A stretch of 64,000 nt of DNA from Bacillota bacterium (GTDB lineage: Bacteria; Bacillota; Sulfobacillia; JAJZYS01; JAJYTV01), in assembly GCA_021793645.1 (NCBI GenBank), contig JAJYSJ010000008.1:1-64000 (forward strand). The letters run 5' to 3'. The translations under genes were made by a program, and so were the position numbers. Below are positions 1 to 64,000 of this stretch, piece by piece (position 1 is the stretch's first letter; every line of letters begins with the position of its first letter). Under the pieces are notes generated by a model. That model saw only the letters and a program-made list of their open reading frames with translations, had not been told where the DNA came from and did no database searches.

Positions 1-786
1 GCGCCCGATGCGAAAGCGCGAACGCAGCCGGGAGAGCAGCGCCACGAACGCCTTCGCGTCGTGGAGGTTCCCTGGGAACACTTCGTGGCCCATCGGCACA
101 CCATCGCGGGTGACGAGCAGACCCACCGAGATGAGCCTGCGGTCGTAGCGCTTCTCCTTGCTCTTGCCGTACTGCGCGAGAGCGCCACGGGTCTGCCCGT
201 GGAAGTAGGTGTTCGTCGTATCCATCAGCACCAGGTCCAGGACCGGCGCGAAGAGCTGCTGCGTCCGGTTCCAGAGCGCCTGCTCGATCACGTCTTTCTG
301 CTCCTCCAGGAGATCCAGCGCCTGATAGAAGTGGTGCAGCGCGAGCCCTTCGAACTCCGGCGCGTAGACAGACCGAAGCCAGCTGCGGCAGGTGGCACGC
401 TTGGACTGCGGCGCCATCAGCCTGGCCGCGACGAGGGCGAACGCCGCCTCTGAGAGCGGCATCTGCGTCTTCCGGCTCGCCGCCCGCAGCACACCCTCGA
501 TGCCGAGATCCCGCCAGAGGCGGCGGAGGACGGGCAACGCCCCAAGCACGCGGCAGTCCTGCAGTCCCTCCGCCTCGCTGTGCGGATCCAGCACAAGCGC
601 ACTCTGCGTCAGTCCGGAGAGCCCCTGCACCATGGCGTCGATGCGACTACGGTCGAGCTGATCGGCACGGCCGAGGCTGAGGACGGTGCGCTGGACCACC
701 TTGCCGCGTTCGCGGGTGGTCTCGACGAGCAGGAGGTATTCGTAAACCTTGCCGTTCTGGTGGACCCGTTTAGTTCGTACAAACAT
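1..786 (-). CDS. IS1634-type (IS4-like) DDE transposase, C-terminal part beyond window
   Basis: The minus strand is open from an ATG at 784-786 to the window edge, giving about 262 residues with no stop. The N-terminal part resembles IS1634/IS4-type transposases. The first catalytic Asp is probably D189 in LVLMDTTNTYFHG, followed by a conserved block (VTRDGVPMGHEVFPGN). The remaining DDE residues lie outside the window, so intactness cannot be judged. The element sits directly downstream of a SIR2-like gene in the same orientation, and that gene's last ~45 codons do not look like SIR2, so the insertion probably truncated it. I could not fix the terminal inverted repeat. Confidence 0.8.
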   Translation of the reverse strand, partial: MFVRTKRVHQNGKVYEYLLLVETTRERGKVVQRTVLSLGRADQLDRSRIDAMVQGLSGLTQSALVLDPHSEAEGLQDCRVLGALPVLRRLWRDLGIEGVLRAASRKTQMPLSEAAFALVAARLMAPQSKRATCRSWLRSVYAPEFEGLALHHFYQALDLLEEQKDVIEQALWNRTQQLFAPVLDLVLMDTTNTYFHGQTRGALAQYGKSKEKRYDRRLISVGLLVTRDGVPMGHEVFPGNLHDAKAFVALLSRLRSRFRIGR

Positions 787-829
787 TGCACTCTTACTCT
801 ACCAACTACGAATCGTTTTGGCAAGCACA

Positions 830-1783
830 CTACACGGCAGCACAAGTTATCCACATATCCACAGTATTGACACTACACCTTGACCCGTTTTCGCACCTCA
901 AAACAGCGTGCGGGCGAGAAAAACCTCGTCCGAGGGCGTCCGGCCGAGGTCTCTTGGTAGCTTTTAGGGTATCCCGTTCAAACTCGAGTCTGATAAACGT
1001 CGGTGTCAAGAACAGCGGTTCCAGCAGCGGACGGTGCGTTGCCCCCATGTCAGGAAAACATCTCGGACACTCGAACGGGTTGTAGCATCCAAATTCAGCT
1101 ACTGCGTCCTCGCTTACGAAGATACTGTGACAGCGTGGGCATGTCAGCCAATTAAAGGACCCATGGAGCTTCAATAATTTTACATTAGATCGGGGCAACG
1201 ACTCTTCAATCTCAGCATAACTGCCCTCTCTGAACCACTCGACCCCAGCTCCGTAGTCCGGAACGACTTTCCGACTGTCTAGCGCTTGCCTCACTGCTCG
1301 GTCCCAAACCGTATCCCAGTTCAATGAAATAGTTGACCAGTTCTCATCGTGGCTCTGCAACAGTCGGTCTGCCAGAGCGCGATAAGGCTCTAGTGGAGCC
1401 GCGGTCTGCCGATGGTTCACATATGTAAAGAGGCAGGCGTCTAGATAAGTTCGCACAGCCGCAGTTCTTTTCCAATCGTAATATGGGAGCCATTCCATGT
1501 TCATAACAGCGTTATCTACAACAGTGTAGACGTCTTCGAGGGTGAGGCTATCAACCGCCAGTTCATCGTCTTCTAACAGTTGGCCTCGGTCTTCGCCTCG
1601 TTGCAGGAATACTGCATTAATGAACTTGATAACCTCTGTCTGCGCCTTTAGGAACTGGCTGCGATTGCGATCCTGTTGTGGCAAACTGAAGGAAAGCATG
1701 TCCTTCAATATCGCGGACTGCAGTGGCACTCCCGCGCTTGCCGAGAAGCCAGCACCCACAACCAGCACCAATTTCTCGCTCAT
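830..1783 (-). CDS. SIR2-like NAD-binding protein, C-terminus disrupted by IS
   Basis: The protein belongs to the SIR2-like group common in anti-phage systems, where the domain usually hydrolyses NAD+. It shows the dinucleotide-binding start GAGFSASAG at residues 10-18, SLNWD at about 153-157, KLHGS at about 205-209, and two CPRC pairs near 215 and 239 that could hold zinc. The ATG at 1781-1783 overlaps the TGA of the upstream gene (ATGA), so an earlier start is unlikely and translation is probably coupled. From about residue 277 the sequence loses family character and runs into the flank of the transposase gene, so the C-terminal part is probably lost and the protein may be inactive. NAD+ cleavage is inferred from the family. 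Confidence 0.75.
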   Translation of the reverse strand: MSEKLVLVVGAGFSASAGVPLQSAILKDMLSFSLPQQDRNRSQFLKAQTEVIKFINAVFLQRGEDRGQLLEDDELAVDSLTLEDVYTVVDNAVMNMEWLPYYDWKRTAAVRTYLDACLFTYVNHRQTAAPLEPYRALADRLLQSHDENWSTISLNWDTVWDRAVRQALDSRKVVPDYGAGVEWFREGSYAEIEESLPRSNVKLLKLHGSFNWLTCPRCHSIFVSEDAVAEFGCYNPFECPRCFPDMGATHRPLLEPLFLTPTFIRLEFERDTLKATKRPRPDALGRGFSRPHAVLRCENGSRCSVNTVDMWITCAAV

Positions 1784-3126
1784 TGTCCTTGCGATAGGCT
1801 TCTTAGAACGTCCGTCCACGTCTTGCAGTGCCGGACCTCGGCGAAGCCAGCCTTATCGAGATAAAACTCATACGTTCTGCTCAGCTGCGCTATTACTCCT
1901 TCCAAGGATTGGCCTTCACCAGTCTCAGCGTATTCTCGAAACTTGCTCCACATGTAATGTCGTACGCACTTATCGTGGGTGTCAGGGTCGGGGTAGTCCA
2001 ACGTGACGACTTGGTACTTCCGCTGGAATGTCACTGGGTGCGATTTTCCATACGCTCCGAACGCTACGTCAGGGTCCGTATTTTCGCGCATAACCTCCCT
2101 GCACATCTCGCATTTGCACACGTTTTGTTGATACGCGTCTTTAGATTCAAGAAAAGGCTTCACTAGTCGATAAGCATCTGGATACCGAACTCGCTTGTGC
2201 ACGTCAGGATAGTAGAACCTGGATACCGGAAGTCCGCCCACCGCAGGAATCACAGACCTATCTTCACCATACTCTGGGCCGTGGCACACTCCAGTCAGAT
2301 TCAACTGCATGAATCTCATAATTGCTACGCTAAAGTACGACCCATAGAGCATGGTGATGGGCCGCATCTTCCCAAGATCCCTTATTAAAGCGCCGTAAAA
2401 GTATAGTAGATCCTCAGGAGCGTTATGTTCAGAGAACTCACTTATCCATAGAAGTATAGTTGACACGGGTAGGTTACCGTATTCTGTCACAATTCGGTCT
2501 ATCGCCTGCCGATTATACAGAAGCTCCTTCTCTATGACCAATTCAGCATAGACTTGACTCTTTGGAAACGCCTCCGCGCATGCCTTGGCTAGTTCAACAT
2601 TGACTGGCAGCCAGTCAGCGAAAGTTTCTGAGTCCATGTAATAATACGGCGCTACTATCGCAAGGGGCGTCAGGGGTCGGATGCCCATGAACTCGTAATA
2701 TTTTGTAAGACCTTGCTCTTCTGCCCGATCGAACAACGTCTTCTCTTGAAACTCCCCTACTCGACGAGCGAACTCCCGCGTGACCTCGGTGTCCGCAAAG
2801 TCATCCGGAGTCACTACTCGTTCGGCGAGCACCTTGTTCCTGATCGGCTCTCCGTAAATGTTAAGGAGTTTTGTCATCGATGCACGGAGCTTGGGCTTGC
2901 CGTCCTTACCCTGTGTCATTAATAAGGAGATGTCATGTTGAAAGGCATGTGTTTGGGGATCGATTATGCAGGCTTTGTTCTGCGCTGGCTCCGCGAGAAA
3001 TGATGCCATTGCCGACGCTGTGTGCGCTAACATATTAGCGTTGACGACCAACACGTCATATGTCCCTAAGAAGTCTCCAGTAAGGTACTTTTGCTCTGCG
3101 TGGGTACCGAATCTAACCAGGTGCAT
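1780..3126 (-). CDS. tRNA-guanine transglycosylase-like (DpdA-like?) protein
   Basis: This 448-residue protein has landmarks in the order found in the queuine/archaeosine transglycosylase fold. They are IIDPQTHAFQ at about 54-63 (where TGTs have the D-S-G-G-F-Q catalytic segment), AVGGLPVS at about 295-302 (TGT: GGLAVGE), and a zinc-like CKCEMC at 337-342 with CVRH near 387-390. TGT homologues act on tRNA, but the DpdA branch inserts 7-deazaguanine into DNA. Which substrate applies here is unknown. The ATG at 3124-3126 is preferred because AGGAGGT lies 8 bases upstream; an in-frame GTG at 3147 lacks this. It is the third gene of a four-gene operon and overlaps the SIR2 gene. G+C is clearly below that of the housekeeping genes, suggesting transfer. 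The family call comes from motifs only. Confidence 0.5.
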   Translation of the reverse strand: MHLVRFGTHAEQKYLTGDFLGTYDVLVVNANMLAHTASAMASFLAEPAQNKACIIDPQTHAFQHDISLLMTQGKDGKPKLRASMTKLLNIYGEPIRNKVLAERVVTPDDFADTEVTREFARRVGEFQEKTLFDRAEEQGLTKYYEFMGIRPLTPLAIVAPYYYMDSETFADWLPVNVELAKACAEAFPKSQVYAELVIEKELLYNRQAIDRIVTEYGNLPVSTILLWISEFSEHNAPEDLLYFYGALIRDLGKMRPITMLYGSYFSVAIMRFMQLNLTGVCHGPEYGEDRSVIPAVGGLPVSRFYYPDVHKRVRYPDAYRLVKPFLESKDAYQQNVCKCEMCREVMRENTDPDVAFGAYGKSHPVTFQRKYQVVTLDYPDPDTHDKCVRHYMWSKFREYAETGEGQSLEGVIAQLSRTYEFYLDKAGFAEVRHCKTWTDVLRSLSQGQ

Positions 3127-3150
3127 CAAGCGCACCTCCTGTCTCACCGG

Positions 3151-3549
3151 TCACCGGCGAACTCCGTCCAGATAAGACCTAAGCCAGTCGCGAGCAACAC
3201 CCCAGATTTCGTCAGATTGGGGCGCTTCAACAATCTCCTCGAATGGCCAGTCCCCATGGTCAGAGTACAGGAATAGGCCAACCTTTGCCATCTTAAATGC
3301 CTCCCTCATCTTCGGGGTCACTGCTCGAGGTGGAAGGCACACATAGGCTTTGTCGGCCACGAGCAGATGATCACGTGCCTGTGATAATGCCCGCTGCCAA
3401 TCATGTAACTTGAACTCTATTGAAATTATCGCGTCCCCAGATCGCAACACTACGTCTATGCATCGCGACATAGCGGGCACACCTAAAAAAACCTCAACGT
3501 CACTGAGGCGGGCAACAGCAGACTCGATCAGATCCTGCTCAGTAGTCAT
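3151..3549 (-). CDS. Small PD-(D/E)XK-like nuclease
   Basis: The 132-residue protein carries a compact arrangement compatible with a PD-(D/E)XK core: D32 in CIDVVL, then 13 residues later IEFK (E45, K47), with predicted beta strands around both. A second motif, KAYVCLP, resembles the strand that follows the active site in VRR-NUC and Holliday-junction-resolvase-like enzymes. The ATG at 3547-3549 overlaps the end of the upstream gene by 11 bases. The stop lies 24 bases before the next start, so the gene belongs to the operon. Whether it cuts DNA or RNA, and whether modified or unmodified, cannot be read from sequence. It could also be a nuclease-fold binding protein. Confidence 0.5.
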   Translation of the reverse strand: MTTEQDLIESAVARLSDVEVFLGVPAMSRCIDVVLRSGDAIISIEFKLHDWQRALSQARDHLLVADKAYVCLPPRAVTPKMREAFKMAKVGLFLYSDHGDWPFEEIVEAPQSDEIWGVARDWLRSYLDGVRR

Positions 3550-4144
3550 ACGCTCTCTGTGACAAGATCTCATCGCGAATTTGCGACTCTTCCGCCATTT
3601 TGGGGTACTTACTATACACGTATTGCAGGAGTCTGCGTAGGCTTACACCTGTACACATCTTCTTTAGTCTGTGTAATCCGTCCCTCTGCCCGTCGTTCAG
3701 GTGTGGCCATAGCGTAGTTTCAACGAAGTTTGTTCCACGTTCGCTCAAGGAGAATACTTCGGGTGTGTACGCAGAGGTTGAAAACTGGTTGTCATCCGGA
3801 CCCTCTTCATCACGCCACCACTGAAGTTCCAGTGCTTCCTCAGCACTTGCCTCTTGGGCACCTGAACTCTCTACAGTAATGAAGCCTAGGTTTTGCAGAA
3901 ACTCTATGTCTGTGTATACCTTGGGTGCGAATGGACCGAAGTGGTAGGCAGTGAATTCAGGCAGGACATTCTCTGGGATTAGTTTTCCAAAGCGGAAACT
4001 CTCCCACACTTCCTTCTCGAAGAGGAATACCATTTTAGTTATACGTGTGCGGCCCTCTATTGGTTCGCAGAGAACTCCACGGAATCCCTTGGCATAAAGA
4101 AGCAGGAGGATGAGGTCCTTATCAGAGAGTTTTGTCTGCTTCAC
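3539..4144 (-). CDS. YwgA/Panacea-like (DUF4065-type) protein
   Basis: This 201-residue protein resembles the YwgA / SocA-like 'Panacea' group. It has an early helix block with ITKMVFLFEKEVW, then FTAYHFGPFAPKVYTDIEFL and a following GFI. That is the characteristic arrangement where a conserved F-G-P-(F/Y) turn precedes a helix. Family members act as antitoxins or as modules of defence systems. The gene starts at GTG 4142-4144 with GGGAGG six bases upstream and is the first gene of the operon that continues with the nuclease-like, TGT-like and SIR2-like genes. It could be the regulator, antitoxin or sensor; the sequence does not decide. Confidence 0.5.
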   Translation of the reverse strand: MKQTKLSDKDLILLLLYAKGFRGVLCEPIEGRTRITKMVFLFEKEVWESFRFGKLIPENVLPEFTAYHFGPFAPKVYTDIEFLQNLGFITVESSGAQEASAEEALELQWWRDEEGPDDNQFSTSAYTPEVFSLSERGTNFVETTLWPHLNDGQRDGLHRLKKMCTGVSLRRLLQYVYSKYPKMAEESQIRDEILSQRAYDY

Positions 4145-4407
4145 GCTAGTATCCTCCCTGTTTGTCTGGCGTTAGCATACCACAAGACAGTTCGTCAACC
4201 TCGGGGAATTTTGAGTGGTAGATGACGGAAGGCGATCGACGCATGTCGGCATGGGTGTCGAGCGCTGGGTAGGTGCGTCCGAAACGAAATCTTTTCGGGC
4301 CACCGGCCCGAAGGACTGAGCCAAGCACGAGAAGAGCGGAACCCGCAGCCCGGTATGCCGGTGTGGCTGGACAGTTTCCGTATCGGTGGGCCGTACAGGC
4401 CCTCCAA

Positions 4408-5019
4408 TCAGACGCCGTCTCTTCGTAACAGGCGCTTTACGGTGGTCCGCCCGATGCGGAGCAGCCGCACCGCTTCCCGCTGCGTCAGCGCTCCCTCGAG
4501 GAGCTGCCGCCTAACGTGCGGCCACGCTGACCGTACACGCTCACTACGATCTTCGGCCTTGGGGCGACCAATGGATCGGCCTTCCCGCCGAGCACGCTCC
4601 ATACCTGCCTGCACCCGTTCGCGGACGATCTCCCGCTCGAGCTGCGCGTAAGCCACCGTGATATAGTAGAGGGCCTCGCCGAATGGGCTGGTCGTGTCCA
4701 GTCAAGGCTCCTGGTTGGAGCGGGGTCCGACTCCCCATCCACGCAGGCGCTCCAGCGTGTTCGCGGCGTCCAGAACCGATCTGAACGCCCGGTTCATGCG
4801 CCAGACAAGCACGAGGTCCACCTTGCGTCTGGCGGCCTGGTCGAGAAGCTCTCGCCAGGCCGTGCGTCGCCGAAGATCGGTGGCGGATGCCTGGTCGATG
4901 AACTCGCCCGCCACCTCGAACCCCTGCACCGCCGCGAACTCGCGCAAGGGCAGGAGCTGCGTCTCAGGGTTCTGTTCGCGGTCAGTGGTGGACACTCGCG
5001 CATAGACCGCGCAGCGCAT
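4408..5019 (-). pseudogene. Serine recombinase (resolvase/invertase) with in-frame stop
   Basis: The N-terminal part has the resolvase signature YARVSTTDRE, with catalytic Ser about residue 10, and VDLVLVWRMNRAFRS. The start ATG at 5017-5019 has AGGAGGTG just upstream. The frame is broken by TGA at 4702-4704. After it the same frame continues with LDTTSPFGEALYYIT, AYAQLEREIVRERVQAGMERA and a C-terminal helix-turn-helix (TQREAVRLLRIGRTTVKRLL). Recombinases of this type have a residue, often Trp, at the stop position (QEPW-LDT), so a single TGG to TGA change explains the break. It sits beside the defence operon and was probably its mobility gene. Confidence 0.8.
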
Positions 5020-5090
5020 AGCAGTCACCTCCTGAAAACACAGAGACCGCCCGGAGGCGGCCTCAGGAAAAGGTTGGAGCTCCCTCCGAA

Positions 5091-5291
5091 TTATCGAACC
5101 GGCGCGACCATCAAAGCTACTAGGAACAGTGATCCAAACACGACGATCTTGATCCACATTCGGACTCTCTGGTACCGTAGCTGAGCCTCCAGCTGGTCAG
5201 TGACCAGGCAGCGGCGTCGGAGCGAGGTTATCGAGATCCACTCTAAGGTGACGACCACGCTTCCCAAAACAAGCAGAACCCGCCATTGCAT
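5091..5291 (-). CDS. Small two-helix membrane protein, hypothetical
   Basis: The reading frame gives 66 residues from an ATG at 5289-5291. It has a hydrophobic segment near the start (VLLVLGSVVVTLEWI), a charged middle, and a second hydrophobic segment at the end (IVVFGSLFLVALMVAP). No good ribosome site is visible. It lies between the recombinase pseudogene and an IS3 remnant on the opposite strand and may be a decayed or spurious frame. I do not recognise a family. Confidence 0.3.
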   Translation of the reverse strand: MQWRVLLVLGSVVVTLEWISITSLRRRCLVTDQLEAQLRYQRVRMWIKIVVFGSLFLVALMVAPVR

Positions 5292-5341
5292 GCCGGCAGC
5301 AGTGCTGTGGTACAGGCCCCAACCGTACGAGCAGCAGATAC

Positions 5342-5604
5342 CGAGCACAGGCTCGGGCCTTCGGCCAAGACTTCTTCGCCTGGTACAACAACGACCACCG
5401 CCACAGCGGCATCGGCCTGCTCACCCCAGCCACCTTGCACAGCGGCCGAGCGGACGAGGCTCTCGAACTTCGCGCAAGGGTGCTCGCCGTCGCCTACCAA
5501 AGCCATCCCGAACGCTTCGTCAACGGCCTGCCCCTGCCTCCCTCCGTCCAGCGCAGACCTGGATCAACCAACCCGACGATGTCCCAGCTAACTTCACTCA
5601 ATAA
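5342..5604 (+). pseudogene. IS3-family transposase C-terminal remnant
   Basis: Only the end of the integrase core survives: FFAWYNNDHRHSGIGLLTPA, then HSGRADEALELRARVLAVAY and SHPERFVNG, all typical of the C-terminus of IS3-family OrfB. The expected tail (TWINQPDD) follows in a different frame, so there is a frameshift near 5550. The catalytic Asp residues upstream are missing. It shows that several mobile elements have passed through this segment. Confidence 0.7.
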
Positions 5605-5628
5605 GTTGACACGTCTGTACGGTAGGGC

Positions 5629-6108
5629 TTGACAGGTTCCGTAAGAAGTCTCATCGACGAACTAGACCCGAGAGAGCAGGATTACGACGTCCCCGAAGAG
5701 ATCGAGGACGAGAAATACGAACCTAAGGTCCGTCCGATCCTCGAGCAGATAATCGGAATAATGGCTGGACTGCCAGCCGGCCAAGAACGACGCCGGTTCG
5801 CAGCGCATCTCCGTTTGGTGCGTCGCGCTTACGATCGATGGACTGCGGACTCTGAGGCGGAGGCAACGTTGTTCCTCGATGCGGTGTCTCAGAGCGGAAC
5901 CGAGCAATTGTTCCAAGCCTGGGTGACTGAGTGGGCGCTAGGGACGAGTCGAACCCAAGGTTCCGGTAGTGTCCTAGTCGCCCTTGACATTTGGGAGGAT
6001 CCCAGCCGATGGGACCAGTGGTTTCGCCTTGACCCGCGTGTGGGCAACCCTTGGGAGCTGCGCCGGCATATCGCCTTTCATTACCGCAGTGGTGGCAACA
6101 AAGAATAG
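5629..6108 (+). CDS. Hypothetical acidic protein
   Basis: This 159-residue frame starts at a TTG at 5629-5631 and ends just before the terminator of the opposing tRNA genes. The N-terminal third is acidic (many D and E). The rest has several Trp residues (AWVTEWALG, DIWEDPSRWDQWF). The start overlaps the debris of the IS3 remnant, so the true N-terminus may have been replaced. I recognise no family, signal peptide or membrane segment. Confidence 0.45.
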   Translation: MTGSVRSLIDELDPREQDYDVPEEIEDEKYEPKVRPILEQIIGIMAGLPAGQERRRFAAHLRLVRRAYDRWTADSEAEATLFLDAVSQSGTEQLFQAWVTEWALGTSRTQGSGSVLVALDIWEDPSRWDQWFRLDPRVGNPWELRRHIAFHYRSGGNKE

Positions 6109-6184
6109 AGATATGACCAGTGAGTCTGGTGTGTCCGGTGCGGGATCGTGCATCCGCCTGACACTGGGGCCCCCAAATGGCCCC

Positions 6185-6227
6185 AAAAAACGCTCACCCC
6201 CCCGATACCGTCGGGGGGGTGAGCGTT
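6185..6227 (-). terminator. Rho-independent terminator of tRNA-Gly/tRNA-Thr
   Basis: On the minus strand a near-perfect GC-rich hairpin (AACGCTCACCCCCCC with its complement GGGGGGGTGAGCGTT) is followed by TTTTTTGG, directly downstream of the two minus-strand tRNAs. Confidence 0.8.
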
Positions 6228-6253
6228 GAAACCCGCTTCGCCACTGAACTTTC

Positions 6254-6329
6254 TGGAGCTGGTGGGCGGACTCGAACCGCCGACCTGCGCATTACGAGTG
6301 CGCTGCTCTACCAACTGAGCTACACCAGC
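6254..6329 (-). tRNA. tRNA-Thr (anticodon CGT)
   Basis: The minus strand reads GCTGGTGTAGCTCAG at the 5' end with a matching 3' CACCAGC, then T and an encoded CCA. The anticodon loop CTCGTAA sits in a 5-bp stem (GCGCA/TGCGC), and the T-loop GGTTCGAGTCC is present. It is the second tRNA of a two-gene transcript, five bases after tRNA-Gly. Confidence 0.95.
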
Positions 6330-6334
6330 AAATC

Positions 6335-6409
6335 TGGAGCGGGAGACGGGATTCGAACCCGCGACCCTCGGCTTGGGAAGCCGATGTTCTACCGCTAAAC
6401 TACTCCCGC
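6335..6409 (-). tRNA. tRNA-Gly (anticodon CCC)
   Basis: The minus strand reads GCGGGAGTAGTTTAGCGG at the 5' end with CTCCCGC and encoded CCA at the 3' end. The anticodon loop TTCCCAA lies in stem TCGGC/GCCGA, giving anticodon CCC. It is upstream of tRNA-Thr. Confidence 0.95.
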
Positions 6410-6452
6410 ACAGTGCACCAATTATAGCGGCTGAGGATGCCTGCCGCAAGCG

Positions 6453-7454
6453 TCAATGCACGATCAGCGCGGCGGCGACGCCTGCCACAAGGCCGACGGC
6501 GCCTCCTGCGATCGTCAGGTAGGCGGCCACGCGGCGCTGCACGCCGAGGAGCGGGAAGATGGCGTCTCCGTGTTGACTGATCGTATTCGCGACAAGCGCT
6601 GCAAACGGCAAATCACCAGCCACGTAAAGGCTGGCGACGACGATCTGCGGACCGCAGCCTGGGATGAGGCCGATCCCCGCAGCAATCACGACGTCAAGCA
6701 GCACGTTACCGTGCAACGCTTGGACGAGAATCCCGCCAAGCAGGCCGTTTGCGAGCGTGAATGCGACATCCGCAAGCACAACCCAGGCCATGATCTCCGC
6801 TGCGTCGCGCGCAGTGCGCTGCAGAGCCCGGGCAGGAGCAGCCGCGTGGAGTCCATCTTTGCGCGGCAGGCGTAAGAGCACGACGCTGATGATCGCGAGC
6901 AAGGCGCCGAAAATGCCTGCGGCGGGTGCAGGCGATGGAAGCAGCAGGGCGGCTGAGAGCGCGACCAGCAGCACGATGAACCAGCCGTAGACTGCCCAGT
7001 CGGGCAGGCGCATCGGCAAATCGCACGATGCTGCGAGGTCATGTGCGGCGAAGTAGCGGCGAGCCGGCGTCAGTTGAATTATGGAGCCGATCACGATGCC
7101 GACCAAGACGGAGATTCCGGTAAGAGCGAGGGTCGTGAGGGGACGCGCGCTCCAGAGAATGAAGGCGGCATCGCCCAAGGTGGCAAAGTGCGCGGCGTAC
7201 AGCGTGCCGATGCCGACAGCACCCGTGCTGTAGAGCCGCGTCAGCGTAACGCTGCCCGCGCAGCCAGGAACCGCGGATACTACTGCGCCCAGCGCCGGCT
7301 GTGCTTTGCCGGTGCGCCGGAAAATGCGCTCAAAATCGAGGAGGCCCGACTCTTCGGCGTAGGCGATCAGAAAGAGTAGGATCACGACCGGTGCGGCAAC
7401 GGTAAGCAGCGTGTCACGAATGGCGCCAAGGAGAAGCGAAATCGTCGGTGCCAC
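6453..7454 (-). CDS. Polytopic permease, putative heavy-metal/manganese exporter family
   Basis: The 333-residue protein is almost entirely hydrophobic, with about ten predicted membrane segments. It has the repeated Gly/Pro signature AVPGCAGSVTLTRLY in the first half and GLIPGCGPQIVVASLY in the second half, indicating an internal duplication. This matches the putative 10-TM heavy-metal/manganese transporter family (ArsP_2-like). The substrate is not determined by the sequence. The start is a GTG at 7452-7454. The upstream region carries phased TCTACC repeats that could be operators, which would fit a metal-responsive gene. Confidence 0.6.
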   Translation of the reverse strand: MAPTISLLLGAIRDTLLTVAAPVVILLFLIAYAEESGLLDFERIFRRTGKAQPALGAVVSAVPGCAGSVTLTRLYSTGAVGIGTLYAAHFATLGDAAFILWSARPLTTLALTGISVLVGIVIGSIIQLTPARRYFAAHDLAASCDLPMRLPDWAVYGWFIVLLVALSAALLLPSPAPAAGIFGALLAIISVVLLRLPRKDGLHAAAPARALQRTARDAAEIMAWVVLADVAFTLANGLLGGILVQALHGNVLLDVVIAAGIGLIPGCGPQIVVASLYVAGDLPFAALVANTISQHGDAIFPLLGVQRRVAAYLTIAGGAVGLVAGVAAALIVH

Positions 7455-7469
7455 CCCCGGAAAGCGCCT

Positions 7470-7586
7470 TCTACCCCTGTAGGTATGTCGGGCTTGCTCC
7501 TACCGTCACTCTACCTAAGTCTACCACCGTCGCACAGCCTCTACCGCAGGCGACGAAGACGTGATCGCGCAGACAGCGCTTCTACC
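7470..7586. repeat. Phased TCTACC hexamer repeats upstream of the permease
   Basis: TCTACC occurs at 7470, 7510, 7520, 7540 and 7581, with a variant CCTACC at 7499. The intervals are 29, 11, 10, 20 and 41, close to multiples of one helical turn. They fill the gap between the permease start and the DoxX gene end and could be an array of binding sites for a regulator. Confidence 0.4.
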
Positions 7587-7651
7587 GTAGGGCTTGCAGT
7601 GAAGCTGCGCAGATCAAACGGCTACCCACGCATCGTCGTACGATTGGAACC

Positions 7652-8038
7652 CTAGACCGGCAGCATCGCACGGCCGACAACGACGACGAGGGCCAAGAGA
7701 AACAGGATGCCGTTTACCCTGATCGCGGACCGCTCGCCAAGGCGCATGTGGAGCTGGGCGGCGAGGACCATGACGACAGCCAGGCCGATCCCTGCAGCCA
7801 CGGTGAGCCACGGCGCAAAGTGTGCAAGTCCCGGAAGCACCAGTCCAATGGCCCCGAGGATCTCGCTGACGCCGACGAACCGCACCAGCCCAGGCGAGAC
7901 GCCCTCGACCCAGCGCATCCTCTTCGCCAGTTCGTTGATGGGCCGAGTCGCCTTCATCACCCCGGCCATCAGGAACATTAGAGCCAGCACGACCTGGACA
8001 ACCCAAAGTATGATATTCACAGTTGTTTGCACCCCCAT
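7652..8038 (-). CDS. DoxX family membrane protein
   Basis: The 128-residue protein has four predicted membrane helices and the DoxX-type start (VLALMFLMAGVMKATRP), then VGVSEILGAIGLVLPGL and a long alanine/valine-rich third helix. Small DoxX-like proteins are linked to redox stress or quinone-associated functions, but many have no known role. The gene is divergent from a TetR regulator across about 137 bases, which suggests that the regulator controls it. Confidence 0.8.
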   Translation of the reverse strand: MGVQTTVNIILWVVQVVLALMFLMAGVMKATRPINELAKRMRWVEGVSPGLVRFVGVSEILGAIGLVLPGLAHFAPWLTVAAGIGLAVVMVLAAQLHMRLGERSAIRVNGILFLLALVVVVGRAMLPV

Positions 8039-8175
8039 AGAATAGACGACATCCGTCGCTTTACATACTACTGTTGTCTATGCCACGCTCAACCCACAGA
8101 TTATCGCTTGTGTCGCGTAGGCGACAGGTCAGCCCAAGTGTCGTCTCCAAAGGGCGAGGTTTGGAGGGAAGCGAG

Positions 8176-8796
8176 ATGCAGGCCCACTCCGTGAATCCCG
8201 ACGACCCGCGCGTCAGGCGCACGCGTCAGTTGCTGCAGGACGCGATGATGGAGCTCATGCGCAAAAAGAGCCTGCAGTCGATCACGGTGCAGGACATCGC
8301 GAGACGCGCAGCAGTGAACCGGGTGACATTCTACGCACACTTCGAAGACAAGTACGACCTGATGGACAGCATTGTCCGCACTGGCGTACATGCCGCCTTT
8401 ACGAACAGTGCACCGCTCGAAGGCGTTCCCTTGGAGGATGGACTACGGCTGCTCTGCCGCACCGTCTTCGCGTTCCTCTCCGAGGTGCAGGACTCGTGCG
8501 AGGGAGGCCACAAGCAATTCGACCCACTCTTTGAGACCGCCGTCCAGCAGGAACTCTACGCCTTCGTGCTGCGGTGGCTAGACAATCTGCCCGCAGCAAA
8601 AGCGAACACTCAGTCTGTCGCCACGGTCATCAGCTGGACCATCTTCGGTGCCGGCACTGACTGGAGCCGCAGCCGGGAGTCGAGCCCAAAGACAACAGTC
8701 GAGATGGCGGTCGACGAGATCGTAAACGTCCTTTTGTCCGGACTGCGCAGCCTGGTGGCGGACAAGGATGCGCTCGCGGCACCGGCAGAAAAATAG
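8176..8796 (+). CDS. TetR/AcrR family transcriptional regulator
   Basis: The 206-residue protein has a typical TetR N-terminal helix-turn-helix: RQLLQDAMMELMRKKSLQSI, then VQDIARRAAVNRVTFYAHF. A variable ligand-binding half follows. The ATG at 8176 has GGAGGG seven bases upstream, so earlier in-frame ATGs are rejected. It is transcribed away from the DoxX gene, its most likely target, and ends at a strong shared terminator. The ligand is unknown. Confidence 0.85.
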   Translation: MQAHSVNPDDPRVRRTRQLLQDAMMELMRKKSLQSITVQDIARRAAVNRVTFYAHFEDKYDLMDSIVRTGVHAAFTNSAPLEGVPLEDGLRLLCRTVFAFLSEVQDSCEGGHKQFDPLFETAVQQELYAFVLRWLDNLPAAKANTQSVATVISWTIFGAGTDWSRSRESSPKTTVEMAVDEIVNVLLSGLRSLVADKDALAAPAEK

Positions 8797-8806
8797 CCTC
8801 GGTTCC

Positions 8807-8861
8807 AAGCCAGCGAAGGCGCCGGATGCAAGCTGGCTGCATCCGGCTGCTTCGCTGGCTT
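8807..8861. terminator. Long bidirectional hairpin between tetR and purA
   Basis: An almost perfect inverted repeat (AAGCCAGCGAAG... with CTTCGCTGGCTT, and an inner CCGGATGCA/TGCATCCGG) separates two convergent genes. No long T-run is present. Confidence 0.65.
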
Positions 8862-8870
8862 GTGCTGGCT

Positions 8871-10169
8871 TTAGACGTTCGCGTGCTCGTAGAGGTCCTC
8901 GATGGGAATGGTCTGGCCATGCTCGCGGCCGACGGAGAGCAGGGCGGCTTTAGCGCCGGCAATCTCCTCCAAGCGCCTGATGTAGCGCTCCACCGCAGGC
9001 GGCAGGTCTGTGCGCGACTGCGCTGTGGTGATCGACTCGTCCCAGCCCGGGAAGTCTTCGTAAATGGGCTTCATGCGTGCCAGGTCACGTAGATGTGCGG
9101 GGAAATCCTCGATGCGGCGGCCGTCCAGGTCGTAGGCCACGGCGATCTTGACCGTATCGAGTCCTGCCAGCACGTCGATGGAGTTGACCGCGATGTGCGT
9201 CAGGCCGTTGATCCGCGCAGCGTAACGCAGCATCACGCCGTCGACCCAGCCGATGCGGCGCGGTCGGCCGGTTGTGGTTCCGTACTCCTTGCCGCGTTCG
9301 CGGATGCCATCCCCCACCGCATCGTGGAGCTCCGTCGGGAAAGGGCCGTCTCCGACCCTGGACGTATATGCCTTCAGGACGCCGAGGACGGTGGAGATCT
9401 TCGTCGGGCCGACGCCGGAACCGATCGTCACGCCGCCTGCGATCGGGTGGGATGAGGTGACATACGGGTACGTCCCATGATCGACGTCCAAGAGCGAGCC
9501 CTGGGCACCTTCGAACAGCACCCGCTCGCCGGCGTCGATTGCGTCGTTGACGATGCGGGAGGTGTCCGCGACGAATGGGCGCAGGCGGTCTGCGTAGCCC
9601 ATGTACTCCTCGTAGATCTCTGAGGCGGAGAGCGGCTCTTGGCCGTAGACCTTCTGCAAAAGGTCGTTCTTAATCGCGATGTTCTCCTCGACCTGTTCGC
9701 GGAAGCCCTCGGGGTCCATGAGGTCCGCGACGCGGATGCCGAGGCGTGCATTCTTGTCCATGTACGCCGGGCCGATGCCGCGGCGGGTTGTTCCGATGCG
9801 GCGCAGGCCGCGCCGGTCCTCGTCAAGGCCGTCGAGCAGGCGATGGTACGGCATGATCAGGTGGGCGCGATCCGAGAGGATCAGCCGACTCGTGTCGACG
9901 CCCTCTGACCGCAGGTAGTCGATCTCCTGTAAGAGTACGGCCGGATCCACGACGACCCCATTGCCGATCACCGATCGGCAGTTGGGATAGAGGACGCCGG
10001 AGGGAACGATGTGCACCCGGAAGATGCGTCCACCAACGACGACGGTATGACCCGCGTTGTTGCCTCCTTGGGTGCGAACCACCATGTGCGCGCGCTGGGC
10101 TAGGTAGTGACTGACCTTGCCCTTGCCCTCGTCTCCGAACTGGGCACCAACCACCGCGATGGCAGGCAC
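8871..10169 (-). CDS. purA: Adenylosuccinate synthetase
   Basis: PurA joins IMP and aspartate with GTP to make adenylosuccinate, the first step from IMP to AMP. The N-terminal GAQFGDEGKGK phosphate-binding loop, the GNGVVVDP and GTTRRGIGPAY motifs and a length of 432 residues are all standard. The GTG at 10167-10169 has AGGAGG seven bases upstream, so it is chosen over upstream starts. The gene follows the dnaB transcription unit in the same direction, separated by a hairpin and about 490 bases without a convincing gene. Confidence 0.95.
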   Translation of the reverse strand: MPAIAVVGAQFGDEGKGKVSHYLAQRAHMVVRTQGGNNAGHTVVVGGRIFRVHIVPSGVLYPNCRSVIGNGVVVDPAVLLQEIDYLRSEGVDTSRLILSDRAHLIMPYHRLLDGLDEDRRGLRRIGTTRRGIGPAYMDKNARLGIRVADLMDPEGFREQVEENIAIKNDLLQKVYGQEPLSASEIYEEYMGYADRLRPFVADTSRIVNDAIDAGERVLFEGAQGSLLDVDHGTYPYVTSSHPIAGGVTIGSGVGPTKISTVLGVLKAYTSRVGDGPFPTELHDAVGDGIRERGKEYGTTTGRPRRIGWVDGVMLRYAARINGLTHIAVNSIDVLAGLDTVKIAVAYDLDGRRIEDFPAHLRDLARMKPIYEDFPGWDESITTAQSRTDLPPAVERYIRRLEEIAGAKAALLSVGREHGQTIPIEDLYEHANV

Positions 10170-10610
10170 GCGATCGCCTCCTGTAGTGGGTCCGTGCAGA
10201 CCGCGCCAAGGATAGCAGAGGACCTGGAAGGTGTCAAACACCTGCGAGAACCGCTGGTGAGGGCCCTGCGCCATGGGATAGTGCGCCTATCGCAGAGTTG
10301 CAGCAGATCGCAAGGGATCTGCTCCAGAAGAGCGACCAGCAGCTTCAGGAGGGCGAATCTGCCCAACCGTAGTGACTCCGTATCGCCGGCGGTCGACACC
10401 CGCCGCTGCTCCCTCGTGCCCTCGAGTTCTTCGTCGGCCACCTCGACGAAGCTACGGACTGTGGAGTAAGCCATGGCGAGGAATCGGGCGGCCCCAAGTT
10501 CCACTGACTTCAGGACACCGCCGGTCAAAGAAGAAGTAAGCGATATTCAAACAGTTCTGCCAAGATGTCATTGATGATCAGCCACCTTCAGTCGAACGCA
10601 GATGGGATAG
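10170..10610. other. Intergenic region with no supported gene
   Basis: About 440 bases lie between the purA start and the hairpin after dnaB. A minus-strand open frame of about 140 codons crosses it, but this overlaps the purA N-terminus, has no ribosome site and matches nothing I recognise. The purA promoter probably lies here. Confidence 0.4.
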
Positions 10611-10642
10611 AAGAGGAAGTGCTCTCTCAAGCACTTCCTCTT
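10611..10642 (-). terminator. Hairpin after dnaB
   Basis: A perfect inverted repeat AAGAGGAAGTGCT / AGCACTTCCTCTT with a six-base loop lies 19 bases past the dnaB stop on the minus strand. A short CTTCT tail follows. Confidence 0.7.
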
Positions 10643-10660
10643 CTATTCAGCGCATAGACG

Positions 10661-12010
10661 TCAGCGCGGCTCCTGGTGCTCCCGCGAGTCGAAGCGGCCG
10701 AATTCCTTGTGGAAATGCAGCGTCACCCGTCCGGTGGGGCCGTTGCGCTGCTTTGCAATGTTGATCTGAGCGAGGTTCATCTGCTCCGGTGGGAGATCCG
10801 GATTGTAGTAGTCGTCGCGATAGATGAAGGCGACGATGTCGGCGTCCTGCTCGATCGCGCCGGACTCGCGCAGGTCAGAAAGCATCGGCTGCTTGTCCTG
10901 GCGGGACTCGACAGCGCGCGAGAGCTGGGAGAGTGCGACAACGGGGACGCTCAGCTCGCGCGCGAGCGCCTTCAGGGAGCGGGAGATCGCCGAGATCTCC
11001 TGCTGGCGGTTCTCCTGACGGCCACGCGCCTCCATGAGCTGCAGATAGTCGATCACGATCAGTCCGATGTGGTGCTCCGCCTTCATGCGCCGCGCGCGGG
11101 CGCGCAGATCGAGCGCGGTGAGGCCAGGTGCGTCGTCGATCAGAACCTGTGCGGCGGACAGGCGATCCACCGCGATCGCGAAGTTCTTCCAATCGGCTTC
11201 GCTCATCTTGCCGGTGCGCAGGTTGTTCTGATTGATGAAGCCTTCCGAGCAGACGAGGCGCAGTGCGAGCTGCTCACGCGACATCTCGAGGGAGAAGATC
11301 GCCGTCGGTACGCTGGCCATGGCTGCATTGCGCGCTAGGTTCAGGGCGAACGCGGTTTTGCCCATCGAGGGGCGCGCAGCGATGATGATCAGGTCCGCAG
11401 GCTGAAGACCCGCCGTGAGTTCGTCAAGCTCTGGGAAGCCTGTCCGCACACCGGTTACCCCGCCCCCTTCGCGGTAGACCGTGTCGACCTTCCCGATCGC
11501 TTCGATCAGCACATCCTTCAGCGGCGAGTAGCTGCGCGTCGACCTGCTCTGGGCGATCTGGAAGATGCGCTGTTCGGCTTCGTCCAGAAGTTCCTCTGCT
11601 CCGGTCTGCGGGTCGAAGCCGCGCGCCACGATATCCGTCCCGGCGCGGATCACCTGCCGCGCTAGCGAGCGGTCCCGAACCATCTGGGCGTAGCGTTCGA
11701 CGTGTGCCGCAGTCGGTACGCCGGACGCCAGCTGGGAAAGGTATGCGACGCCGCCGACGGTCTCAAGCCGGCCTTCCTTCCCGAGCTCCGCCGACAACGT
11801 GACGAGGTCGACTGGCTCGGACCGCTCGAACAGTTTGAGCATCGCCTCATAGATCGCCCTGTGCGCATCGCGGTAGAAATCTTCCGGTACCAGCAGGGTC
11901 AGGGCACGCGGGATCGCCTCGGACTCGATGAGCATCGAGCCTAGGACGCTGCGTTCCGCCTCGATGCTCTGGGGTGGCAGTCTGCCGATCTGGCTCTCCG
12001 GTGTCGCCAC
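10661..12010 (-). CDS. dnaB: Replicative DNA helicase
   Basis: The 449-residue helicase unwinds DNA ahead of the replisome. It has the N-terminal DnaB domain (PPQSIEAERSVLGSML), Walker A in AARPSMGKTAFALN near residue 210, Walker B VIVIDYLQLM and the ALSQLSR segment of the RecA-like core. The length is that of a normal intein-free enzyme. It starts two bases after the rplI stop and is expressed with it. A DciA-type loader is encoded near gyrB in this window, and no DnaI/DnaB-type loader is seen here. Confidence 0.96.
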   Translation of the reverse strand: MATPESQIGRLPPQSIEAERSVLGSMLIESEAIPRALTLLVPEDFYRDAHRAIYEAMLKLFERSEPVDLVTLSAELGKEGRLETVGGVAYLSQLASGVPTAAHVERYAQMVRDRSLARQVIRAGTDIVARGFDPQTGAEELLDEAEQRIFQIAQSRSTRSYSPLKDVLIEAIGKVDTVYREGGGVTGVRTGFPELDELTAGLQPADLIIIAARPSMGKTAFALNLARNAAMASVPTAIFSLEMSREQLALRLVCSEGFINQNNLRTGKMSEADWKNFAIAVDRLSAAQVLIDDAPGLTALDLRARARRMKAEHHIGLIVIDYLQLMEARGRQENRQQEISAISRSLKALARELSVPVVALSQLSRAVESRQDKQPMLSDLRESGAIEQDADIVAFIYRDDYYNPDLPPEQMNLAQINIAKQRNGPTGRVTLHFHKEFGRFDSREHQEPR

Positions 12011-12012
12011 GG

Positions 12013-12456
12013 CTACTCCGGCCGTACTTCTACGACGAGCCTCGCCGTCACGCGGGCGTGCGGGCGGACCTCGACGACGTGTTCTCCGAGCGCGCGGATC
12101 GGGGACTTCAGCTCGATGCGGCGGCGGTCTACCTCTAAGCCAAGCGCAGCCAGTGCGTCTGCGACATGTTGGGCGGTGATGGATCCGAAGGGCTTGCCGT
12201 TGTCTCCAACGCGCAGCTGCAACTGGACGCGCGTCTCGGAGATGCGCGCCGCGAGTTCACGCGCCTCCTGCTCCAGGCGGTCCTGCTTTTCCAGTGTCCT
12301 GCGCCGCTCGGCCTCGACCTGCTTCATCTTGCCTGCGGTTGTGTCTTCCGCCAATCCACGCGGGAACAAAAAGTTGCGCGCGTAGCCGTCGGCAACGCGT
12401 ACAACCTGCCCCCGTTTGCCAAGTCCTTTGACATCTTCCCGCAAGATCACCTGCAT
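12013..12456 (-). CDS. rplI: 50S ribosomal protein L9
   Basis: The 147-residue protein begins with MQVILREDVKGLGKRGQVV and has the NFLFPRGLA segment typical of L9. A long linker helix and a C-terminal RNA-binding domain (LGEHVVEVRPH) follow. L9 binds domain V of 23S rRNA and helps keep the reading frame. It precedes dnaB closely. The gdpP gene that often sits just upstream of rplI in Firmicutes is absent; the DUF2232 gene is directly upstream. Confidence 0.96.
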   Translation of the reverse strand: MQVILREDVKGLGKRGQVVRVADGYARNFLFPRGLAEDTTAGKMKQVEAERRRTLEKQDRLEQEARELAARISETRVQLQLRVGDNGKPFGSITAQHVADALAALGLEVDRRRIELKSPIRALGEHVVEVRPHARVTARLVVEVRPE

Positions 12457-12490
12457 GCCTTTGTCGCCGCCGCGGGGCGGCCTACCCTCC

Positions 12491-13378
12491 TTACGTACTG
12501 GCGTCGCGGATGCGGCGCAGATCAGTCATGTTATCAAGCACTCCGACCCAGACGGGAATCAGGGAAAACGGCGGCGTCACGAACATGAGCACCAAGATGA
12601 CAACGCGCAGGAATGTGGGCACCCGCATGCGTGCAATAAGGAAGCTTGCGACTGCAAGGCCGAAGATCTCGAGCGGGATCTCGGTCCAGATCACCGCGTA
12701 TCCCAGGAGGCGCTGCGTCACGGCCGATGCATGGTCAAGGGAGATCACGGTCTGCAACCCCAGCACCGCGAGGAAGAGCGGGGCCAGCCACGTCGGTGCC
12801 TGCCAGAAGGCGAAGGGCTGCACGGGCTGCAGTTCGCGGCCGCGAGTGCGGAGCACCCAGCGCGCCAGGTAGAAGGCCTCTAGTGCCACGCCACCGGCAT
12901 AGAGGGGCATGAATGCCGGGATAATCGCTTGCGCCTGCGCAATCACTTGCCTAGCCTGATGGAGCGTCATGCCGAACGCCTGCGCAATCGTCTGGGGAGA
13001 GAAGTGTACAGCGCTTCCGCCGAACGTCGACGGAAGGGCGATGAGGCCGACCAGCGCCGCCACTGAGAGGGCCGCCATGCCAAGCAGCCAGGGCAATGCC
13101 CGCTCTTGGCGCAAGCCCGTACCCAGGAGTGCTCCGGCCGCGAACAGCCCGATCGCCGGAAGACTCAGCTGCCCGCCCATCAGCGCAACGCCGAGCACGG
13201 CAGCGGCCGCAGCGACGGCGGCTTCCCCTAACCCGCCTTCGCAGGCAACGATCGCAATCGGAAAAAGCGCGGCTCCGCCAAGCAGGAGCGGCACTCCGAT
13301 CGTGTACCCGACCGCGGCAAGCGCTCCCCAGCCAATCCAGGCGATCACCCGGGGAGGGCCCGTCCGGTGCTCAACCAT
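12491..13378 (-). CDS. DUF2232 (YybS-like) membrane protein
   Basis: The 295-residue protein has about eight hydrophobic segments and sits where YybS lies in bacilli, between rpsR and rplI. The family function is unknown. The ATG at 13376-13378 overlaps the upstream MazG-like gene by eight bases. The upstream in-frame starts lie inside that gene and are rejected. A short loop with HFSPQTIAQAFGMTLHQ is the most conserved-looking stretch. Confidence 0.8.
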   Translation of the reverse strand: MVEHRTGPPRVIAWIGWGALAAVGYTIGVPLLLGGAALFPIAIVACEGGLGEAAVAAAAAVLGVALMGGQLSLPAIGLFAAGALLGTGLRQERALPWLLGMAALSVAALVGLIALPSTFGGSAVHFSPQTIAQAFGMTLHQARQVIAQAQAIIPAFMPLYAGGVALEAFYLARWVLRTRGRELQPVQPFAFWQAPTWLAPLFLAVLGLQTVISLDHASAVTQRLLGYAVIWTEIPLEIFGLAVASFLIARMRVPTFLRVVILVLMFVTPPFSLIPVWVGVLDNMTDLRRIRDAST

Positions 13379-13745
13379 GGGCGCCCTCGTCAAAGTGTTT
13401 TTGGAGTGCGCTGAGGTCGCCATATGTGCGTTCCACTTCGTGACCTCCATGTGCCAGTTCGCGCGCGCGCAGCGCGGCTCTCAGCTCGAGTTGGGCAAAG
13501 GATACCCCGAGCCGGCGACCGAGTACATAGGTTGTCAGAAGGATGGAAGACAGCGCGTCGGCGATCGCATCCTGCGAGCCGAGCGCCGTCGCCTTGAAGA
13601 GTGCGGCCACGCCCCCGACAAGTTCTGCCTTGAGCCAGTCGATAACCTTCAGATGGCGTGCAAGCGTACGGTCTGCGCCAATCGGCGGCACGACGGTCAT
13701 CCTCTCTGCCTTTGCTTTCGGCAGCGGCGCGGCGCCCTCCTCCAT
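13371..13745 (-). CDS. MazG-like family protein
   Basis: The 124-residue protein resembles the short MazG-like family found next to DUF2232 in Firmicutes. It has the helical core KVIDWLKAELVGGVAALFKA followed by DAIADALSSILLTTYVLGRRLG. The E-x-x-(D/E) metal-binding acidic residues of true MazG are poorly represented, so pyrophosphatase activity is uncertain. The gene overlaps DUF2232 and lies downstream of the rpsR terminator. Confidence 0.65.
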   Translation of the reverse strand: MEEGAAPLPKAKAERMTVVPPIGADRTLARHLKVIDWLKAELVGGVAALFKATALGSQDAIADALSSILLTTYVLGRRLGVSFAQLELRAALRARELAHGGHEVERTYGDLSALQKHFDEGAHG

Positions 13746-13871
13746 GCCTGGCTCGGAAGAGTTTCGCCCAAGGCCTCGATCACAGCGTTCCTCACCTGTG
13801 CAAGAACAAAAGAAGGCCGTCAGGCCGTCGCAACGTCATCGCGCCCACGATTCACCTTGCGTTCTGTGAAC

Positions 13872-13911
13872 AAAACGGTCCCGGTGACGAACGTTCCGTC
13901 ACCGGGACCTT
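13872..13911 (-). terminator. Rho-independent terminator after rpsR
   Basis: The minus strand has GGTCCCGGTGACG paired with CGTCACCGGGACC, then GTTTTG, starting 12 bases past the rpsR stop. Confidence 0.8.
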
Positions 13912-13922
13912 GCGCAGCTGCG

Positions 13923-14153
13923 CTAGTCGATCGTGAACGGCAGCAGCGCAATGTTGCGCGCCCGCTTGATCGCAAGCGTCAACTGGCGCTGGTGATGCGC
14001 GCAGTTTCCGCTGATGCGGCGCGGCAGGATCTTGCCGCGCTCCGTGATGTACCGCCTGAGCTTCTGCGCTTCGCGGTAGTCGACCTCGACCACCTTGTCG
14101 ACGCAGAAGCTGCAGACGCGCCGCTTCGAGCGGCGTCCGCGCTCTCGGCGCAT
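13923..14153 (-). CDS. rpsR: 30S ribosomal protein S18 (zinc-binding type)
   Basis: The 76-residue protein is a full-length S18. It carries C14, C17, C51 and H54 (RVCSFC and GNCAHH), the four-ligand zinc-ribbon version of S18. Many bacteria have the cysteine-free form. It is the last gene of the rpsF-ssb-rpsR operon and binds S6 on the platform of the 30S subunit. A terminator follows immediately. Confidence 0.95.
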
Positions 14154-14178
14154 CGCTTCATCCCCTCGCTAGTTACTC

Positions 14179-14598
14179 TCAGAACGGGACCGGTTCGTCC
14201 GGCCCGTCGAAGTCCGGCGCATCCTCGCCGTACGGGTCTCCCTCCGGCTCCCCGGTCGTACCGGTAGCAGCCTGGGTACCGGCGCGGTCAAGGAAACGGA
14301 CGTCATCGGCGACGACTTCATAGACGCGTCGGCGCTGTCCGTCCTGCCCATCGAAGGATCGCACCTCCAGCCGTCCTTCGACGGCGATCAGGCGTCCCTT
14401 CTTCAGGTGCGTCGCACAGGTCTCTGCCAGCTTGCGCCAGGCTCGGAGGTCAATGAAGTCGGTCTCCCTCTCGCCCTGCTGGTTGGTGAACGGCCGCTGC
14501 ACCGCGATGCTCATCCGCACCGAGGCTATGCCACTCGGGGTGTATCGCATCTCCGGGTCGCGCACCAGCCGACCGATGAGCACCACACGGTTAAGCAT
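14179..14598 (-). CDS. ssb: Single-stranded DNA-binding protein
   Basis: The 139-residue protein has the OB-fold start (MLNRVVLIGRLVRDPEMRYT) and DFIDLRAWRKLAETC. It ends in an acidic tail, DFDGPDEPVPF, of the type that binds partner proteins. It lies 15 bases after rpsF and before rpsR, the standard Firmicute order. Confidence 0.96.
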   Translation of the reverse strand: MLNRVVLIGRLVRDPEMRYTPSGIASVRMSIAVQRPFTNQQGERETDFIDLRAWRKLAETCATHLKKGRLIAVEGRLEVRSFDGQDGQRRRVYEVVADDVRFLDRAGTQAATGTTGEPEGDPYGEDAPDFDGPDEPVPF

Positions 14599-14613
14599 CG
14601 GCCGCCCTCCTCT

Positions 14614-15300
14614 CTACTCCTGGGTAGGTTCGGCGTCCGCAGCAGGCGCTTCGACAGTCTCTGCCGGCGCTGCAACGGGCTCTGCGGCCGGGGTCGGCGC
14701 CTCCGTCGGTGCGGCCGTGTCTTCCGCGACTGCGACCGGGGTCGGCGTTTCCGTCGGTGCGGTCGTGTCTTCCGCGACTGCGATCGGGGTCGGCGCCTCC
14801 GTCGGTGCGGTAGCGTCCTCCGCGACTGCGGCCGAGCTCGGCACCGGCGCGGGGATGGGGCCCGACTCTACGCCAGCCGCAGGTTCGCGGCGGCGGGGTT
14901 CGGGGAGTCCAGGACCGGGACGGTCGCCTGCGGGCGTGGGGCCCGTGCGCGGTCCGTCGCTGTGGGCGCCGGGCCCTGCCTCTGGCATCGTCGTCGGCTT
15001 GGGCGGGTTCGGACGCGGACGAACGACCACCATGTAGCGCAGGACGTTGTCGTCGATGCGCAGCAGGCGGTCGAGTTCTGCGTTTGCGGTAGAGTCTGCC
15101 GTGTACGGAACAAAGAAGTAGAAGCCATCGCCAATATCCTTGATCTCGTACGCGAGCCGGCGCTTACCCCAAGCGTTTGGTTCCTCGACGTTGCCGCCGT
15201 GGTTCTCAATCACCTGCCGGTAGCGCGCGATCACGCTCTGCTGGTGCTCCTCGTCCAGGTCTGGACGAAGCACTAGCGCCAATTCGTATTCTTTCGCCAT
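14614..15300 (-). CDS. rpsF: 30S ribosomal protein S6 with long repetitive C-terminal tail
   Basis: Residues 1-95 are a normal S6 (MAKEYELALVLRPDLDEEHQ; GKRRLAYEIKDIGDGFYFF). S6 proteins usually end near here, but this one continues to residue 228. The extra ~130 residues are rich in Pro, Ala, Thr and Glu. They include three near-identical 16-residue repeats at 158-205 (pattern AVAED-x-x-APTE-x-PTP). The frame is uninterrupted and the stop is followed by ssb at normal spacing, so the tail looks genuine. GGGGAGGAGGTG precedes the start. Its role is unknown; it would be disordered and exposed on the 30S platform. Confidence 0.93.
   Translation of the reverse strand: MAKEYELALVLRPDLDEEHQQSVIARYRQVIENHGGNVEEPNAWGKRRLAYEIKDIGDGFYFFVPYTADSTANAELDRLLRIDDNVLRYMVVVRPRPNPPKPTTMPEAGPGAHSDGPRTGPTPAGDRPGPGLPEPRRREPAAGVESGPIPAPVPSSAAVAEDATAPTEAPTPIAVAEDTTAPTETPTPVAVAEDTAAPTEAPTPAAEPVAAPAETVEAPAADAEPTQE
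14686..14829. repeat. Three 48-bp tandem repeats in the rpsF tail
   Basis: The anchor GGGGTCGGCG recurs at 14690, 14738 and 14786, exactly 48 bases apart. Each unit encodes 16 residues. The units differ at few bases, so the array is probably recent or kept uniform by recombination. Confidence 0.85.
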
Positions 15301-15381
15301 TCATTTCACCTCCTCCCCTTGGACAAGCCCGAGCAAATGCACGAGCTAGGCTCCGGTGTGCCGGAGCGGGGAGCGCTCGTA

Positions 15382-15410
15382 AGTATACCAGACGGCTCCG
15401 GGCGCGGCAA
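15382..15410 (-). promoter_or_regulatory. Sigma-A type promoter of the rpsF operon
   Basis: On the minus strand TTGCCG (15405-15410) and TATACT (15382-15387) are 17 bases apart, about 80 bases upstream of rpsF. A hairpin (GCTCCGG CACA CCGGAGC) lies in the leader and could serve S6:S18 autoregulation; this is inference. Confidence 0.65.
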
Positions 15411-15414
15411 TGCG

Positions 15415-15639
15415 TCACGCTTGCGGCGTTTTGGCGGCGGGGCCGCGCGAGACGAATTCACGGATGCGCTGCTCCAGCCTCACGCGCGGTACGAAGACGT
15501 GGCGCTTGCAGCGCGTGCAGCGGATGCCGATGTCTGCCCCGGTGCGCGTGATCTCCCAGGTGTCGTTGCCGCAGGGGTGCGCCTTGCGGGTTCGTACGAT
15601 GTCCCCAACGTTCAGCTCAAGGGGCGGTCGCCGACTCAT
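15415..15639 (-). CDS. DUF951 family protein (YyzM-like)
   Basis: The 74-residue protein begins with a beta-barrel-like segment (LNVGDIVRTRKAHPCGNDTWE) and has C-x-x-C in IRCTRCKR. This is the DUF951 pattern of small proteins found upstream of rpsF in Firmicutes. Its ATG overlaps the CvpA stop (ATGA), so it is the last member of a tightly coupled operon. A nucleic-acid-binding role is often suggested but is not shown here. Confidence 0.8.
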   Translation of the reverse strand: MSRRPPLELNVGDIVRTRKAHPCGNDTWEITRTGADIGIRCTRCKRHVFVPRVRLEQRIREFVSRGPAAKTPQA

Positions 15640-16214
15640 GACAGCTTGCCCAGCAGAGGGGCGAAATGCCGAGCCAGGAGCCAGAGCTGGTGCGAAAGCG
15701 GCGCATCCACCACGTACGGCGAGAGGCTGCCCAGTGCCCCTGAACTTGCCAGGGGCTCCAGTAGGAGGAGTACCGCGGCAGCGACCGCAAGCGCTTCGAG
15801 CCCTGCAAAGGCGAGGCCGAGAATCCGATTGACGGGCCCGATCAGGGGCAGGGCGTTGGGAATGCGCCCGATCTGGCTGGCGATGAGGCCGAGGACGGAC
15901 TCCACCACAAAGAGGACGCCGATGAACGTGATCGCTGTGACGACAGAGTTCGTGGTCTGCGCAATGCTCTGTGAAACGCCCGGCACCAGCAGGTTCCCTG
16001 CAGGCATCACGTGGACAAGGCTCCCCTGCACGGCCCGTGCGAACCCGAAGTGTTTGTCCAGAAACTGTGCAAGCGGAAGGTAGGTCGCGCGAGCGACGAA
16101 GAGCGCGATCAGAAAGCTGGCCAGACCCGCAGCCATGCCAACCAGCCCGCGGCCGAAGCCGCGCAGGGCGGCACTGACAACGAACGCCAGGACGATGATG
16201 TCAAACGGCTTCAG
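15636..16214 (-). CDS. CvpA family membrane protein
   Basis: The protein has the CvpA layout: a start LKPFDIIVLAFVVSAALRGFGRG, four membrane helices, and a periplasmic loop between the second and third. Family members are linked to envelope functions and colicin V production in enterobacteria. The favoured start is CTG at 16212-16214, overlapping the upstream stop (CTGA), with GGAGGGG at ideal distance. A GTG at 16244 would add ten residues that shadow the upstream gene. Confidence 0.75.
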   Translation of the reverse strand: MKPFDIIVLAFVVSAALRGFGRGLVGMAAGLASFLIALFVARATYLPLAQFLDKHFGFARAVQGSLVHVMPAGNLLVPGVSQSIAQTTNSVVTAITFIGVLFVVESVLGLIASQIGRIPNALPLIGPVNRILGLAFAGLEALAVAAAVLLLLEPLASSGALGSLSPYVVDAPLSHQLWLLARHFAPLLGKLS

Positions 16215-16540
16215 TGGGATCCCCTCCCTCTCAGCGGGCGCCACAGGTCAACGAACGGCCAAACCAGGGCCGGGACGACGGGCGTCGGCTGCTGGCTCGG
16301 GGCAAGCGCTCGAACCGCAAGCAGCATGAGGCCGGCAAGCACCAACGGGATGACGAGATCCGGGAAGAGATCGCCGAGCGGTCGCGGAGATGGAGTGAAG
16401 AACTCCCGCAGGATGCCCGCCGCAACGGCCGCGGCGCAGAAGGTGAGTACAACGGCCAGCCAGTAAGGTGCGCTCGTGAGCAGGGACATGACGCCGAATG
16501 CGGCCAGTCCTGCGATGAGGAGCCGCAAGAGCGACCTCAA
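16211..16540 (-). CDS. Small membrane protein, hypothetical
   Basis: The protein is about 109 residues with three to four hydrophobic segments (LLIAGLAAFGVMSLL; YWLAVVLTFCAAAVAAGI; LVIPLVLAGLMLLAVRAL). A TTG at 16538-16540 overlaps the TGA of the TPR gene (TTGA) and is the likely start. The longer ATG start at 16612 would lie inside the TPR gene. It forms part of the overlapped operon from the YkvI-like gene to DUF951. No family recognised. Confidence 0.5.
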   Translation of the reverse strand: MRSLLRLLIAGLAAFGVMSLLTSAPYWLAVVLTFCAAAVAAGILREFFTPSPRPLGDLFPDLVIPLVLAGLMLLAVRALAPSQQPTPVVPALVWPFVDLWRPLRGRGSH

Positions 16541-17079
16541 CGCCAGAATACCCCAAGCGACAGCACTCCCACGGATGCGAGCACGAGCACGGTCGTGCCG
16601 CGTGCTGTGCATCCCTGTGCCTCGCGGCGCATGCGCTGCCTGTCCTGCCTGCGCCAGGAACGGTGCGCCTGCCTGAGGTGCTGAACGGCAGGCTGGAATT
16701 GTCCCATGCGCTTGAGGGCCGCCGCCAGGTTGTTGTGCGCCGGGGAGTAGTCCGGATCGTGGAGCAGGGCCTCCTCGTACTTGGCGACCGCTCCCTCGAG
16801 GTTGTGGCGTTCAAGCAGGATGTTGCCGAGGTTTGTGAGCGCCGGCGGATACTGTGGGTTCAGCGCGAGCGCTTGCTGGAAGAACCGTTCGGCGTTGTCG
16901 AGTTGTCCCCGCAGGGCCTGACAGACCCCGAGCTTGTTCGGTCCGCGCGGGTCGTCGGGCAACAGATCGGAAAACTGGCGATAGAGGTCCTCCGCCTCGT
17001 CCAACTCCCCAACCGTTTCGTGGCGTTCGGCCTTGGTGTAAAGGGCCTCGGCCTCGTTGGACTGCGCCAGATGCCTCAC
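16537..17079 (-). CDS. TPR-repeat protein with C-terminal membrane anchor
   Basis: The 180-residue protein has three to four tetratricopeptide repeats, for example GELDEAEDLYRQFSDLLPDD, GQLDNAERFFQQALALNPQY and HNLEGAVAKYEEALLHDPDY. A basic stretch and one membrane helix at the C-terminus (TTVLVLASVGVLSLGVFW) follow. The repeats therefore face the cytoplasm if the tail is inserted from inside. The GTG start at 17077-17079 overlaps the YkvI-like stop (GTGA). Confidence 0.8.
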   Translation of the reverse strand: MRHLAQSNEAEALYTKAERHETVGELDEAEDLYRQFSDLLPDDPRGPNKLGVCQALRGQLDNAERFFQQALALNPQYPPALTNLGNILLERHNLEGAVAKYEEALLHDPDYSPAHNNLAAALKRMGQFQPAVQHLRQAHRSWRRQDRQRMRREAQGCTARGTTVLVLASVGVLSLGVFWR

Positions 17080-18086
17080 CGTCCCTTCGCTGAGTGAGTA
17101 TCGCCGCCTCCCCAACGAATCAGGGTGATGCGGCGTCGCGGCGGCCCCATGAAGAGCAGAATCAGCCAGACGCCTGCGACAGCGGCCATGAGTGGGTAGC
17201 CTCGGTCGACAATGCCTTGCACACCGAACAGGGACAATGCGAACGCGGCTGCAGCCGAGACCCACGGTCCGCCGCCGAGAGAGCCAGCCCCCACGGCGAA
17301 CGAAGAGGCTGCAGAGAGACCGGCCATCAGCACGGTCGCTGCCACGAGCGCACCCAGTGCGCCGTGGATGGATGCAGCCAGCACCACCAGCGGCAGGTCT
17401 GCTCGTGCGACGAGTGCGCCGTGCCGGACGAGTGCCGTCGACTCCAAAGTTAGCAGTAGCCCGGCGATCAGTCCACCAAAGGCTGCTCCAAGCGCGCTGC
17501 GGCGGTCGCCCAATGTCGCACTGCGCGCGATGCCGTCCGTTGCAAGAGCGATGTTGTAGGCGACGAAGCCGAATACGCCGAGCACCGCTTGCCAGTGCAG
17601 ATCCCTTATCTGCAAGGGCGCAGCCGGACGCGACAGCGCCAAGAGCGATGCAGCCGTGCCGCAGACGACAACCGTCAAAAGCAGAATCCCCTGGAAGCGG
17701 CGTTGGCGGTGTGGCCCAGCAGCGCCGAGCCCTGCTGCCGCTGCGGCTGCCGCCAGGGAAGCGGGTGCCCTGCCGACATGCCAGTAGGCGTGGGCGAGGC
17801 TCCCCAGGACCGCGAGCACGGCGGCAAACGTCAGCAGGCTGAAGAGAGAAAGCGCGAGCTGTCCAGTGGAGCGGTAGCTCCCGAACAGCGCCGCCAGGGG
17901 ATCTGGCCCGCGTGCAGCGCGCTGTGCCGTCTGCCACGCGGCGGCGGCGAGCAGAAGAGCCGCGAGTACGCCCAGCAGTGCTGCCGAGTGTCCGTGGACG
18001 CCAAAGAACACCCATACTTCGCGTCCAGAAGCGAAGCCGGCGCCAAGCACTGCCGCAAGCGTCGCAACGAACGTCTCAACTGCCAT
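17076..18086 (-). CDS. YkvI-like membrane transporter
   Basis: The 336-residue protein has about ten hydrophobic segments and begins with TLAAVLGAGFASGREVWVFF. The unwound-helix motif G-A-G-F-A-(S/T)-G-x-E is characteristic of the YkvI group in the LeuT/APC-like transporter fold. The ATG at 18084-18086 follows GGGGTGG. It heads an operon whose next four genes all overlap by four bases. It is divergent from the YyaC-like spore gene. Substrate unknown. Confidence 0.7.
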   Translation of the reverse strand: MAVETFVATLAAVLGAGFASGREVWVFFGVHGHSAALLGVLAALLLAAAAWQTAQRAARGPDPLAALFGSYRSTGQLALSLFSLLTFAAVLAVLGSLAHAYWHVGRAPASLAAAAAAAGLGAAGPHRQRRFQGILLLTVVVCGTAASLLALSRPAAPLQIRDLHWQAVLGVFGFVAYNIALATDGIARSATLGDRRSALGAAFGGLIAGLLLTLESTALVRHGALVARADLPLVVLAASIHGALGALVAATVLMAGLSAASSFAVGAGSLGGGPWVSAAAAFALSLFGVQGIVDRGYPLMAAVAGVWLILLFMGPPRRRITLIRWGGGDTHSAKGR

Positions 18087-18156
18087 TTTGCCACCCCGAG
18101 CAGTCGTATGCGCCCACCTGCGTATACCTGCCAGAAGCCAGCCATATACTCGCCAC

Positions 18157-18753
18157 ATGCGCGAGCAAGTCATTCGTCCGATCAGACCCCGCGTGCGCCC
18201 CGCAGATCCGCACGCAGCAGAGTCCTTGGCTGCACTTTTGGGGCGCGAGATCGCTGCGGCCGGGCACGCTGGGTGCCCGGCCACGATCATCTGCGTAGGG
18301 ACCGACCGTTCGACCGGCGACGCACTCGGCCCCCTCGTTGGAACCCTGCTGGAGCAGCGGCATATCCCGGGACTGCAGGTGTTTGGCAGTCTGCGCGCAC
18401 CGGTGCATGCGGGCAATCTCACCGAGTTCCTGCCCACACTTCTCGAAGTTGCCAGCCAGGGGCCGGTGTTGGCCGTAGACGCGTGCCTCGGGAACTATGA
18501 AAGCGTCGGTTCGGTTCTCGTCCAACAGGGTCCCTTGCGCCCAGGCGCGGGCGTGCGCAAGGAGTTGCCCCCGATCGGCGACGTCGCTGTAATGGCGACC
18601 GTCAACGTCGGGGGCTTCATGGAGTACGTCGTCTTGCAGAACACGAGGCTGTCTCTGGTGTACGACCTAGCGGTACTGATTGCGGACTCCGTCGGCCTCT
18701 GCTTCAGCTCAGCGGCGCGTCCGCGAGCCGGCGAACCACTTCCTCGGCAGTAA
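18157..18753 (+). CDS. yyaC: YyaC family spore protein
   Basis: The protein is about 198 residues with the family signature ICVGTDRSTGDALGPLVG near residue 46, then FGSLRAPVHAGNL and VDACLG. YyaC proteins resemble the germination protease fold and are made during sporulation, which supports a spore-former. The first useful start is ATG 18157. The 3' end overlaps the convergent UPF0180 gene by about 50 bases. Confidence 0.8.
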   Translation: MREQVIRPIRPRVRPADPHAAESLAALLGREIAAAGHAGCPATIICVGTDRSTGDALGPLVGTLLEQRHIPGLQVFGSLRAPVHAGNLTEFLPTLLEVASQGPVLAVDACLGNYESVGSVLVQQGPLRPGAGVRKELPPIGDVAVMATVNVGGFMEYVVLQNTRLSLVYDLAVLIADSVGLCFSSAARPRAGEPLPRQ

Positions 18754-18943
18754 GGCCATCGGCGCTGATCACCGGTACTTCGGTGCTGGTCGTCTCGTCT
18801 CCGAGCAGATCGTCGTCCATGCCGGTGCACACAACGGCGTCGACCTCGTCAAGCGCCGCCTCCTCGAGATCGATCGCCTCCCAGCCAGCGTCCTCGATTG
18901 CCTGACGCACGTCCTCAAGCCCTTCTTCGATTGCCACGCGCAA
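18704..18943 (-). CDS. UPF0180 family protein (YkuS-like)
   Basis: The 79-codon frame starts at TTG 18941-18943 with GGGGAGG upstream. It reads LRVAIEEGLEDVRQAIEDAG at the start and ends after AVVCTGMDDDLLGDETTST and ADGLTAEEVVRRL. These are the hallmarks of the small UPF0180 family, whose function is unknown. The end overlaps the convergent YyaC-like gene. Confidence 0.75.
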   Translation of the reverse strand: MRVAIEEGLEDVRQAIEDAGWEAIDLEEAALDEVDAVVCTGMDDDLLGDETTSTEVPVISADGLTAEEVVRRLADAPLS

Positions 18944-18965
18944 TGCGCAGCCACCTCCCCGGTGG

Positions 18966-19922
18966 CTATTCTGCCGCGCTGCCGCCCGTCGCATGAGCCC
19001 GTTTGGGAGTCACGTCGAACGGCTTCGGCCGCTCGGGGCCGTAGACGAGCTGAATCGCGTGCTCCGCGACGCCGAAGGTGACAGGAGTATTGCCCAACGA
19101 TTCTCCGTCCCTGTGCACCGCGATCGAGCCCTCTACCGCCCGTACAGTCAGCTCCCGGCATCGGTAGAGCGCCACCTTGGGGTGACTGAGGTGTCCCCCG
19201 CTATAGAGGCGCGGCAGCAGCGCCAGCGTCTGCGGGATGGTAACGTCGCCCGCCAGCAGCACGTCGAGTTGGCCGTCGTCCAGACTTGCGGCAGGTGTAA
19301 TGCGCATGCCCCCGCCATAGTACTGGGCGTTTCCCACCGCCACCATCAGGAACCGGCCGGCGATGTGCTCTCCGTCCACCTCGATCTCCATCTCGCGCGG
19401 ACGGTAGCTCCAAAGGATGCGGAAGATGGCGCGTAGATAGGGTGTCGTGCCGGTCGAGTGGTATTGGTTGCGCAGCCGCGTATCCTCGGCTGCCACCTCG
19501 GCGTCGAAGCCGACCCCTGCAACGTTCAGGAACGCCTCTCCGTTGACCGTGCCGAGATCAGCGGGCGATGCCTCGCCACGCAAGGCAAGGTCCGCAGCCG
19601 CGTCGAGATCGGCCGGGATGCCGGCCGTGCGCCGGAAGTCGCAGGCTGCGCCGGTGGGCACGAACGCAAGACTCGTACGGCCTCCTGCATGCAGGAGGCC
19701 GTCAGCCACTTCCACGAGCGTTCCGTCTCCCCCGACCGCGACCAGCCGGTCGTACCCCGCATCCACCGCCTCGCGGGCGATGCGGGTTCCGTCACGCGGG
19801 GCAGCGGTGACAACCATCTCCGAGTCCGGGCTCTTCGCGCGCACGCGCTCCCAAACGGCGGGCCACAGCTTGCGTGTGCGCCCGCGTCCAGCGACGTAGT
19901 TCACGATGAAAAGAGTCCTCAC
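18966..19922 (-). CDS. Diacylglycerol/lipid kinase family protein (YegS/BmrU-like)
   Basis: The 318-residue protein has the lipid-kinase nucleotide motif [16 protein letters not shown] near residue 63. It also has [17 protein letters not shown] and the second-domain motif [16 protein letters not shown]. The family phosphorylates diacylglycerol, sphingosine-like or other lipids with ATP. The exact lipid is unknown. Its start overlaps the DUF4446 stop (ATGA). Confidence 0.85.
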
Positions 19923-20422
19923 ACTGCATGCACCTCAAGCGCCGTACGGATCGCCTCACGCTCTTCGTCCGAGAGCGGATAACGCGATGCTCCCCCAGCG
20001 ACCGGCTTGGCGTAGATTCTAGTTTCCTCACGCCCATAGAGTCCGCTGATCACTACACCGTCACGCGCAGGGTCCAGCAGCGCGATGCTGAACGAGAGTT
20101 CCGCTCCCGCTCCAGGAAATGCATTATAGCGTATGATGCCTACATTCTGAATCGCTCGGCCGAGCGCCGCCTCAGCGCGATCCAGGCGGACCGAAGCGGC
20201 CTCCACACCATCTTGCGCGGCGCGGAGCGACTGCCACTGCTGGTGCAGCAGTTCTTCAATGTCGGTCGCCTGGCTGTGGCGCAGGATGCGGTCCATGCGC
20301 TCCTTCAGTCGGCGCGATGCCGAAATGCTGAGGGCTGCGACAACCATCGCAACAATGCCCAACAGCAGCCCCACGGCGCCAGCCAGTCCAAGCCAGGGCG
20401 CCAGGCGAGTGAGCTCAGGCAA
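19919..20422 (-). CDS. DUF4446 family protein
   Basis: The 167-residue protein has one N-terminal membrane helix ([17 protein letters not shown]-like), a coiled-coil middle, and a conserved C-terminal domain with [20 protein letters not shown] and [20 protein letters not shown]. This is the DUF4446 pattern, a family that usually follows parB in Firmicutes. It lies just downstream of parB and the parS site. Confidence 0.85.
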
Positions 20423-20439
20423 ACCGCTTCCTCCTCGAG

Positions 20440-20455
20440 TGTTTCACGTGAAACG
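20440..20455. promoter_or_regulatory. parS centromere-like site
   Basis: The 16-mer TGTTTCACGTGAAACG matches the bacterial parS consensus at 15 of 16 positions. It lies immediately after the parB stop, next to oriC, where ParB loads in most bacteria. Confidence 0.9.
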
Positions 20456-20457
20456 TT

Positions 20458-21291
20458 CTAGTCTTCTTCCGGAACGAGTCTCCCGAACAATAGCGCAAGT
20501 TCTTCTTCGCTGCGAAAGCGGATCTCCAGCGCGCCACCCCGCGATCCCGCACGGATCCGCACCGGAAGTTCGAGCGCGCCTCCAATTCGCTCCTCCCAGC
20601 GAGAGAAGCGGTTCCCGCCTGCCGGTGTCGGCCGGGCCTTCCCCACCCCACGGGCCAGCGTCTCCACTTCGCGTACGCTGAGGTCCTTGGCCACGGCTTG
20701 CTGCGCCGCCTGAACCTGCATACTGGGGGGCAATCCAAGGATCGCACGCGCGTGGCCTGCAGACAAGGATGCGTGCCGTACCAGTTCCTTCACCTCACGC
20801 GGCAGCCCGAGCAGGCGAAGGCTGTTCGCGACAGCGGACCTGCTCTTGCCGACGACCGCGGCAATCTCGTCCTGTCGCATACCGCGCTGCTCGGAGAGCT
20901 GCGACAGTGCCTCGGCTTCTTCGAGAGGGTTCAGGTCCTCCCGCTGCAGGTTCTCCACCAGCGCGATCTCCAGGAGTCGGCCGTCATCGCAGGATCGCAG
21001 CACGACGGGCACGTGCTCCAAACCAGCGATCTGTGCCGCACGCCACCGCCTCTCGCCGGCGATCAGCTCATATCCCTGCTCCGCCGAGCGAACCACCAGG
21101 GGCTGGAGTACGCCGTGCTGTGAAATCGACTCAGCCAGCTCCCTCAGCGCCTCGGGCTCAAACTCGCGGCGCGGCTGGTACGGATTCGGACGGATCGCGC
21201 TCACCGCGATCTGCTGCAGTCCTTCCCCGGGCGTCACGCGGACTTCCGGAATCAGCGCCTCAAGTCCTCGCCCCAGTCCCCGCTTTGCCAC
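20458..21291 (-). CDS. parB: Chromosome partitioning protein ParB (Spo0J)
   Basis: The 277-residue protein begins KRGLGRGLEALIP and has NPYQPRREFEPEALRELAES. The CTP/NTP-binding motif GERRWRAAQ is present, as are the helix-turn-helix AAVVGKSRSAVANSLRLLGL and a C-terminal dimer domain. ParB binds parS, clamps and slides on DNA using CTP, and activates ParA. It overlaps parA by about 30 bases. A parS site lies directly behind it. Confidence 0.95.
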   Translation of the reverse strand: MAKRGLGRGLEALIPEVRVTPGEGLQQIAVSAIRPNPYQPRREFEPEALRELAESISQHGVLQPLVVRSAEQGYELIAGERRWRAAQIAGLEHVPVVLRSCDDGRLLEIALVENLQREDLNPLEEAEALSQLSEQRGMRQDEIAAVVGKSRSAVANSLRLLGLPREVKELVRHASLSAGHARAILGLPPSMQVQAAQQAVAKDLSVREVETLARGVGKARPTPAGGNRFSRWEERIGGALELPVRIRAGSRGGALEIRFRSEEELALLFGRLVPEED

Positions 21292-22048
21292 GAATCAACA
21301 CCTCCTGTGCTAGTTCGCGATACACCTCTGTTCCGCGCGAACGCGGGTCGTAGCGAGAGATCGGTCTGCCGTGGCTTGGTGCCTCGCTCAAGCGGACGTT
21401 GCGCGGGACGACCGACCGGTAGACCTTGTCGGGGAAGTGGCGCTTCACTTCGTCAACGACCTGGATGCCGAGGTTGGTTCTCGCATCGAACATCGTCAGC
21501 ACGATGCCGTCGATGGTCAGCGCCGGATTCAGGCTGCCCTGCACCAGCTGTACCGTTCGCATCAGCTGCGTCAGTCCCTCCAGTGCGTAATACTCCGTCT
21601 GCAGAGGGATCAGGACAGCGTCAGCGGCCACGAGGGCATTCAAGGTCATTAGTCCGAGCGAAGGCGGGCAGTCCAGCAGTATGTAATCATAGCGAGAACG
21701 CACCGCCGCGAGCGCGTCGCGCAGCCGGTACTCCCTGCGCTGAATTGCGACCAGCTCGATCTCCGCTCCAGCGAGATCCACCGATCCCGGGATCATGTGC
21801 ATCCCCTCGACCAGCGTCGGGCGAATGCAGTCCCGCACCGGGATGCCCTCGACGATCACCTCGTACATCGACGGGTCTTCCGGGCGTTTTGCGATGCCCA
21901 GCCCCGTCGTCGCGTTGCCCTGCGGGTCGACATCGCCGAGCAGCACCTTCTGGCCTCGTTCGGCAAGGCAGGCCCCGAGGTTGATCGCCGTCGTGGTCTT
22001 GCCTACCCCGCCTTTCTGGTTGGCCACGGCAAGTACTCGGCCCATCAC
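21260..22048 (-). CDS. parA: Chromosome partitioning ATPase ParA (Soj)
   Basis: The 262-residue ATPase has the deviant Walker A NQKGGVGKTTTAINLG at residues 10-25, DVDPQGNATTGLG and the Walker B ILLDCPPSLG. ParA forms gradients on the nucleoid that move ParB-parS complexes. It can also control DnaA. It lies between noc and parB, all on the same strand. Confidence 0.96.
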   Translation of the reverse strand: MMGRVLAVANQKGGVGKTTTAINLGACLAERGQKVLLGDVDPQGNATTGLGIAKRPEDPSMYEVIVEGIPVRDCIRPTLVEGMHMIPGSVDLAGAEIELVAIQRREYRLRDALAAVRSRYDYILLDCPPSLGLMTLNALVAADAVLIPLQTEYYALEGLTQLMRTVQLVQGSLNPALTIDGIVLTMFDARTNLGIQVVDEVKRHFPDKVYRSVVPRNVRLSEAPSHGRPISRYDPRSRGTEVYRELAQEVLIRGKAGTGART

Positions 22049-22057
22049 CGTTCCCCC

Positions 22058-22807
22058 TCAATGTCGAGAGATGCGGATCCGCACCTCCAGCACGTCCTCT
22101 CGCTCGCTCTCCTCCATCTCGATGGCCACGCCCGCAGCCTGCAGCCGCTTCACGCTGGCCCGCAAGGCGTTCAGAACGATGCGCACGTCCCGCACGAAGC
22201 GGCGAGGTATTTCCCGGGAAATGTCCTTCGCCCGGCGTTCCACCTGTCTGGCTGTCCAGCCTTCTGCTGCCGCCTGCTTTGCGAGTTCGAGGCGCCGACC
22301 CCCGCTGACCTGCAAGAGCGCGCGCAGGTGCCGCTCGCCAAGGGCGCCCCCCTCTGCAAGCGACCGGATCTCCTCGCCGAGTTGCAGCAGGCGCAGCTTG
22401 TTGGCGATCGCAGGCTGACTCTTCCCGACCCGTCTAGCGAGTTCGGTCTGGGTCCAGCCGAACTCCTGCATTGCGCGGCGGTATCCTTCGGCCTCTTCGA
22501 TCACGCTGAGGTCCGCCCGCTGCAAGTTCTCCACCAGTCCCAGGGCGGCGCTCTCCGCATCGTCTTCCTCGCGCACCAGCGCAGGGATGCGCTCCAAGCC
22601 CGCAGCAATTGCCGCGCGCAAGCGGCGTTCTCCTGCGACCAGTTCATAGCCTCCGTCGACCGGGCGCACCACGATCGGCTGCAGCATCCCGTGCTCTCGC
22701 AATGACGCGGCGAGCTTCTCCAGTTCGCCCTGGTCGAAGGAACGCCGGGCCTGGTAGGGGCTGCGACGGACGTCTTGGGGAGAGATTTCGACGAATGCGG
22801 CGACCAA
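22058..22807 (-). CDS. noc: Nucleoid occlusion protein Noc (ParB paralogue)
   Basis: The 249-residue ParB-type protein has ISPQDVRRSPYQARRSFDQG, the GERRLRAA CTP-binding motif and a helix-turn-helix with RRVGKSQPAIANKLRLL. It sits between rsmG and parA, the place of noc in bacilli. A TTG start at 22805-22807 with GGAGG upstream gives an N-terminus beginning with VAAFVEISP. The gene contains a perfect Noc-binding palindrome, which supports Noc over a second ParB. In bacilli the N-terminus is a membrane-binding amphipathic helix; here it is short. Confidence 0.85.
   Translation of the reverse strand: MVAAFVEISPQDVRRSPYQARRSFDQGELEKLAASLREHGMLQPIVVRPVDGGYELVAGERRLRAAIAAGLERIPALVREEDDAESAALGLVENLQRADLSVIEEAEGYRRAMQEFGWTQTELARRVGKSQPAIANKLRLLQLGEEIRSLAEGGALGERHLRALLQVSGGRRLELAKQAAAEGWTARQVERRAKDISREIPRRFVRDVRIVLNALRASVKRLQAAGVAIEMEESEREDVLEVRIRISRH
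22209..22222. promoter_or_regulatory. Noc-binding sequence (NBS) inside noc
   Basis: The 14-base palindrome ATTTCCCGGGAAAT is identical to the Noc-binding consensus described in Bacillus subtilis. It lies in the coding sequence of noc itself, where it encodes part of the REIPR segment. Confidence 0.8.
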
Positions 22808-22853
22808 GAACACCACCCTCCGGTGTCTCGACCTATTCGCTTCGTACCGGTCC

Positions 22854-23582
22854 TTACCTCTCGCCTGCGGTTGCCGGCTTTGTCGGAAACTCCCGACGCA
22901 AGCGTGCGAATCCTGTCGGACGGCCTGCCGGCGTGGACCGGAGTTTGCGGTAGAGCAGCACCGCACGCACCACACCACCAGGCAGTTCGTAGGGGTGAAT
23001 CTGCGCAGGTGCAAAGCCCATCCGCGCAGCGACAGCCCGCCCCGCAAGAGCCTCCTCGTCGGCGCGCCGGCCTTTCAGCAGCGCCAGCAGGCCGCCGGGC
23101 CGCACGAGTCCGCCGGCGACCTCGATGGCAATCGGAGCCGGCGCTACTGCCCGAGCCGTGACAAGCTGCGCTCCGTCCCGCATCGGACCGTGGGCAAGTT
23201 CCTCTGCCCTGCCCCACACGACGTCCACCGGCAAGCCAAGGTCCGCTGCGGCCGACCGCAAAAACTCTGTCTTGCGCCGCTCCGCCTCGACGAGCGTACC
23301 GGATGCCGCCTTCCCGGCACATAGCCATACAAGCGCGGGCAGCCCGCTGCCGCTCCCTACGTCCAGTACGGACTGCACATCTTCGACACCGATCGCGGCC
23401 CACGCGCGAAGGCTGTCGACGACGCCCTCCGCAGCAAATAGTGCGGGCGAACGAAGCGCCGTGAGGTTCTGCGCCGCATTCGCCGCCAAGACATATTCCG
23501 CATATCGCAAGAGCGCGGCCAGAGCGTCGCTCTCAAGCACGATTCCCGCCGCGTCCAACGCTTCTTCGAGAACCGTCATCAC
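22854..23582 (-). CDS. rsmG: 16S rRNA m7G527 methyltransferase RsmG
   Basis: The 242-residue enzyme methylates N7 of G527 in 16S rRNA using S-adenosylmethionine. It has AAQNLTALRSP, the SAM-binding loop VLDVGSGSGLPAL near residue 72 and VTARAVAPA. It starts in an ATGATG with the second ATG overlapping the jag stop. In most Firmicutes mnmE and mnmG lie between jag and rsmG; here they are absent. Confidence 0.92.
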   Translation of the reverse strand: MMTVLEEALDAAGIVLESDALAALLRYAEYVLAANAAQNLTALRSPALFAAEGVVDSLRAWAAIGVEDVQSVLDVGSGSGLPALVWLCAGKAASGTLVEAERRKTEFLRSAAADLGLPVDVVWGRAEELAHGPMRDGAQLVTARAVAPAPIAIEVAGGLVRPGGLLALLKGRRADEEALAGRAVAARMGFAPAQIHPYELPGGVVRAVLLYRKLRSTPAGRPTGFARLRREFPTKPATAGER

Positions 23583-24196
23583 CGACGCTGGATCACGACC
23601 TGGCGGTGTGGCTCCTCACCGCGGCTCTGGGTCATCAGGTCCGGGTACTCCTGGATCACGCTGTGCACAATCCGCCGTTCAGCAGCAGGCATGGACTCAA
23701 GGGCTGTCGGCTCGCCAGACTCCAGGACGTGCTGCGCAGCCTCCCGCGCCAGCTTCTCCAACGAGCGCTGCCGCGCCGCCCGAAACCCGCCCGCGTCGAG
23801 CACGATCCGCTCTCCGCCGTGCCGTCCGATCGCCGCCGAAAGAAGGTATTGGAGTGCATCGAGCGCCTCGCCGCGGCGCCGCGTCAGCCACTCGAAGTCC
23901 CCCTCCAGATCGAGGAAAATGTGGTCTTCGTCACGCCGCACCGAGGGTGCGACCTCGATGCCGAGTGCAACGAAGAATGCCTGCAGGAGGTCTACCGCAG
24001 CGGAGTCCACCACGTTCTGCTTCCGCTGGGCGCGGATCCGCCAGGGACGGCTGAAGAGCCCGAACAGGCCCTGCTTTCCTTCGTGCAGGACCGTAACCTC
24101 GAGTTCCTCGGACAGGGCCCCAAGTCGGCCTTCCGCCCGCAGCTTCGCCTCTTCCAGCGTCGCACCCTCAACCTCGATCTCCTGCAGGTCACTCAT
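23579..24196 (-). CDS. jag: RNA-binding protein Jag/KhpB
   Basis: The 205-residue protein has the Jag N-terminal domain (EGATLEEAKLRAEGRLG; GLFGLFSRPWRIRAQ), a KH domain (RRGEALDALQYLLSAAIGR) and a C-terminal R3H domain (ERRIVHSVIQEYPDLMTQS). KhpB partners KhpA in RNA binding and affects cell division and envelope growth. It overlaps both yidC (upstream) and rsmG (downstream) by four-base junctions. Confidence 0.92.
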   Translation of the reverse strand: MSDLQEIEVEGATLEEAKLRAEGRLGALSEELEVTVLHEGKQGLFGLFSRPWRIRAQRKQNVVDSAAVDLLQAFFVALGIEVAPSVRRDEDHIFLDLEGDFEWLTRRRGEALDALQYLLSAAIGRHGGERIVLDAGGFRAARQRSLEKLAREAAQHVLESGEPTALESMPAAERRIVHSVIQEYPDLMTQSRGEEPHRQVVIQRR

Positions 24197-24846
24197 TTGT
24201 TTGCTTTCACCACCGGTGTCCGCGGCCGGCCGACCCCCATCACGTAGCTCTGCGCAACGGTAAACAGCGTTGCAAAGAGCCAGTAGAGCGAGAGTCCGCT
24301 CGGGTAGCGCATGCTGATGTAAAAGAGGAACGCCGGCATCAGGATGTAGGTGATCATCTGCTGCGAGCGGTCAACTGTGCCGCGTGGCATCGTCACCCAC
24401 GTCTGCCAGAACGTGCTGACGGCGACGAGCGCGGGAAGGATGAAGTAGGGGTCCGGCTTCGAGAGGGTCGGCAGCCAGAGGAAGGTCGGCACACCGACGT
24501 AGTGGAACTTCTGCAGTGCCTCGAAGAGTGCATACAGGAGCGGCAGCTGTACGATCATCGGGATACAGCCCGAGAGCGGGTTCGTGCCCGCGCGCTTGTA
24601 GAGCTCCATCGTCTCCTGGTTGATGCGCTGCGGATCACCCTTGAATTTCTGCTGGATCCGCTTCATCTCGGGCTGCACTTCCTGCATCTTGCGCATGTAG
24701 CGCAACTGCCCATGGTAGAGCGGCATGATCACGATCCGGACGACGATCGTGAGCAGGATGATCGCTAGGCCGTAGCTGTGGGTAAACAGGTAGAACTGCT
24801 GCAGCACCCACTCCATGCCGGAGACAAGCGCATAAAAGATCGCCAA
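24193..24846 (-). CDS. yidC: Membrane protein insertase YidC/OxaA
   Basis: The 217-residue insertase has five hydrophobic segments and the conserved groove Arg in LLTIVVRIVIMPLY (R37). It also has NPLSGCIPMIVQLPLLYALF and YISMRYPSGLSLYW. There is no lipobox Cys, unlike the SpoIIIJ-type lipoproteins of bacilli. It lies between yidD and jag as expected. Confidence 0.93.
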   Translation of the reverse strand: MAIFYALVSGMEWVLQQFYLFTHSYGLAIILLTIVVRIVIMPLYHGQLRYMRKMQEVQPEMKRIQQKFKGDPQRINQETMELYKRAGTNPLSGCIPMIVQLPLLYALFEALQKFHYVGVPTFLWLPTLSKPDPYFILPALVAVSTFWQTWVTMPRGTVDRSQQMITYILMPAFLFYISMRYPSGLSLYWLFATLFTVAQSYVMGVGRPRTPVVKANK

Positions 24847-24868
24847 TTACCGTATCTCCTTCCGTCCG

Positions 24869-25066
24869 TCAGGGGACAGGATCCCATCCGCCAGGATGGA
24901 ACGGGTGGCAGCGCAATAGTCTCTTCACGGCCATGGCGCCTCCCTTGCGGGCGCCATAGCGCTCGATCGCGACGAGCGCGTATTGGGAACAGGTCGGGGT
25001 GTAGCGGCAATGGGGCATCGTCATCGGCGAGATGAAGCGGCGGTAGAAGCGAATGCCTGCAGTCAG
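24869..25066 (-). CDS. yidD: Membrane protein insertion efficiency factor YidD
   Basis: The C-terminal 60 residues are a clear Yid[31 protein letters not shown] and [12 protein letters not shown]. No ATG, GTG or TTG is available in the short stretch after rnpA. A CTG at 25064-25066 overlaps the rnpA stop (CTGA) and is the likely start, giving about 65 residues. YidD helps YidC insert inner-membrane proteins. Confidence 0.8.
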
Positions 25067-25422
25067 GATGGCGACGGCGACGCCGGACGCCGAGCGGCTT
25101 CGGCCTTCTGCAGAACGCGCTGCAGTGCCGTCGTCAGTTCCTCGAACGTACCCTCGAGCGCGTCCGGCCGCGCCAGCAGCACCAGATCGCATCCGACCAA
25201 AAACTCCCCTCTGACCATGCGGTACGCCTCGCGCATCCGGCGCCGCACACGGTTTCTCTGCACGGCGTTGCCAAGCTTTTTCCCCGCTGCAAATGCGCAG
25301 CGCCGCCGACCCGTCTCTCCCGCCAGAACGAGGAGCACGAGGCGGCGGTCGGAAAAACGCTCTCCCTTGGCGAAGACCGCCTGCACCGCTGCGCGCTTGC
25401 GCAGCCTTTCGTCCACCGCCAC
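25063..25422 (-). CDS. rnpA: Ribonuclease P protein component
   Basis: The 119-residue protein has the RNase P protein signature [20 protein letters not shown] and FAAGKKLG. It helps the catalytic RNA cut tRNA leaders. It follows rpmH with no gap and is overlapped by yidD. Confidence 0.95.
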
Positions 25423-25557
25423 CTAGGCCGAGATCCGCTTCCTGCCCTTGAGCCGGCGAAGCCGCAGTACCCGGCGACCATTCGCCGTCTTCATCCGCAA
25501 GCGGAAACCGTGGATCTTGGCCCGACGGCGCCGGTTCGGTTGGAACGTCCGCTTCAC
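25423..25557 (-). CDS. rpmH: 50S ribosomal protein L34
   Basis: The 44-residue protein [17 protein letters not shown]...[13 protein letters not shown] is a textbook L34. The GTG start at 25555-25557 has GGGGGTG upstream; longer frames are rejected because L34 begins with MKRT. It heads the rpmH-rnpA-yidD-yidC-jag-rsmG-noc-parA-parB gene run. Confidence 0.96.
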
Positions 25558-25594
25558 GCGTTCTACACCCCCCAGCGTCAAAAAAAGCACTAAA

Positions 25595-25624
25595 AGTGTA
25601 GTGTCGGGCAATGTGGCCTGTCAA
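25595..25624 (-). promoter_or_regulatory. rpmH promoter
   Basis: On the minus strand TTGACA (25619-25624) and TACACT (25595-25600) are separated by 18 bases, about 40 bases before the rpmH start. Confidence 0.7.
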
Positions 25625-25646
25625 GCGCAGACCCGCCTTCCACTTC

Positions 25647-25675
25647 TTGCCCTGCCGCCACGCCTCTGCTATCAT
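25647..25675 (+). promoter_or_regulatory. dnaA promoter
   Basis: On the plus strand TTGCCC (25647-25652) and TATCAT (25670-25675) are 17 bases apart, divergent from the rpmH promoter and just ahead of the DnaA boxes. Confidence 0.55.
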
Positions 25676-25719
25676 CGTTTCGCCACCCTAATCAAGACCG
25701 CTTCGGGCGGCCCTTTTCA

Positions 25720-25752
25720 TTATCCACAACTTGTGGACAACCATGTTGATAA
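25720..25752. promoter_or_regulatory. DnaA box cluster upstream of dnaA
   Basis: TTATCCACA at 25720-25728 is a perfect DnaA box. 25732-25740 (minus TTGTCCACA) and 25744-25752 (minus TTATCAACA) are one-mismatch boxes. They lie between the promoter and dnaA and probably serve autoregulation and bipartite origin function. Confidence 0.8.
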
Positions 25753-25766
25753 GGTGTGGGTTGTTT

Positions 25767-27242
25767 ATGAAGCAAGGATACCGGGCCCGGTTGCCCAATC
25801 CCTCGGATCTGTTGCCTCTCCTGCCTGATCCTGGGCCATCCGGAGATCCTGCATACAGTTATAACCAGGATTCATCCAGTTCACGCGAGGAGGGGTCTCT
25901 CACGATAGAGGACGGCCTGGAGTCCATCTGGTCCAAGGCCTGCGTTCTCCTTCAACGGGAACTGCCTCGCCCGAGTTACGAGATTTGGGTGCACCCGGCA
26001 GAGCCCGTCGCCCTGAGCGACGGCTGCGTGACACTCGGCGTTCCATCCGAATCCGCCCGCGCTACCCTTGACGAGCACTACCGCGGTCAGATCCTGCGCG
26101 CTCTCCACTCCGCCGCCGGTGCACAGCTCGATGTGCGCTTCACCGTCATCGAACGCAAGGCCCCGGAGGCACCCACTCCACCTGCCCGGTCGGGGGGAGA
26201 TGGGACCGAGACCGTCGTGCGCGCCACGCTGCAGTCGCGTTATACCTTCGACGGCTACGTCGTCGGCAACTCGAACAGACTGGCGCACGCGGCCGCTCTC
26301 GCCGTCGCGGAGATGCCTGGTCGTGCGTACAACCCACTGTTCATCTATGGCGGTGTCGGGCTCGGCAAAACACATCTGATGCAGGCGATCGGCAACCAGG
26401 CCCTGCTGCGTCGGCCGAACCTCAAGATTCTATACGTTCCGGCCGAGACGTTTACCAACGAGATGGTCAACTCGGTCCGCGACAACAAGGGGCCGGAGTT
26501 CCGCAACCGCTACCGCACGATCGACCTGCTGCTGATCGACGACATCCAGTTCATTGCCGGCAAGGTCGGAACGCAGGAAGAGTTCTTCCATACGTTTGAG
26601 GCCCTCTACGGGGCGCAAAAGCAGATTGTCCTCTCCTCCGATCGGCCTCCCAAGGAAATCACCACCCTCGAGAACCGGCTGCGGTCCCGCTTCGAGTGGG
26701 GCCTCATTACCGACATCCAGCAGCCGGACTTCGAAATGCGCCTCGCGATCCTGCGCAAGAAGTCGCTGGCCGACAACCTCGATGTGGAGGACGCAGCGCT
26801 CGAATTCATCGCAACACATATCGAGACGAACATCCGCGAGCTCGAAGGCGCGTTCATCCGCTTCATCGCCTACTGCTCGGTTCATCACTTTCCCTTTACG
26901 TATGACCATGCAGCCGATGCATTGCGCGACCTTCTGCCGGTCCAGCGGGAACGCAAGGTGACGATCCTCGCGATCCAGCAGAAGGTCGCCGACTACTACA
27001 GCCTCGACCTCGCGGATCTGACCGCAAAGAAGCGCACGCGGGCCGTTTCTTACCCTCGCCAGATCGCCATGTACTTGGCCAGGGAGATGACCGACAGCTC
27101 ACTTCCCAAGATTGGGGCGGAGTTCGGCGGCCGCGACCACACCACCGTCCTTCACGCCTGCGACAAGATCTCAGGCGACCTGCGGAACGATCCGGAGTTT
27201 CGCAAGGTACTCAGTGGACTGAAAGAGAAGATTCGCTCTTGA
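25767..27242 (+). CDS. dnaA: Chromosomal replication initiator DnaA
   Basis: DnaA binds origin boxes and melts the DNA. The AAA+ core has Walker [18 protein letters not shown], Walker [10 protein letters not shown] and the sensor region. Domain IV ends with [21 protein letters not shown], which reads the box. The ATG at 25767 would add about 46 residues before domain I that resemble no DnaA. The best ribosome site, GAGGAGGGG at 25887-25895, is followed by ACG (25902) and ATA (25905) and no ATG, GTG or TTG. Starting at ATA would give (M)[11 protein letters not shown], aligning with the usual DnaA N-terminus. The annotated start is therefore a conservative choice. Confidence 0.93.
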
Positions 27243-27467
27243 AGAGTGTGGACAAACAGGGTATAGGCCTGGGGATATGCAGTGGAGTCATTGGGGACAA
27301 CTGCCTCCCTGTGGACAACCCCGGAGTTTCACCCTACGATATCCACCGTTCGTCCACTTCCTCTTTCCTGTGATGCCAAGGCGCGCAACACCTTCTCCAC
27401 AGTTTTCCCCCCTCTATTCCTACTGCTCCCTTTTTCTTAAAAGAACGTATAAGCAGTTCCGGACGAG
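27243..27467. promoter_or_regulatory. oriC region between dnaA and dnaN
   Basis: This intergenic region carries DnaA boxes 27247-27255 and 27310-27318 (both minus TTGTCCACA) and 27393-27401 (TTCTCCACA), plus weaker copies. An AT-rich stretch at about 27430-27452 (CTTTTTCTTAAAAGAACGTAT) stands out in this GC-rich genome and is the likely unwinding element. Together with the boxes before dnaA it forms a bipartite Firmicute-type origin. Confidence 0.75.
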
Positions 27468-28586
27468 GTGAATAACGTGTTGATCTTCGAGAGTCCGGCC
27501 GAGCATCTTGCCGATGCCTTGCAGCTTGTCTCGCGCGCTGTCGCACAGCGTGACCAGGTGCCTTCGCTGACAGGTGTGCTTTTGCGTGCGACGGAAGGCG
27601 AACTCGAACTCACGGCGACCGATGGGGAACTGGCGATCCGCACGACCGTTCCTGCCGAAGTGGAATCACAAGGCACAGTGCTCGTACCTGCGCGCACCTT
27701 CTCCGATCTCCTGCGCCTCGTTCCCGCTCAGGCCGAAGTGGAGTTTCGCGGACTTGAGGGACAAGTTGGCATCCGCTTTTTGCGCTCACGATTCGACCTC
27801 CCGACGCTTCGGTCCGAAGAGTTTCCTCCGCTCGACTTCTCTCCGCAGGGAGACCCGGTACTCGTTCGCGGAGAAGGACTGAAAGAACTCGTCCGCAAGA
27901 CCGGCTACGCGGTTTCCGCACGTGACGACGGACGCCTCTTCACGATCGGCATGCACCTCTCTGTACGAGCTGGCCATCTTTCCGCCGCGACGACCGATAA
28001 CCACCGCCTCGCCTGGGCTCAGACCCCGGTTGAGGGGGCAGGGGAGGACCGGGAGATCCTCGTTCCCGCAAGGCCGTTCGCAGAGGTTGTAAGGACGCTG
28101 CCGGACGAGGAGGTCGAGATCTTCTTCAGCGATTCTCGCCTCATCGTGCGCACGCACACGATGACCACCTACGTCACGGCGATCCGCGCCCAGTTCCCCG
28201 ATACGAGCCGAGTCGTGTTCGAGAACTACGCCACGAAAGTCGTGTTCGATGTCCCATCGCTCTTGCAGGCGGTCGAACGCACGCAGCTCGTCACCGATCA
28301 GCGCAACGCCCGCCTGCGCTTGCGCATCGATGAGGAGATCATTCGGGTGAGCGCCAACTCGAGCGAAGGCGGGCAAGGCTCGGAAGAGGTGCCCGCACAG
28401 TCGACCGGCCAGGCCGTCGACCTCGTCTTCGGACCGAAGTACCTGATCGACGCTCTGCGCTCGCTGCACGCGGAGAATGCGGTGCTAGAAGTAATGCACG
28501 CCGAGAGTCCGGCTCTCTTTCGGCCTGACGTCCCGGAGCGCAATCAGTTCGCCATCGTGATGCCTCTGCGCCAGGCAGAGTCTTAG
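27468..28586 (+). CDS. dnaN: DNA polymerase III beta subunit (sliding clamp)
   Basis: The 372-residue clamp has three repeated domains, with LTGVLLRATEGELELTATDG in domain 1 and the C-terminal NQFAIVMPLRQ. GAGGTG at about 27465-27470 is well placed for a GTG start at 27477, giving MLIFESPAEH, so the three residues from 27468 may not be translated. Confidence 0.95.
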   Translation: MNNVLIFESPAEHLADALQLVSRAVAQRDQVPSLTGVLLRATEGELELTATDGELAIRTTVPAEVESQGTVLVPARTFSDLLRLVPAQAEVEFRGLEGQVGIRFLRSRFDLPTLRSEEFPPLDFSPQGDPVLVRGEGLKELVRKTGYAVSARDDGRLFTIGMHLSVRAGHLSAATTDNHRLAWAQTPVEGAGEDREILVPARPFAEVVRTLPDEEVEIFFSDSRLIVRTHTMTTYVTAIRAQFPDTSRVVFENYATKVVFDVPSLLQAVERTQLVTDQRNARLRLRIDEEIIRVSANSSEGGQGSEEVPAQSTGQAVDLVFGPKYLIDALRSLHAENAVLEVMHAESPALFRPDVPERNQFAIVMPLRQAES

Positions 28587-28587
28587 G

Positions 28588-28812
28588 ATGCGCCCGCTGG
28601 CGCTGCCGAGGGGAGAAGAAGGACTCACGCTGCAGTCGGTCGTGCAGCTCGCGGGGTGGACCGGAAGCGGAGGTGCAGCGAAGCACATCATCCAGGCCGG
28701 CGAGATCCTCTTGAACGGCGTTTCCGAGACCCGCCGCAGCCATCTGCTGCATCTGGGCGACCGCGTCGCGTACCAGGGCGATGAGGTCGAACTGGTCACC
28801 GATGATCATTGA
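28588..28812 (+). CDS. yaaA: S4-domain protein YaaA
   Basis: The 74-residue protein is a stand-alone S4 RNA-binding domain (LAGWTGSGGAAKHIIQAGEI, LLNGVSETRRSHLLHLGD). It sits between dnaN and recF, the typical place of yaaA. Its end overlaps recF. A role in rRNA or ribosome assembly is suggested by the fold only. Confidence 0.88.
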   Translation: MRPLALPRGEEGLTLQSVVQLAGWTGSGGAAKHIIQAGEILLNGVSETRRSHLLHLGDRVAYQGDEVELVTDDH

Positions 28813-29875
28813 GCATCTGGAACTGCGCAACTGGCGCAACGCGGTCTCGGTCTCGGTGGACTTCCCTCCGGGTCTGACGCTCGTCACGGGACAGAATGCA
28901 CAGGGCAAGACGAACCTCCTGGAAGCGGTCTTTTTCCTCGCCACAGGACGTTCCCATCGCACGTCCCACCCGGAGGAGCTCGTCTCCTTTGCAAAGGACC
29001 AGGCCCTGCTCCGCGCCGTTATCCAGCGCAAGAGCGGCACCTTCACGCTGTCTGCCCAATTCGCGGGCGGACGGGTGACAAGACTGCGGGACGGCAAGGC
29101 GTTCCGGCGCGGACAGGACCCGCTCGGAGACTTCTCAGCCATCCTCTTCGCACCGGAGGACCTGCTGGTGCTCAAGGGCGCTCCTGCCGAGCGCAGGCGC
29201 ATCCTCGACCTGGACCTCGGTCAGGCGGCGCCAACTTACCGCAGTGTCCACGCCAGATACGCCCAGGTGCTAAGACAGCGCAACGCGCTTCTGCGCACCT
29301 ATGAACAGCCGCCGCGGGAGATGCTCGCCACCTGGGATGCAGCCTGGGCCCAGGCTGCGGTCGCCTTGACGGACTTGCGCGCTCGGCTCGTGGCGGACGC
29401 TGCGCCGCGTCTCACCCGCCGCACGGGGGAGATCGCCGGTGGTCCCGCGGCAGACCTCGTCTACGAACCCTCCCTCGAGGGAAAGACCGTTGCCGAAGCC
29501 CTAGAGCAGCTGGCTGCGCGCGCGCAGGATGAACTTCGCCGGCGACAGAGCCTCGTCGGACCGCACCGCGACGACTTGCGCATCGAGATCGACGGACGAG
29601 ACCTCAGGCTCTACGGCTCGCAGGGCGAGCAGAGAACGGCGCTCGTCGCATTCAAGCTGGCCGCCGTGGAGATGCTCTCGGAGCGTCCGGGAGGCGCCCC
29701 CGTGCTCCTGCTCGACGATGTTCTTTCCGAACTGGACCAGGGGCGTCGGCGCAACCTTCTCCTGGCTGCGATGGGCGCGCAGACCATCGTCACGACCACG
29801 GAACCTCAACTCGCGGGCATGGTGCCGGACACAACCTTTGCCGTGCGTGGGGGAGAGTACGAGCGGACATGGTAG
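28802..29875 (+). CDS. recF: DNA replication and repair protein RecF
   Basis: The 357-residue SMC-like ATPase helps load RecA at gaps. It begins MIIEHLELRNWRN and has Walker A VTGQNAQGKTNLLEAV and the signature ISGSQGEQRTALVAFKLA-type segment. Walker B is PVLLLDDVLSELD. The ATG at 28802 overlaps the yaaA end; its own end overlaps the DciA gene. Confidence 0.95.
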   Translation: MIIEHLELRNWRNAVSVSVDFPPGLTLVTGQNAQGKTNLLEAVFFLATGRSHRTSHPEELVSFAKDQALLRAVIQRKSGTFTLSAQFAGGRVTRLRDGKAFRRGQDPLGDFSAILFAPEDLLVLKGAPAERRRILDLDLGQAAPTYRSVHARYAQVLRQRNALLRTYEQPPREMLATWDAAWAQAAVALTDLRARLVADAAPRLTRRTGEIAGGPAADLVYEPSLEGKTVAEALEQLAARAQDELRRRQSLVGPHRDDLRIEIDGRDLRLYGSQGEQRTALVAFKLAAVEMLSERPGGAPVLLLDDVLSELDQGRRRNLLLAAMGAQTIVTTTEPQLAGMVPDTTFAVRGGEYERTW

Positions 29876-30324
29876 AATTGCGCTTGAAGGAGATTCTGCG
29901 CGGCTTCGTGCAGGAACGCGGCTTCACCGAACGTCTCGCCATCTACCGGGCTTACGGGCAGTGGGAGGAGATCGTCGGGCCGGAGGTCGCCCGGCACGTT
30001 CGCCCAGGGCATGTCCAACGGGGCGTTCTCTACGTGGTGGCCGACTCGGGAGTCTGGGCCCAGGAGTTTGCCTTTGCGCGCGGGGCCGTGCTCGCGACCT
30101 TGCAGCGCAGCGGAGTGCCGGTGAAGGAATTGCGCGTGCACCAGGGCACCCTGCCCGCGCCAAACGCCCTGCCAGACCTGCAGCCCCCGCCGCTTCGACC
30201 GCCGGCACCTCCGGGGGAGGCGCTGGACCTGATTTCGGATCCTGCGCTGCGCAACCGGTTCGCCCAGCTTATGCAGTCGGCCCTCGAGGGGGAGGATCCA
30301 CCTGCTCCTGCACATCGGCGGTGA
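29869..30324 (+). CDS. dciA: DUF721 protein, DciA-type helicase-loading factor
   Basis: The 151-residue protein has an N-terminal KH-like DUF721 domain (YGQWEEIVGPEVARHVRPGH; GVLYVVADSGVWAQEF). This is followed by a proline-rich linker and an acidic tail. DciA is the ancestral loader of DnaB helicase in bacteria lacking DnaC or DnaI. Its start overlaps the recF stop. No DnaI/DnaB/DnaD-type loader is seen in this window, so DciA is a plausible loader here. Confidence 0.8.
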   Translation: MVELRLKEILRGFVQERGFTERLAIYRAYGQWEEIVGPEVARHVRPGHVQRGVLYVVADSGVWAQEFAFARGAVLATLQRSGVPVKELRVHQGTLPAPNALPDLQPPPLRPPAPPGEALDLISDPALRNRFAQLMQSALEGEDPPAPAHRR

Positions 30325-30547
30325 CGTGACCGTTCGCCTCAGCGAGGTGATCGCCATCCTCGACCTGCAGCGCGCCGCGCATGCACCTGCATCGCGCGAG
30401 TACCTGGAGGTGGCCCGCAGCGAGCATCGGCTCGAAGGCATACCCAGCGACACCAAGTCGCTCGTCATCACGGCGAAGACCATTTTCCCCTCGCCGATCT
30501 CATCCATCACGCTTGCGCGACGCGCTGCAGCCAAAGAGGTGTTTTAG
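30302..30547 (+). CDS. remB: DUF370 extracellular matrix regulator RemB
   Basis: The small protein reads LLHIGGDVTVRLSEVIAILD and later SLVITAKTIFPSPISSITLARR, the RemB (YaaB) pattern. RemA/RemB-type proteins are DNA-binding regulators of biofilm matrix and osmoprotection genes in bacilli. The homologous N-terminus (M-Y-x-H-x-G) points to a CTG at 30302 with GGGGGAGG six bases upstream. The GTG at 30326 would remove eight conserved residues. The start overlaps the DciA gene end. Confidence 0.8.
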   Translation: MLLHIGGDVTVRLSEVIAILDLQRAAHAPASREYLEVARSEHRLEGIPSDTKSLVITAKTIFPSPISSITLARRAAAKEVF

Positions 30548-30550
30548 CCA

Positions 30551-32446
30551 GTGTCGGATGTCTACGACGCATCACAGATTCAGGTGCTCGAAGGGCTGGA
30601 GGCAGTCCGCCGCCGTCCGGGCATGTACATCGGCTCCACATCCCCGCAGGGTCTGCACCACCTCGTCTGGGAGATCGTCGACAACGCGGTCGACGAAGCC
30701 CTTGCGGGGTTCTGCACTCGCATTGATGTCGTGCTGCACCGCGACGGCTCATGCTCCGTCAAGGACAACGGCCGCGGCTTCCCGATCGACCTGCACCCGA
30801 AGCTGCAGCGGCCAGGCGTGGAAGTTGCACTCACCGTGCTGCACGCCGGCGGCAAGTTCGGAATGGGCTCCTACAAGGTATCCGGCGGTCTGCACGGCGT
30901 AGGGGCCTCGGTCGTCAACGCCCTCAGCGAGTGGCTCGAAGTGAACGTTCGCAAGGACGGCGCGGTATACACGCAGCGCTTCTCGCGCGGCAAGCCGCTT
31001 GGAGACCTCCAGGAGACCGGCAAGACGAAGGAGCACGGGTCGATCGTCCGGTTCCTCCCCGACGCAGAGATCTTCGAAGACATCCGCTTCGATCAAGAGA
31101 CGGTCGCGAACCGCCTGCGCGAGATGGCCTTCCTCAATGCCGGCCTGATGATCAACCTCAGCGACGAGCGGACGGGCGAAGAGCGCAGATTCCAGTTCGA
31201 GGGCGGCATCGCATCCTTCGTGCGCTACCTCAACCGCAACCGCGAGGAACTGCATCCGAAGCCGTTCTTCTGCTCCGTAGAGCGCGATCGCGTCCAGATC
31301 GAGGCTGCGCTGCAGTACAACGACAGCTACAAGGACACCGTACTGTCCTTCGCCAACACGATTCGCACCCACGAGGGCGGCTCGCACGAGACCGGTTTCA
31401 AGAGCGCCCTGACGCGGCTGTTGAACGACTACGCGCGGCGCAACGGCATCCTCAAGGAGGCCGACGACAACCTGAGCGGCGAGGACGTCCGCGAGGGCAT
31501 CGCCGCGGTCATCTCCGTCAAGCTGGAAGAGCCCCAGTTCGAGGGCCAGACCAAGACCAAGCTCGGAAATTCCGAGGTGCGCGGGCTCGTCGACCAGGTC
31601 GTCGGGGACGGCCTCGGCAGCTTCCTGGAGGAGAACCCGTCGATCGCCCGGCGCATCCTCGACAAGTGCCTGCAGGCGCAGCGCGCCCGCGACGCGGCCC
31701 GCAAGGCGCGTGAGCTGACGCGCCGCAAGAGCGCGCTCGAGATCAGTTCACTCCCGGGCAAGCTGACGGACTGCACATCGAAGGACCCCTCGGAGTCGGA
31801 GGTCTTCATCGTCGAGGGAGAATCGGCCGGCGGTTCTGCGAAGCAGGGCCGCGACCGCCGCTTCCAGGCGATCCTGCCGATCCGAGGCAAGATCATCAAC
31901 GTCGAGAAGGCGCGGCTCGACAAGGCGCTCTCGAACGAAGAAGTGCGCTCTTTGATCACCGCACTCGGAACGGGTGTGGGAGAGGAGTTCGACATCTCCA
32001 AGGCCCGCTACCACCGGGTCGTCATCATGACAGACGCCGATCACGACGGGAACCACATCCGCACGCTCTTGTTGACGTTCTTGTTCCGCTACATGCCGCA
32101 GCTGATCGACACCGGCTACGTCTACATCGCGCAGCCTCCGCTCTACCTCGTGAAGAAGGGCAAGTCGGAGAAATACCTCTACGACGATGACGAGCTCGAG
32201 CGGCACCTGCAGGAGATCGGTCGCGACAACGTCGTGGTCCAGCGGTACAAGGGTCTCGGGGAGATGAATCCAGACCAGCTCTGGGACACGACCATGAATC
32301 CCGAGACGCGCACGCTGCTTGGGGTTGGCATGCACGACGCGATCGAGGCGGACCAGGTGTTCACCATTCTGATGGGGGACAAGGTTGAACCGCGACGCGA
32401 GTTCATCCAGGAGAACGCGTCAATGGTGCGAAACCTCGACATCTGA
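30551..32446 (+). CDS. gyrB: DNA gyrase subunit B
   Basis: The 631-residue subunit has the GHKL ATPase motifs [30 protein letters not shown] and [17 protein letters not shown]. The TOPRIM domain has [18 protein letters not shown] and [13 protein letters not shown]. It lies right after remB. The GTG start at 30551 follows directly. gyrA is not next but 5.7 kb away. Confidence 0.97.
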
Positions 32447-32453
32447 GAGCGCA

Positions 32454-32491
32454 AAGAGCAGGCCGCCTCGCGAGGGCGGCCTGCTCTTTTT
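32454..32491 (+). terminator. gyrB terminator
   Basis: AAGAGCAGGCCGCC and GGCGGCCTGCTCTT form a strong stem followed by a T-run. It lies between gyrB and the convergent deacetylase and could work in both directions. Confidence 0.9.
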
Positions 32492-32494
32492 CCG

Positions 32495-33310
32495 CTACCC
32501 GATTCTCCTCAACCAGATGCTCTGCAGCCAGCCGCGCGAGTGGGGCCTAGGCTTTGGCTTCGCGATCGGCCGCGCCGCACTCGGCGGGATGGCACGCTGT
32601 GCGGCGAACTCGCTGTTGCGAAGAAGCTCCCCGACGCTGACGATCCGGTAGCCCTGCCCCTCGAGCGCAGGCAGCACCTGGGCCAGCGCCGCAAGGGTCG
32701 CCTCGCGGTGTGCTGGGCCGTCGTGCATGATGACGATCCGGCCCGGCGCAGCGTCGTGCAGCACCGTCTTGACGATGCGGTCCGTGCTGATGCCGCGGCG
32801 CCAGTCGCGGGTATCGACGCTCCAGGAGACGATCGTGTACCTGAGCGTACCGAGCACACTGCGCGAAACGTCATCGGAGAGTGCCGCGGGCAGGCGGTAG
32901 AGGTAGGGCTTGGGGCCGCCGGCGGCGACAATCGCGTCCGCACCGCCCGTCACGTCCTCCTTGACGGCGCCAGGAGTCATCTTGCGCAGCCAGCGGTGGT
33001 GCAGGCCATGGTTCCCGATCTCCATCCCTGCGTTCTTGATCGACTGGATGACGTCCGGGCAGCGTACGACCTCCTGACCAATTACGAAGAAGGTCGCGTG
33101 GGCGTGGTGCTGTGCGAGCAGCGCCAGCACCTTTGGCGTGTAGCGACGGTTCGGGCCGTCGTCGAACGTGAACGCGATCAGCTTCTTCGACGTCGGGACC
33201 GACTTGATCGTCTGGGCCGGCAATACCTGTGGCGAACCCTCGGGCTTGCCGGGCCCTGCGAGCATCATGGCTCCCAAAGCGGCAAGAGTGGCAGCGCGCA
33301 AGAGCGGCAC
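32495..33310 (-). CDS. Secreted polysaccharide deacetylase
   Basis: The 271-residue protein has a signal-like N-terminus, then a NodB domain with FTFDDGPN at about 47-54 (metal and catalytic Asp), EIGNHGLHH (metal His) and WSVDTRDWRRG. PGRIVIMHDG closes the motif set. The family removes N-acetyl groups from peptidoglycan or chitin-like polymers, often during spore formation. The C-terminus is Arg/Pro-rich. Confidence 0.88.
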   Translation of the reverse strand: MPLLRAATLAALGAMMLAGPGKPEGSPQVLPAQTIKSVPTSKKLIAFTFDDGPNRRYTPKVLALLAQHHAHATFFVIGQEVVRCPDVIQSIKNAGMEIGNHGLHHRWLRKMTPGAVKEDVTGGADAIVAAGGPKPYLYRLPAALSDDVSRSVLGTLRYTIVSWSVDTRDWRRGISTDRIVKTVLHDAAPGRIVIMHDGPAHREATLAALAQVLPALEGQGYRIVSVGELLRNSEFAAQRAIPPSAARPIAKPKPRPHSRGWLQSIWLRRIG

Positions 33311-33365
33311 GTGTGAACACTCCCTTCGACAGGAGGTTCCACCGCGAAGCCGCGCCGTATTCGAC

Positions 33366-34940
33366 TTACGTGGGGGATGCTGCGGATCCCGCTTGGGCCT
33401 GCTGCCGCAGCACGAACTTCTGGATCTTGCCGCTCGCCGTGCGCGGCAGTTCCGATACGAAGACGATCTGTGAAGGAACCTTGAAATGCGTCAGGTGGCT
33501 TCGGCAATGGGCGGTCAGCTCGTCTCCGCTCACATGCGCACCTTGTTTCAGCGCGACGAACGCCACGGGCGTTTCGCCCCAGTGCGGATGCGGGGCGGCG
33601 ACAACCGCAGCCTGTGCCACGGCCGGATGCCGGTAGAGGACGCTCTCCACCTCGAGCGAGGGGATGTTCTCGCCACCGGAGATGATCACGTCCTTCGCCC
33701 GGTCCCGGATCTCGATGTAGCCGTCGGGGTGGAGGACTGCGAGGTCGCCGGTGTGGAACCAGCCGCCTGCCATCGCCTGCTCGGTCGTATCGGCGTCCTT
33801 GTAGTACCCTTGCATGATCACATTTCCGCGCGCGATGACTTCGCCCAGTTCTTGCCCATCGGCGGCTACGTCGCGCATATCTGAACGCACGACGCGAACC
33901 TCGCCGGAGAGCGGAAGCGCGACGCCTTGACGGGCCTTGAAGTCTGTCCTGGGGCCAAGCTCCCACTGCGGCAGATCGGCGGGCATCTCGCAGTAGGTGA
34001 TGAACGCCGTCGTCTCCGTGAGGCCGTAGAAATGGTGCACCGTCCACCCCAGCTCCTCTTCGACGCGCCGGATGACGGCTGCGGGCGGGGCCGCGCCGGC
34101 CGTCGCGACGCGGACGCCCTCCCGCGTTTTGCCGTGCGCCGCCCCCATGAGAATGGTCAGGACGGTGGGCGCCGCACAGAGGGTCGTCACGCCGTAGGTC
34201 GCGATGCGGCGCAGCGCGTCTTCTCCATCGATGACGGGAAGGGGCACATTCGCGGCGCCGACGGCGAGTGTCGCCCAGACGAAACCCCAACCGTTCGCAT
34301 GGAACATCGGGGCCACATGCAGGTGCACGTCCTCACGCCGCAGGCCCATTGCGAGCAGCATGTTCACGGTGTTGAAGTAGGCGTTGCGGTGCGTCAGCTG
34401 CACACCCTTGGGGCGCGCCGTCGTACCGCTCGTATAGTTGATCGAGAGGACTTGGCGCTCGTCGCCGAAGGACTCCTCCCGGAGCGGCACGCGGTCGCCG
34501 CTCAAGAGCAGTTCCTCGTAGGTCATGGTGCCTGAAGCGCCTTCGCGAAGCGCGACGACCAGCAGGTCTGGCCGCTCCATCAGCACGGAGGCGATCAACG
34601 GGTACGACGCTGCATCCACCAAGACCGCGCGGCTGCCGGAATGGTCGAGGATGTAGCGGTACTCGTCCGCGCTGAGGCGCGTATTGAGCGGAACAAGGAT
34701 CGCACCCGCGAGGGGTACGCCGCTGTAGCACTCCAGCGCCTGCGCTGTGTTCGGAGCGAGCAGGGCGACCCGATCTCCCGGCAGGATGCCAAGGCGCCGC
34801 AGGCCGCCGGCAAGCTGCTCCACGCGTTCACCGAACTGTTCGTACGTGACCGTCCGGTCGTCGTCATATGCGGCGGTGCGCCCGGGATAGAGGCGAACGC
34901 CGCGCGCGACAAGGGCCAGCGGAGTCAGAGGAGCCTCCAA
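33366..34940 (-). CDS. AMP-dependent acyl-CoA ligase
   Basis: The 524-residue adenylate-forming enzyme has the ATP-binding motif NYTSGTTARPKGV at about 168-180, HFYGLTETTAF and GWFHTGDLAVLHPDGYIEIRDR. The C-terminal lysine lies in TASGKIQKFVLR. It activates a carboxylic acid, probably a medium- or long-chain fatty acid, as acyl-CoA. The exact substrate cannot be read. It stands alone between two genes unrelated to fatty acids. Confidence 0.88.
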   Translation of the reverse strand: MEAPLTPLALVARGVRLYPGRTAAYDDDRTVTYEQFGERVEQLAGGLRRLGILPGDRVALLAPNTAQALECYSGVPLAGAILVPLNTRLSADEYRYILDHSGSRAVLVDAASYPLIASVLMERPDLLVVALREGASGTMTYEELLLSGDRVPLREESFGDERQVLSINYTSGTTARPKGVQLTHRNAYFNTVNMLLAMGLRREDVHLHVAPMFHANGWGFVWATLAVGAANVPLPVIDGEDALRRIATYGVTTLCAAPTVLTILMGAAHGKTREGVRVATAGAAPPAAVIRRVEEELGWTVHHFYGLTETTAFITYCEMPADLPQWELGPRTDFKARQGVALPLSGEVRVVRSDMRDVAADGQELGEVIARGNVIMQGYYKDADTTEQAMAGGWFHTGDLAVLHPDGYIEIRDRAKDVIISGGENIPSLEVESVLYRHPAVAQAAVVAAPHPHWGETPVAFVALKQGAHVSGDELTAHCRSHLTHFKVPSQIVFVSELPRTASGKIQKFVLRQQAQAGSAASPT

Positions 34941-35059
34941 GGCGTCACCTTCTGTAAACCGATCTACGGACAGAAGTATGACGCGCAGGCGATGGCGGTG
35001 ACCTCTACGGCGACCGGTGGCCCGGACGCATCATAGCGTAGGGCCGGGAGGGGTCGGTC

Positions 35060-35524
35060 GTGAGCCAACAGGATGGAGTGGTCGTCGATCTGCGGCGCGA
35101 GGAACTCTCGCGCGTGGCGGCCATCGAGGCACTGGTGTTTCCCGAACCGCTAAACCGGGAAGAACTCGAGGCCCTATGGGAAATGGAGGGGGTGCGGTAC
35201 CTCGCAATCCGCGAAGGCGCAGCGCTGGCCGCATACTTCGGCTTTTCGGTGCATGGCCCGATTGCCCACGTGATCAGCAACGCAACCGATCCGGCCTTCC
35301 GGCGCCGCGGCTACGGCGGCCGCATCCTCGTGGAGGCGGAGCCGTTCGCCCGCGCCATGGGAGCCCGCTGGTTCCTCGGCGAGGTGCGCGCCTCCAACGG
35401 CGCCCAGCGCAGTGTCCTTAGGCGGATTGGCTGGCAGGAGATCGGGCGCTGCCCGCACTTTTTCGGCAACGGGGAAGATGCGTACGTCGTCTTTCGTTGC
35501 CTCCCCGAGGAGGCGAAGCGGTGA
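35060..35524 (+). CDS. GNAT family acetyltransferase (RimI-like)
   Basis: The 154-residue enzyme has the acetyl-CoA-binding motif A (ISNATDPAFRRRGYGGRILV) and motif B (GEVRASNGAQRSVLRRIGW). It resembles ribosomal-protein N-acetyltransferases, but the substrate is unknown. A GTG start at 35060 has GGGAGGGG upstream. The end overlaps the Mur ligase start by four bases (GTGA). Confidence 0.8.
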   Translation: MSQQDGVVVDLRREELSRVAAIEALVFPEPLNREELEALWEMEGVRYLAIREGAALAAYFGFSVHGPIAHVISNATDPAFRRRGYGGRILVEAEPFARAMGARWFLGEVRASNGAQRSVLRRIGWQEIGRCPHFFGNGEDAYVVFRCLPEEAKR

Positions 35525-37065
35525 CTGAGCATACGGCTGCGCTCGGGGAACTGCTTTCTGCCGCCAGAGCAGACCAGTCCGGGAATTGGCGTGAGGTGCG
35601 GATCCGGGGGATCAGCACAGACTCGCGCCGCGTGCGGCCGGGAGACCTCTTCTTCGGACTTCCTGGTGTAGTGGACGAGGGAGCTCGCTACGCAGAGGAT
35701 GCCTTGCGCAAGGGGGCTGCGGCGGTCGTGCTTCCGCCTGGTGCGACATTGCCGGAAGGCGGCGTAGGCCTTCGTCACCCGGACCCCTTTGGCGCGCTGG
35801 CCCTGGCCGCGAGACTGTTCTACCGGGACCCCGCGGCGCAGCTAAAGCTCGTCGGGGTGACCGGGACGAACGGCAAGACGACGACCGCGCTGCTCACAGC
35901 GCATCTTCTCGCAACGAGCGGCCAGCAGGTCAGCTTCTGGACGACGACGTTCGTCCGGCTGCCGTCACACGGGTTTCGGCCGCAATGGACGACGCCTTTG
36001 GCCCATGAACTCCAGCGCTTCCTGCGCGCGGCTGTGGACCAGGGATCCCGGACTGCGGTTATCGAGGTCTCATCCCATGCAGTCGTGCAGCAGCGCATCG
36101 CCGGCCTTGCCTTTGCCCTTGGCATTGCCACGAACTTTTCATCGGACCACTTGGACTTCCACGGCTCGGTGGAGCATTACTACCAGGCAAAGCGGTCATT
36201 CATCGAAGGCCTCGGCCCGGGAGCCACCGCACTGCTGAACGCCGATGATCCCCGCATCCTGGCCATGGGAGAAAAAGCCAGCGCCAGTATCTTCACCTAC
36301 GGCTGGGCTTCAGCCGCAGACGTCGGCGTCAGGTACGTGAGCGGAGGCGGGGGGGCCCTCACGGGCGTCCTTGAGGTGCGCAACAAAGACCTCGGCGGTC
36401 GTGCGAGTTATCCCTTCCGCTTGCCGATGGTCGGCAGGCACAACGCACTGAACGCGGCGGCTGCCTTCGCTGCCGCTGTGCGCTTCGGCGTGGAGCCCGC
36501 CCATGCCGCGCAGGCGCTTGCCTTGTTCAAGCCTCCGCCGCGGCGCCTCGAACGCCATCAGGTCGGGCCGTACGTGATCTATAACGACGTCGCCATGAAC
36601 GAAGCGAGCTACGACGCGGTGCTGCGGACACTGGCCGATGCGTCTTTGGACCAGATCATCGTGGTGCATGCCCTGAGAGGCAACCGCGGTGCCGAGGTGA
36701 ACGCGCGCATCGCAGACATCTTTGCCCGCTGGGACCGCACGCTGCGCTTTTCACCCCTGATCGTCAGCGAGAGCCGCTCGGATCTCGGGGGTGGAGACGT
36801 CGATCACGAAGTGCGTCCTGCGGAGCGGGAGGCGTTCGCGAACGCCGCCGACAAGGCAAGACTTCCCACTTCGTTTCACGTGGAACTTGACGCAGCCCTC
36901 GGCGAGGCGGTCGATCGGCTGACGCCAGGCGGGGTCCTGCTGCTCCTCGGAACCTTTGGCATGGACCGCGGCCCGGCCAAGGCGCGGGCGATGCTGCAGC
37001 GGCGTCTGGGGTTGCGGGTGGAGGAGGGGCAGGACTACCTCGCGCCGCTGGAAGAGGGCTTCTAG
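35521..37065 (+). CDS. Divergent Mur ligase (MurE-like)
   Basis: The 514-residue protein has a Mur N-domain (GISTDSRRVRPGDLFFGLPG), the ATP loop GVTGTNGKTTT near 113-122 and NFSSDHLDFHGSVEHYYQAK with the carbamylated Lys at about 224. It has AAAFAAAVRFGV, but the usual DYAHTPDAL motif is replaced by NDVAMNEASYDAVL. The DNPR motif that binds diaminopimelate is replaced by SESRSD. So it is probably not the housekeeping MurE; it may add a different group. The GTG start has GAGGAGG upstream and overlaps the GNAT stop. Confidence 0.8.
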   Translation: MTEHTAALGELLSAARADQSGNWREVRIRGISTDSRRVRPGDLFFGLPGVVDEGARYAEDALRKGAAAVVLPPGATLPEGGVGLRHPDPFGALALAARLFYRDPAAQLKLVGVTGTNGKTTTALLTAHLLATSGQQVSFWTTTFVRLPSHGFRPQWTTPLAHELQRFLRAAVDQGSRTAVIEVSSHAVVQQRIAGLAFALGIATNFSSDHLDFHGSVEHYYQAKRSFIEGLGPGATALLNADDPRILAMGEKASASIFTYGWASAADVGVRYVSGGGGALTGVLEVRNKDLGGRASYPFRLPMVGRHNALNAAAAFAAAVRFGVEPAHAAQALALFKPPPRRLERHQVGPYVIYNDVAMNEASYDAVLRTLADASLDQIIVVHALRGNRGAEVNARIADIFARWDRTLRFSPLIVSESRSDLGGGDVDHEVRPAEREAFANAADKARLPTSFHVELDAALGEAVDRLTPGGVLLLLGTFGMDRGPAKARAMLQRRLGLRVEEGQDYLAPLEEGF

Positions 37066-37078
37066 CGCCTGCTCCTCG

Positions 37079-37996
37079 CTAGGCGCAGCCGTCGTCTCCA
37101 TCGACGCACGGCTCACCTTCGGACTCCGCCTGGAACGTGCAGTGGTCGATGCCGAACTTTTCTTGCAGCATCGCCGCCGCGCGTTCGACGACGGTCTGAA
37201 CGGCGGCAAGCGGTGCGTTGCCGAGCACCAGGTGCGCGGAGAGTGCGACCTGTCCACTGCCCAGGCTCCAGACGTGCAGGTGGTGGCACGAGCGGATGTC
37301 CGAGTCGGCGCAGAGCGCGTCGAGCAGCTCCTGCTGATCGATGCCGTCCGGTACGCCTTCCATCAGGATGGCGACCGTCTCGCGCAGGATCGACCAGGCG
37401 CCGCGGAGGATCAGCACCGAAATGAGCACACTCACGACCGGGTCGACGATGCGCCACCCTGTCCACGCGATGATCAGCCCGCCGAGCAGCACCGCTCCCG
37501 AGGCGGCGGCATCCGACATCACATGCAGCCAGGCGCTGCGGACGTTGAGGTTCTCGTGGTGATGGCCGCCCTCCAGGCGCAGACCCACGTAGAGGTTGCC
37601 CACGAGACCGACCGCGGCGGCCGCGAACATGATGCCGCCCTGCACGGGCACCGGATGCATGATGCGGGAGATGGCCTCGACGAGGATCGCACCGGAGACG
37701 ACGAGCAGCGTGGATGCGTTGAAGAGGGCGGCGAGGATGCCCGCGCGATGGAACCCGTAGCTCCAGCGCCCGGTCGGGGGGCGGTGGGCAATGCGCGCCG
37801 AGAAGCGCGCTGCCCCCAATGCGAGAACGTCTGTCAGCATGTGGCCGGCGTCGCTCAAGAGTGCAAGGCTGTGGGCGAAGTAGCCGCCCGCCACCTCGAC
37901 GAGCAGGATGATCAGGGCGAGGAGGAAGGCGGTGCCGAGGAAGCGCTCCCCGGAGGAGATGTCCTGCGCGCCGGAATGCGCGTGCCGGTGCTCCAT
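37079..37996 (-). CDS. Cation diffusion facilitator, zinc-type
   Basis: The 305-residue transporter has six membrane helices, with the site residues in HSLALLSDAGHMLTDVLALG and VRSAWLHVMSDAAASGAVLLG. It also has a His-rich N-terminus (MEHRHAHSG), GGHHHENLNV and a cytoplasmic domain containing HHLHVWSLGSGQVALSAHLV. The H-D/H-D pattern suggests export of Zn2+ (CzcD/ZitB type). The tail carries several acidic residues and Cys. Confidence 0.9.
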   Translation of the reverse strand: MEHRHAHSGAQDISSGERFLGTAFLLALIILLVEVAGGYFAHSLALLSDAGHMLTDVLALGAARFSARIAHRPPTGRWSYGFHRAGILAALFNASTLLVVSGAILVEAISRIMHPVPVQGGIMFAAAAVGLVGNLYVGLRLEGGHHHENLNVRSAWLHVMSDAAASGAVLLGGLIIAWTGWRIVDPVVSVLISVLILRGAWSILRETVAILMEGVPDGIDQQELLDALCADSDIRSCHHLHVWSLGSGQVALSAHLVLGNAPLAAVQTVVERAAAMLQEKFGIDHCTFQAESEGEPCVDGDDGCA

Positions 37997-38174
37997 GTTC
38001 CCCCTCCTTGCCTGCGGATTGCGGGACCGTGACGTTGCGGCGAGGCTATTCTAGTCCTGGGGTTGCCCCCAGTCCAGTCCGCTGAGTGGACACCGCACGG
38101 CCGCCAGGATATGCTATGTACGGTCTGGGGCGTGTGTCCCCGTCTTTTTTCGTACGTACGGTGGAGGGAACGGA

Positions 38175-40643
38175 TTGTCGCAAGGCATCGGGAACGTCCT
38201 GCCGGTCGAACTCTCGCAGGAGATGCGACGCAGTTACATCGACTACGCGATGAGCGTCATCGTTGCACGTGCTCTGCCGGATGCCCGAGATGGGCTGAAG
38301 CCGGTGCATCGGCGTGTGCTCTTCGCCATGCACGAAGCGGGCAATACGCCCGACAAGCCGTACAAGAAGTCCGCGCGCGTCGTCGGCGACGTGCTCGGAC
38401 GTTACCACCCGCATGGCGACATGGCGGTCTACGATGCCATGGTTCGCCTCGCACAGGATTTTTCCATGCGCATGCTGCTCGTGGATGGCCACGGCAACTT
38501 CGGATCGGTCGATGGAGACCCGCCGGCCGCATCGCGATACACCGAAGTCCGCATGACCCGCCTTGCCCAAGAGCTGCTGCGGGACCTCGATAAGGAGACC
38601 GTCGATTTCCGACCGAACTTCTCCGAGGAGTTCGAGGAACCGGTCGTTCTGCCTGCGCGCTATCCGAACCTCCTGGTCAACGGTTCCTCCGGCATCGCCG
38701 TCGGCATGGCGACGAACATCCCGCCGCATAACCTCGGAGAGGCGATCGACGGTGTCATCTACCTGATCGAACACCCCGAGGCGACGAACCGCGATCTGAT
38801 GGAACTCATCAAGGGCCCGGACTTCCCGACAGGGGCGTTGATCCTCGGCCACCAGGGCATCCGGTCGATGTACGAGACGGGCCGCGGCGCGATCATCCAG
38901 CGCGCTGTGGCAGAGATCGAAGTGCATCAGGGGAAGTCGCGCATCGTCGTGACAGAGCTCCCGTACCAGGTCAACAAGGCCCGGCTGATCGAGCGCATCG
39001 CGGACCTCGTCCGCGACAAGAAGATCGACGGCATCACAGACCTGCGGGACGAGTCCGACCGCACCGGCATGCGCATCGCCATCGAGGTGCGCCGCGACCA
39101 GAACCCCAAGGTGCTCCTGAACCAGCTGTACAAGCACACTCCGCTGCAGCAGAGCTTCGGTGCCATCATGCTGGCGCTCGTGGACGGCCAGCCGCGGCTC
39201 ATGCGCCTGCGCGACATGCTCGAAGTGTACCTGCGCCACCAGCGCGAGGTTGTCACGCGGCGTTCCGCGTTCGAACTGCGCAAGGCGGAGGAGCGGGCCC
39301 ATATCCTGGAGGGTCTGCGGATCGCGCTCGACAACCTCGATGCGGTCATCTCTCTGATCCGTGCATCGCGTGACGCGGAATCGGCGCGCAACGGCCTCAC
39401 CGAGCAGTTCGGCCTCTCCGAGCGCCAGGCCCAGGCTATCCTCGACCTCCGGCTGCAGCGCCTGACCCAGTTGGAGCGCGCGAAGATCGACGAGGAGTTC
39501 GAGGGGCTGCAGCAGACGATCGCCTACCTGAAGGCGTTGCTCTCCTCGGAGGAGATGCTGCTCGGGGTGATCAAGCAGGAACTCGCGGAGATCCGCCGCA
39601 AGTACGCCGACGAGCGGCGCTCGCACATTGTGCAGGACAGCGCCGAACTCGACGATGAAGACCTGATCGCGGACGAGCCCTGCGTCGTCACGCTGACGCA
39701 CCAGGGCTACGTGAAGCGCCAGCCGGTCGACGTCTACCGCGCACAGCGGCGCGGAGGACGAGGGATTACCGGTACGGGAACCAAGGCGGAGGATTTCGTC
39801 GAGAAGCTCTTCGCCACGCGGACGCACCACTGGGTGCTGTTCTTCACGGACCGCGGGCGTGTCTACCGCATCAAGGTGCACGAAGTGCCCGAGGCCGGCC
39901 GTACGGCGCGCGGTACGGCGGCGGTGAACCTCGTCAACCTGATGAGCGACGAGCAGATCACTGCGACGATCACGCTCTCCGGCAAGCACGACGAGGGCTA
40001 CCTCTTCATGGCCACGCGCCTCGGCGTCGTCAAGAAGACGCCGATATCGGAGTACCTGTCGATCCGGGCCTCCGGCCTGATCGCACTCTCCCTCGACGAT
40101 GGCGACTCCCTGATCGGCGTACACAACACGACCGGTACGGAGGAGATCATCCTTGTTACACGCAACGGGATGGCCACCCGCTTCCGCGAGGAGGATGTTC
40201 GGCCGATGGGGCGCGGAGCGCGCGGCGTGCGCGGCATTCGCCTCGAGCGGGGAAACTATGTGATCGGCGTCGCGGTGGCGCACGAGAATTCCGACCTCGT
40301 CATCGTCACGAACCGAGGCATGGGCAAGCGGACTTCGTTCGAACAGTTCCGTGCGATCGGGCGCGGCGGCAAGGGCGTCCACGCCATCAGTCTTACCAGC
40401 CGCAACGGCTACGTGGCTGCGGTGCGGGCCGTGGAGCTGGACGACCACCTGATGCTCATCTCAGCACAGGGCGTCATCATTCGGATGACGGCGGCCGACG
40501 TGCCCCGCTACGGTCGGGCCTCGCAGGGTGTTCAGATGATGCGGCTGAGCGCCGAAGACGAACTGGTGTCGATGGCGCGGGTCTCTGCGGCGGAGGAGGC
40601 CTTGATCGGAGAGGTCGAGGACACGGACGACGCGGAGGAGTAG
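38175..40643 (+). CDS. gyrA: DNA gyrase subunit A
   Basis: The 822-residue subunit has the breakage-reunion domain with the active Tyr in [10 protein letters not shown]. The C-terminal domain contains the GyrA box QRRGGRGI, which distinguishes gyrase from Topo IV. A TTG start at 38175 has GGAGGG seven bases upstream. In the quinolone-interaction helix the residue at position 83 is Met ([10 protein letters not shown]), where E. coli has Ser. Position 87 is Asp as usual. Confidence 0.97.
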
Positions 40644-40655
40644 GCAGGAGCCGAG

Positions 40656-40685
40656 AAGGGCCCGAAGCGAGTGCTTCGGGCCCTT
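40656..40685 (+). terminator. gyrA terminator hairpin
   Basis: AAGGGCCCGAAGC GAGT GCTTCGGGCCCTT is a perfect stem-loop 12 bases after the gyrA stop, shared with the convergent CotF-like gene. Confidence 0.8.
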
Positions 40686-40699
40686 CCGCGTCCGTGCCG

Positions 40700-41512
40700 T
40701 CAGCGGCGGTGGGGGATCTGGGTCGATTCCGGCTCCCCGTACTGGAACGGGGGGGTTCCTTCCGGAGCGGTACCGAAGTTGCGTCCCGCTGCCCCCCAGT
40801 TCGCGCCGCCTGCCGTGCGGGTTGCACCCGCCGTGCCGTAGTTGCGCGGCGCCTGGGCGTAGCGGTTGCCGCTGAAGGCCCCATGGCTTTCGACAGCAGC
40901 ATGAGCGTATCCGGTCGCGCCGTACGCGGCACCGATCTGCGACGTCTCCACGTTGCCTCCGGTGACCGTGACAGGAAGGTGCGTCGAACGCAGCCATTCC
41001 TCCGGCGAGTCCTGGGGTTTGAGGCTGGGGTACCAGCCGTGCTGCTCCGCGATCTTGTACAGCTCGTAGGCCATCTCCAACTGGTGTCGGGATACGTCGG
41101 CCAGAGTGCGGCGCAGCGTCGTCTGCGAGGCTTCAGTTGCCGCGGTGGTCGCAGATACTGCCAGCGCCTTGCAGCCCATCAGGCAGTCCATCACCATCGT
41201 GCGGTCGTTGATACGGCCAGACGGCTGCGGCCGAACCGTCTGGCGGTTCGGCTTCTGGCCGCCGCCGACCGCGCCTCGCCCGACGTTCGTCGCACCGATT
41301 CCGCCAGCGTGGTTACCGCCATCATGGGCGAAGCCCAGGAGCTCCGAGTAGGTCCGCTCGAACGCCCGCAGGTGTGCGGAAAAGATGGACTCCAGTTCGC
41401 GGTCTTCCGTCTCGTCGACATAGTACGCGAGCTTGTCGACCATCGTCGCCGACACAAGCAGGATTTCGTGTAGCCCCATCGCCTCGGACACGGACAGCTT
41501 GGTTCCGATCAA
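40700..41512 (-). CDS. Spore coat protein, CotF-like
   Basis: The 270-residue protein has a CotF-type helical middle: INDRTMVMDCLMGCKALAVS followed by EASQTTLRRTLADVSRHQLE and MAYELYKIAEQHGWY. The N-terminal part is helical, with HEILLVSATMVDKLAYYVDE. The final 90 residues are rich in Gly, Ala, Asn and Tyr. CotF is a layer protein of spore coats. It supports a spore-forming host. Confidence 0.8.
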   Translation of the reverse strand: MIGTKLSVSEAMGLHEILLVSATMVDKLAYYVDETEDRELESIFSAHLRAFERTYSELLGFAHDGGNHAGGIGATNVGRGAVGGGQKPNRQTVRPQPSGRINDRTMVMDCLMGCKALAVSATTAATEASQTTLRRTLADVSRHQLEMAYELYKIAEQHGWYPSLKPQDSPEEWLRSTHLPVTVTGGNVETSQIGAAYGATGYAHAAVESHGAFSGNRYAQAPRNYGTAGATRTAGGANWGAAGRNFGTAPEGTPPFQYGEPESTQIPHRR

Positions 41513-41626
41513 TCGGGCAGCCCCCTTTTTGCCTTGCCCCTGTTCGGGTAGGCAAGCTTAGGGTTCGCCGCGTTCAAGGCGCTATGACGCCACTTCTTGC
41601 GCATGAAGGGCGAACGAACCAATCGT

Positions 41627-43462
41627 TCAGTAGAGTGCCCGCAATGCCGAAATGAGGTTGGCGACGTCGGGGCTGCCCACGCCGGTGCGGACGTCGAAAC
41701 GCGTCCGGTTCGGCGTATGCAGTGCAGATGTGTCGTAGCGGGAGGACGCGACGGTGTAGACGGCGCGCGCCGCATTGCCGACGGCCGGAACCGCCGTCCG
41801 AACGAGCGCCCAGATCGCCGCCCAGGCCGGTGCACCGAGGCTTGTTCCTCCGGCCACCCACCAGGAACCTTGCATGTACACCGATACGGGGGTCTGCACG
41901 TTGCCGACGAAGGACACGTCAGGCACGCTGCGCAGCGGGCTGCCGCTCAGTTCCTCTTGCCAGTACGGTGCGGCGAAGATGGTGTTTCCGTAGCTTGAGG
42001 CGCTATATAGCCCGTTCCAGTAGGTTTCGAAGTACGACGCGGGGCTGCGCTCGAAGAGGGACGTCCCGCCGACCGCGACCGTGCTGGGATCCGCGGCGGG
42101 CCAGACGATCGGCGGCGGGCCCGTCGTGTCGAGGTTGTCCCCGCCTGCCGCGAAGATGGACATCCCCCTGTCCAGGAGGCCCTGGAGGGTTTGGCCGGGC
42201 TGTCGGTCCTGCTGGGCGTTCTGCGGGACGCCGTAGGAGACGCTGGCGATGGTTGCACCGTCGAACGCCGCGCCCTGCAGCGAGTTCGCAAGATCCTGCG
42301 GGAAGCTTTGCGCAGAACCGCCCGATACATCCTCGACGACCAGGATCTGGGCGAGAGGCGCGATCGCATGGGCCCACTCGATGTCCATGGTGGCTTCGAG
42401 GCCGGGTGCGAGTGCGGGGCCGCCCGGGTGGATGACGCTGATGTTCGGCGGCGGCAGGCCGAAGGCGTTGTCGAACGTCGTGAGGTCGGAGGGCGCAAAG
42501 CCCTGCCGCTCATACAGTACGATCTCGTTGCCCTGGCCGAAGTCGCCGCCGATCCAGGTGTTGTAGATGTCGTACGCACGCGCGATCGTCTGGGGAGAAA
42601 AGCCGAGTGGCGGCACCGACAGCCCCTGCGGGGGCGACCCGCTGACGACGAAGTGCACGCTCGCGCTGGCGCGCTGCCCTGTTCGCCCGTCGGTGGCCGT
42701 CACCTCCAGCGTATAGCCGCCGCGTGGCGCGTTCGCGCCGATCGGAACGCTCTCTTGCTGGGAGTGGTCCCCGCCCATCAGCGGCGCCGAGTCGCCAGCG
42801 GGATCGCGCATCGTCCAGACGTACCCGAGCGAGTCGCCAGGCCGGGCGCCTGCGACCGTTGCGGCGACCCCGAGCACGCTGCCGGGTACGAGGGACCGGA
42901 CCGGCAGGTAGATGCTGACTCGAAAGCCTCCTGCGGCGGGGGTCCTCGCAGGCCAAGTCATGCGCATGCCGAGCACTCCGGCGATGAGCGATACCGGCAT
43001 GTACGACGTGTTCAGCGCGTAGAGCGCATCGGGCAGGTGCCGGCTGCCCACCTGGAAGGTGCGCCCTGCGGGCGTGCGCTCCTTGCCGTTCACTTCGAGG
43101 CGCAGGTAGCGGGCCTGCACCTCGAATGGGCCGATGAAGTCGGGTCGGCGGCCAGATGCGCGGGGCAGTCTCATCCGCCCGTCCCTAAGCGTGATCATCT
43201 GGTAGCGCGGCTGCCAGCCGATCGTGACGCCGGCAAGCTGCGCGACATACCGCACGGCGATATAGACGTGGCTGTCGTAGATCAGGGTTACGGGTGCGTA
43301 GTTGCGCCCGTTGTAGAAAGCGTCTCCTGGCAAGGCCACTCCCTTGCCCGAGAGCAGGAACGGCTGGGTCTCCGCATAGGTGCCGACGTAGGCCGCGGAT
43401 GCAGGGATGGCGGGCAGGATGAGGAGAACGGCGCCAAAAAGCGCCCAGACCCTGCGCCTCAT
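41627..43462 (-). CDS. Secreted S53 sedolisin-type protease with CuAO-like N-domain
   Basis: The 611-residue protein has a signal peptide (RRVWALFGAVLLILPAIPAS). Two repeats of the copper-amine-oxidase N-terminal-like fold follow (residues about 35-98 and 115-172), then a prodomain-like linker and an S53 domain. The catalytic Glu and Asp are E356 and D360 (LEATMDIEW), the oxyanion Asp is about D442 (AAGGD), and Ser is about S541 (GGTSLGAP). The C-terminal calcium loop includes FDVRTGVGSPD. Sedolisins work at acid pH. ATG 43460-43462 overlaps the DUF192 stop (ATGA). Confidence 0.88.
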   Translation of the reverse strand: MRRRVWALFGAVLLILPAIPASAAYVGTYAETQPFLLSGKGVALPGDAFYNGRNYAPVTLIYDSHVYIAVRYVAQLAGVTIGWQPRYQMITLRDGRMRLPRASGRRPDFIGPFEVQARYLRLEVNGKERTPAGRTFQVGSRHLPDALYALNTSYMPVSLIAGVLGMRMTWPARTPAAGGFRVSIYLPVRSLVPGSVLGVAATVAGARPGDSLGYVWTMRDPAGDSAPLMGGDHSQQESVPIGANAPRGGYTLEVTATDGRTGQRASASVHFVVSGSPPQGLSVPPLGFSPQTIARAYDIYNTWIGGDFGQGNEIVLYERQGFAPSDLTTFDNAFGLPPPNISVIHPGGPALAPGLEATMDIEWAHAIAPLAQILVVEDVSGGSAQSFPQDLANSLQGAAFDGATIASVSYGVPQNAQQDRQPGQTLQGLLDRGMSIFAAGGDNLDTTGPPPIVWPAADPSTVAVGGTSLFERSPASYFETYWNGLYSASSYGNTIFAAPYWQEELSGSPLRSVPDVSFVGNVQTPVSVYMQGSWWVAGGTSLGAPAWAAIWALVRTAVPAVGNAARAVYTVASSRYDTSALHTPNRTRFDVRTGVGSPDVANLISALRALY

Positions 43463-43815
43463 GGCGAGAGCGGCACGATGGCCACGATGTCGCCGCGCGC
43501 CGTTCGAGTCGCCTGCAGGGTTCCCTGCGGCAGTTCGATCGCGCACCTTGCACCACGGACGATCGGTGAGAAGCCGTAGCGCGGCAGCCGCATGGCGTAG
43601 GCGACGTGGTTATTGCGGTCCAGGAAGACGACATCGATCGCGAAGCGCATGCCGATGCCGTGAACGCTGGAACAGGGTTCGATGACTAGACCTGCGCCTT
43701 GGGGAAGTTCGGAGCGGCCGAGCAATCCGCGCAAGCGCGCGAGGAAGCTGCCGGCGATTTCCGCATCGCTAGCCAGTTCGACGCTGCGGGTTTCGTTGAA
43801 GATGCGCGCGCGCAT
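43459..43815 (-). CDS. DUF192 family protein
   Basis: The 118-residue protein has the DUF192 core: [40 protein letters not shown] and [14 protein letters not shown]. The family function is unknown. ATG 43813-43815 with GGGAGG about nine bases upstream is preferred over a GTG at 43875. It precedes the sedolisin gene with a four-base overlap. Confidence 0.75.
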
Positions 43816-43895
43816 TACCCAGACCTCCCGGATGGGTTGTACGCCGCGCGATGCGTCGATGCCTGCCTGTACCATGCACCGTTGTCTCCGTCAAA

Positions 43896-43904
43896 TGCTA
43901 GAAT
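43896..43904 (+). promoter_or_regulatory. Extended -10 promoter for pdxS
   Basis: TG-C-TAGAAT is an extended -10 element about 110 bases before pdxS. No good -35 is visible. Confidence 0.35.
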
Positions 43905-44016
43905 GGGTCTTGCAGATCGACCGGGAGAGCAACGACGTTTCGGCGCCGCACCCCTTGCGCGCCTCGTCTTCCTGCCCCTGAATGGTTTTGCACCGACTGG
44001 TGAGGAGGTCTTCGGA

Positions 44017-44904
44017 GTGGAACGCGAGCTGGGCACCTTCCGCGTCAAGGCCGGGTTGGCTGAGATGCTCAAGGGCGGCGTGATCATGGATGTTACGAAG
44101 CCGGAGGAGGCAGTCATCGCTGAGCGGGCTGGCGCGGTGGCCGTCATGGCCCTCGAGCGGGTACCGGCCGACATCCGGGCCGCCGGCGGCGTGGCGCGCA
44201 TGGCAGACCCGCGCATCGTACGCGAGATTATGGACGCCGTCACGATTCCAGTGATGGCGAAGGCCCGCATCGGCCACTTCGTCGAGGCACAGATCCTCGA
44301 GTCGCTCGGTGTCGACTACATCGACGAGTCTGAGGTGCTGACTCCTGCGGACGAGCAGTACCACATCGATAAGGAGAAGTTCCGCGTGCCCTTTGTTTGC
44401 GGCGCGCGCAACCTGGGCGAAGCGCTGCGGCGCATCGCCGAGGGAGCTGCGATGATCCGCACGAAGGGAGAGCCCGGAACCGGCAACGTTGTGGAGGCAG
44501 TGCGCCACGCGCGGACCGTGAACGCGGAGATCCGCCGCGTGGTCGCAGCGCCGCCTGACGAGCTGCCCACGATCGCCAAGGAACTCGGAGCGCCGCTCGA
44601 ACTGGTGCACCAGGTGCACGAACTCGGCCACCTGCCGGTAGTCAACTTCTCTGCGGGCGGCATCGCGACGCCGGCGGACGCCGCGCTGATGATGCAGCTC
44701 GGCGTGGACGGCATCTTCGTCGGCTCGGGCATCTTCAAGTCGCAGGACCCGGAGGCGCGCGCCCGGGCCGTTGTGCGCGCGACCACGCACTATCAGGATC
44801 CCGACGTGCTGGCAGAGGTCTCGACGGGTATCGGCGAGGCGATGCGCGGCATGGAGATCTCGCGCATCGCGCCCGAGGACCGCATGCAGGAGCGTGGCTG
44901 GTAG
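44017..44904 (+). CDS. pdxS: Pyridoxal 5'-phosphate synthase subunit PdxS
   Basis: The 295-residue TIM-barrel enzyme makes PLP from ribose 5-phosphate, glyceraldehyde 3-phosphate and ammonia. It begins [20 protein letters not shown] and has [20 protein letters not shown]-type sequence. Lys residues of the two active sites lie in MAKARIGHF and [12 protein letters not shown]. The GTG at 44017-44019 follows GAGGAGG and is chosen over longer frames. pdxT follows directly. Confidence 0.95.
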
Positions 44905-44905
44905 G

Positions 44906-45481
44906 GTGACGCGAATCGGCATAGCTGCGGTTCAAGGAGCCGTACGGGAGCACGAGCGCGTTCTCTCTGCGCTGGGCGCGAAGACAAGCCTCGTGCGCCG
45001 CTCCGAGGATCTTGCAGGCTTGGATGGGCTCATTCTGCCGGGTGGGGAATCGACGACGATCGGCATGCTGTTTGAGGAGTACGGCATTTCGGACGTGCTG
45101 CGTCGGGGCGAGATCCCGGTGTTTGGCACGTGCGCCGGCATGATTCTCCTCGCCAAGGAGATCGAGGGCAGCGAGCAGCCGCGCCTTGGCCTCATGGACA
45201 TCGCCGTGCGCCGCAACGCCTTCGGCCGCCAGCGCGAGAGCTTCGAAGAGGAGATCGCCGTACCGGCGATCTCCACGGACGAGCCGATCCGCGGCGTCTT
45301 CATACGAGCGCCGTACGTGACCTCCACGGGCGCTGGCGTCGAGGTATTGGGCACGCTCGACGGCAAGATCGTCCTTTGCAGGCAGGGCCGGATGCTTGCC
45401 GGCTCTTTCCACCCGGAACTGACGGACGACCTGCGCCTGCACCGCTACTTCCTCGAGGAGGTCGTGGGCCAAGGCGCCTGA
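44906..45481 (+). CDS. pdxT: Pyridoxal 5'-phosphate synthase glutaminase subunit PdxT
   Basis: The 191-residue glutaminase has IGIAAVQGAVREHERVL, LPGGESTTIGML and the catalytic Cys in FGTCAGMILLA. It ends with the His/Glu pair in SFHPEL. GTG 44906 lies just after the pdxS stop. It feeds ammonia to PdxS. Confidence 0.93.
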   Translation: MTRIGIAAVQGAVREHERVLSALGAKTSLVRRSEDLAGLDGLILPGGESTTIGMLFEEYGISDVLRRGEIPVFGTCAGMILLAKEIEGSEQPRLGLMDIAVRRNAFGRQRESFEEEIAVPAISTDEPIRGVFIRAPYVTSTGAGVEVLGTLDGKIVLCRQGRMLAGSFHPELTDDLRLHRYFLEEVVGQGA

Positions 45482-45482
45482 C

Positions 45483-45512
45483 TTGCCCTGGCACCTGCGC
45501 ACCTGCTACAAT
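45483..45512 (+). promoter_or_regulatory. Promoter of the serine T-box transcript
   Basis: TTGCCC (45483-45488) and TACAAT (45507-45512) with an 18-base spacer lie directly after pdxT and just ahead of the T-box leader. Confidence 0.6.
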
Positions 45513-45524
45513 CCGAGCACACAA

Positions 45525-45748
45525 CGAATGCTTGCGACGATGGGGACCGTCCCCGCAAGACGCTGCGAAGAGAGCCGGCGGTTGGTGCAAGCCGGTGCAG
45601 CCTGCGCAGGACTTCCACCCCGGAGCATCCGGCGACGAGTCGGACGGTTGGCGCTCGATACCGCGCCAAGAGCCGCACCCTGAGGGTGCGGGAAAAGGGT
45701 GGCACCGCGGCCGTTCGCCCCTTGGCGACGGCCGTTTGCGTTTGCTTG
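45525..45748 (+). ncRNA. T-box leader, serine specifier (mtnA-serS)
   Basis: The T-box sequence AAGGGTGGCACCGCGG lies at 45695-45710. It is followed by a terminator stem made of CGGCCGTTCGCC and GGCGACGGCCG. Stem I carries AGAGAGCCGG and GGTGCAAGCCGG. On its 3' strand ACTTCCACC places a UCC specifier at 45614-45616. UCC is a serine codon, and serS is the second gene downstream. Uncharged tRNA-Ser would turn transcription on. Confidence 0.85.
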
Positions 45749-45763
45749 GAAGGAGGCGGCGAT

Positions 45764-46759
45764 GTGGAATCGGTGCGGTTTCGGAACGGCGCACTGGAAA
45801 TCCTGGACCAGCGCCTGCTGCCCTTTGAGGAGCGGTACCTCTCTTTGCACGATGCGCGCGGCGCCCGCGATGCCATCGCCGCCATGGCGGTGCGGGGAGC
45901 CCCGGCAATCGGACTTAGCGCAGCGTACGCCGTGGCGCTGGCGGCCAGGGAGGCAGCTGCGGCCGTGGCGCCGCGGGCAGCGTTGCAAGAACTGTGCGCG
46001 GAGATCGCCGGCGCGCGGCCAACGGCAGTGAATCTGCGCTTCGAGGTGCAGGAGGCCACCGCGACCCTGCCTGAGGACCCGAACGGCTGGTACGATGCGG
46101 CGCTTCGCTATGCAGAAGGACGGCGCGCGGCGCAGCAGGCGGAGGACGAGGCGATCGCTCGCCATGCCATGCCGCTCTTTCGGCCGGGCATGCGGGTACT
46201 GACCCACTGCAACACCGGGGGGCTCGCGACCGGCGGCAGCGGCACGGCGCTCGGGGCGATCATCGCTGCGCACAGGGCACTGGGCCTCCAGGAGGTGCTT
46301 GCCGACGAGACGCGGCCGCGCCTGCAGGGAGCCAGGCTGACGGCGTACGAGCTGCAGCAGGCACGCGTGCCGCACCACGTGATCGTCGACGGCGCGGCAG
46401 CCCACTTCATGGCGCGAGGGAGCGTCGACCTCGTGATCGTCGGCGCGGACCGCATCGGCCAAGACGGAAGAACTGCGAACAAGATCGGCACCTACATGCT
46501 CGCCGTTCTGGCGCAGCACCACGGCATCCCCTTTGTGGTGGCAGCGCCCCGATCTAGCTGCGATTCCGCCTGGCAGGGGGCGGGGGAGGTAGAGATCGAG
46601 CAGCGCGCGCCCGAGGAGGTGCTCGCGCCGCTGGGCACCCAGTTTGCGGCGAAGGGCAGCCCGGCTTACAACCCGGCGTTCGACGTGACCCCGGGAAATC
46701 TCGTTGCCGCCATCGTGCGCGAGGACGGACTCTTTCGGCCACCGTACCAGTTTCGCTAA
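45764..46759 (+). CDS. mtnA: S-methyl-5-thioribose-1-phosphate isomerase
   Basis: The 331-residue enzyme isomerises methylthioribose-1-phosphate in methionine salvage. It has AVRGAPAIGLSAAYAVAL, the catalytic Cys in LTHCNTGGLATGG and DLVIVGADRIGQDGRTANKI with the catalytic Asp. A GTG at 45764-45766 follows AAGGAGG. The gene lies between the serine T-box and serS, so methionine salvage would be co-induced with serine starvation. Confidence 0.92.
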   Translation: MESVRFRNGALEILDQRLLPFEERYLSLHDARGARDAIAAMAVRGAPAIGLSAAYAVALAAREAAAAVAPRAALQELCAEIAGARPTAVNLRFEVQEATATLPEDPNGWYDAALRYAEGRRAAQQAEDEAIARHAMPLFRPGMRVLTHCNTGGLATGGSGTALGAIIAAHRALGLQEVLADETRPRLQGARLTAYELQQARVPHHVIVDGAAAHFMARGSVDLVIVGADRIGQDGRTANKIGTYMLAVLAQHHGIPFVVAAPRSSCDSAWQGAGEVEIEQRAPEEVLAPLGTQFAAKGSPAYNPAFDVTPGNLVAAIVREDGLFRPPYQFR

Positions 46760-46777
46760 TCGAGGAGGGCGAAGGGA

Positions 46778-48049
46778 ATGCATGATCCGAGAAAACTGCG
46801 CGAGGAGACGGAGGAGTATCGCAGGCGACTGGCCCGCCGCGGTGCCGCAGATCTTTTGGATGCGGCGCTCGCGGTCGATGAGCAGCGCCTCAGCGCGCTG
46901 CGCCGGGTGGAGGATCTGCGTGCGGAGCGCAACCGCGCCACGGAGGAGATCGCGCGCAGGCGCAAGGCCGGCGAGGACGTGCAGGAAGAGATCGCACGCA
47001 TGCGTGCCCTCGGCGACGACCTGAAGGCGCAGGAAGCCACGCTTGCAGGGTTCGAGGAGGAGGTGCAGACCCTGTGGCTGCAGATCCCCAACATCCCCGC
47101 GGACGACATGCCCGACGGCGAGGAGTCGCGCGAGGAGCGGGTGCTCTTCAAGGCGCCCGCGTTCGACTTCGAACCCAAGCCGCACTGGGAGATCGGTACG
47201 GATCTTGGCATCCTCGACTTCGACCGTGCGACGCGCATGTCGGGTTCGCGCTTTGCGCTGCAGCGCGGACAGGGTGCTCGCCTCGAACGAGCGCTGATCA
47301 ACTTCATGCTGGATCTGCATACGAGTCGGGGATACCAGGAGGTCTTCCCGCCGTTCCTCGTCCAGGAGCCTGCGCTCTACGGGACAGGGCAGTTGCCGAA
47401 GTTCCGCGAAGACATGTTCCAGACCCAGACCGGCCACTTCCTCATCTCGACGGCCGAGATCCCGATTACAAACATGCACCGCGAAGAGATCCTCGACGCG
47501 TCGGACCTGCCCATCCGGTACTGCGCCTACAGCGCCTGCTTCCGCTCGGAGGCGGGTTCAGCGGGGCGCGACACGCGCGGCCTGATCCGTCTGCACCAGT
47601 TCAACAAGGTGGAGCTCGTGCGCTTCACAAGACCGGAGCACTCGATGGATGACCTCGAGACGATCGTGCGCGATGCCGAAGAGGTCCTGCAGCGCCTGGA
47701 GCTGCACTACCGCGTCGTGACGCTGCCGACGGGAGACTACGGCTTTTCGGCGCACAAGACGTACGACATCGAGGTCTGGCTGCCGGCCGCAGGGATGTTC
47801 CGGGAGATTTCGTCGGCGACGAACTTCCTCGACTTTCAGGCCCGGCGGGCGAACATCCGCTACCGGGACGAGGACGGCCGCGTGCGTTTTGTCCACACAC
47901 TGAACGCGTCGGGACTGGCGGTTGGGCGCACGATGGCTGCGATTCTCGAGCAATGCCAGGAGGCGGACGGCAGCGTGCGCATTCCGACAGCGCTGCAGCC
48001 GTACATGGGCACAGATCGGATCCAGCGTCAGGCGGGCGCCGTGCTATAA
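46778..48049 (+). CDS. serS: Seryl-tRNA synthetase
   Basis: The 423-residue class II synthetase has an N-terminal coiled-coil arm (about residues 25-100). Motif 2 is [22 protein letters not shown]-like, motif 3 is near [14 protein letters not shown], and TAEIPITN lies between. It attaches Ser to tRNA-Ser and tRNA-Sec. It is in an operon with mtnA and is followed 14 bases later by a tRNA-Ser gene. Confidence 0.96.
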
Positions 48050-48063
48050 TAGGCGGCGCCATC

Positions 48064-48152
48064 GGAGGGGTGGCCGAGCGGTTGATGGCGACGGTCTTGA
48101 AAACCGTTAAGGTGATGAGCCTTCGTGGGTTCGAATCCCACCCCCTCCGCCA
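48064..48152 (+). tRNA. tRNA-Ser (anticodon TGA)
   Basis: The sequence GGAGGGGTGGCCGAGCGG pairs with CCCCCTCC at the 3' end and has an encoded CCA. The anticodon loop CTTGAAA gives TGA, and a long variable arm is present as expected for class II tRNA-Ser. It lies directly behind serS. Confidence 0.95.
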
Positions 48153-48168
48153 TTTTCAAATGCTTTTT

Positions 48169-48202
48169 GCTAAGGACGCTGACCTTGGCCAGCGTCCTTA
48201 GC
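48169..48202. terminator. Hairpin between tRNA-Ser and proC
   Basis: GCTAAGGACGCTG and CAGCGTCCTTAGC form a perfect stem with a short loop. No T-run follows, so it may be a weak or bidirectional terminator. Confidence 0.55.
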
Positions 48203-48254
48203 TCCTGCGTCTTCGACCGACCAGGCCGAGTCATGTAGATAGTGAAAGGCCGCC

Positions 48255-49088
48255 CTACTCTTTGCGAAATGGGATTCCCAGCTCCATCGAACGCTCCTTC
48301 GCCCGCGAGATCGCCTGTACCAGCGCGTCACGGAAGCCGGCCGCCTCGAGGATCTGCAGCGCGGCTTCCGTCGTTCCGCCCGGAGAGGTCACGCGGCGGC
48401 GCAGCTCCTCTGGACGGCTCTGCGTCTCGACGAGCATGCGCGCCGCGCCGTAGACGGTCTGCAGTGCCAGTTGACGCGCGACGTCGTCCGACAGGCCCAC
48501 ATGCGATCCCGCCTGGATCAGCGACTCGAGGAGCAGGTACACGTAGGCGGGACCGCTGCCCGCGAGCGCCGTAACGGCATCCAGGGACTCTTCGTCGACG
48601 ATCAGCACCGGTCCAAGCGCGGAGAGCAGCGCCACTGCCTGCTGGATGTCCCTAGCGCTTGCGCGACTGCCGCCAGCGACGGCTGTGGCCGATTCTCGCA
48701 CGGCGCTCGAGGTATTGGCCATCGCCCGCACGACGCGCACCGCCCCGCCCAGCCGCGACTCGATGAAGCGCAGCGGGATTCCGGCCATCAAGCTGACGAC
48801 GAGGTGCTCTGGGCCCACATGCGGGCGAAGTTCGGCAAGCGCCTGCTCCGCGTCCTTCGGCTTCACTGCGAGGAGGATCACGCGGGCATCCCTGCAGAGC
48901 ACAGCCTTGTCTCGCTGCGCACATACGCCGATGGCGCGAAACGCCTCGAGATGCTGCTCATTTTGCCGATTGTTCACTCTGATCGCAGACGGGGAGACGA
49001 ACCCGCTGCCAACGGCGCCGCGGACGAAGGACTGCGCCATCGCGCCTGCACCGATGACGCCGATCTGCAGCATCTCGGAACGCGCCAT
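48255..49088 (-). CDS. proC: Pyrroline-5-carboxylate reductase
   Basis: The 277-residue enzyme makes L-proline from pyrroline-5-carboxylate using NAD(P)H. It has the Rossmann start IGVIGAGAMAQSFVRG, LAVKPKD, VRAMANTSSAVRESATAV and ALAGSGPAYVYLLLESL with the catalytic region. SPGGTTEAAL is also there. The ATG at 49086-49088 has GAGGAG next to it. A T-box leader lies upstream. Confidence 0.94.
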   Translation of the reverse strand: MARSEMLQIGVIGAGAMAQSFVRGAVGSGFVSPSAIRVNNRQNEQHLEAFRAIGVCAQRDKAVLCRDARVILLAVKPKDAEQALAELRPHVGPEHLVVSLMAGIPLRFIESRLGGAVRVVRAMANTSSAVRESATAVAGGSRASARDIQQAVALLSALGPVLIVDEESLDAVTALAGSGPAYVYLLLESLIQAGSHVGLSDDVARQLALQTVYGAARMLVETQSRPEELRRRVTSPGGTTEAALQILEAAGFRDALVQAISRAKERSMELGIPFRKE

Positions 49089-49114
49089 CTCCTCGCCACC
49101 TCCCTTGAAATGCA

Positions 49115-49348
49115 CATAGCCCCCCGTCCGAGAAGGACGGAGGGCCGCGGTACCACCTTCGTACCACCCAGTCGGGTGGCGCTCTTCGCCGGGTTCACGT
49201 CCGGCCGACGGCAGACTCGACGCCTGCGGCTTCGGGGCGGGTGGCTGCAAACTGCCTCGGCCGGCCTTGCACCTTGTGCCGGCTCGCTGGGCGAAGGCTC
49301 GATGCGCCGCTCCCCTGCATCGCCTATCTATTGCGACGCATCATACGG
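49115..49348 (-). ncRNA. T-box leader upstream of proC
   Basis: The minus strand has AAGGTGGTACCGCGG (49145-49159), the T-box, followed by the stem GCCCTCCGTCC/CGGACGGGGGGC as terminator. Stem I has CAGCGAGCCGG and GGTGCAAGGCCGG. The specifier segment reads GCAGCCACC: position-matched to the serS leader it gives GCC (Ala), but CCA (Pro) is readable one base away. Proline fits proC better. Confidence 0.8.
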
Positions 49349-49501
49349 CGCGTACGTGCGTCCGTCAATAGGACCGAAGCGTGGCCATTTGTGCAGGCGA
49401 TCGTCGAACGAAGGCCGCGCGGTCGGCAAGACTGGCGGCCGGGAGCAACTTGGGGTAGATTTGGAGCACGTGTCTGGAGCGCTGGGCGACAGCGCGCATC
49501 G

Positions 49502-50278
49502 ATGGACAGGCTTCGAAAGCGGGGGACAACTACGCTAGTCGCATCGCGGCCGATGGGGTTCGGCGACGTACTCGACGCATCGTTCCAGATCTATCGGCGG
49601 GCGTTCTGGCAGCTCGCGCTGATCCAGGCTGTCGTGGCGATACCAGTCGCAATCGTGCAGGCACATTTCATCGGTAGCAGTGTAGCTGGCGGCGCCAGCC
49701 TGAGCATTGCAGTGGTTGAGCGTAACCTGCCCTGGTCGCTGCTTACCGGTCTATTGGGCCTCATGCAGGCCGCGGCGGTGGGCGCTCTATCGGAGCAAGC
49801 CACATCCGGACAGCGGCTGCGCGTAGGCGCAGCCTACGGCCGCATCATCCAGCGGCTGCCCTGGCTCCTGGGATTCGGCATCGCGGCAGGCCTGATCGTT
49901 GCCGTGCTGGGCATCGCGTTCGTCTTCCCCGGTGTGATCGCGCTGATCTATCTGGCGCCGGGGCTGTTCCTTGCCACCTTGGGAAACGAAGGCGTGTTCC
50001 GCTCGATCGGGCACAGCTTCCAGCTCGTTTCGGGCTACTTTTGGCGCGTCGTCGGCATCCTCCTGATGGCCGGTGTGCTCGTCTTCATCATCAACCTCTT
50101 CGTCTCGCTGGTCACGACGGTTGCAGCCAACCCGCTGCAAAATCCGCACGGCGCGACGACCGCCGTGATCACTGTAACGACGATCATCAGCATTTTCCTG
50201 AGCAGCTTCCCGCTCGTCGCGCTCTACTTGCAGTATGTCGACCTGCGCGGGCGCAAAGGCCAGCCGGCGAGCGATTGA
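49502..50278 (+). CDS. Integral membrane protein, hypothetical
   Basis: The 258-residue protein starts at ATG 49502 or 49553 and has about six hydrophobic segments (FWQLALIQAVVAIPVAIV; LPWLLGFGIAAGLIVAVLGI; VVGILLMAGVLVFIINLFVS). The start GFGDVLDASFQIYRRAFW and the FPGVIALIYLAPGLF segment resemble the DUF975/glycerophosphodiester-domain-like membrane proteins. Those often begin with a short soluble helix and a conserved F-x-x-P. No function can be given. It reads through to the promoter of the next tRNA. Confidence 0.65.
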   Translation: MDRLRKRGTTTLVASRPMGFGDVLDASFQIYRRAFWQLALIQAVVAIPVAIVQAHFIGSSVAGGASLSIAVVERNLPWSLLTGLLGLMQAAAVGALSEQATSGQRLRVGAAYGRIIQRLPWLLGFGIAAGLIVAVLGIAFVFPGVIALIYLAPGLFLATLGNEGVFRSIGHSFQLVSGYFWRVVGILLMAGVLVFIINLFVSLVTTVAANPLQNPHGATTAVITVTTIISIFLSSFPLVALYLQYVDLRGRKGQPASD

Positions 50279-50304
50279 TCGAGCGGCCGCTGGCATGGTA
50301 CAAT
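50275..50304 (+). promoter_or_regulatory. Promoter of tRNA-Ser(GCT)
   Basis: TTGATC (50275-50280) and TACAAT (50299-50304) with an 18-base spacer lie 16 bases before the tRNA. The -35 overlaps the end of the preceding gene. Confidence 0.6.
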
Positions 50305-50320
50305 GCTGTAGCTTCGCCGC

Positions 50321-50414
50321 GGAGGGATACCCAAGTGGCTGAAGGGGCGGTCCTGCTAAGACTGTAGGGGGCGTTATGCGTCCCGCGAGGGTTCAAATCC
50401 CTCTCCCTCCGCCA
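50321..50414 (+). tRNA. tRNA-Ser (anticodon GCT)
   Basis: GGAGGGATACCCAAGTGG pairs with TCCCTCC at the end and has encoded CCA. The loop CTGCTAA in stem CGGTC/GACTG gives anticodon GCT. A long variable arm fits tRNA-Ser. Confidence 0.95.
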
Positions 50415-50424
50415 GAGATTTGCA

Positions 50425-50460
50425 GCGCACTCCCGATCTCGGGGGTGCGCCTCCTTTTTT
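50425..50460 (+). terminator. Terminator of tRNA-Ser(GCT)
   Basis: GCGCACTCCCGA and TCGGGGGTGCGC form a stem followed by CTCCTTTTTT. Confidence 0.85.
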
Positions 50461-50470
50461 GCCGAGTGTG

Positions 50471-51346
50471 CTAGTACTTCGTCCCTGCGAGAGCCGCCAG
50501 GCGCAGGAGCGGCGCGGGATCCTGCGCCGGCGGTGGATTGCGCCAGATGTCTCCTGCGAGAGCCAGGCGGCGGGGCACGGTACGCAGCGTGAAATCCTGG
50601 GGGCGGACGTGCGCGAGCTCTTGCACGGTGATCGGGCAGCTGACCGGCGCACCTTGGTGCGCGCGCAGGCTGTACGCTGCGGCGAGCGTGTGGCCGAAGG
50701 CGTTTTGCCCGTAGTCGAAATAGACGCCTGTGCGCTTGGCAACCGACCGCTCGAGTGTCACGAGCTGCGGAGCAGCCCGCCGGATCTCCTGCCCGAGGCC
50801 CTTCACCGCCAGCATCAGTTCGTGGCAGGTGGGGCCCTTTCGGATCGGCAGGAAGAGGTGCAGACCGGTCGCACCGGAGGTCTTCAGCATCACCTGCAGA
50901 CCCAACGCTTCGAGGGCCGACAGAGCGAGCTTGGCGACGGCACGGGCCTCTTCGAAGCCGGCGGGCGGCATCGGGTCAAGGTCGACGACGGCGATGTCGG
51001 GCCGATCAGCGTCCGGGAAGCGCACCGGTGCCGCATGCAGTTCGACTGCGCCTTGCCCGACCAGGTACGCGAGGGTCTCGCGGTCTTTTAGCAGTACATA
51101 GCGCGTGTCCCGGATCGTCCAGGTGGAAAGCCAGTCCGGCGCACCAGAGGGTGGATTCTTCTGGAAGAAACTCTTTCCGGTGATGCCGTCGGGGTAGCGG
51201 ATCAGCGTGAGGGGTCGTCCTGCGAGGTGCCGCTGCAGCTGATCGAACACCGTCAAGTAGTAGTCGAGCACATCGGCCTTGGTGATCGCGTCATCGGGGA
51301 AGAAGATCTTGTCTAGACGCGGCACATGCACTGTACGCTGATCCAT
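50471..51346 (-). CDS. LigD-type polymerase/primase domain protein
   Basis: The 291-residue protein is the stand-alone polymerase domain of LigD. It has LTLIRYPDGITGKSFFQKN, the Asp pair in IAVVDLDPMP and KTSGATGLHLFLPI. In non-homologous end joining it fills gaps and adds ribonucleotides. It faces the ligase gene head to head with 31 bases between. Start ATG 51344-51346. Confidence 0.88.
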   Translation of the reverse strand: MDQRTVHVPRLDKIFFPDDAITKADVLDYYLTVFDQLQRHLAGRPLTLIRYPDGITGKSFFQKNPPSGAPDWLSTWTIRDTRYVLLKDRETLAYLVGQGAVELHAAPVRFPDADRPDIAVVDLDPMPPAGFEEARAVAKLALSALEALGLQVMLKTSGATGLHLFLPIRKGPTCHELMLAVKGLGQEIRRAAPQLVTLERSVAKRTGVYFDYGQNAFGHTLAAAYSLRAHQGAPVSCPITVQELAHVRPQDFTLRTVPRRLALAGDIWRNPPPAQDPAPLLRLAALAGTKY

Positions 51347-51377
51347 GGCGTCAGCGCCCCGCGGCGCATGAGGCGAG

Positions 51378-52202
51378 ATGCCCAGTGCGCGAGTTGCGCA
51401 ACCTATCCCCATGGAGCAGCCGATCCGCCCGATGGAGCCGATTTCCTGGCCACAGCCCTTCGACGACCCGCATTGGCAGTTTGAGATCAAGTGGGACGGC
51501 GTGCGCTGCCTTGCGGTGTGCACAGACGACGGGGTTCGATTCTTTGGACGCAGGGGCTCCGATTGGACAGGACGGTTCCCCGAGGTCGAGGGCGACCTGG
51601 CCGGGCAGCGCGGTGTATTCGACGGTGAACTCGTCGTGCTGGTTGACGGCCGGCCAAGCTTTCCCGCCATGCTGCGCCGCCTTCGGCGCACGCAAGGCCC
51701 AGTGCATTACATGGTGTTCGACCGGCTGGAGGATGAGGAAGGGCGCGACCTGCGCGCACTCGCACTGCCGCTGCGCCAGGCTGCACTCCCGGAGCTCTCG
51801 GGAGCGCTCAGGCGCGTTCCTGCGGTGCGTGGGGACGGCCAAACCCTGTTCCGCGCGGCGGAGGAGGCGGGCCTCGAGGGCATCGTCGCGAAGCGCCTCG
51901 ATTCGCCGTATGTCGCCGGAAAGAGCTCGCTCTGGCGCAAGGTAAAGTGCTGGCGGACCATCACGTGCCTCGTGCTCGGCGTCGATCTGGACCGGGGCGA
52001 CGTGCGCAGTGTGCGACTCGGCCTTCCTGACGGCAGTGCCATCGGATCGGTTGGCGGCATCAGCCGCGCGCAAGGGCAGGAAGTCCTCGCGGCGCAGGCG
52101 GCAGGCGGAGCGGTGCTCTGCCAGGTCGCCTATATCGAGTGGACCCCGGAAGGACAGCTGCGCCACCCGCGCTGGCAGGGGATCAAAAGGACACAGGGCT
52201 AG
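51378..52202 (+). CDS. ATP-dependent DNA ligase (LigD ligase domain)
   Basis: The 274-residue ligase has the adenylated Lys in FEIKWDGVR (K38), GVFDGELVVL, the nucleotide-binding EGIVAKR and the WRKVK motif near residue 193, followed by an OB-like tail. It lacks the nuclease and polymerase domains of full-length LigD. A start at 51378 or 51411 is possible. It works with the neighbouring Ku and polymerase. Confidence 0.9.
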   Translation: MPSARVAQPIPMEQPIRPMEPISWPQPFDDPHWQFEIKWDGVRCLAVCTDDGVRFFGRRGSDWTGRFPEVEGDLAGQRGVFDGELVVLVDGRPSFPAMLRRLRRTQGPVHYMVFDRLEDEEGRDLRALALPLRQAALPELSGALRRVPAVRGDGQTLFRAAEEAGLEGIVAKRLDSPYVAGKSSLWRKVKCWRTITCLVLGVDLDRGDVRSVRLGLPDGSAIGSVGGISRAQGQEVLAAQAAGGAVLCQVAYIEWTPEGQLRHPRWQGIKRTQG

Positions 52203-52207
52203 CGCCT

Positions 52208-52981
52208 TCAATGCGCCGCACCCGTGAGGGACATGCGCAAGCGCTCAAGGAGCGCGTCCATGTCCTCGCCGACCGGGGCCTCCACGGGCTGGGGTGCGAC
52301 CTCCGCCTTGCGCTGCAGTAACTGTTCCAGCGCATCGCGGTACTCGTCGGTGTGATCCTTGGGCACGAAGCGCCCCGCCAGGGTCTCGATCAGCGCCTGC
52401 GCGAGGTGCAGCTCCGGTTCGCTGGGCGTCACGGCGGGCCCGAGTTCGAGGTCTTCCACATCGCGAACCTCGTCCGGTGCGTGCATCGTCTCGAGCAAGA
52501 GCGCCCCGTCGTGGTATGGCCGCAGCGTGGCAAGGCGGGGGCGCTGACGCAAGGAGAGGCGGCAGAGCGCGACGCGGTTCGCTTCCGAAAGAGCTTCGCG
52601 CAGCAACTGATACGCCCTGTGGCCGCCCTTCTGCGGTTCAAGGAAGTACGGCTTGAGGAAATACACCGCGTCCAGTTCGTCAGAGGTCGGAAACTGCAGG
52701 ATCTCGATGCGGCGGTCCTGCGCAGCCCCCCGACCGAGCGACTGCAGTTCCTCCTTCTCCACAACAACGTACTGTCCCGGAGCGTACTCGTGGCCCAGGG
52801 CGAGTTCCTCCTCCGGCACGTCAACGCCGCACGCGCTGCAAACCTTCTTGTAGCGGACCGGCTGGTTGCAGTCGCGGTGCAGGTAGTGCATCCGCGGATC
52901 GCGGTCCTCACTCGCGCTGTAGAGCTTCACTGGAATCGAGACAAGCCCGAACGAGAGCGTTCCTTGCCAGATGCTGCGCAC
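52208..52981 (-). CDS. ku: Ku protein (NHEJ)
   Basis: The 257-residue protein has the bacterial Ku core: SIWQGTLSFGLVSIPVKLYS, HRDCNQPVRYKKVCSACG (zinc-like pair) and DAVYFLKPYFLEP. Ku threads onto DNA ends and recruits LigD. The GTG at 52979-52981 follows GGAGGTG. The gene converges on the ligase gene with five bases between. The C-terminal tail is short and acidic. Confidence 0.94.
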   Translation of the reverse strand: MRSIWQGTLSFGLVSIPVKLYSASEDRDPRMHYLHRDCNQPVRYKKVCSACGVDVPEEELALGHEYAPGQYVVVEKEELQSLGRGAAQDRRIEILQFPTSDELDAVYFLKPYFLEPQKGGHRAYQLLREALSEANRVALCRLSLRQRPRLATLRPYHDGALLLETMHAPDEVRDVEDLELGPAVTPSEPELHLAQALIETLAGRFVPKDHTDEYRDALEQLLQRKAEVAPQPVEAPVGEDMDALLERLRMSLTGAAH

Positions 52982-53120
52982 AGCGCCCACACCTCCACAA
53001 AAGAAGTGTTCGGGGAGAGGGCGGCTACGATGCAACCAGGTTACGTACGCGGTTCCTTTCGTCACCTGCAAAGGAGTTGCGAAGCCGCAGGCGAAGGCTG
53101 AGCCCCAGGAAGGTGAGGCC

Positions 53121-54494
53121 TTGGACCCGGTGCTCGCAGGCGTCGACGCGTATCTTGAGCAGCATCTTTCGAAGTACATCGAGGAGACGGCGCGCTATTG
53201 CGCGCAGCCGAGCGTCTCTGCCCAGGGAGAAGGCATGGCCGCGTGCGCACAACTCGTGCGGGAAATGCTGATGCAGCACGGCATCGCAGCCGAGCAGTAC
53301 GAGACGAAGGGCAATCCGATCGTCGTCGGAAGGCTCCAGGGCAAGTCCGGCCGCACGCTGCTGTTCTACAACCACTACGACGTGCAGCCACCGGAGCCGC
53401 TCGAACTGTGGACGACCCCGCCCTTTGAGCCCAAGGTGCGTGATGGCAAGCTGTTTGCCCGCGGGGCAAAGGACGACAAGGGCGAACTGGTTGCGCGCCT
53501 TGCCGCCATCGATGCGTTGCGTGACGCCAATGGCGGGGACATGCCCTGCTCCGTTTTGTTCGTGGTCGAGGGCGAAGAAGAGATCAGCAGTCCCCATATT
53601 GCCGAGTTCGTGCTGGAGCACAAGGACATCCTGCGCTGCCACGGCTCGATCTGGGAGGAAGGCGGCATCGGTCGGGACGGCCAGCCGGAACTGGTGCTGG
53701 GTCCGCGCGGCATCCTTGCAGTGGAGATCTCCTTGCAGACACTCTCGCGCGACGCCCACTCCGGGGGCGGACACATCATGCCGAGCGCCGCATGGCGCCT
53801 CGTCTGGGCACTCGCAAGCCTGAAAGGGCGGGATGAGCGCGTGCGCATCCCCGGGTTCTACGATGCCGTACAGTCACCCGCCCCGCTGGACCTCGAAATG
53901 CTCGATCAGGCCTTTGCGAAGGACCCAGGCGTTGAAGAGCAGCTCAGGCGTACCTACGGCGTGGTGCAGTTTGCGGCAGGCCGTAGCGGCAAGGATCTCT
54001 TGCGCGCGGTCTTCGAGCCGACCTGCAATATTCAGGGCATCGGCAGCGGCTACCAGGGGCCTGGCGTGAAAACGATCGTGCCAGCCCAGGCGAGGGCGAA
54101 GGTGGACTTTCGCCTAGTGCCAGACCAGGACCCAGAGGATATCCTGGAGAAGCTGCGGCGACACCTGACGCAGGAGGGATTCCCGGACGTAGAGGTGCGC
54201 CTCCTCGGGTGGATGCGTCCCTCTCGGACGCCGGTGGACGACCCGCTTGTGCAGCTGACGCAGCGGACGGGACGTGAGGTTTATGGGGGAGAGGCGACCA
54301 TCCTGCCGCTCACTGGCGGCAGCAGCCCGGAGTACGCATTTGCAGGTCCGCTTGGCATACCGATCGTGACTGCGGGCGTCGGGTACTGGGACAACCGCGC
54401 GCACGCTCCAAACGAGCATGTGCGCATCGAAGACTTCCACCAGGCGGCGCGGCATATCGCGCGGATCCTCTATGGCTTCGCTGATTTGGGGTAG
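53121..54494 (+). CDS. M20 family dipeptidase
   Basis: The protein is about 457 residues with the M20 metallopeptidase set: FYNHYDVQPPEPLELW (metal His and catalytic Asp), ARGAKDDKGE (bridging Asp), FVVEGEEEISSP (Glu pair) and DAHSGGGHIM. It closes with NRAHAPNEHV. It probably cleaves dipeptides or N-acyl amino acids. A TTG start at 53121 with GGAAGGTGAGG upstream is chosen. The longer frames overlap ku. Confidence 0.88.
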   Translation: MDPVLAGVDAYLEQHLSKYIEETARYCAQPSVSAQGEGMAACAQLVREMLMQHGIAAEQYETKGNPIVVGRLQGKSGRTLLFYNHYDVQPPEPLELWTTPPFEPKVRDGKLFARGAKDDKGELVARLAAIDALRDANGGDMPCSVLFVVEGEEEISSPHIAEFVLEHKDILRCHGSIWEEGGIGRDGQPELVLGPRGILAVEISLQTLSRDAHSGGGHIMPSAAWRLVWALASLKGRDERVRIPGFYDAVQSPAPLDLEMLDQAFAKDPGVEEQLRRTYGVVQFAAGRSGKDLLRAVFEPTCNIQGIGSGYQGPGVKTIVPAQARAKVDFRLVPDQDPEDILEKLRRHLTQEGFPDVEVRLLGWMRPSRTPVDDPLVQLTQRTGREVYGGEATILPLTGGSSPEYAFAGPLGIPIVTAGVGYWDNRAHAPNEHVRIEDFHQAARHIARILYGFADLG

Positions 54495-54539
54495 TGCCTA
54501 ACGGCGGCTAACGACGACTACTGCGCAGGGGGGAACCGT

Positions 54540-55343
54540 GTGAGCATTCGCATCTGTGTCGCCGGGGCGACCGGCTGGACAGGTTCCGCGATCACGGCAG
54601 GGGTGCTCTTGGCGCCGGATCTCAAGTTGACGGGAGCGGTCGCACGGCGCGCTGCGGGAGGCGACATCGGAGAAGCAATCGGCGCCGCACCGGCAGGGGT
54701 CCGGGTTTCTGCCAGCGTGGAAGAGGCGCTGCAGGCGCCGACCGACGTGCTGATCGATTACACGGCGCCCCAGGTCGTGAAAGCCCACGTTCTCACGGCG
54801 CTGGCGCACGGTGTGCGGGTGGTCGTCGGAACATCAGGCTTAACAGCAGCCGACTATGCAGAGATCGACGAGACAGCGAAGGCGCGGGGCCTCGGGGTGA
54901 TCGCCGCAGGCAACTTCTCGGTGACTGCAGCGCTCGCAAAGCACTTTGCCCTCTTGGCAGCGCGGTATCTTCCGTCGTGGGAGATCATCGACTACGCGGG
55001 GGCCAGCAAGGTCGATGCCCCGAGCGGCACGGTGCAGGAACTCGCCGAGGAGATGGGCCAGATTAAGCGTCCGGAACTCGGGATGCCAATCGAACAGATC
55101 CTCGGCGCTCCGCGGACCCGCGGGGAGAGCATCGCAGGGATTCAAGTGCATGCCGTGCGTCTGCCGAGCTACATCATCGCGTTTGAGACCATCTTCGGAC
55201 TGCCCGATGAGCGCCTGACCATCCGACATGATGCGGGGTCGGGTGCAGAACCTTATGTCGTCGGCACACTGCTCGCAGCGCGCAAAGCCATGGAACTGCA
55301 TGGGCTCGTGCGCGGTCTCGATCGCCTGCTGTTCGATGAATAG
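54540..55343 (+). CDS. DapB-like dihydrodipicolinate reductase family protein
   Basis: The 267-residue protein has the DapB fold: VAGATGWTGSAI at the start, VLIDYTAPQVV, VVGTSGLT and KVDAPSGT with the substrate Lys (K157). Canonical DapB has two catalytic His three and four residues before this Lys; here they are Ala and Gly (YAGASK). The reductase may thus be inactive on dihydrodipicolinate or act on another substrate. GTG 54540 follows GGGGGGAA. Confidence 0.8.
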   Translation: MSIRICVAGATGWTGSAITAGVLLAPDLKLTGAVARRAAGGDIGEAIGAAPAGVRVSASVEEALQAPTDVLIDYTAPQVVKAHVLTALAHGVRVVVGTSGLTAADYAEIDETAKARGLGVIAAGNFSVTAALAKHFALLAARYLPSWEIIDYAGASKVDAPSGTVQELAEEMGQIKRPELGMPIEQILGAPRTRGESIAGIQVHAVRLPSYIIAFETIFGLPDERLTIRHDAGSGAEPYVVGTLLAARKAMELHGLVRGLDRLLFDE

Positions 55344-55349
55344 CTTCGG

Positions 55350-55379
55350 TTGCGCTAGGGATGGCGACTGTGGTACAGT
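55350..55379 (+). promoter_or_regulatory. Promoter of tRNA-Arg
   Basis: TTGCGC (55350-55355) and TACAGT (55374-55379) with an 18-base spacer. Confidence 0.45.
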
Positions 55380-55394
55380 AAGTTTCGTCCCTAC

Positions 55395-55471
<77 letters not shown>

Positions 55472-55494
55472 AGTTTTTTCCAAGCGGTTGATTT

Positions 55495-55527
55495 GAAACC
55501 CGCTTCCCGAGAGGGAGAGCGGGTTTC
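55495..55527. terminator. Hairpin downstream of tRNA-Arg
   Basis: GAAACCCGCT and AGCGGGTTTC form a perfect stem, 24 bases after the tRNA. A T-run lies 5' of it (AAGTTTTTT). Confidence 0.5.
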
Positions 55528-55556
55528 GCTGTTTCTATAATTTAGCACGAGCGTTA

Positions 55557-55613
55557 TTCATCTCGACAGGTTGCCACCCAAATTGCCACCGAGGTGTTGA
55601 AGGAACGGCGCTG
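55557..55613 (-). pseudogene. Tyrosine-integrase C-terminal remnant
   Basis: The minus strand encodes FLQHLGGNLGGNLSR followed by a stop. The tandem GGN-L at the very C-terminus is a signature of phage and island integrases. Nothing convincing precedes it, so this is only a scar. It lies just beyond tRNA-Arg and next to the Gabija-like genes. Boundaries are approximate. Confidence 0.4.
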
Positions 55614-55792
55614 GTCCCGCCTCGGTTCCCCGATTTCGAGATCTTGCGGGCGGGCCTTAGCGGGTTCACGTGGCGGCGGCAGCCGTCAGGCCGCAGCGCC
55701 TTTCCGTCGTTCCCCCGCATGGTCTGTCTGTGATCGGCTGCCTGAACGCTTACATTTGATTGGGGTTTACCAGGATAGCTGAATCCAAATCA

Positions 55793-55818
55793 TAAAAGCC
55801 CGCTGCCGGAGCGGGTTT
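55793..55818 (-). terminator. Terminator after gajB-like gene
   Basis: On the minus strand AAACCCGCT and AGCGGGCTT form a stem followed by TTTT, about 100 bases past the stop of the helicase gene. Confidence 0.65.
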
Positions 55819-55924
55819 GTTGTTGCAGCTGTTCTGGTTCCTCTCCGTTCTTTCAAGTGTTCCACCAGCTTCGAGTACGCAATAGCGTATCTCTGCCAAG
55901 GCATAGTCGGACGAAGCGGGTGTC

Positions 55925-57001
55925 CTACGGCTTCCAGCGTGCTGCGACAACGGGTGATGTGCCATCGTAAATGAATGCCACGCTGTAGCGCGCCCTTGTA
56001 ACCGCAACGTGCAGCCTGTCTCTGAATCCTGGCTTCTCCCCAAGCGTTCCGGTCGCTAGATACTTGCTGATTGGTGTAGTGGGTACAATGAGGACCCGAT
56101 CGAATTGAAGGCCCTTCGCCAAGCCAAAGTTCATAGCTTCGGCTCCGTACGATTCCGCGCGGCGGTTGTACCGTAGTACTTGAGGCCCAAAATTGGTGAG
56201 ATAGTCCCGAACGAACTTCGGTGACACCAGGAATACGCCGTCGTGACCAGTCGTCTCGTCTTGCTTCGGCACCATCGGAGCGAGGTTGGGCCAGAGAGCA
56301 TTGGAAAACTTGCAAATCTCGGCGTTGCACCTGTACGTATCGTTCATCTGTTCTACTGAGCACAGTCCACGCTTTTCCCATTTCCGCAATAGATTGATCA
56401 CCTCGGTCCCCAGGTACTGCTTATTTTTCGCCGAGCTGTTGGTGCTGTATATATGCTGCCTTGGGTCTCCAACGAGGGTCACACGGATACCCGATTGCAT
56501 GAGCCTCTCCACCACCTCAAGATCCCATCCAGCCAAGTCCTGAAACTCATCAATGAAGATGTCGGTGTAAATCTGCTCTAGTCGTTGCGTCACCGCCGAG
56601 GAGGACTTCTCCTCGCACTGGATTACAAACTGCGAAAGTTTGTCCGAATATATGTAATCGCCTTTCGTGAAGTAATACCTCGCCGTCCTCTCTTCCGGAA
56701 CGCCCTTCGCCGACCTTTCGCTCACGAAATAAATGCTTTCGATTCTACGTGCATATTTCGCGCGCTGATATGGACGTGCACACTCGCGCAGAAGAAACGT
56801 ATACCATGTCATTACGTCAACGTGACGTGGTATTCCGGAGTTTATTTTGTCAAATCGCGCAGATATCTCTTTCATGTTGAAATGCGTGTAGGTGACGATG
56901 GCGATGCGCCGATCTCTATTCGCAAGCGCCAACTGTACGAGCGACGTCGTCTTCCCTGAACCTGCGCAGGCGACGACTGCCCTGTTGTTAGGAGATGGCA
57001 T
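55925..57001 (-). CDS. UvrD-like helicase, Gabija GajB-like
   Basis: The 358-residue protein has UvrD/Rep motifs: AGSGKTT at 13-19, DIFIDEFQDL at about 147-156, VTLVGDPRQHIYS at about 174-186 and HVAVTRAR near the C-terminus. It is shorter than typical GajB (about 490) and lacks the 2B region, but the catalytic motifs are complete. It is encoded directly behind the OLD-like nuclease gene with a 14-base overlap. In Gabija the helicase senses or feeds the nuclease with DNA ends and NTPs. Confidence 0.8.
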   Translation of the reverse strand: MPSPNNRAVVACAGSGKTTSLVQLALANRDRRIAIVTYTHFNMKEISARFDKINSGIPRHVDVMTWYTFLLRECARPYQRAKYARRIESIYFVSERSAKGVPEERTARYYFTKGDYIYSDKLSQFVIQCEEKSSSAVTQRLEQIYTDIFIDEFQDLAGWDLEVVERLMQSGIRVTLVGDPRQHIYSTNSSAKNKQYLGTEVINLLRKWEKRGLCSVEQMNDTYRCNAEICKFSNALWPNLAPMVPKQDETTGHDGVFLVSPKFVRDYLTNFGPQVLRYNRRAESYGAEAMNFGLAKGLQFDRVLIVPTTPISKYLATGTLGEKPGFRDRLHVAVTRARYSVAFIYDGTSPVVAARWKP

Positions 57002-58604
57002 CGGCTATATACCCCGGCGGTGCCCAAGGGCGACCTGACTCGAACAGCTTCAGTGCGCAATCGGTCTTATGGTCTTTCATGTAAGAAAAAAGCGACGTCG
57101 TGTCGACGAATTCAGTGCCCAAGATCTGATTCAATAAATCGAGAGAATTCGCCTTGAGAAGTTGCGGCTCGAGGGTCGGGCAGGTCGCGTCGGAGTCATA
57201 GCAGATGCGTATCGCTGGTGTCGACCCACTGAGATACTTGGAATACTTCTTCTCCAGCGCAGCAACCTTCCCGTCGTTGTCGGTCACGACTCGCACATCC
57301 AGGTTCAGAAGGGCAGCTATCTCCAAGAACCGCAAGAACGCTAGGGAGTGCACGGAAATCACATCGACCCCATCCGCAAGGGGGTGGCGCACGTGCCTAT
57401 CCATGTACGCGCGTGTCACGATCAGTTCGTCAGAGGCGCCCTCTACGAGGATTGCGCGGCGTGCGAGCAGCACGCGCAATGTGTCGTACCCCGGAAGCTT
57501 CATGAAGTAGTTCTTTGTTTCCTCGCTAAGATCGGTCAGGCTTGCCGCCGTGGAACTGGCCGAGATGAGTCGCAGGTTATCGAGGCCAAGTTTGTTAAGT
57601 ACGTAGCCGCTATGGGTGGTAACGATGACCTGCCGAGACGCACAGTCGTTCCTAATGTCCTCCAGGAGTCTATTGAGATTGGAGTGGGAAAGGTGGTTTT
57701 CCGGCTCCTCGATCAGGATCACCTGCGAACTCTCTGCGCTCGCAATCGCCAGCCTGAGTTGGACTCGGCATTGCTCGCCTTTTCCTGCACAGTCAAACGG
57801 CAAATCATCAAGGTGCGCGGTGATCGCAGAATCCCAGGACGCTCGGGAAGACATATCCATTTGGATGGACAGTTTTCTGGCGGTCGCCGGGTTACCTCGC
57901 TTCTCCAGGTGTTCGTTCACCTGCACAACGGCCGGCTGGCTCGCAAAGGCGGAACGCAACTTACGGTACTCTAGTGATAGCTTGCGACGCTGGTCCTCAC
58001 TTAGGACATCATTGACCACTTGGGACAAGTAGCGATTGGGGCCATAGTAAGAACGCGGCCGATTGGTATCGATCATCGCTGTCCGGAAAGGCAAGGTTCT
58101 CAGCGACACTCCGGCGCCGCTAAATGCACTCCAGTTGACGATAAAGAACTCAACCGGGAGGACCGTCGGATTGGAAGCGTCGGCGGCGTATACCTTCAAC
58201 GCCTCGACATAGTCTTTGTTCACTTCGACCGTGAGGCAAAGTCCAGGGCAATCCTCACCCCTGGAATTGTTTGAGCCCCTAAGTTTGGCCATATCCGGAT
58301 CGCCGTCGATGTTCTCAAAATATGCCTCAATCAGTATCCGCGGCGGCGAAGTGGGCAGTCCACTCTGGCACTTGGAGAAGTAGTCAGACACCATCTGAAG
58401 ATTAAAGAGATACGGGTCAATGGAGTAGTGAATGAGCCGTCCATCGTAATGCCCGGTGAGAACCAAACCGACAGCCTCGAGCAGAGAGCTCTTGCCTGTC
58501 TCATTGTCGCCGACGATGACGTTGAAAGCAGGGTTTAGAGTGAGGTCGAAACAAGTGAACCGCTTGAACCCTTCGATGTGCACTCGTGTGATACGGACAC
58601 CCAC
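56988..58604 (-). CDS. OLD-family ATPase/TOPRIM nuclease, Gabija GajA-like
   Basis: The 538-residue protein begins ITRVHIEGFKRFTCFDL and has Walker A VGDNETGKSSLLE at 31-43. The signature GKGEQCRVQL is at 274-283, Walker B VILIEEPENHLS near 296-305 and the H-loop TTHSG near 329. The C-terminal TOPRIM has LVEGASDE (E388) and TDNDG (442-444). GajA cuts phage DNA when nucleotides fall. GTG 58604 has GGGAG upstream. Its pairing with the helicase gene identifies the system better than either gene alone. Confidence 0.8.
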   Translation of the reverse strand: MGVRITRVHIEGFKRFTCFDLTLNPAFNVIVGDNETGKSSLLEAVGLVLTGHYDGRLIHYSIDPYLFNLQMVSDYFSKCQSGLPTSPPRILIEAYFENIDGDPDMAKLRGSNNSRGEDCPGLCLTVEVNKDYVEALKVYAADASNPTVLPVEFFIVNWSAFSGAGVSLRTLPFRTAMIDTNRPRSYYGPNRYLSQVVNDVLSEDQRRKLSLEYRKLRSAFASQPAVVQVNEHLEKRGNPATARKLSIQMDMSSRASWDSAITAHLDDLPFDCAGKGEQCRVQLRLAIASAESSQVILIEEPENHLSHSNLNRLLEDIRNDCASRQVIVTTHSGYVLNKLGLDNLRLISASSTAASLTDLSEETKNYFMKLPGYDTLRVLLARRAILVEGASDELIVTRAYMDRHVRHPLADGVDVISVHSLAFLRFLEIAALLNLDVRVVTDNDGKVAALEKKYSKYLSGSTPAIRICYDSDATCPTLEPQLLKANSLDLLNQILGTEFVDTTSLFSYMKDHKTDCALKLFESGRPWAPPGYIADAIS

Positions 58605-59030
58605 ACTAGGCGCTCCCTTCGAGGATCATTCTGCGTAGGCAACTGGCCCGACAGATTGTTAGTCCGGCCGCATAAAGACGCTCTTCCCAGCGTCTGTCGC
58701 CCTCCATCAAGAGGGCAAGGGTTGCGGACTCGGACGATTTCGCGGATAACATCGTCGCGTCGTCTCTCCTCGGACAAGCAACCCCCGCGTGCTCGCCGAG
58801 GAAGGCATCGACACGCCTCGTTATGCCAAGGATTACCTGCCAGCCAGCGGTTCGACACCGACCGAGGCATTCCTGCGAAGCAAGGATCCAGGCGAAGCGC
58901 GCTTCCGACTGTCACGCGAAGGCGACACGTGTCGATGCCAAACCTCTGGGAGCCGAGTGGAGAGATGGCCTACCTGAGGGGAGGGGCGACTTCTTCTCCT
59001 TGCTGACCGTATGTCTGAGTCTGAGCGCGG
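58605..59030. other. Intergenic stretch with no supported gene
   Basis: About 425 bases between the GajA-like start and the end of the MerR-like gene. Several short frames exist on both strands, but none has a ribosome site or recognisable sequence. It probably holds the gajAB promoter. Confidence 0.4.
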
Positions 59031-60005
59031 TCAGGAATTGCGTCGGAAGCGCGGGCCCCACGGGAGAGGCGACGCACCGGAGGCCAATCTCTCTGCGCGA
59101 GGGACGAGAAACGTCGCGAATGGGCGCAGGGCATCTGGTTCCCGTCGGACATCGTCGACAAACTCCTCCAGACTGGCAGTCCAGCGCTCTACAAGGAACG
59201 CGCGGCCGTTGAGCTGCAGCCCGAACAAGAAGACGAGCGCCGCCGGACCAAGCTGAATCACGAAGCGCAGAGCCAAAGGCCGCCACTCTGGACGGCTCAG
59301 TCCGGCCAAGGCTCCGAGCTGCTGCAGCGCCGTGTAGCCTCGCTGCCAGGCCACCCTGGCCCGATGCCAATCTCCGTCGCTGGCCCGTCGGATCCGATCG
59401 CGCAGCGTCGCAAGGGCAAGGTCCTTCTGCAGGAACTTGAAGATCGGCCTCAACTGTTTCGGCGATGCGTTCGGCTGACCCGAGCGAGCGAGCAGTCGGC
59501 GCAGGAGGTCATTGGTGGGCTGGTAGTCGGGGTCAAGCATGGTCCCCAGCGCGATTTCGACCTCCTCCGCGTCGGTCGTGCGGTCACAAGCCCGCTGACC
59601 CTTGGAAGCCAGCTGCACTGCAAGTCGACTCAGCTCGTCCTTGAAGTCCTCGGCATCCTGCGCGCCGGCCATCGCTTCGCTCCGCAGGTCGTAGAAGAAA
59701 TCTACGCTGGACAGCGACTTCCAAAGGTGTTGCCGTACAAGGCGCAGATCGATGTCCGCTCCGAGTAGCCAGAGCGGCACGTAGAGGTACGGGACGCGCC
59801 GGTGCACCTCGAGCATGTCCGCAACGAGCGCGGCCTGCTCTACCGCGGTGTCCGGCCAAAGGTGCGCACGCCCGCGGCGTTGTCCCCGCCCTGGACGCGC
59901 GGAAGGGGGGAGAAGGCCCTTCGCGTCCCAGTCGATTAGGCGCCGTGGACTGATGTGGTAACCGCGCTCCTCGAGCGCTTGCAGCAGCTCGGCCGTCGTG
60001 ATCAT
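59031..60005 (-). CDS. MerR-like HTH domain protein
   Basis: The 324-residue protein has a winged helix-turn-helix at its start: TTAELLQALEERGYHISPRR, LIDWDAKGLLPP and a wing with RGRAHLWPDT. That is the MerR arrangement. The remaining 250 residues are unfamiliar, largely helical, and include a hydrophobic stretch (LGPAALVFLFGLQL). No metal-binding Cys set is seen. It is divergent from a glycine-zipper peptide gene and may regulate it. Confidence 0.6.
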   Translation of the reverse strand: MITTAELLQALEERGYHISPRRLIDWDAKGLLPPSARPGRGQRRGRAHLWPDTAVEQAALVADMLEVHRRVPYLYVPLWLLGADIDLRLVRQHLWKSLSSVDFFYDLRSEAMAGAQDAEDFKDELSRLAVQLASKGQRACDRTTDAEEVEIALGTMLDPDYQPTNDLLRRLLARSGQPNASPKQLRPIFKFLQKDLALATLRDRIRRASDGDWHRARVAWQRGYTALQQLGALAGLSRPEWRPLALRFVIQLGPAALVFLFGLQLNGRAFLVERWTASLEEFVDDVRREPDALRPFATFLVPRAERLASGASPLPWGPRFRRNS

Positions 60006-60129
60006 GTCTCGACATTACAACTTACAGCGAGATCCCGGGAGATACGCCGTGGCGAGTCTTACCATGGAAGTGAGGCTGGACGGCGGGACCGGGCCCCGGG
60101 CGATCAGCCGGCGAAAGGAGGTGGGAGTC

Positions 60130-60273
60130 ATGAAGGACAAGCTGGACAAGGTCGTCCACGCCGCCGTTGGCGGAGCAGTTGGCGCTGGCGTGGGCGCACT
60201 GTTCGGTGGACCGATCGGCGCGATAATCGGCGCCGCGCTCGCAAGCTACATCGGTCACGACCACTGGCGGTGA
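60130..60273 (+). CDS. Glycine-zipper micropeptide
   Basis: The 47-residue peptide starts at ATG 60130 with a near-perfect AAAGGAGGTG seven bases before it. It has a charged start (MKDKLDKVVHAA), then one hydrophobic run full of GxxxG spacing (VGGAVGAGVGALFGGPIG, AIIGAALASYIG) and ends HDHWR. Such runs form packed membrane helices, as in bacteriocins, holins or glycine-zipper envelope proteins. A VGG at residues 13-15 could be a double-glycine leader end, but the leader is atypical. No transporter gene lies next to it. Confidence 0.7.
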   Translation: MKDKLDKVVHAAVGGAVGAGVGALFGGPIGAIIGAALASYIGHDHWR

Positions 60274-60574
60274 GATAGGTGGGGGCGGCTGCTCGGGCGC
60301 TACCCATGCGAAATGGCGCTGACGACAATCCGCGGTTGTCGCCAGCGCCAAACCTTGTTCTACCCGAGGCGATCACAGCAGGTGATGTCCCAGGACCAGA
60401 CGAAGCCCCTTACGAGCAGAGGTGGGTAGCTTTCCAAGCGGCGCCACTGGGTCACTTGCCCGAAGTGGCTCACAAGCCGCTTGGATGTCGTTTCTTTGTC
60501 TGGGTAGGCGACCCTAACATATCAAAGAACACGAAATTTGAGAGAGCGCTCGGCGTACAAGTCGGTACGAAAGG

Positions 60575-60861
60575 CTACTTCCGCGTGAGATCGGTGTGGA
60601 TGGGTCGTCGTACGATCGTAGCTCCGTTTCCAGCACCTAACCACCAGCCAAGCGTGGCCAACCACGTACCTTTGGTCCGCCGCGCAGCGACCCCGGTCTC
60701 CCCTGCGCCGAGGCGCGAGGTGAGAATGGATCGAGCTTGGCGTTCGGTGACTTTACTTGAACACATTCGTGCGATGTCGCGGCATGACAGTGCCTCAGAA
60801 TCCAGCATTGCTGTATGGCCTCCTCGTCAGTCAACCACAATGGGACAATCTCTTCCGGCAA
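60575..60861 (-). pseudogene. Decayed gene, two overlapping frames
   Basis: A first frame starts LPEEIVPLWLTDEEAIQQ two bases after the preceding stop. An overlapping frame continues with LDSEALSCRDIARMCSSKVT and ERQARSILTSRLG, a helix-turn-helix-like stretch. A frameshift near 60808 would join them. I do not recognise a family, and it may simply be two chance frames. Confidence 0.25.
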
Positions 60862-60862
60862 G

Positions 60863-61069
60863 CTAGACCACGCGACTCGCGATGCGGTTGACGAACTTCC
60901 TATCTGGACCCATGAACCGTTCTATCCGCTGGCGTTGAGCTAGCAGCCTGCATTCTCCATTGACAGTTTGCCACGGCTTGATTTGGAGGCGCGTCGACAG
61001 CTGATCGTCGTCAAATGCACTGTGGGGATGCTCTCCAAGGAACGTTACAATCCTCTCAGCGTGAGTCAC
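60863..61069 (-). CDS. Small winged-helix-like protein, hypothetical
   Basis: The 68-residue protein reads AERIVTFLGEHPHSAFDDDQ, LSTRLQIKPWQTVNGECRLL and ends RFMGPDRKFVNRIASRVV, a plausible winged helix. GTG 61067-61069 is seven bases after the preceding stop, so the two genes are probably transcribed together. Confidence 0.45.
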   Translation of the reverse strand: MTHAERIVTFLGEHPHSAFDDDQLSTRLQIKPWQTVNGECRLLAQRQRIERFMGPDRKFVNRIASRVV

Positions 61070-61076
61070 TGTCCCG

Positions 61077-61331
61077 TCACCCCTTCAGGCGTTCGCCAGG
61101 AAAGAACTCACCAGCCAACCACTTTACGAAGTTTCCGGAGTGCAGAAGATACGTGTTCTTGGTGTTTTGGGCCAGTCCCGACGCCGTCACCACCTCTGAA
61201 TACCGTTGGTACGCTTCACGGACGCGTCCCGTACGGGACGCGGGTTTCGTAGTTGCGTCCCTGGCCGATCCGCGCAGCGACTTCACGTAAATCGCCTTTG
61301 AGGGATGCGCGTCTTGCGAGGCACTCGCCAT
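61077..61331 (-). CDS. Core-binding (SAM-like) domain fragment
   Basis: The frame ends with VREAYQRYSEVVTASGLAQN, TKNTYLLHSGNFVKWLAGEF and FPGERLKG. This resembles the N-terminal core-binding domain of tyrosine recombinases and the C-terminal domain attached to some restriction-related proteins. It has no catalytic Arg/His/Tyr set. The frame is open further upstream to 61610, but the upstream residues do not look like protein, so a start at 61331 is guessed. Confidence 0.35.
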   Translation of the reverse strand: MASASQDAHPSKAIYVKSLRGSARDATTKPASRTGRVREAYQRYSEVVTASGLAQNTKNTYLLHSGNFVKWLAGEFFPGERLKG

Positions 61332-61622
61332 GCGCTCCGCCAGATCCGCGAGGGAATTATGGCTCCAACTCGGAATGGACTTCGCCGAGACGAGAGATGG
61401 TGCCGTAGTCTTCCGTAAACCGTTGGTAGCAGCTGCTGACCGCGCTGTCGCCCACAAGAGGCTTATCGTAGCGCCCAAGAAGCACAGCCGCCGGGACGAG
61501 CAGTCGGGACTTCCGCATAGGCTGCGCTCCCTCATTGCTTTCATTCTAAAGAACCCACACCACTTCAGTTGTGACGTGGCGGTCACCCCGAGCAGAAGAC
61601 ATCGAAGCATCCCGTCCGAGAT

Positions 61623-63683
61623 TCAGCGCTGTTTCTGTACGATGCGCTCGACCTTGTTGCTGTGTCCCTTACGCAGCACAAGAGTGTTGCCACCTTGCGC
61701 CATTGAGCTAGCGCCAGTTGGTGCTTCGAGAGCGTACAGGCTGAGGTGGGAGAAGCGATCAAGACCCAGCAGCCAAACGCGACCTGCCGCTGTCATCAGC
61801 AGACCACTCTCGCCCGGCATAACATGGACTTCACCGAGAACCGTGGGCGTGACCACGGAGAGAACCTGGGGCTTCCCAGCGGGCGTTAGAGACTCGTTCA
61901 GAAGCTGCGCGTAGATCTGTCCCCCTTTCTGCCCGAGGACAATCAGTCGGCGGAGTGATCCTTGTGCGAGAACACCCAATCCTTGAACGGTGAACGGCAA
62001 ACGCAGCGCGCGCTGGCTCTTCACGTAGAGCACGGTCCCGGACAGGGCCAGTCTGCGCAGGATCGCTGTATCGCTTACCTTCCCAGAGCGGTCTCCCGTC
62101 TCTGCGATCGACAGTGTGAAAACCTGGGGACCGGTAGTCTCTGGATCGATGGCTGCAAACTGCACACTCAATCCAGGCGCACTACGCGCAAGGATCTGGC
62201 CGGAATCCACCGAGAAGAGTTCCAGTTGCCTATCTGTCGTCAGGATCGCGGTATTGCCCGTGGCCGTCGCAACAGAAGGTGCCAGAACGGTTGCCGACGC
62301 GGGCATCGCACCTGCCGGTACATATCCCTTTGGGGTCTTGCGCCACCATGTGGATCCCGCAGCCAGCGTGCGTAAACCGTTCGAGATGCCCCAGATAGGC
62401 TGTGCCATATACGGCAATGATACTGCGGGTTGGCCATTTATCCCGAAGCCAAGCAAGCCATAGCCATCGCTACACCACGCGGATGTGCCTACTGGTCCGG
62501 CTTGTGAGCCAGCCAGGGGCCCAGTGCACGAAGCGGGCAGGGATGTGACCTGCCCCCCAGCCGAAATCAATGCGCTTGAGCCTCCCGTGCCGGCGAGAGC
62601 CGTCAGGTCACCGGAGATGGGCGCCATCAGGCTGGCTCCAATGCTGGCACGACTGAACCCTGGGGCGAAGGTCTCGCCAACGTACGACCTGAGCCTGAGA
62701 CCCGTATCCACGATCAACTCCGGTTGGGCCGCATGCAGTGCAGTCCAGGCGTTAGCAACGAGCTGTAACTTGCCAAGGGGTGAGAGCGTAGCGCCCCAGG
62801 ATTCAAAGGTGGTCGACGTCGGACCGCGGGTTCCCGTGACGAAACCTGTGCCGAACCGCTCTACAAAGGACGTGCCGGGTGGCAAGGCTACGGTTTGCAG
62901 CGACCTGAGGCCGGACGGTGAGGCGTCGATCAGGCGGAGTCGACCTCCGAAAACCAGCGCGATGGAGCTGCCGGACGTCATCAGCACCGGCATCGACATC
63001 GGCTTCACGGCTTCCAGGTAAGTATCCCAGTTGCTCTGTGGCGGCAGCGGATAACTTGGGCCAGTCACGAGGGACCCGATCTGGACGCCGCTTGGTCCCC
63101 CAGGCTGGAATGGCAGGATCGCGACTTCGTCGCCGGATGGCTGGTGCAGGAGCATGGCGAGGAATGCCTGATCGTTTCCGAGTGTGACCCCCTGTGCAGC
63201 GAGGATCGAATCGCCCTGTGGAGGATGCCATGTTCTGAGCACTCCGATCGTGCCACCAGCGTCTGTCCCGAGCGCAACGATCGCTTCGGACGTGTTGTCC
63301 ACCACGACTCCGCGATAGACGGAGAGCGTAGCAGGGGCTGGGTACGTCGGCAAATCTGGCACTGTGCCTACCTCGCGTAGCGAGATGGTGGGCGACGTCG
63401 GCAAGGCGTATACCCAGAGTAGTACGCCGATTAGAAGGATCGCCGGAATCCACAGCAGCCGCCTTCGGTGCAGCGTCCTACGAAGCAGGTATCCTTCCGC
63501 CGCGAAGGCGGCGGCCGCTTCCGCGGGTTCGCCGAGCCTCTGGCGGGCTTCGGTCCAGTCCCCCTCCTGCAAGAGCGTCGCGATATGGGAGCGAAGCTCC
63601 TTCCGTAGTGTCGCCCGCTGGTCGGGAGAGAGCCTCAGCCGTCGCAGAACGTCGCTGATGTAGCGTTCAGTCTGATCCCTCAT
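61623..63683 (-). CDS. HAAS-type membrane protein with large beta-propeller-like domain
   Basis: The 686-residue protein begins with a HAAS/DUF1700-like helical region (MRDQTERYISDVLRRLRLSP; LRSHIATLLQEGDWTEARQR). One membrane helix follows (LLWIPAILLIGVLLWVYAL). After this come about 580 residues rich in Gly, Ser, Thr and beta strands with recurring turns, consistent with an extracellular propeller. It overlaps the PadR gene by 17 bases. PadR-HAAS pairs are common in Firmicutes, where the first protein is thought to control or respond to membrane stress. Confidence 0.75.
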   Translation of the reverse strand: MRDQTERYISDVLRRLRLSPDQRATLRKELRSHIATLLQEGDWTEARQRLGEPAEAAAAFAAEGYLLRRTLHRRRLLWIPAILLIGVLLWVYALPTSPTISLREVGTVPDLPTYPAPATLSVYRGVVVDNTSEAIVALGTDAGGTIGVLRTWHPPQGDSILAAQGVTLGNDQAFLAMLLHQPSGDEVAILPFQPGGPSGVQIGSLVTGPSYPLPPQSNWDTYLEAVKPMSMPVLMTSGSSIALVFGGRLRLIDASPSGLRSLQTVALPPGTSFVERFGTGFVTGTRGPTSTTFESWGATLSPLGKLQLVANAWTALHAAQPELIVDTGLRLRSYVGETFAPGFSRASIGASLMAPISGDLTALAGTGGSSALISAGGQVTSLPASCTGPLAGSQAGPVGTSAWCSDGYGLLGFGINGQPAVSLPYMAQPIWGISNGLRTLAAGSTWWRKTPKGYVPAGAMPASATVLAPSVATATGNTAILTTDRQLELFSVDSGQILARSAPGLSVQFAAIDPETTGPQVFTLSIAETGDRSGKVSDTAILRRLALSGTVLYVKSQRALRLPFTVQGLGVLAQGSLRRLIVLGQKGGQIYAQLLNESLTPAGKPQVLSVVTPTVLGEVHVMPGESGLLMTAAGRVWLLGLDRFSHLSLYALEAPTGASSMAQGGNTLVLRKGHSNKVERIVQKQR

Positions 63684-64000
63684 GGTCAGAGCCGACTCCC
63701 TTCAATAGTTCGTACATCACCGATGTAAGCTGCTTCCACTCTGCGGCACGTTCTTGAAGTGTCAGTCGGCCCGCTTCGACCAATCGGTAATAGCGGCGTG
63801 GTACGCCCCGATCCCGTACTTCCCAAGTACTCTGTAGCAGACCTTGTTCTTCCAGGCGATAAAGGATGGGGTACAGTGTCCCCTCCTTCAGTTGCAGGAG
63901 TCCCCCGCTCTGGCTGGAGAGCAACTGCACCAGATCGTATCCATAGAGAGGGCCTGCACGCTGCAGTAGTGCCAGGACCGCAAGGTCGAGCAGTCCGCGG
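63667..64000 (-). CDS. PadR family transcriptional regulator (5' end beyond window)
   Basis: The minus strand is open from the window end. It reads RGLLDLAVLALLQRAGPLYG, YDLVQLL, then LKEGTLYPILYRLEEQGLLQS and the basic wing RDRGVPRRYYRLVEAG. This is the PadR winged helix. The start codon lies outside. It ends within the start of the HAAS-type protein, which it probably regulates. Confidence 0.88.
   Translation of the reverse strand, partial: RGLLDLAVLALLQRAGPLYGYDLVQLLSSQSGGLLQLKEGTLYPILYRLEEQGLLQSTWEVRDRGVPRRYYRLVEAGRLTLQERAAEWKQLTSVMYELLKGVGSDHEGSD

What the first reader, a model, noticed from the sequence alone, without database searches (positions are those of the whole stretch)
830..4144. 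Four-gene candidate defence operon: Panacea-like, PD-(D/E)XK, TGT-like, SIR2-like
The four genes are tightly arranged, with 11-base and ATGA overlaps and a 24-base gap. Their G+C is clearly lower than the flanks, and mobile-element debris lies on both sides. The third protein keeps TGT landmarks (DPQTHAFQ, GGLPVS, CKCEMC). No other 7-deazaguanine gene is visible in the window. Pairing a transglycosylase-like protein with a nuclease fold and an NAD-dependent SIR2-like effector is a combination I do not know from any named system. One hypothesis is a sensor of, or handler for, 7-deazaguanine-modified phage DNA or tRNA, with SIR2 NAD+ depletion as the output.
Basis: partly seen in the sequence, partly recalled or inferred. 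Interest (0 to 1): 0.88.

Follow-up and report, generated by a model that had tools for sequence, protein, structure and literature searches.

The report
TGT-fold operon with interchangeable killer genes
This is an IS-damaged copy of an apparently undescribed gene set found in bacteria, archaea, plasmids and prophage-like contigs, in which an antitoxin-like protein, a small nuclease-fold protein and a remodelled tRNA-guanine-transglycosylase-fold protein travel with an exchangeable toxic partner, so it looks like a new family of virus-defence or toxin-antitoxin system.

Summary
The four genes are real. But p4 is broken: an IS ends at window 993 inside the gene and removes its C-terminal quarter.

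The grouping is not chance. p1, p2 and p3 are adjacent in 23 loci from at least six bacterial phyla, haloarchaeal plasmids and viral contigs; a sister branch (6 loci) keeps p2 and p3 without p1. The partner is swapped: SIR2 (10 loci), a 2-3 TM protein (11), Ser/Thr kinase (3), PIN RNase (2).

p3 matches no Pfam, NCBIfam, PADLOC or PHROGs family, and profile comparison with canonical TGTs fails. By strand order its nucleophile position is His, not Asp, and 7 of 11 carrier genomes lack a full-length QueC match, so the proposed 7-deazaguanine chemistry is unsupported.

Most likely this is an abortive-infection-like module: p2+p3 sense or process nucleic acid, Panacea restrains the toxin, and the toxin is interchangeable. 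Defence is inferred from anatomy and context, not tested.

The parts
3539..4144 (-). p1, 201 aa, SocA/Panacea-like antitoxin-type protein
   Evidence: Homologues score on PF13274 SocA_Panacea just under the gathering cut-off (6.6e-5, 6e-4, 0.0017); haloarchaeal homologues are annotated SocA/DUF4065; conserved 5' gene in 23 loci
3151..3549 (-). p2, 132 aa, PD-(D/E)XK nuclease fold with invariant D32, E45, K47, Q57
   Evidence: AlphaFold2 pLDDT 95.8; VIA Z 12.5 to 3dnx, 9.8 EndoMS, 9.2 XisH, 8.7 AF1548; catalytic motif invariant in 12 homologues
1780..3126 (-). p3, 448 aa, divergent TGT-fold protein with CxCxxC...H zinc site (C337, C339, C342, H390) and conserved D56
   Evidence: AlphaFold2 pLDDT 91.7, pTM 0.90; Foldseek best hits TGT 1.4e-5; VIA Z 21.1 to archaeosine TGT over about 300 residues
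994..1819 (-). p4, SIR2-like NADase-type gene, truncated: about 275 residues kept, including N167 and H219; C-terminal quarter (GYSLPxAD region) lost
   Evidence: PADLOC SIR2 1e-7; alignment with seven homologues; IS boundary at 993; missing end absent from the assembly
1..993 (-). insertion sequence that interrupts p4; its transposase reading frame runs from 786 to the contig start (IS1634-like by eye; no Pfam match)
   Evidence: Window 700-993 recurs at 98% and 82% identity on contigs C48 and C71 and both matches stop at 993; Pfam no match

Best explanation
The locus is a decayed copy of a modular abortive-infection-like (or toxin-antitoxin-like) system. Its core is a PD-(D/E)XK nuclease-fold protein (p2) plus a remodelled TGT-fold protein (p3), in most loci joined by a Panacea/SocA-like protein (p1), with an exchangeable toxic effector: SIR2-type NAD+ hydrolase, small membrane protein, PIN ribonuclease or Ser/Thr kinase. 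Proposed working: p2 and p3 together recognise or process a nucleic-acid signature of infection (the TGT pocket reading a guanine-like base or a tRNA/DNA end, p2 cutting or gripping the strand); p1 holds the effector inactive, as Panacea domains do for many toxins; the signal releases the effector, which stops the cell. Shown here: gene identities, folds, conserved p2 and Zn-site residues, linkage, effector swap, IS disruption of this copy. Inferred: that p1 restrains the effector, that p2+p3 are the sensing part, that NAD+ loss is the output of the SIR2 version, and that the purpose is defence.
For: p1-p2-p3 adjacent in 23 loci and p2-p3 in 6 more, with one exception (L038) and two contig-end truncations. 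Distances of p1, p2 and p3 among loci agree (r 0.77-0.90, permutation p 0.0001), and loci group by effector rather than by phylum (a SIR2-bearing Patescibacteria locus sits with Planctomycetota, not with the TM-bearing Patescibacteria). Effector swap: SIR2, TM protein, PIN 5e-15, kinase 1e-35 to 6e-50, once fused to the TGT-fold domain. The kinase/PIN branch is truly homologous to p3 (hhalign 99.5%, E 1.4e-22). Carriage on plasmids and prophage-like contigs. Neighbours include type I and III restriction genes, Mrr and Abi_2. Panacea domains neutralise dozens of toxin types (PMC8832971, PMC10440598).
Against: No phage challenge or toxicity data. p1 matches Panacea only near the Pfam cut-off. 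Three loci (L018, L019, L054) show no recognisable effector. The kinase/PIN branch lacks p1, so restraint by Panacea cannot be general. Sequence cannot tell defence from plasmid or prophage maintenance. The rare carrier could also use p2+p3 for a housekeeping role, though mobility and effector swap speak against it.
Confidence: 0.5

Rival explanations
1. Restriction-modification with base exchange, like Dpd: p3 inserts a deazaguanine base into host DNA as a self mark and p2 cuts unmarked DNA; the SIR2 or TM gene is a back-up killer.
For: TGT fold with Zn site; active-looking PD-(D/E)XK; DpdA is a TGT homologue that modifies DNA (PMC6884629), and TGT genes occur in BREX-related systems (PMC12839542); restriction genes are common neighbours.
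Against: Canonical nucleophile Asp not found at the end of barrel strand 8 (inferred by strand order and alignments 22, 38, 68); no preQ0-synthesis genes in the loci and no full-length QueC in 7 of 11 carrier genomes; no Pfam TGT or PADLOC Dpd match; p2 of 132 aa has no recognition domain.
Confidence: 0.15
2. A toxin-antitoxin module that keeps plasmids and prophages in place, with defence at most a by-product; p2 and p3 are extra antitoxin or regulatory parts.
For: Panacea-type p1 and TA-like toxins (PIN, SIR2, TM); plasmid and prophage carriage; PanA papers see no sharp line between TA and defence (PMC10440598).
Against: A four-gene layout with a conserved nuclease and a 450-aa TGT-fold protein is heavy for plain addiction; many copies are chromosomal and beside restriction or Abi genes.
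Confidence: 0.2
3. A tRNA surveillance system: the TGT-fold protein reads anticodon loops and p2 or the effector acts when phage enzymes damage or deplete tRNA.
For: Best structural matches are tRNA-acting TGTs, including a tRNA-bound form (1j2b, Z 21.1); PIN RNases are one of the swapped effectors.
Against: A shared fold does not show the ligand; the C-terminal tRNA-binding domains of archaeosine TGT were not matched; no direct evidence for RNA binding.
Confidence: 0.1

Closest known systems
Cap10 of type IV CBASS (PMC11996544, abstract read)
   Same: A TGT-family fold taken out of tRNA modification and remodelled for a role in anti-phage defence with a killing effector
   Different: CBASS needs a CD-NTase and the QueC-like Cap9; neither was seen in these loci. 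Direct p3-Cap10 comparison was not made
DpdA / Dpd systems (PMC6884629)
   Same: TGT fold in a defence-type cluster with nucleases
   Different: No DpdB-K partners, no preQ0 genes, no Pfam TGT match, nucleophile position apparently changed, toxic effectors instead
BREX-related capture systems with TGT (PMC12839542)
   Same: TGT homologue in a multigene conflict locus
   Different: Those are PglZ/HerA/STAND/GNAT systems; none of these partners is part of the conserved set here
PanAT toxin-antitoxin pairs (PMC8832971, PMC10440598)
   Same: Panacea-like small protein encoded next to exchangeable toxins, including membrane toxins and nucleases
   Different: Two-gene systems; here Panacea is tied to a fixed nuclease-fold plus TGT-fold pair, and the toxin may lie three genes away
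SIR2 defence systems (Thoeris ThsA, DSR1/2, SIR2-HerA, short pAgo SIR2-APAZ; own knowledge plus PADLOC matches)
   Same: SIR2-like domain with conserved Asn and His as likely NAD+ hydrolase effector
   Different: Sensor part differs: none of ThsB, HerA, Argonaute or the DSR C-terminal domains is present

Membership tests
Canonical TGT (PF01702) | TIM-barrel TGT fold with inserted Zn subdomain | tested here: met
   AF2 pLDDT 91.7; VIA Z 19-21 over about 300 residues
Canonical TGT (PF01702) | CxCxxC...H zinc ligands | tested here: met
   C337, C339, C342, H390 invariant; lost in some members of the kinase branch
Canonical TGT (PF01702) | Sequence membership (Pfam/profile) | tested here: not met
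   No PF01702 match in 12 homologues; hhalign probability 1.1
Canonical TGT (PF01702) | Nucleophile Asp at end of strand 8 (Zymomonas D280) plus D102 | tested here: inconclusive
   D56 fits D102; strand 8 carries invariant H282 and no acidic residue, but the mapping is by strand order, not by superposition of coordinates
Dpd system (DpdA) | Clustered preQ0-synthesis genes and DpdB-K | tested here: not met
   None among the neighbouring genes read; no PADLOC match of p3
Type IV CBASS | CD-NTase with QueC-like Cap9 | tested here: inconclusive
   Neither was recognised among neighbouring genes read by eye in the loci; no dedicated CD-NTase profile was run
PanAT toxin-antitoxin | Panacea/SocA domain protein | tested here: inconclusive
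   PF13274 6.6e-5 to 0.0017, all just below the cut-off; the window copy itself gives no Pfam hit; public annotation calls homologues SocA
PanAT toxin-antitoxin | Toxicity of partner and neutralisation by Panacea protein | not testable with these tools
   Needs expression assay
PD-(D/E)XK nucleases | Fold and D..ExK catalytic motif | tested here: met
   Z 12.5 to 3dnx, Z 9.8 to EndoMS; D32, E45, K47 invariant
SIR2 effectors | SIR2 domain with catalytic Asn/His | tested here: met
   PADLOC SIR2 1e-7, SIR2_2 above cut-off in L014; H219 invariant, N167 in six of seven
SIR2 effectors | Complete domain in the window copy | tested here: not met
   IS ends at 993 inside the gene; C-terminal quarter missing

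The most novel reading that the evidence does not exclude
A new, cross-domain class of immune system in which a repurposed TGT-fold protein acts with a PD-(D/E)XK partner as a nucleobase- or nucleic-acid-reading sensor that controls interchangeable effectors (SIR2, membrane pore, RNase, kinase).
Probability: 0.4. Interest if true: 0.88.

Novelty: new variant of a known kind. Interest (0 to 1): 0.72.

Why it matters
If true, it adds to CBASS Cap10 and Dpd another independent case of queuosine-type machinery taken into immunity, gives a protein family that none of the four libraries searched here can name, and offers a system found in bacteria and archaea whose fixed p2+p3 core and swappable effector make sensing and killing separable in the laboratory. 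It also supplies a search profile for finding more copies.

Tried and rejected
Sequence-only links of p3 to TGT failed: Pfam, NCBIfam, PADLOC and PHROGs, phmmer/hmmsearch against PDB sequences, hhalign against canonical TGTs of the carrier genomes. BFVD viral models gave no hit at E 1e-3. Named phage genomes hold no p3 relative at the limits used. A viral-contig scan with the PIN-branch profile found none, and one with the broad p2 alignment was not possible. The idea that p3 replaces the host's own TGT was considered: the window genome has no canonical TGT (96.3% complete), but ten other carrier genomes have one, so it is not a replacement in general. The idea that p3 depends on host preQ0 was rejected as a rule. 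Papers searched for this gene combination gave no match; the library holds open-licence papers only, so an existing description elsewhere cannot be excluded. The kinase assignment of L056 is by eye; Pfam did not confirm it.

Full report
Observation. The four minus-strand genes are present at the stated places with the stated overlaps and low G+C. The fourth gene is not intact. Its alignment to homologues ends near residue 278. The DNA from window 700 to 993 recurs in two other contigs of the same genome and both matches stop at 993, so an insertion sequence occupies the left edge of the window and cuts the SIR2 gene. The lost C-terminal part, which in relatives carries the GYSLPxAD..LRxLLxR stretch, was not found elsewhere in the assembly. 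p1, p2 and p3 keep full length and conserved residues. This copy is therefore probably a remnant that has lost its effector.

What the proteins are. p3 was folded from a 13-sequence alignment (mean pLDDT 91.7, pTM 0.90). The best PDB matches are tRNA-guanine transglycosylases (Foldseek 1.4e-5; VIA Z 21.1 to archaeosine TGT and 19 or more to the Zymomonas enzyme, about 300 residues at 3.4-3.7 A, 7-10% identity). The CxCxxC...H zinc ligands are invariant in the main branch. Sequence methods see no link. By strand order, D56 in IDPQTHAFQ fits the TGT D102 motif DSGGFQ, while the strand that should carry the nucleophile D280 reads GVxHGxEYGExR with invariant His and Glu and no Asp. That mapping is inference, because coordinates could not be superposed. 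p2 folds as PD-(D/E)XK (pLDDT 95.8; Z 12.5 to 3dnx, 9.8 to EndoMS) with D32, E45, K47 and Q57 invariant. p1 resembles SocA/Panacea at the edge of the Pfam cut-off and public annotation agrees for the haloarchaeal copies. p4 is SIR2-like.

Linkage. Searches of genome contigs, whole genomes, plasmids and viral contigs gave p3 relatives in the window's own phylum, Acidobacteriota, Planctomycetota, Patescibacteria, Kryptoniota/Bacteroidota, Actinomycetota, Haloarcula plasmids and prophage-like IMG/VR contigs. A profile survey of these loci finds p1, p2 and p3 adjacent in 23 loci; in two of them (L014, L015) p2-p1 converge on p3-SIR2. Some of the 23 are related pairs (L014/L015, L013/L019, L049/L050). 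Two further loci are cut by contig ends (L009, L052). Pairwise distances of the proteins agree across loci (r 0.77-0.90, p 0.0001). The family is uncommon: 3 of 398 genomes in the window's phylum, 3 of 380 and 9 of 392 in two other groups, counting the seed genomes and both branches.

Effector swap. SIR2 follows p3 in nine loci and a different SIR2_2 protein does so in Haloarcula sinaiiensis. In eleven loci a 170-270 aa protein with two to four hydrophobic segments sits between p1 and p2 with overlapping start and stop codons, and there is no SIR2. A sister branch, homologous to p3 at hhalign 99.5% (E 1.4e-22), pairs with a PIN domain (5e-15) or a protein kinase (1.4e-35, 1.7e-33, and a 5.6e-50 fusion in Priestia). 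It keeps a PD-(D/E)XK gene, in several of which a winged-helix-like segment appears to be inserted between the motif Asp and ExK (read). Three p1-p2-p3 loci show no effector that could be recognised.

Context. Neighbours include type I specificity subunits, HsdR, type III Res-like genes, Mrr and an Abi_2 gene, and the carriers include mobilizable plasmids and prophage-like contigs with a CI-like repressor. This is guilt by association, not proof of defence.

Mechanism. I favour an abortive-infection-like module with a fixed p2+p3 sensing or processing part, restraint by p1 where present, and an exchangeable toxin. The 7-deazaguanine idea lost ground: there are no preQ0 genes in the loci, 7 of 11 carrier genomes lack a full-length QueC match, and the nucleophile position is changed. 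A ligand-binding role like that reported for Cap10 of type IV CBASS (PMC11996544) remains a good lead.

Comparison and novelty. No member of the p3 family matched a model in Pfam, NCBIfam, PADLOC 2.0 or PHROGs at a meaningful level, and the open papers searched do not describe this combination. Each building block (Panacea, SIR2, TGT fold in defence, swappable toxins) has precedent, so I rate it a new variant of a known kind; the TGT-fold/PD-(D/E)XK core as sensor would be categorically new if shown.

Noticed in passing
window genome G000: No canonical TGT (PF01702) was found in this 96.3% complete genome, although the search rang in all 14 control genomes and in ten other carrier genomes.
   Followed up: partly
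L037:3071-5104: Priestia megaterium plasmid encodes a fusion of a Ser/Thr kinase and a p3-like TGT-fold domain, with a convergent PD-(D/E)XK gene.
   Followed up: partly
L039:2423-3115, L037:5069-5740, L056:1399-2061: PD-(D/E)XK proteins of the kinase branch seem to have a winged-helix-like insertion between the motif Asp and the ExK motif.
   Followed up: no
L038:3878-7087: Gordonia plasmid p3-like gene without a PD-(D/E)XK neighbour but beside an APH-like phosphotransferase (PF01636, 2.4e-10), the only exception to p2-p3 linkage.
   Followed up: no
L014:4977-9740 and L015:5072-9759: Prophage-like contigs carry the system just after a CI/S24-like repressor gene, with p3-SIR2 and p1-p2 as two convergent gene pairs.
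   Followed up: partly
window 4411-5157: Serine recombinase remnant split over two frames upstream of the operon.
   Followed up: partly
L004:4882-5775: A patatin-like phospholipase (PF01734, 2.8e-39) lies just downstream of the SIR2 gene in the Patescibacteria locus.
   Followed up: no
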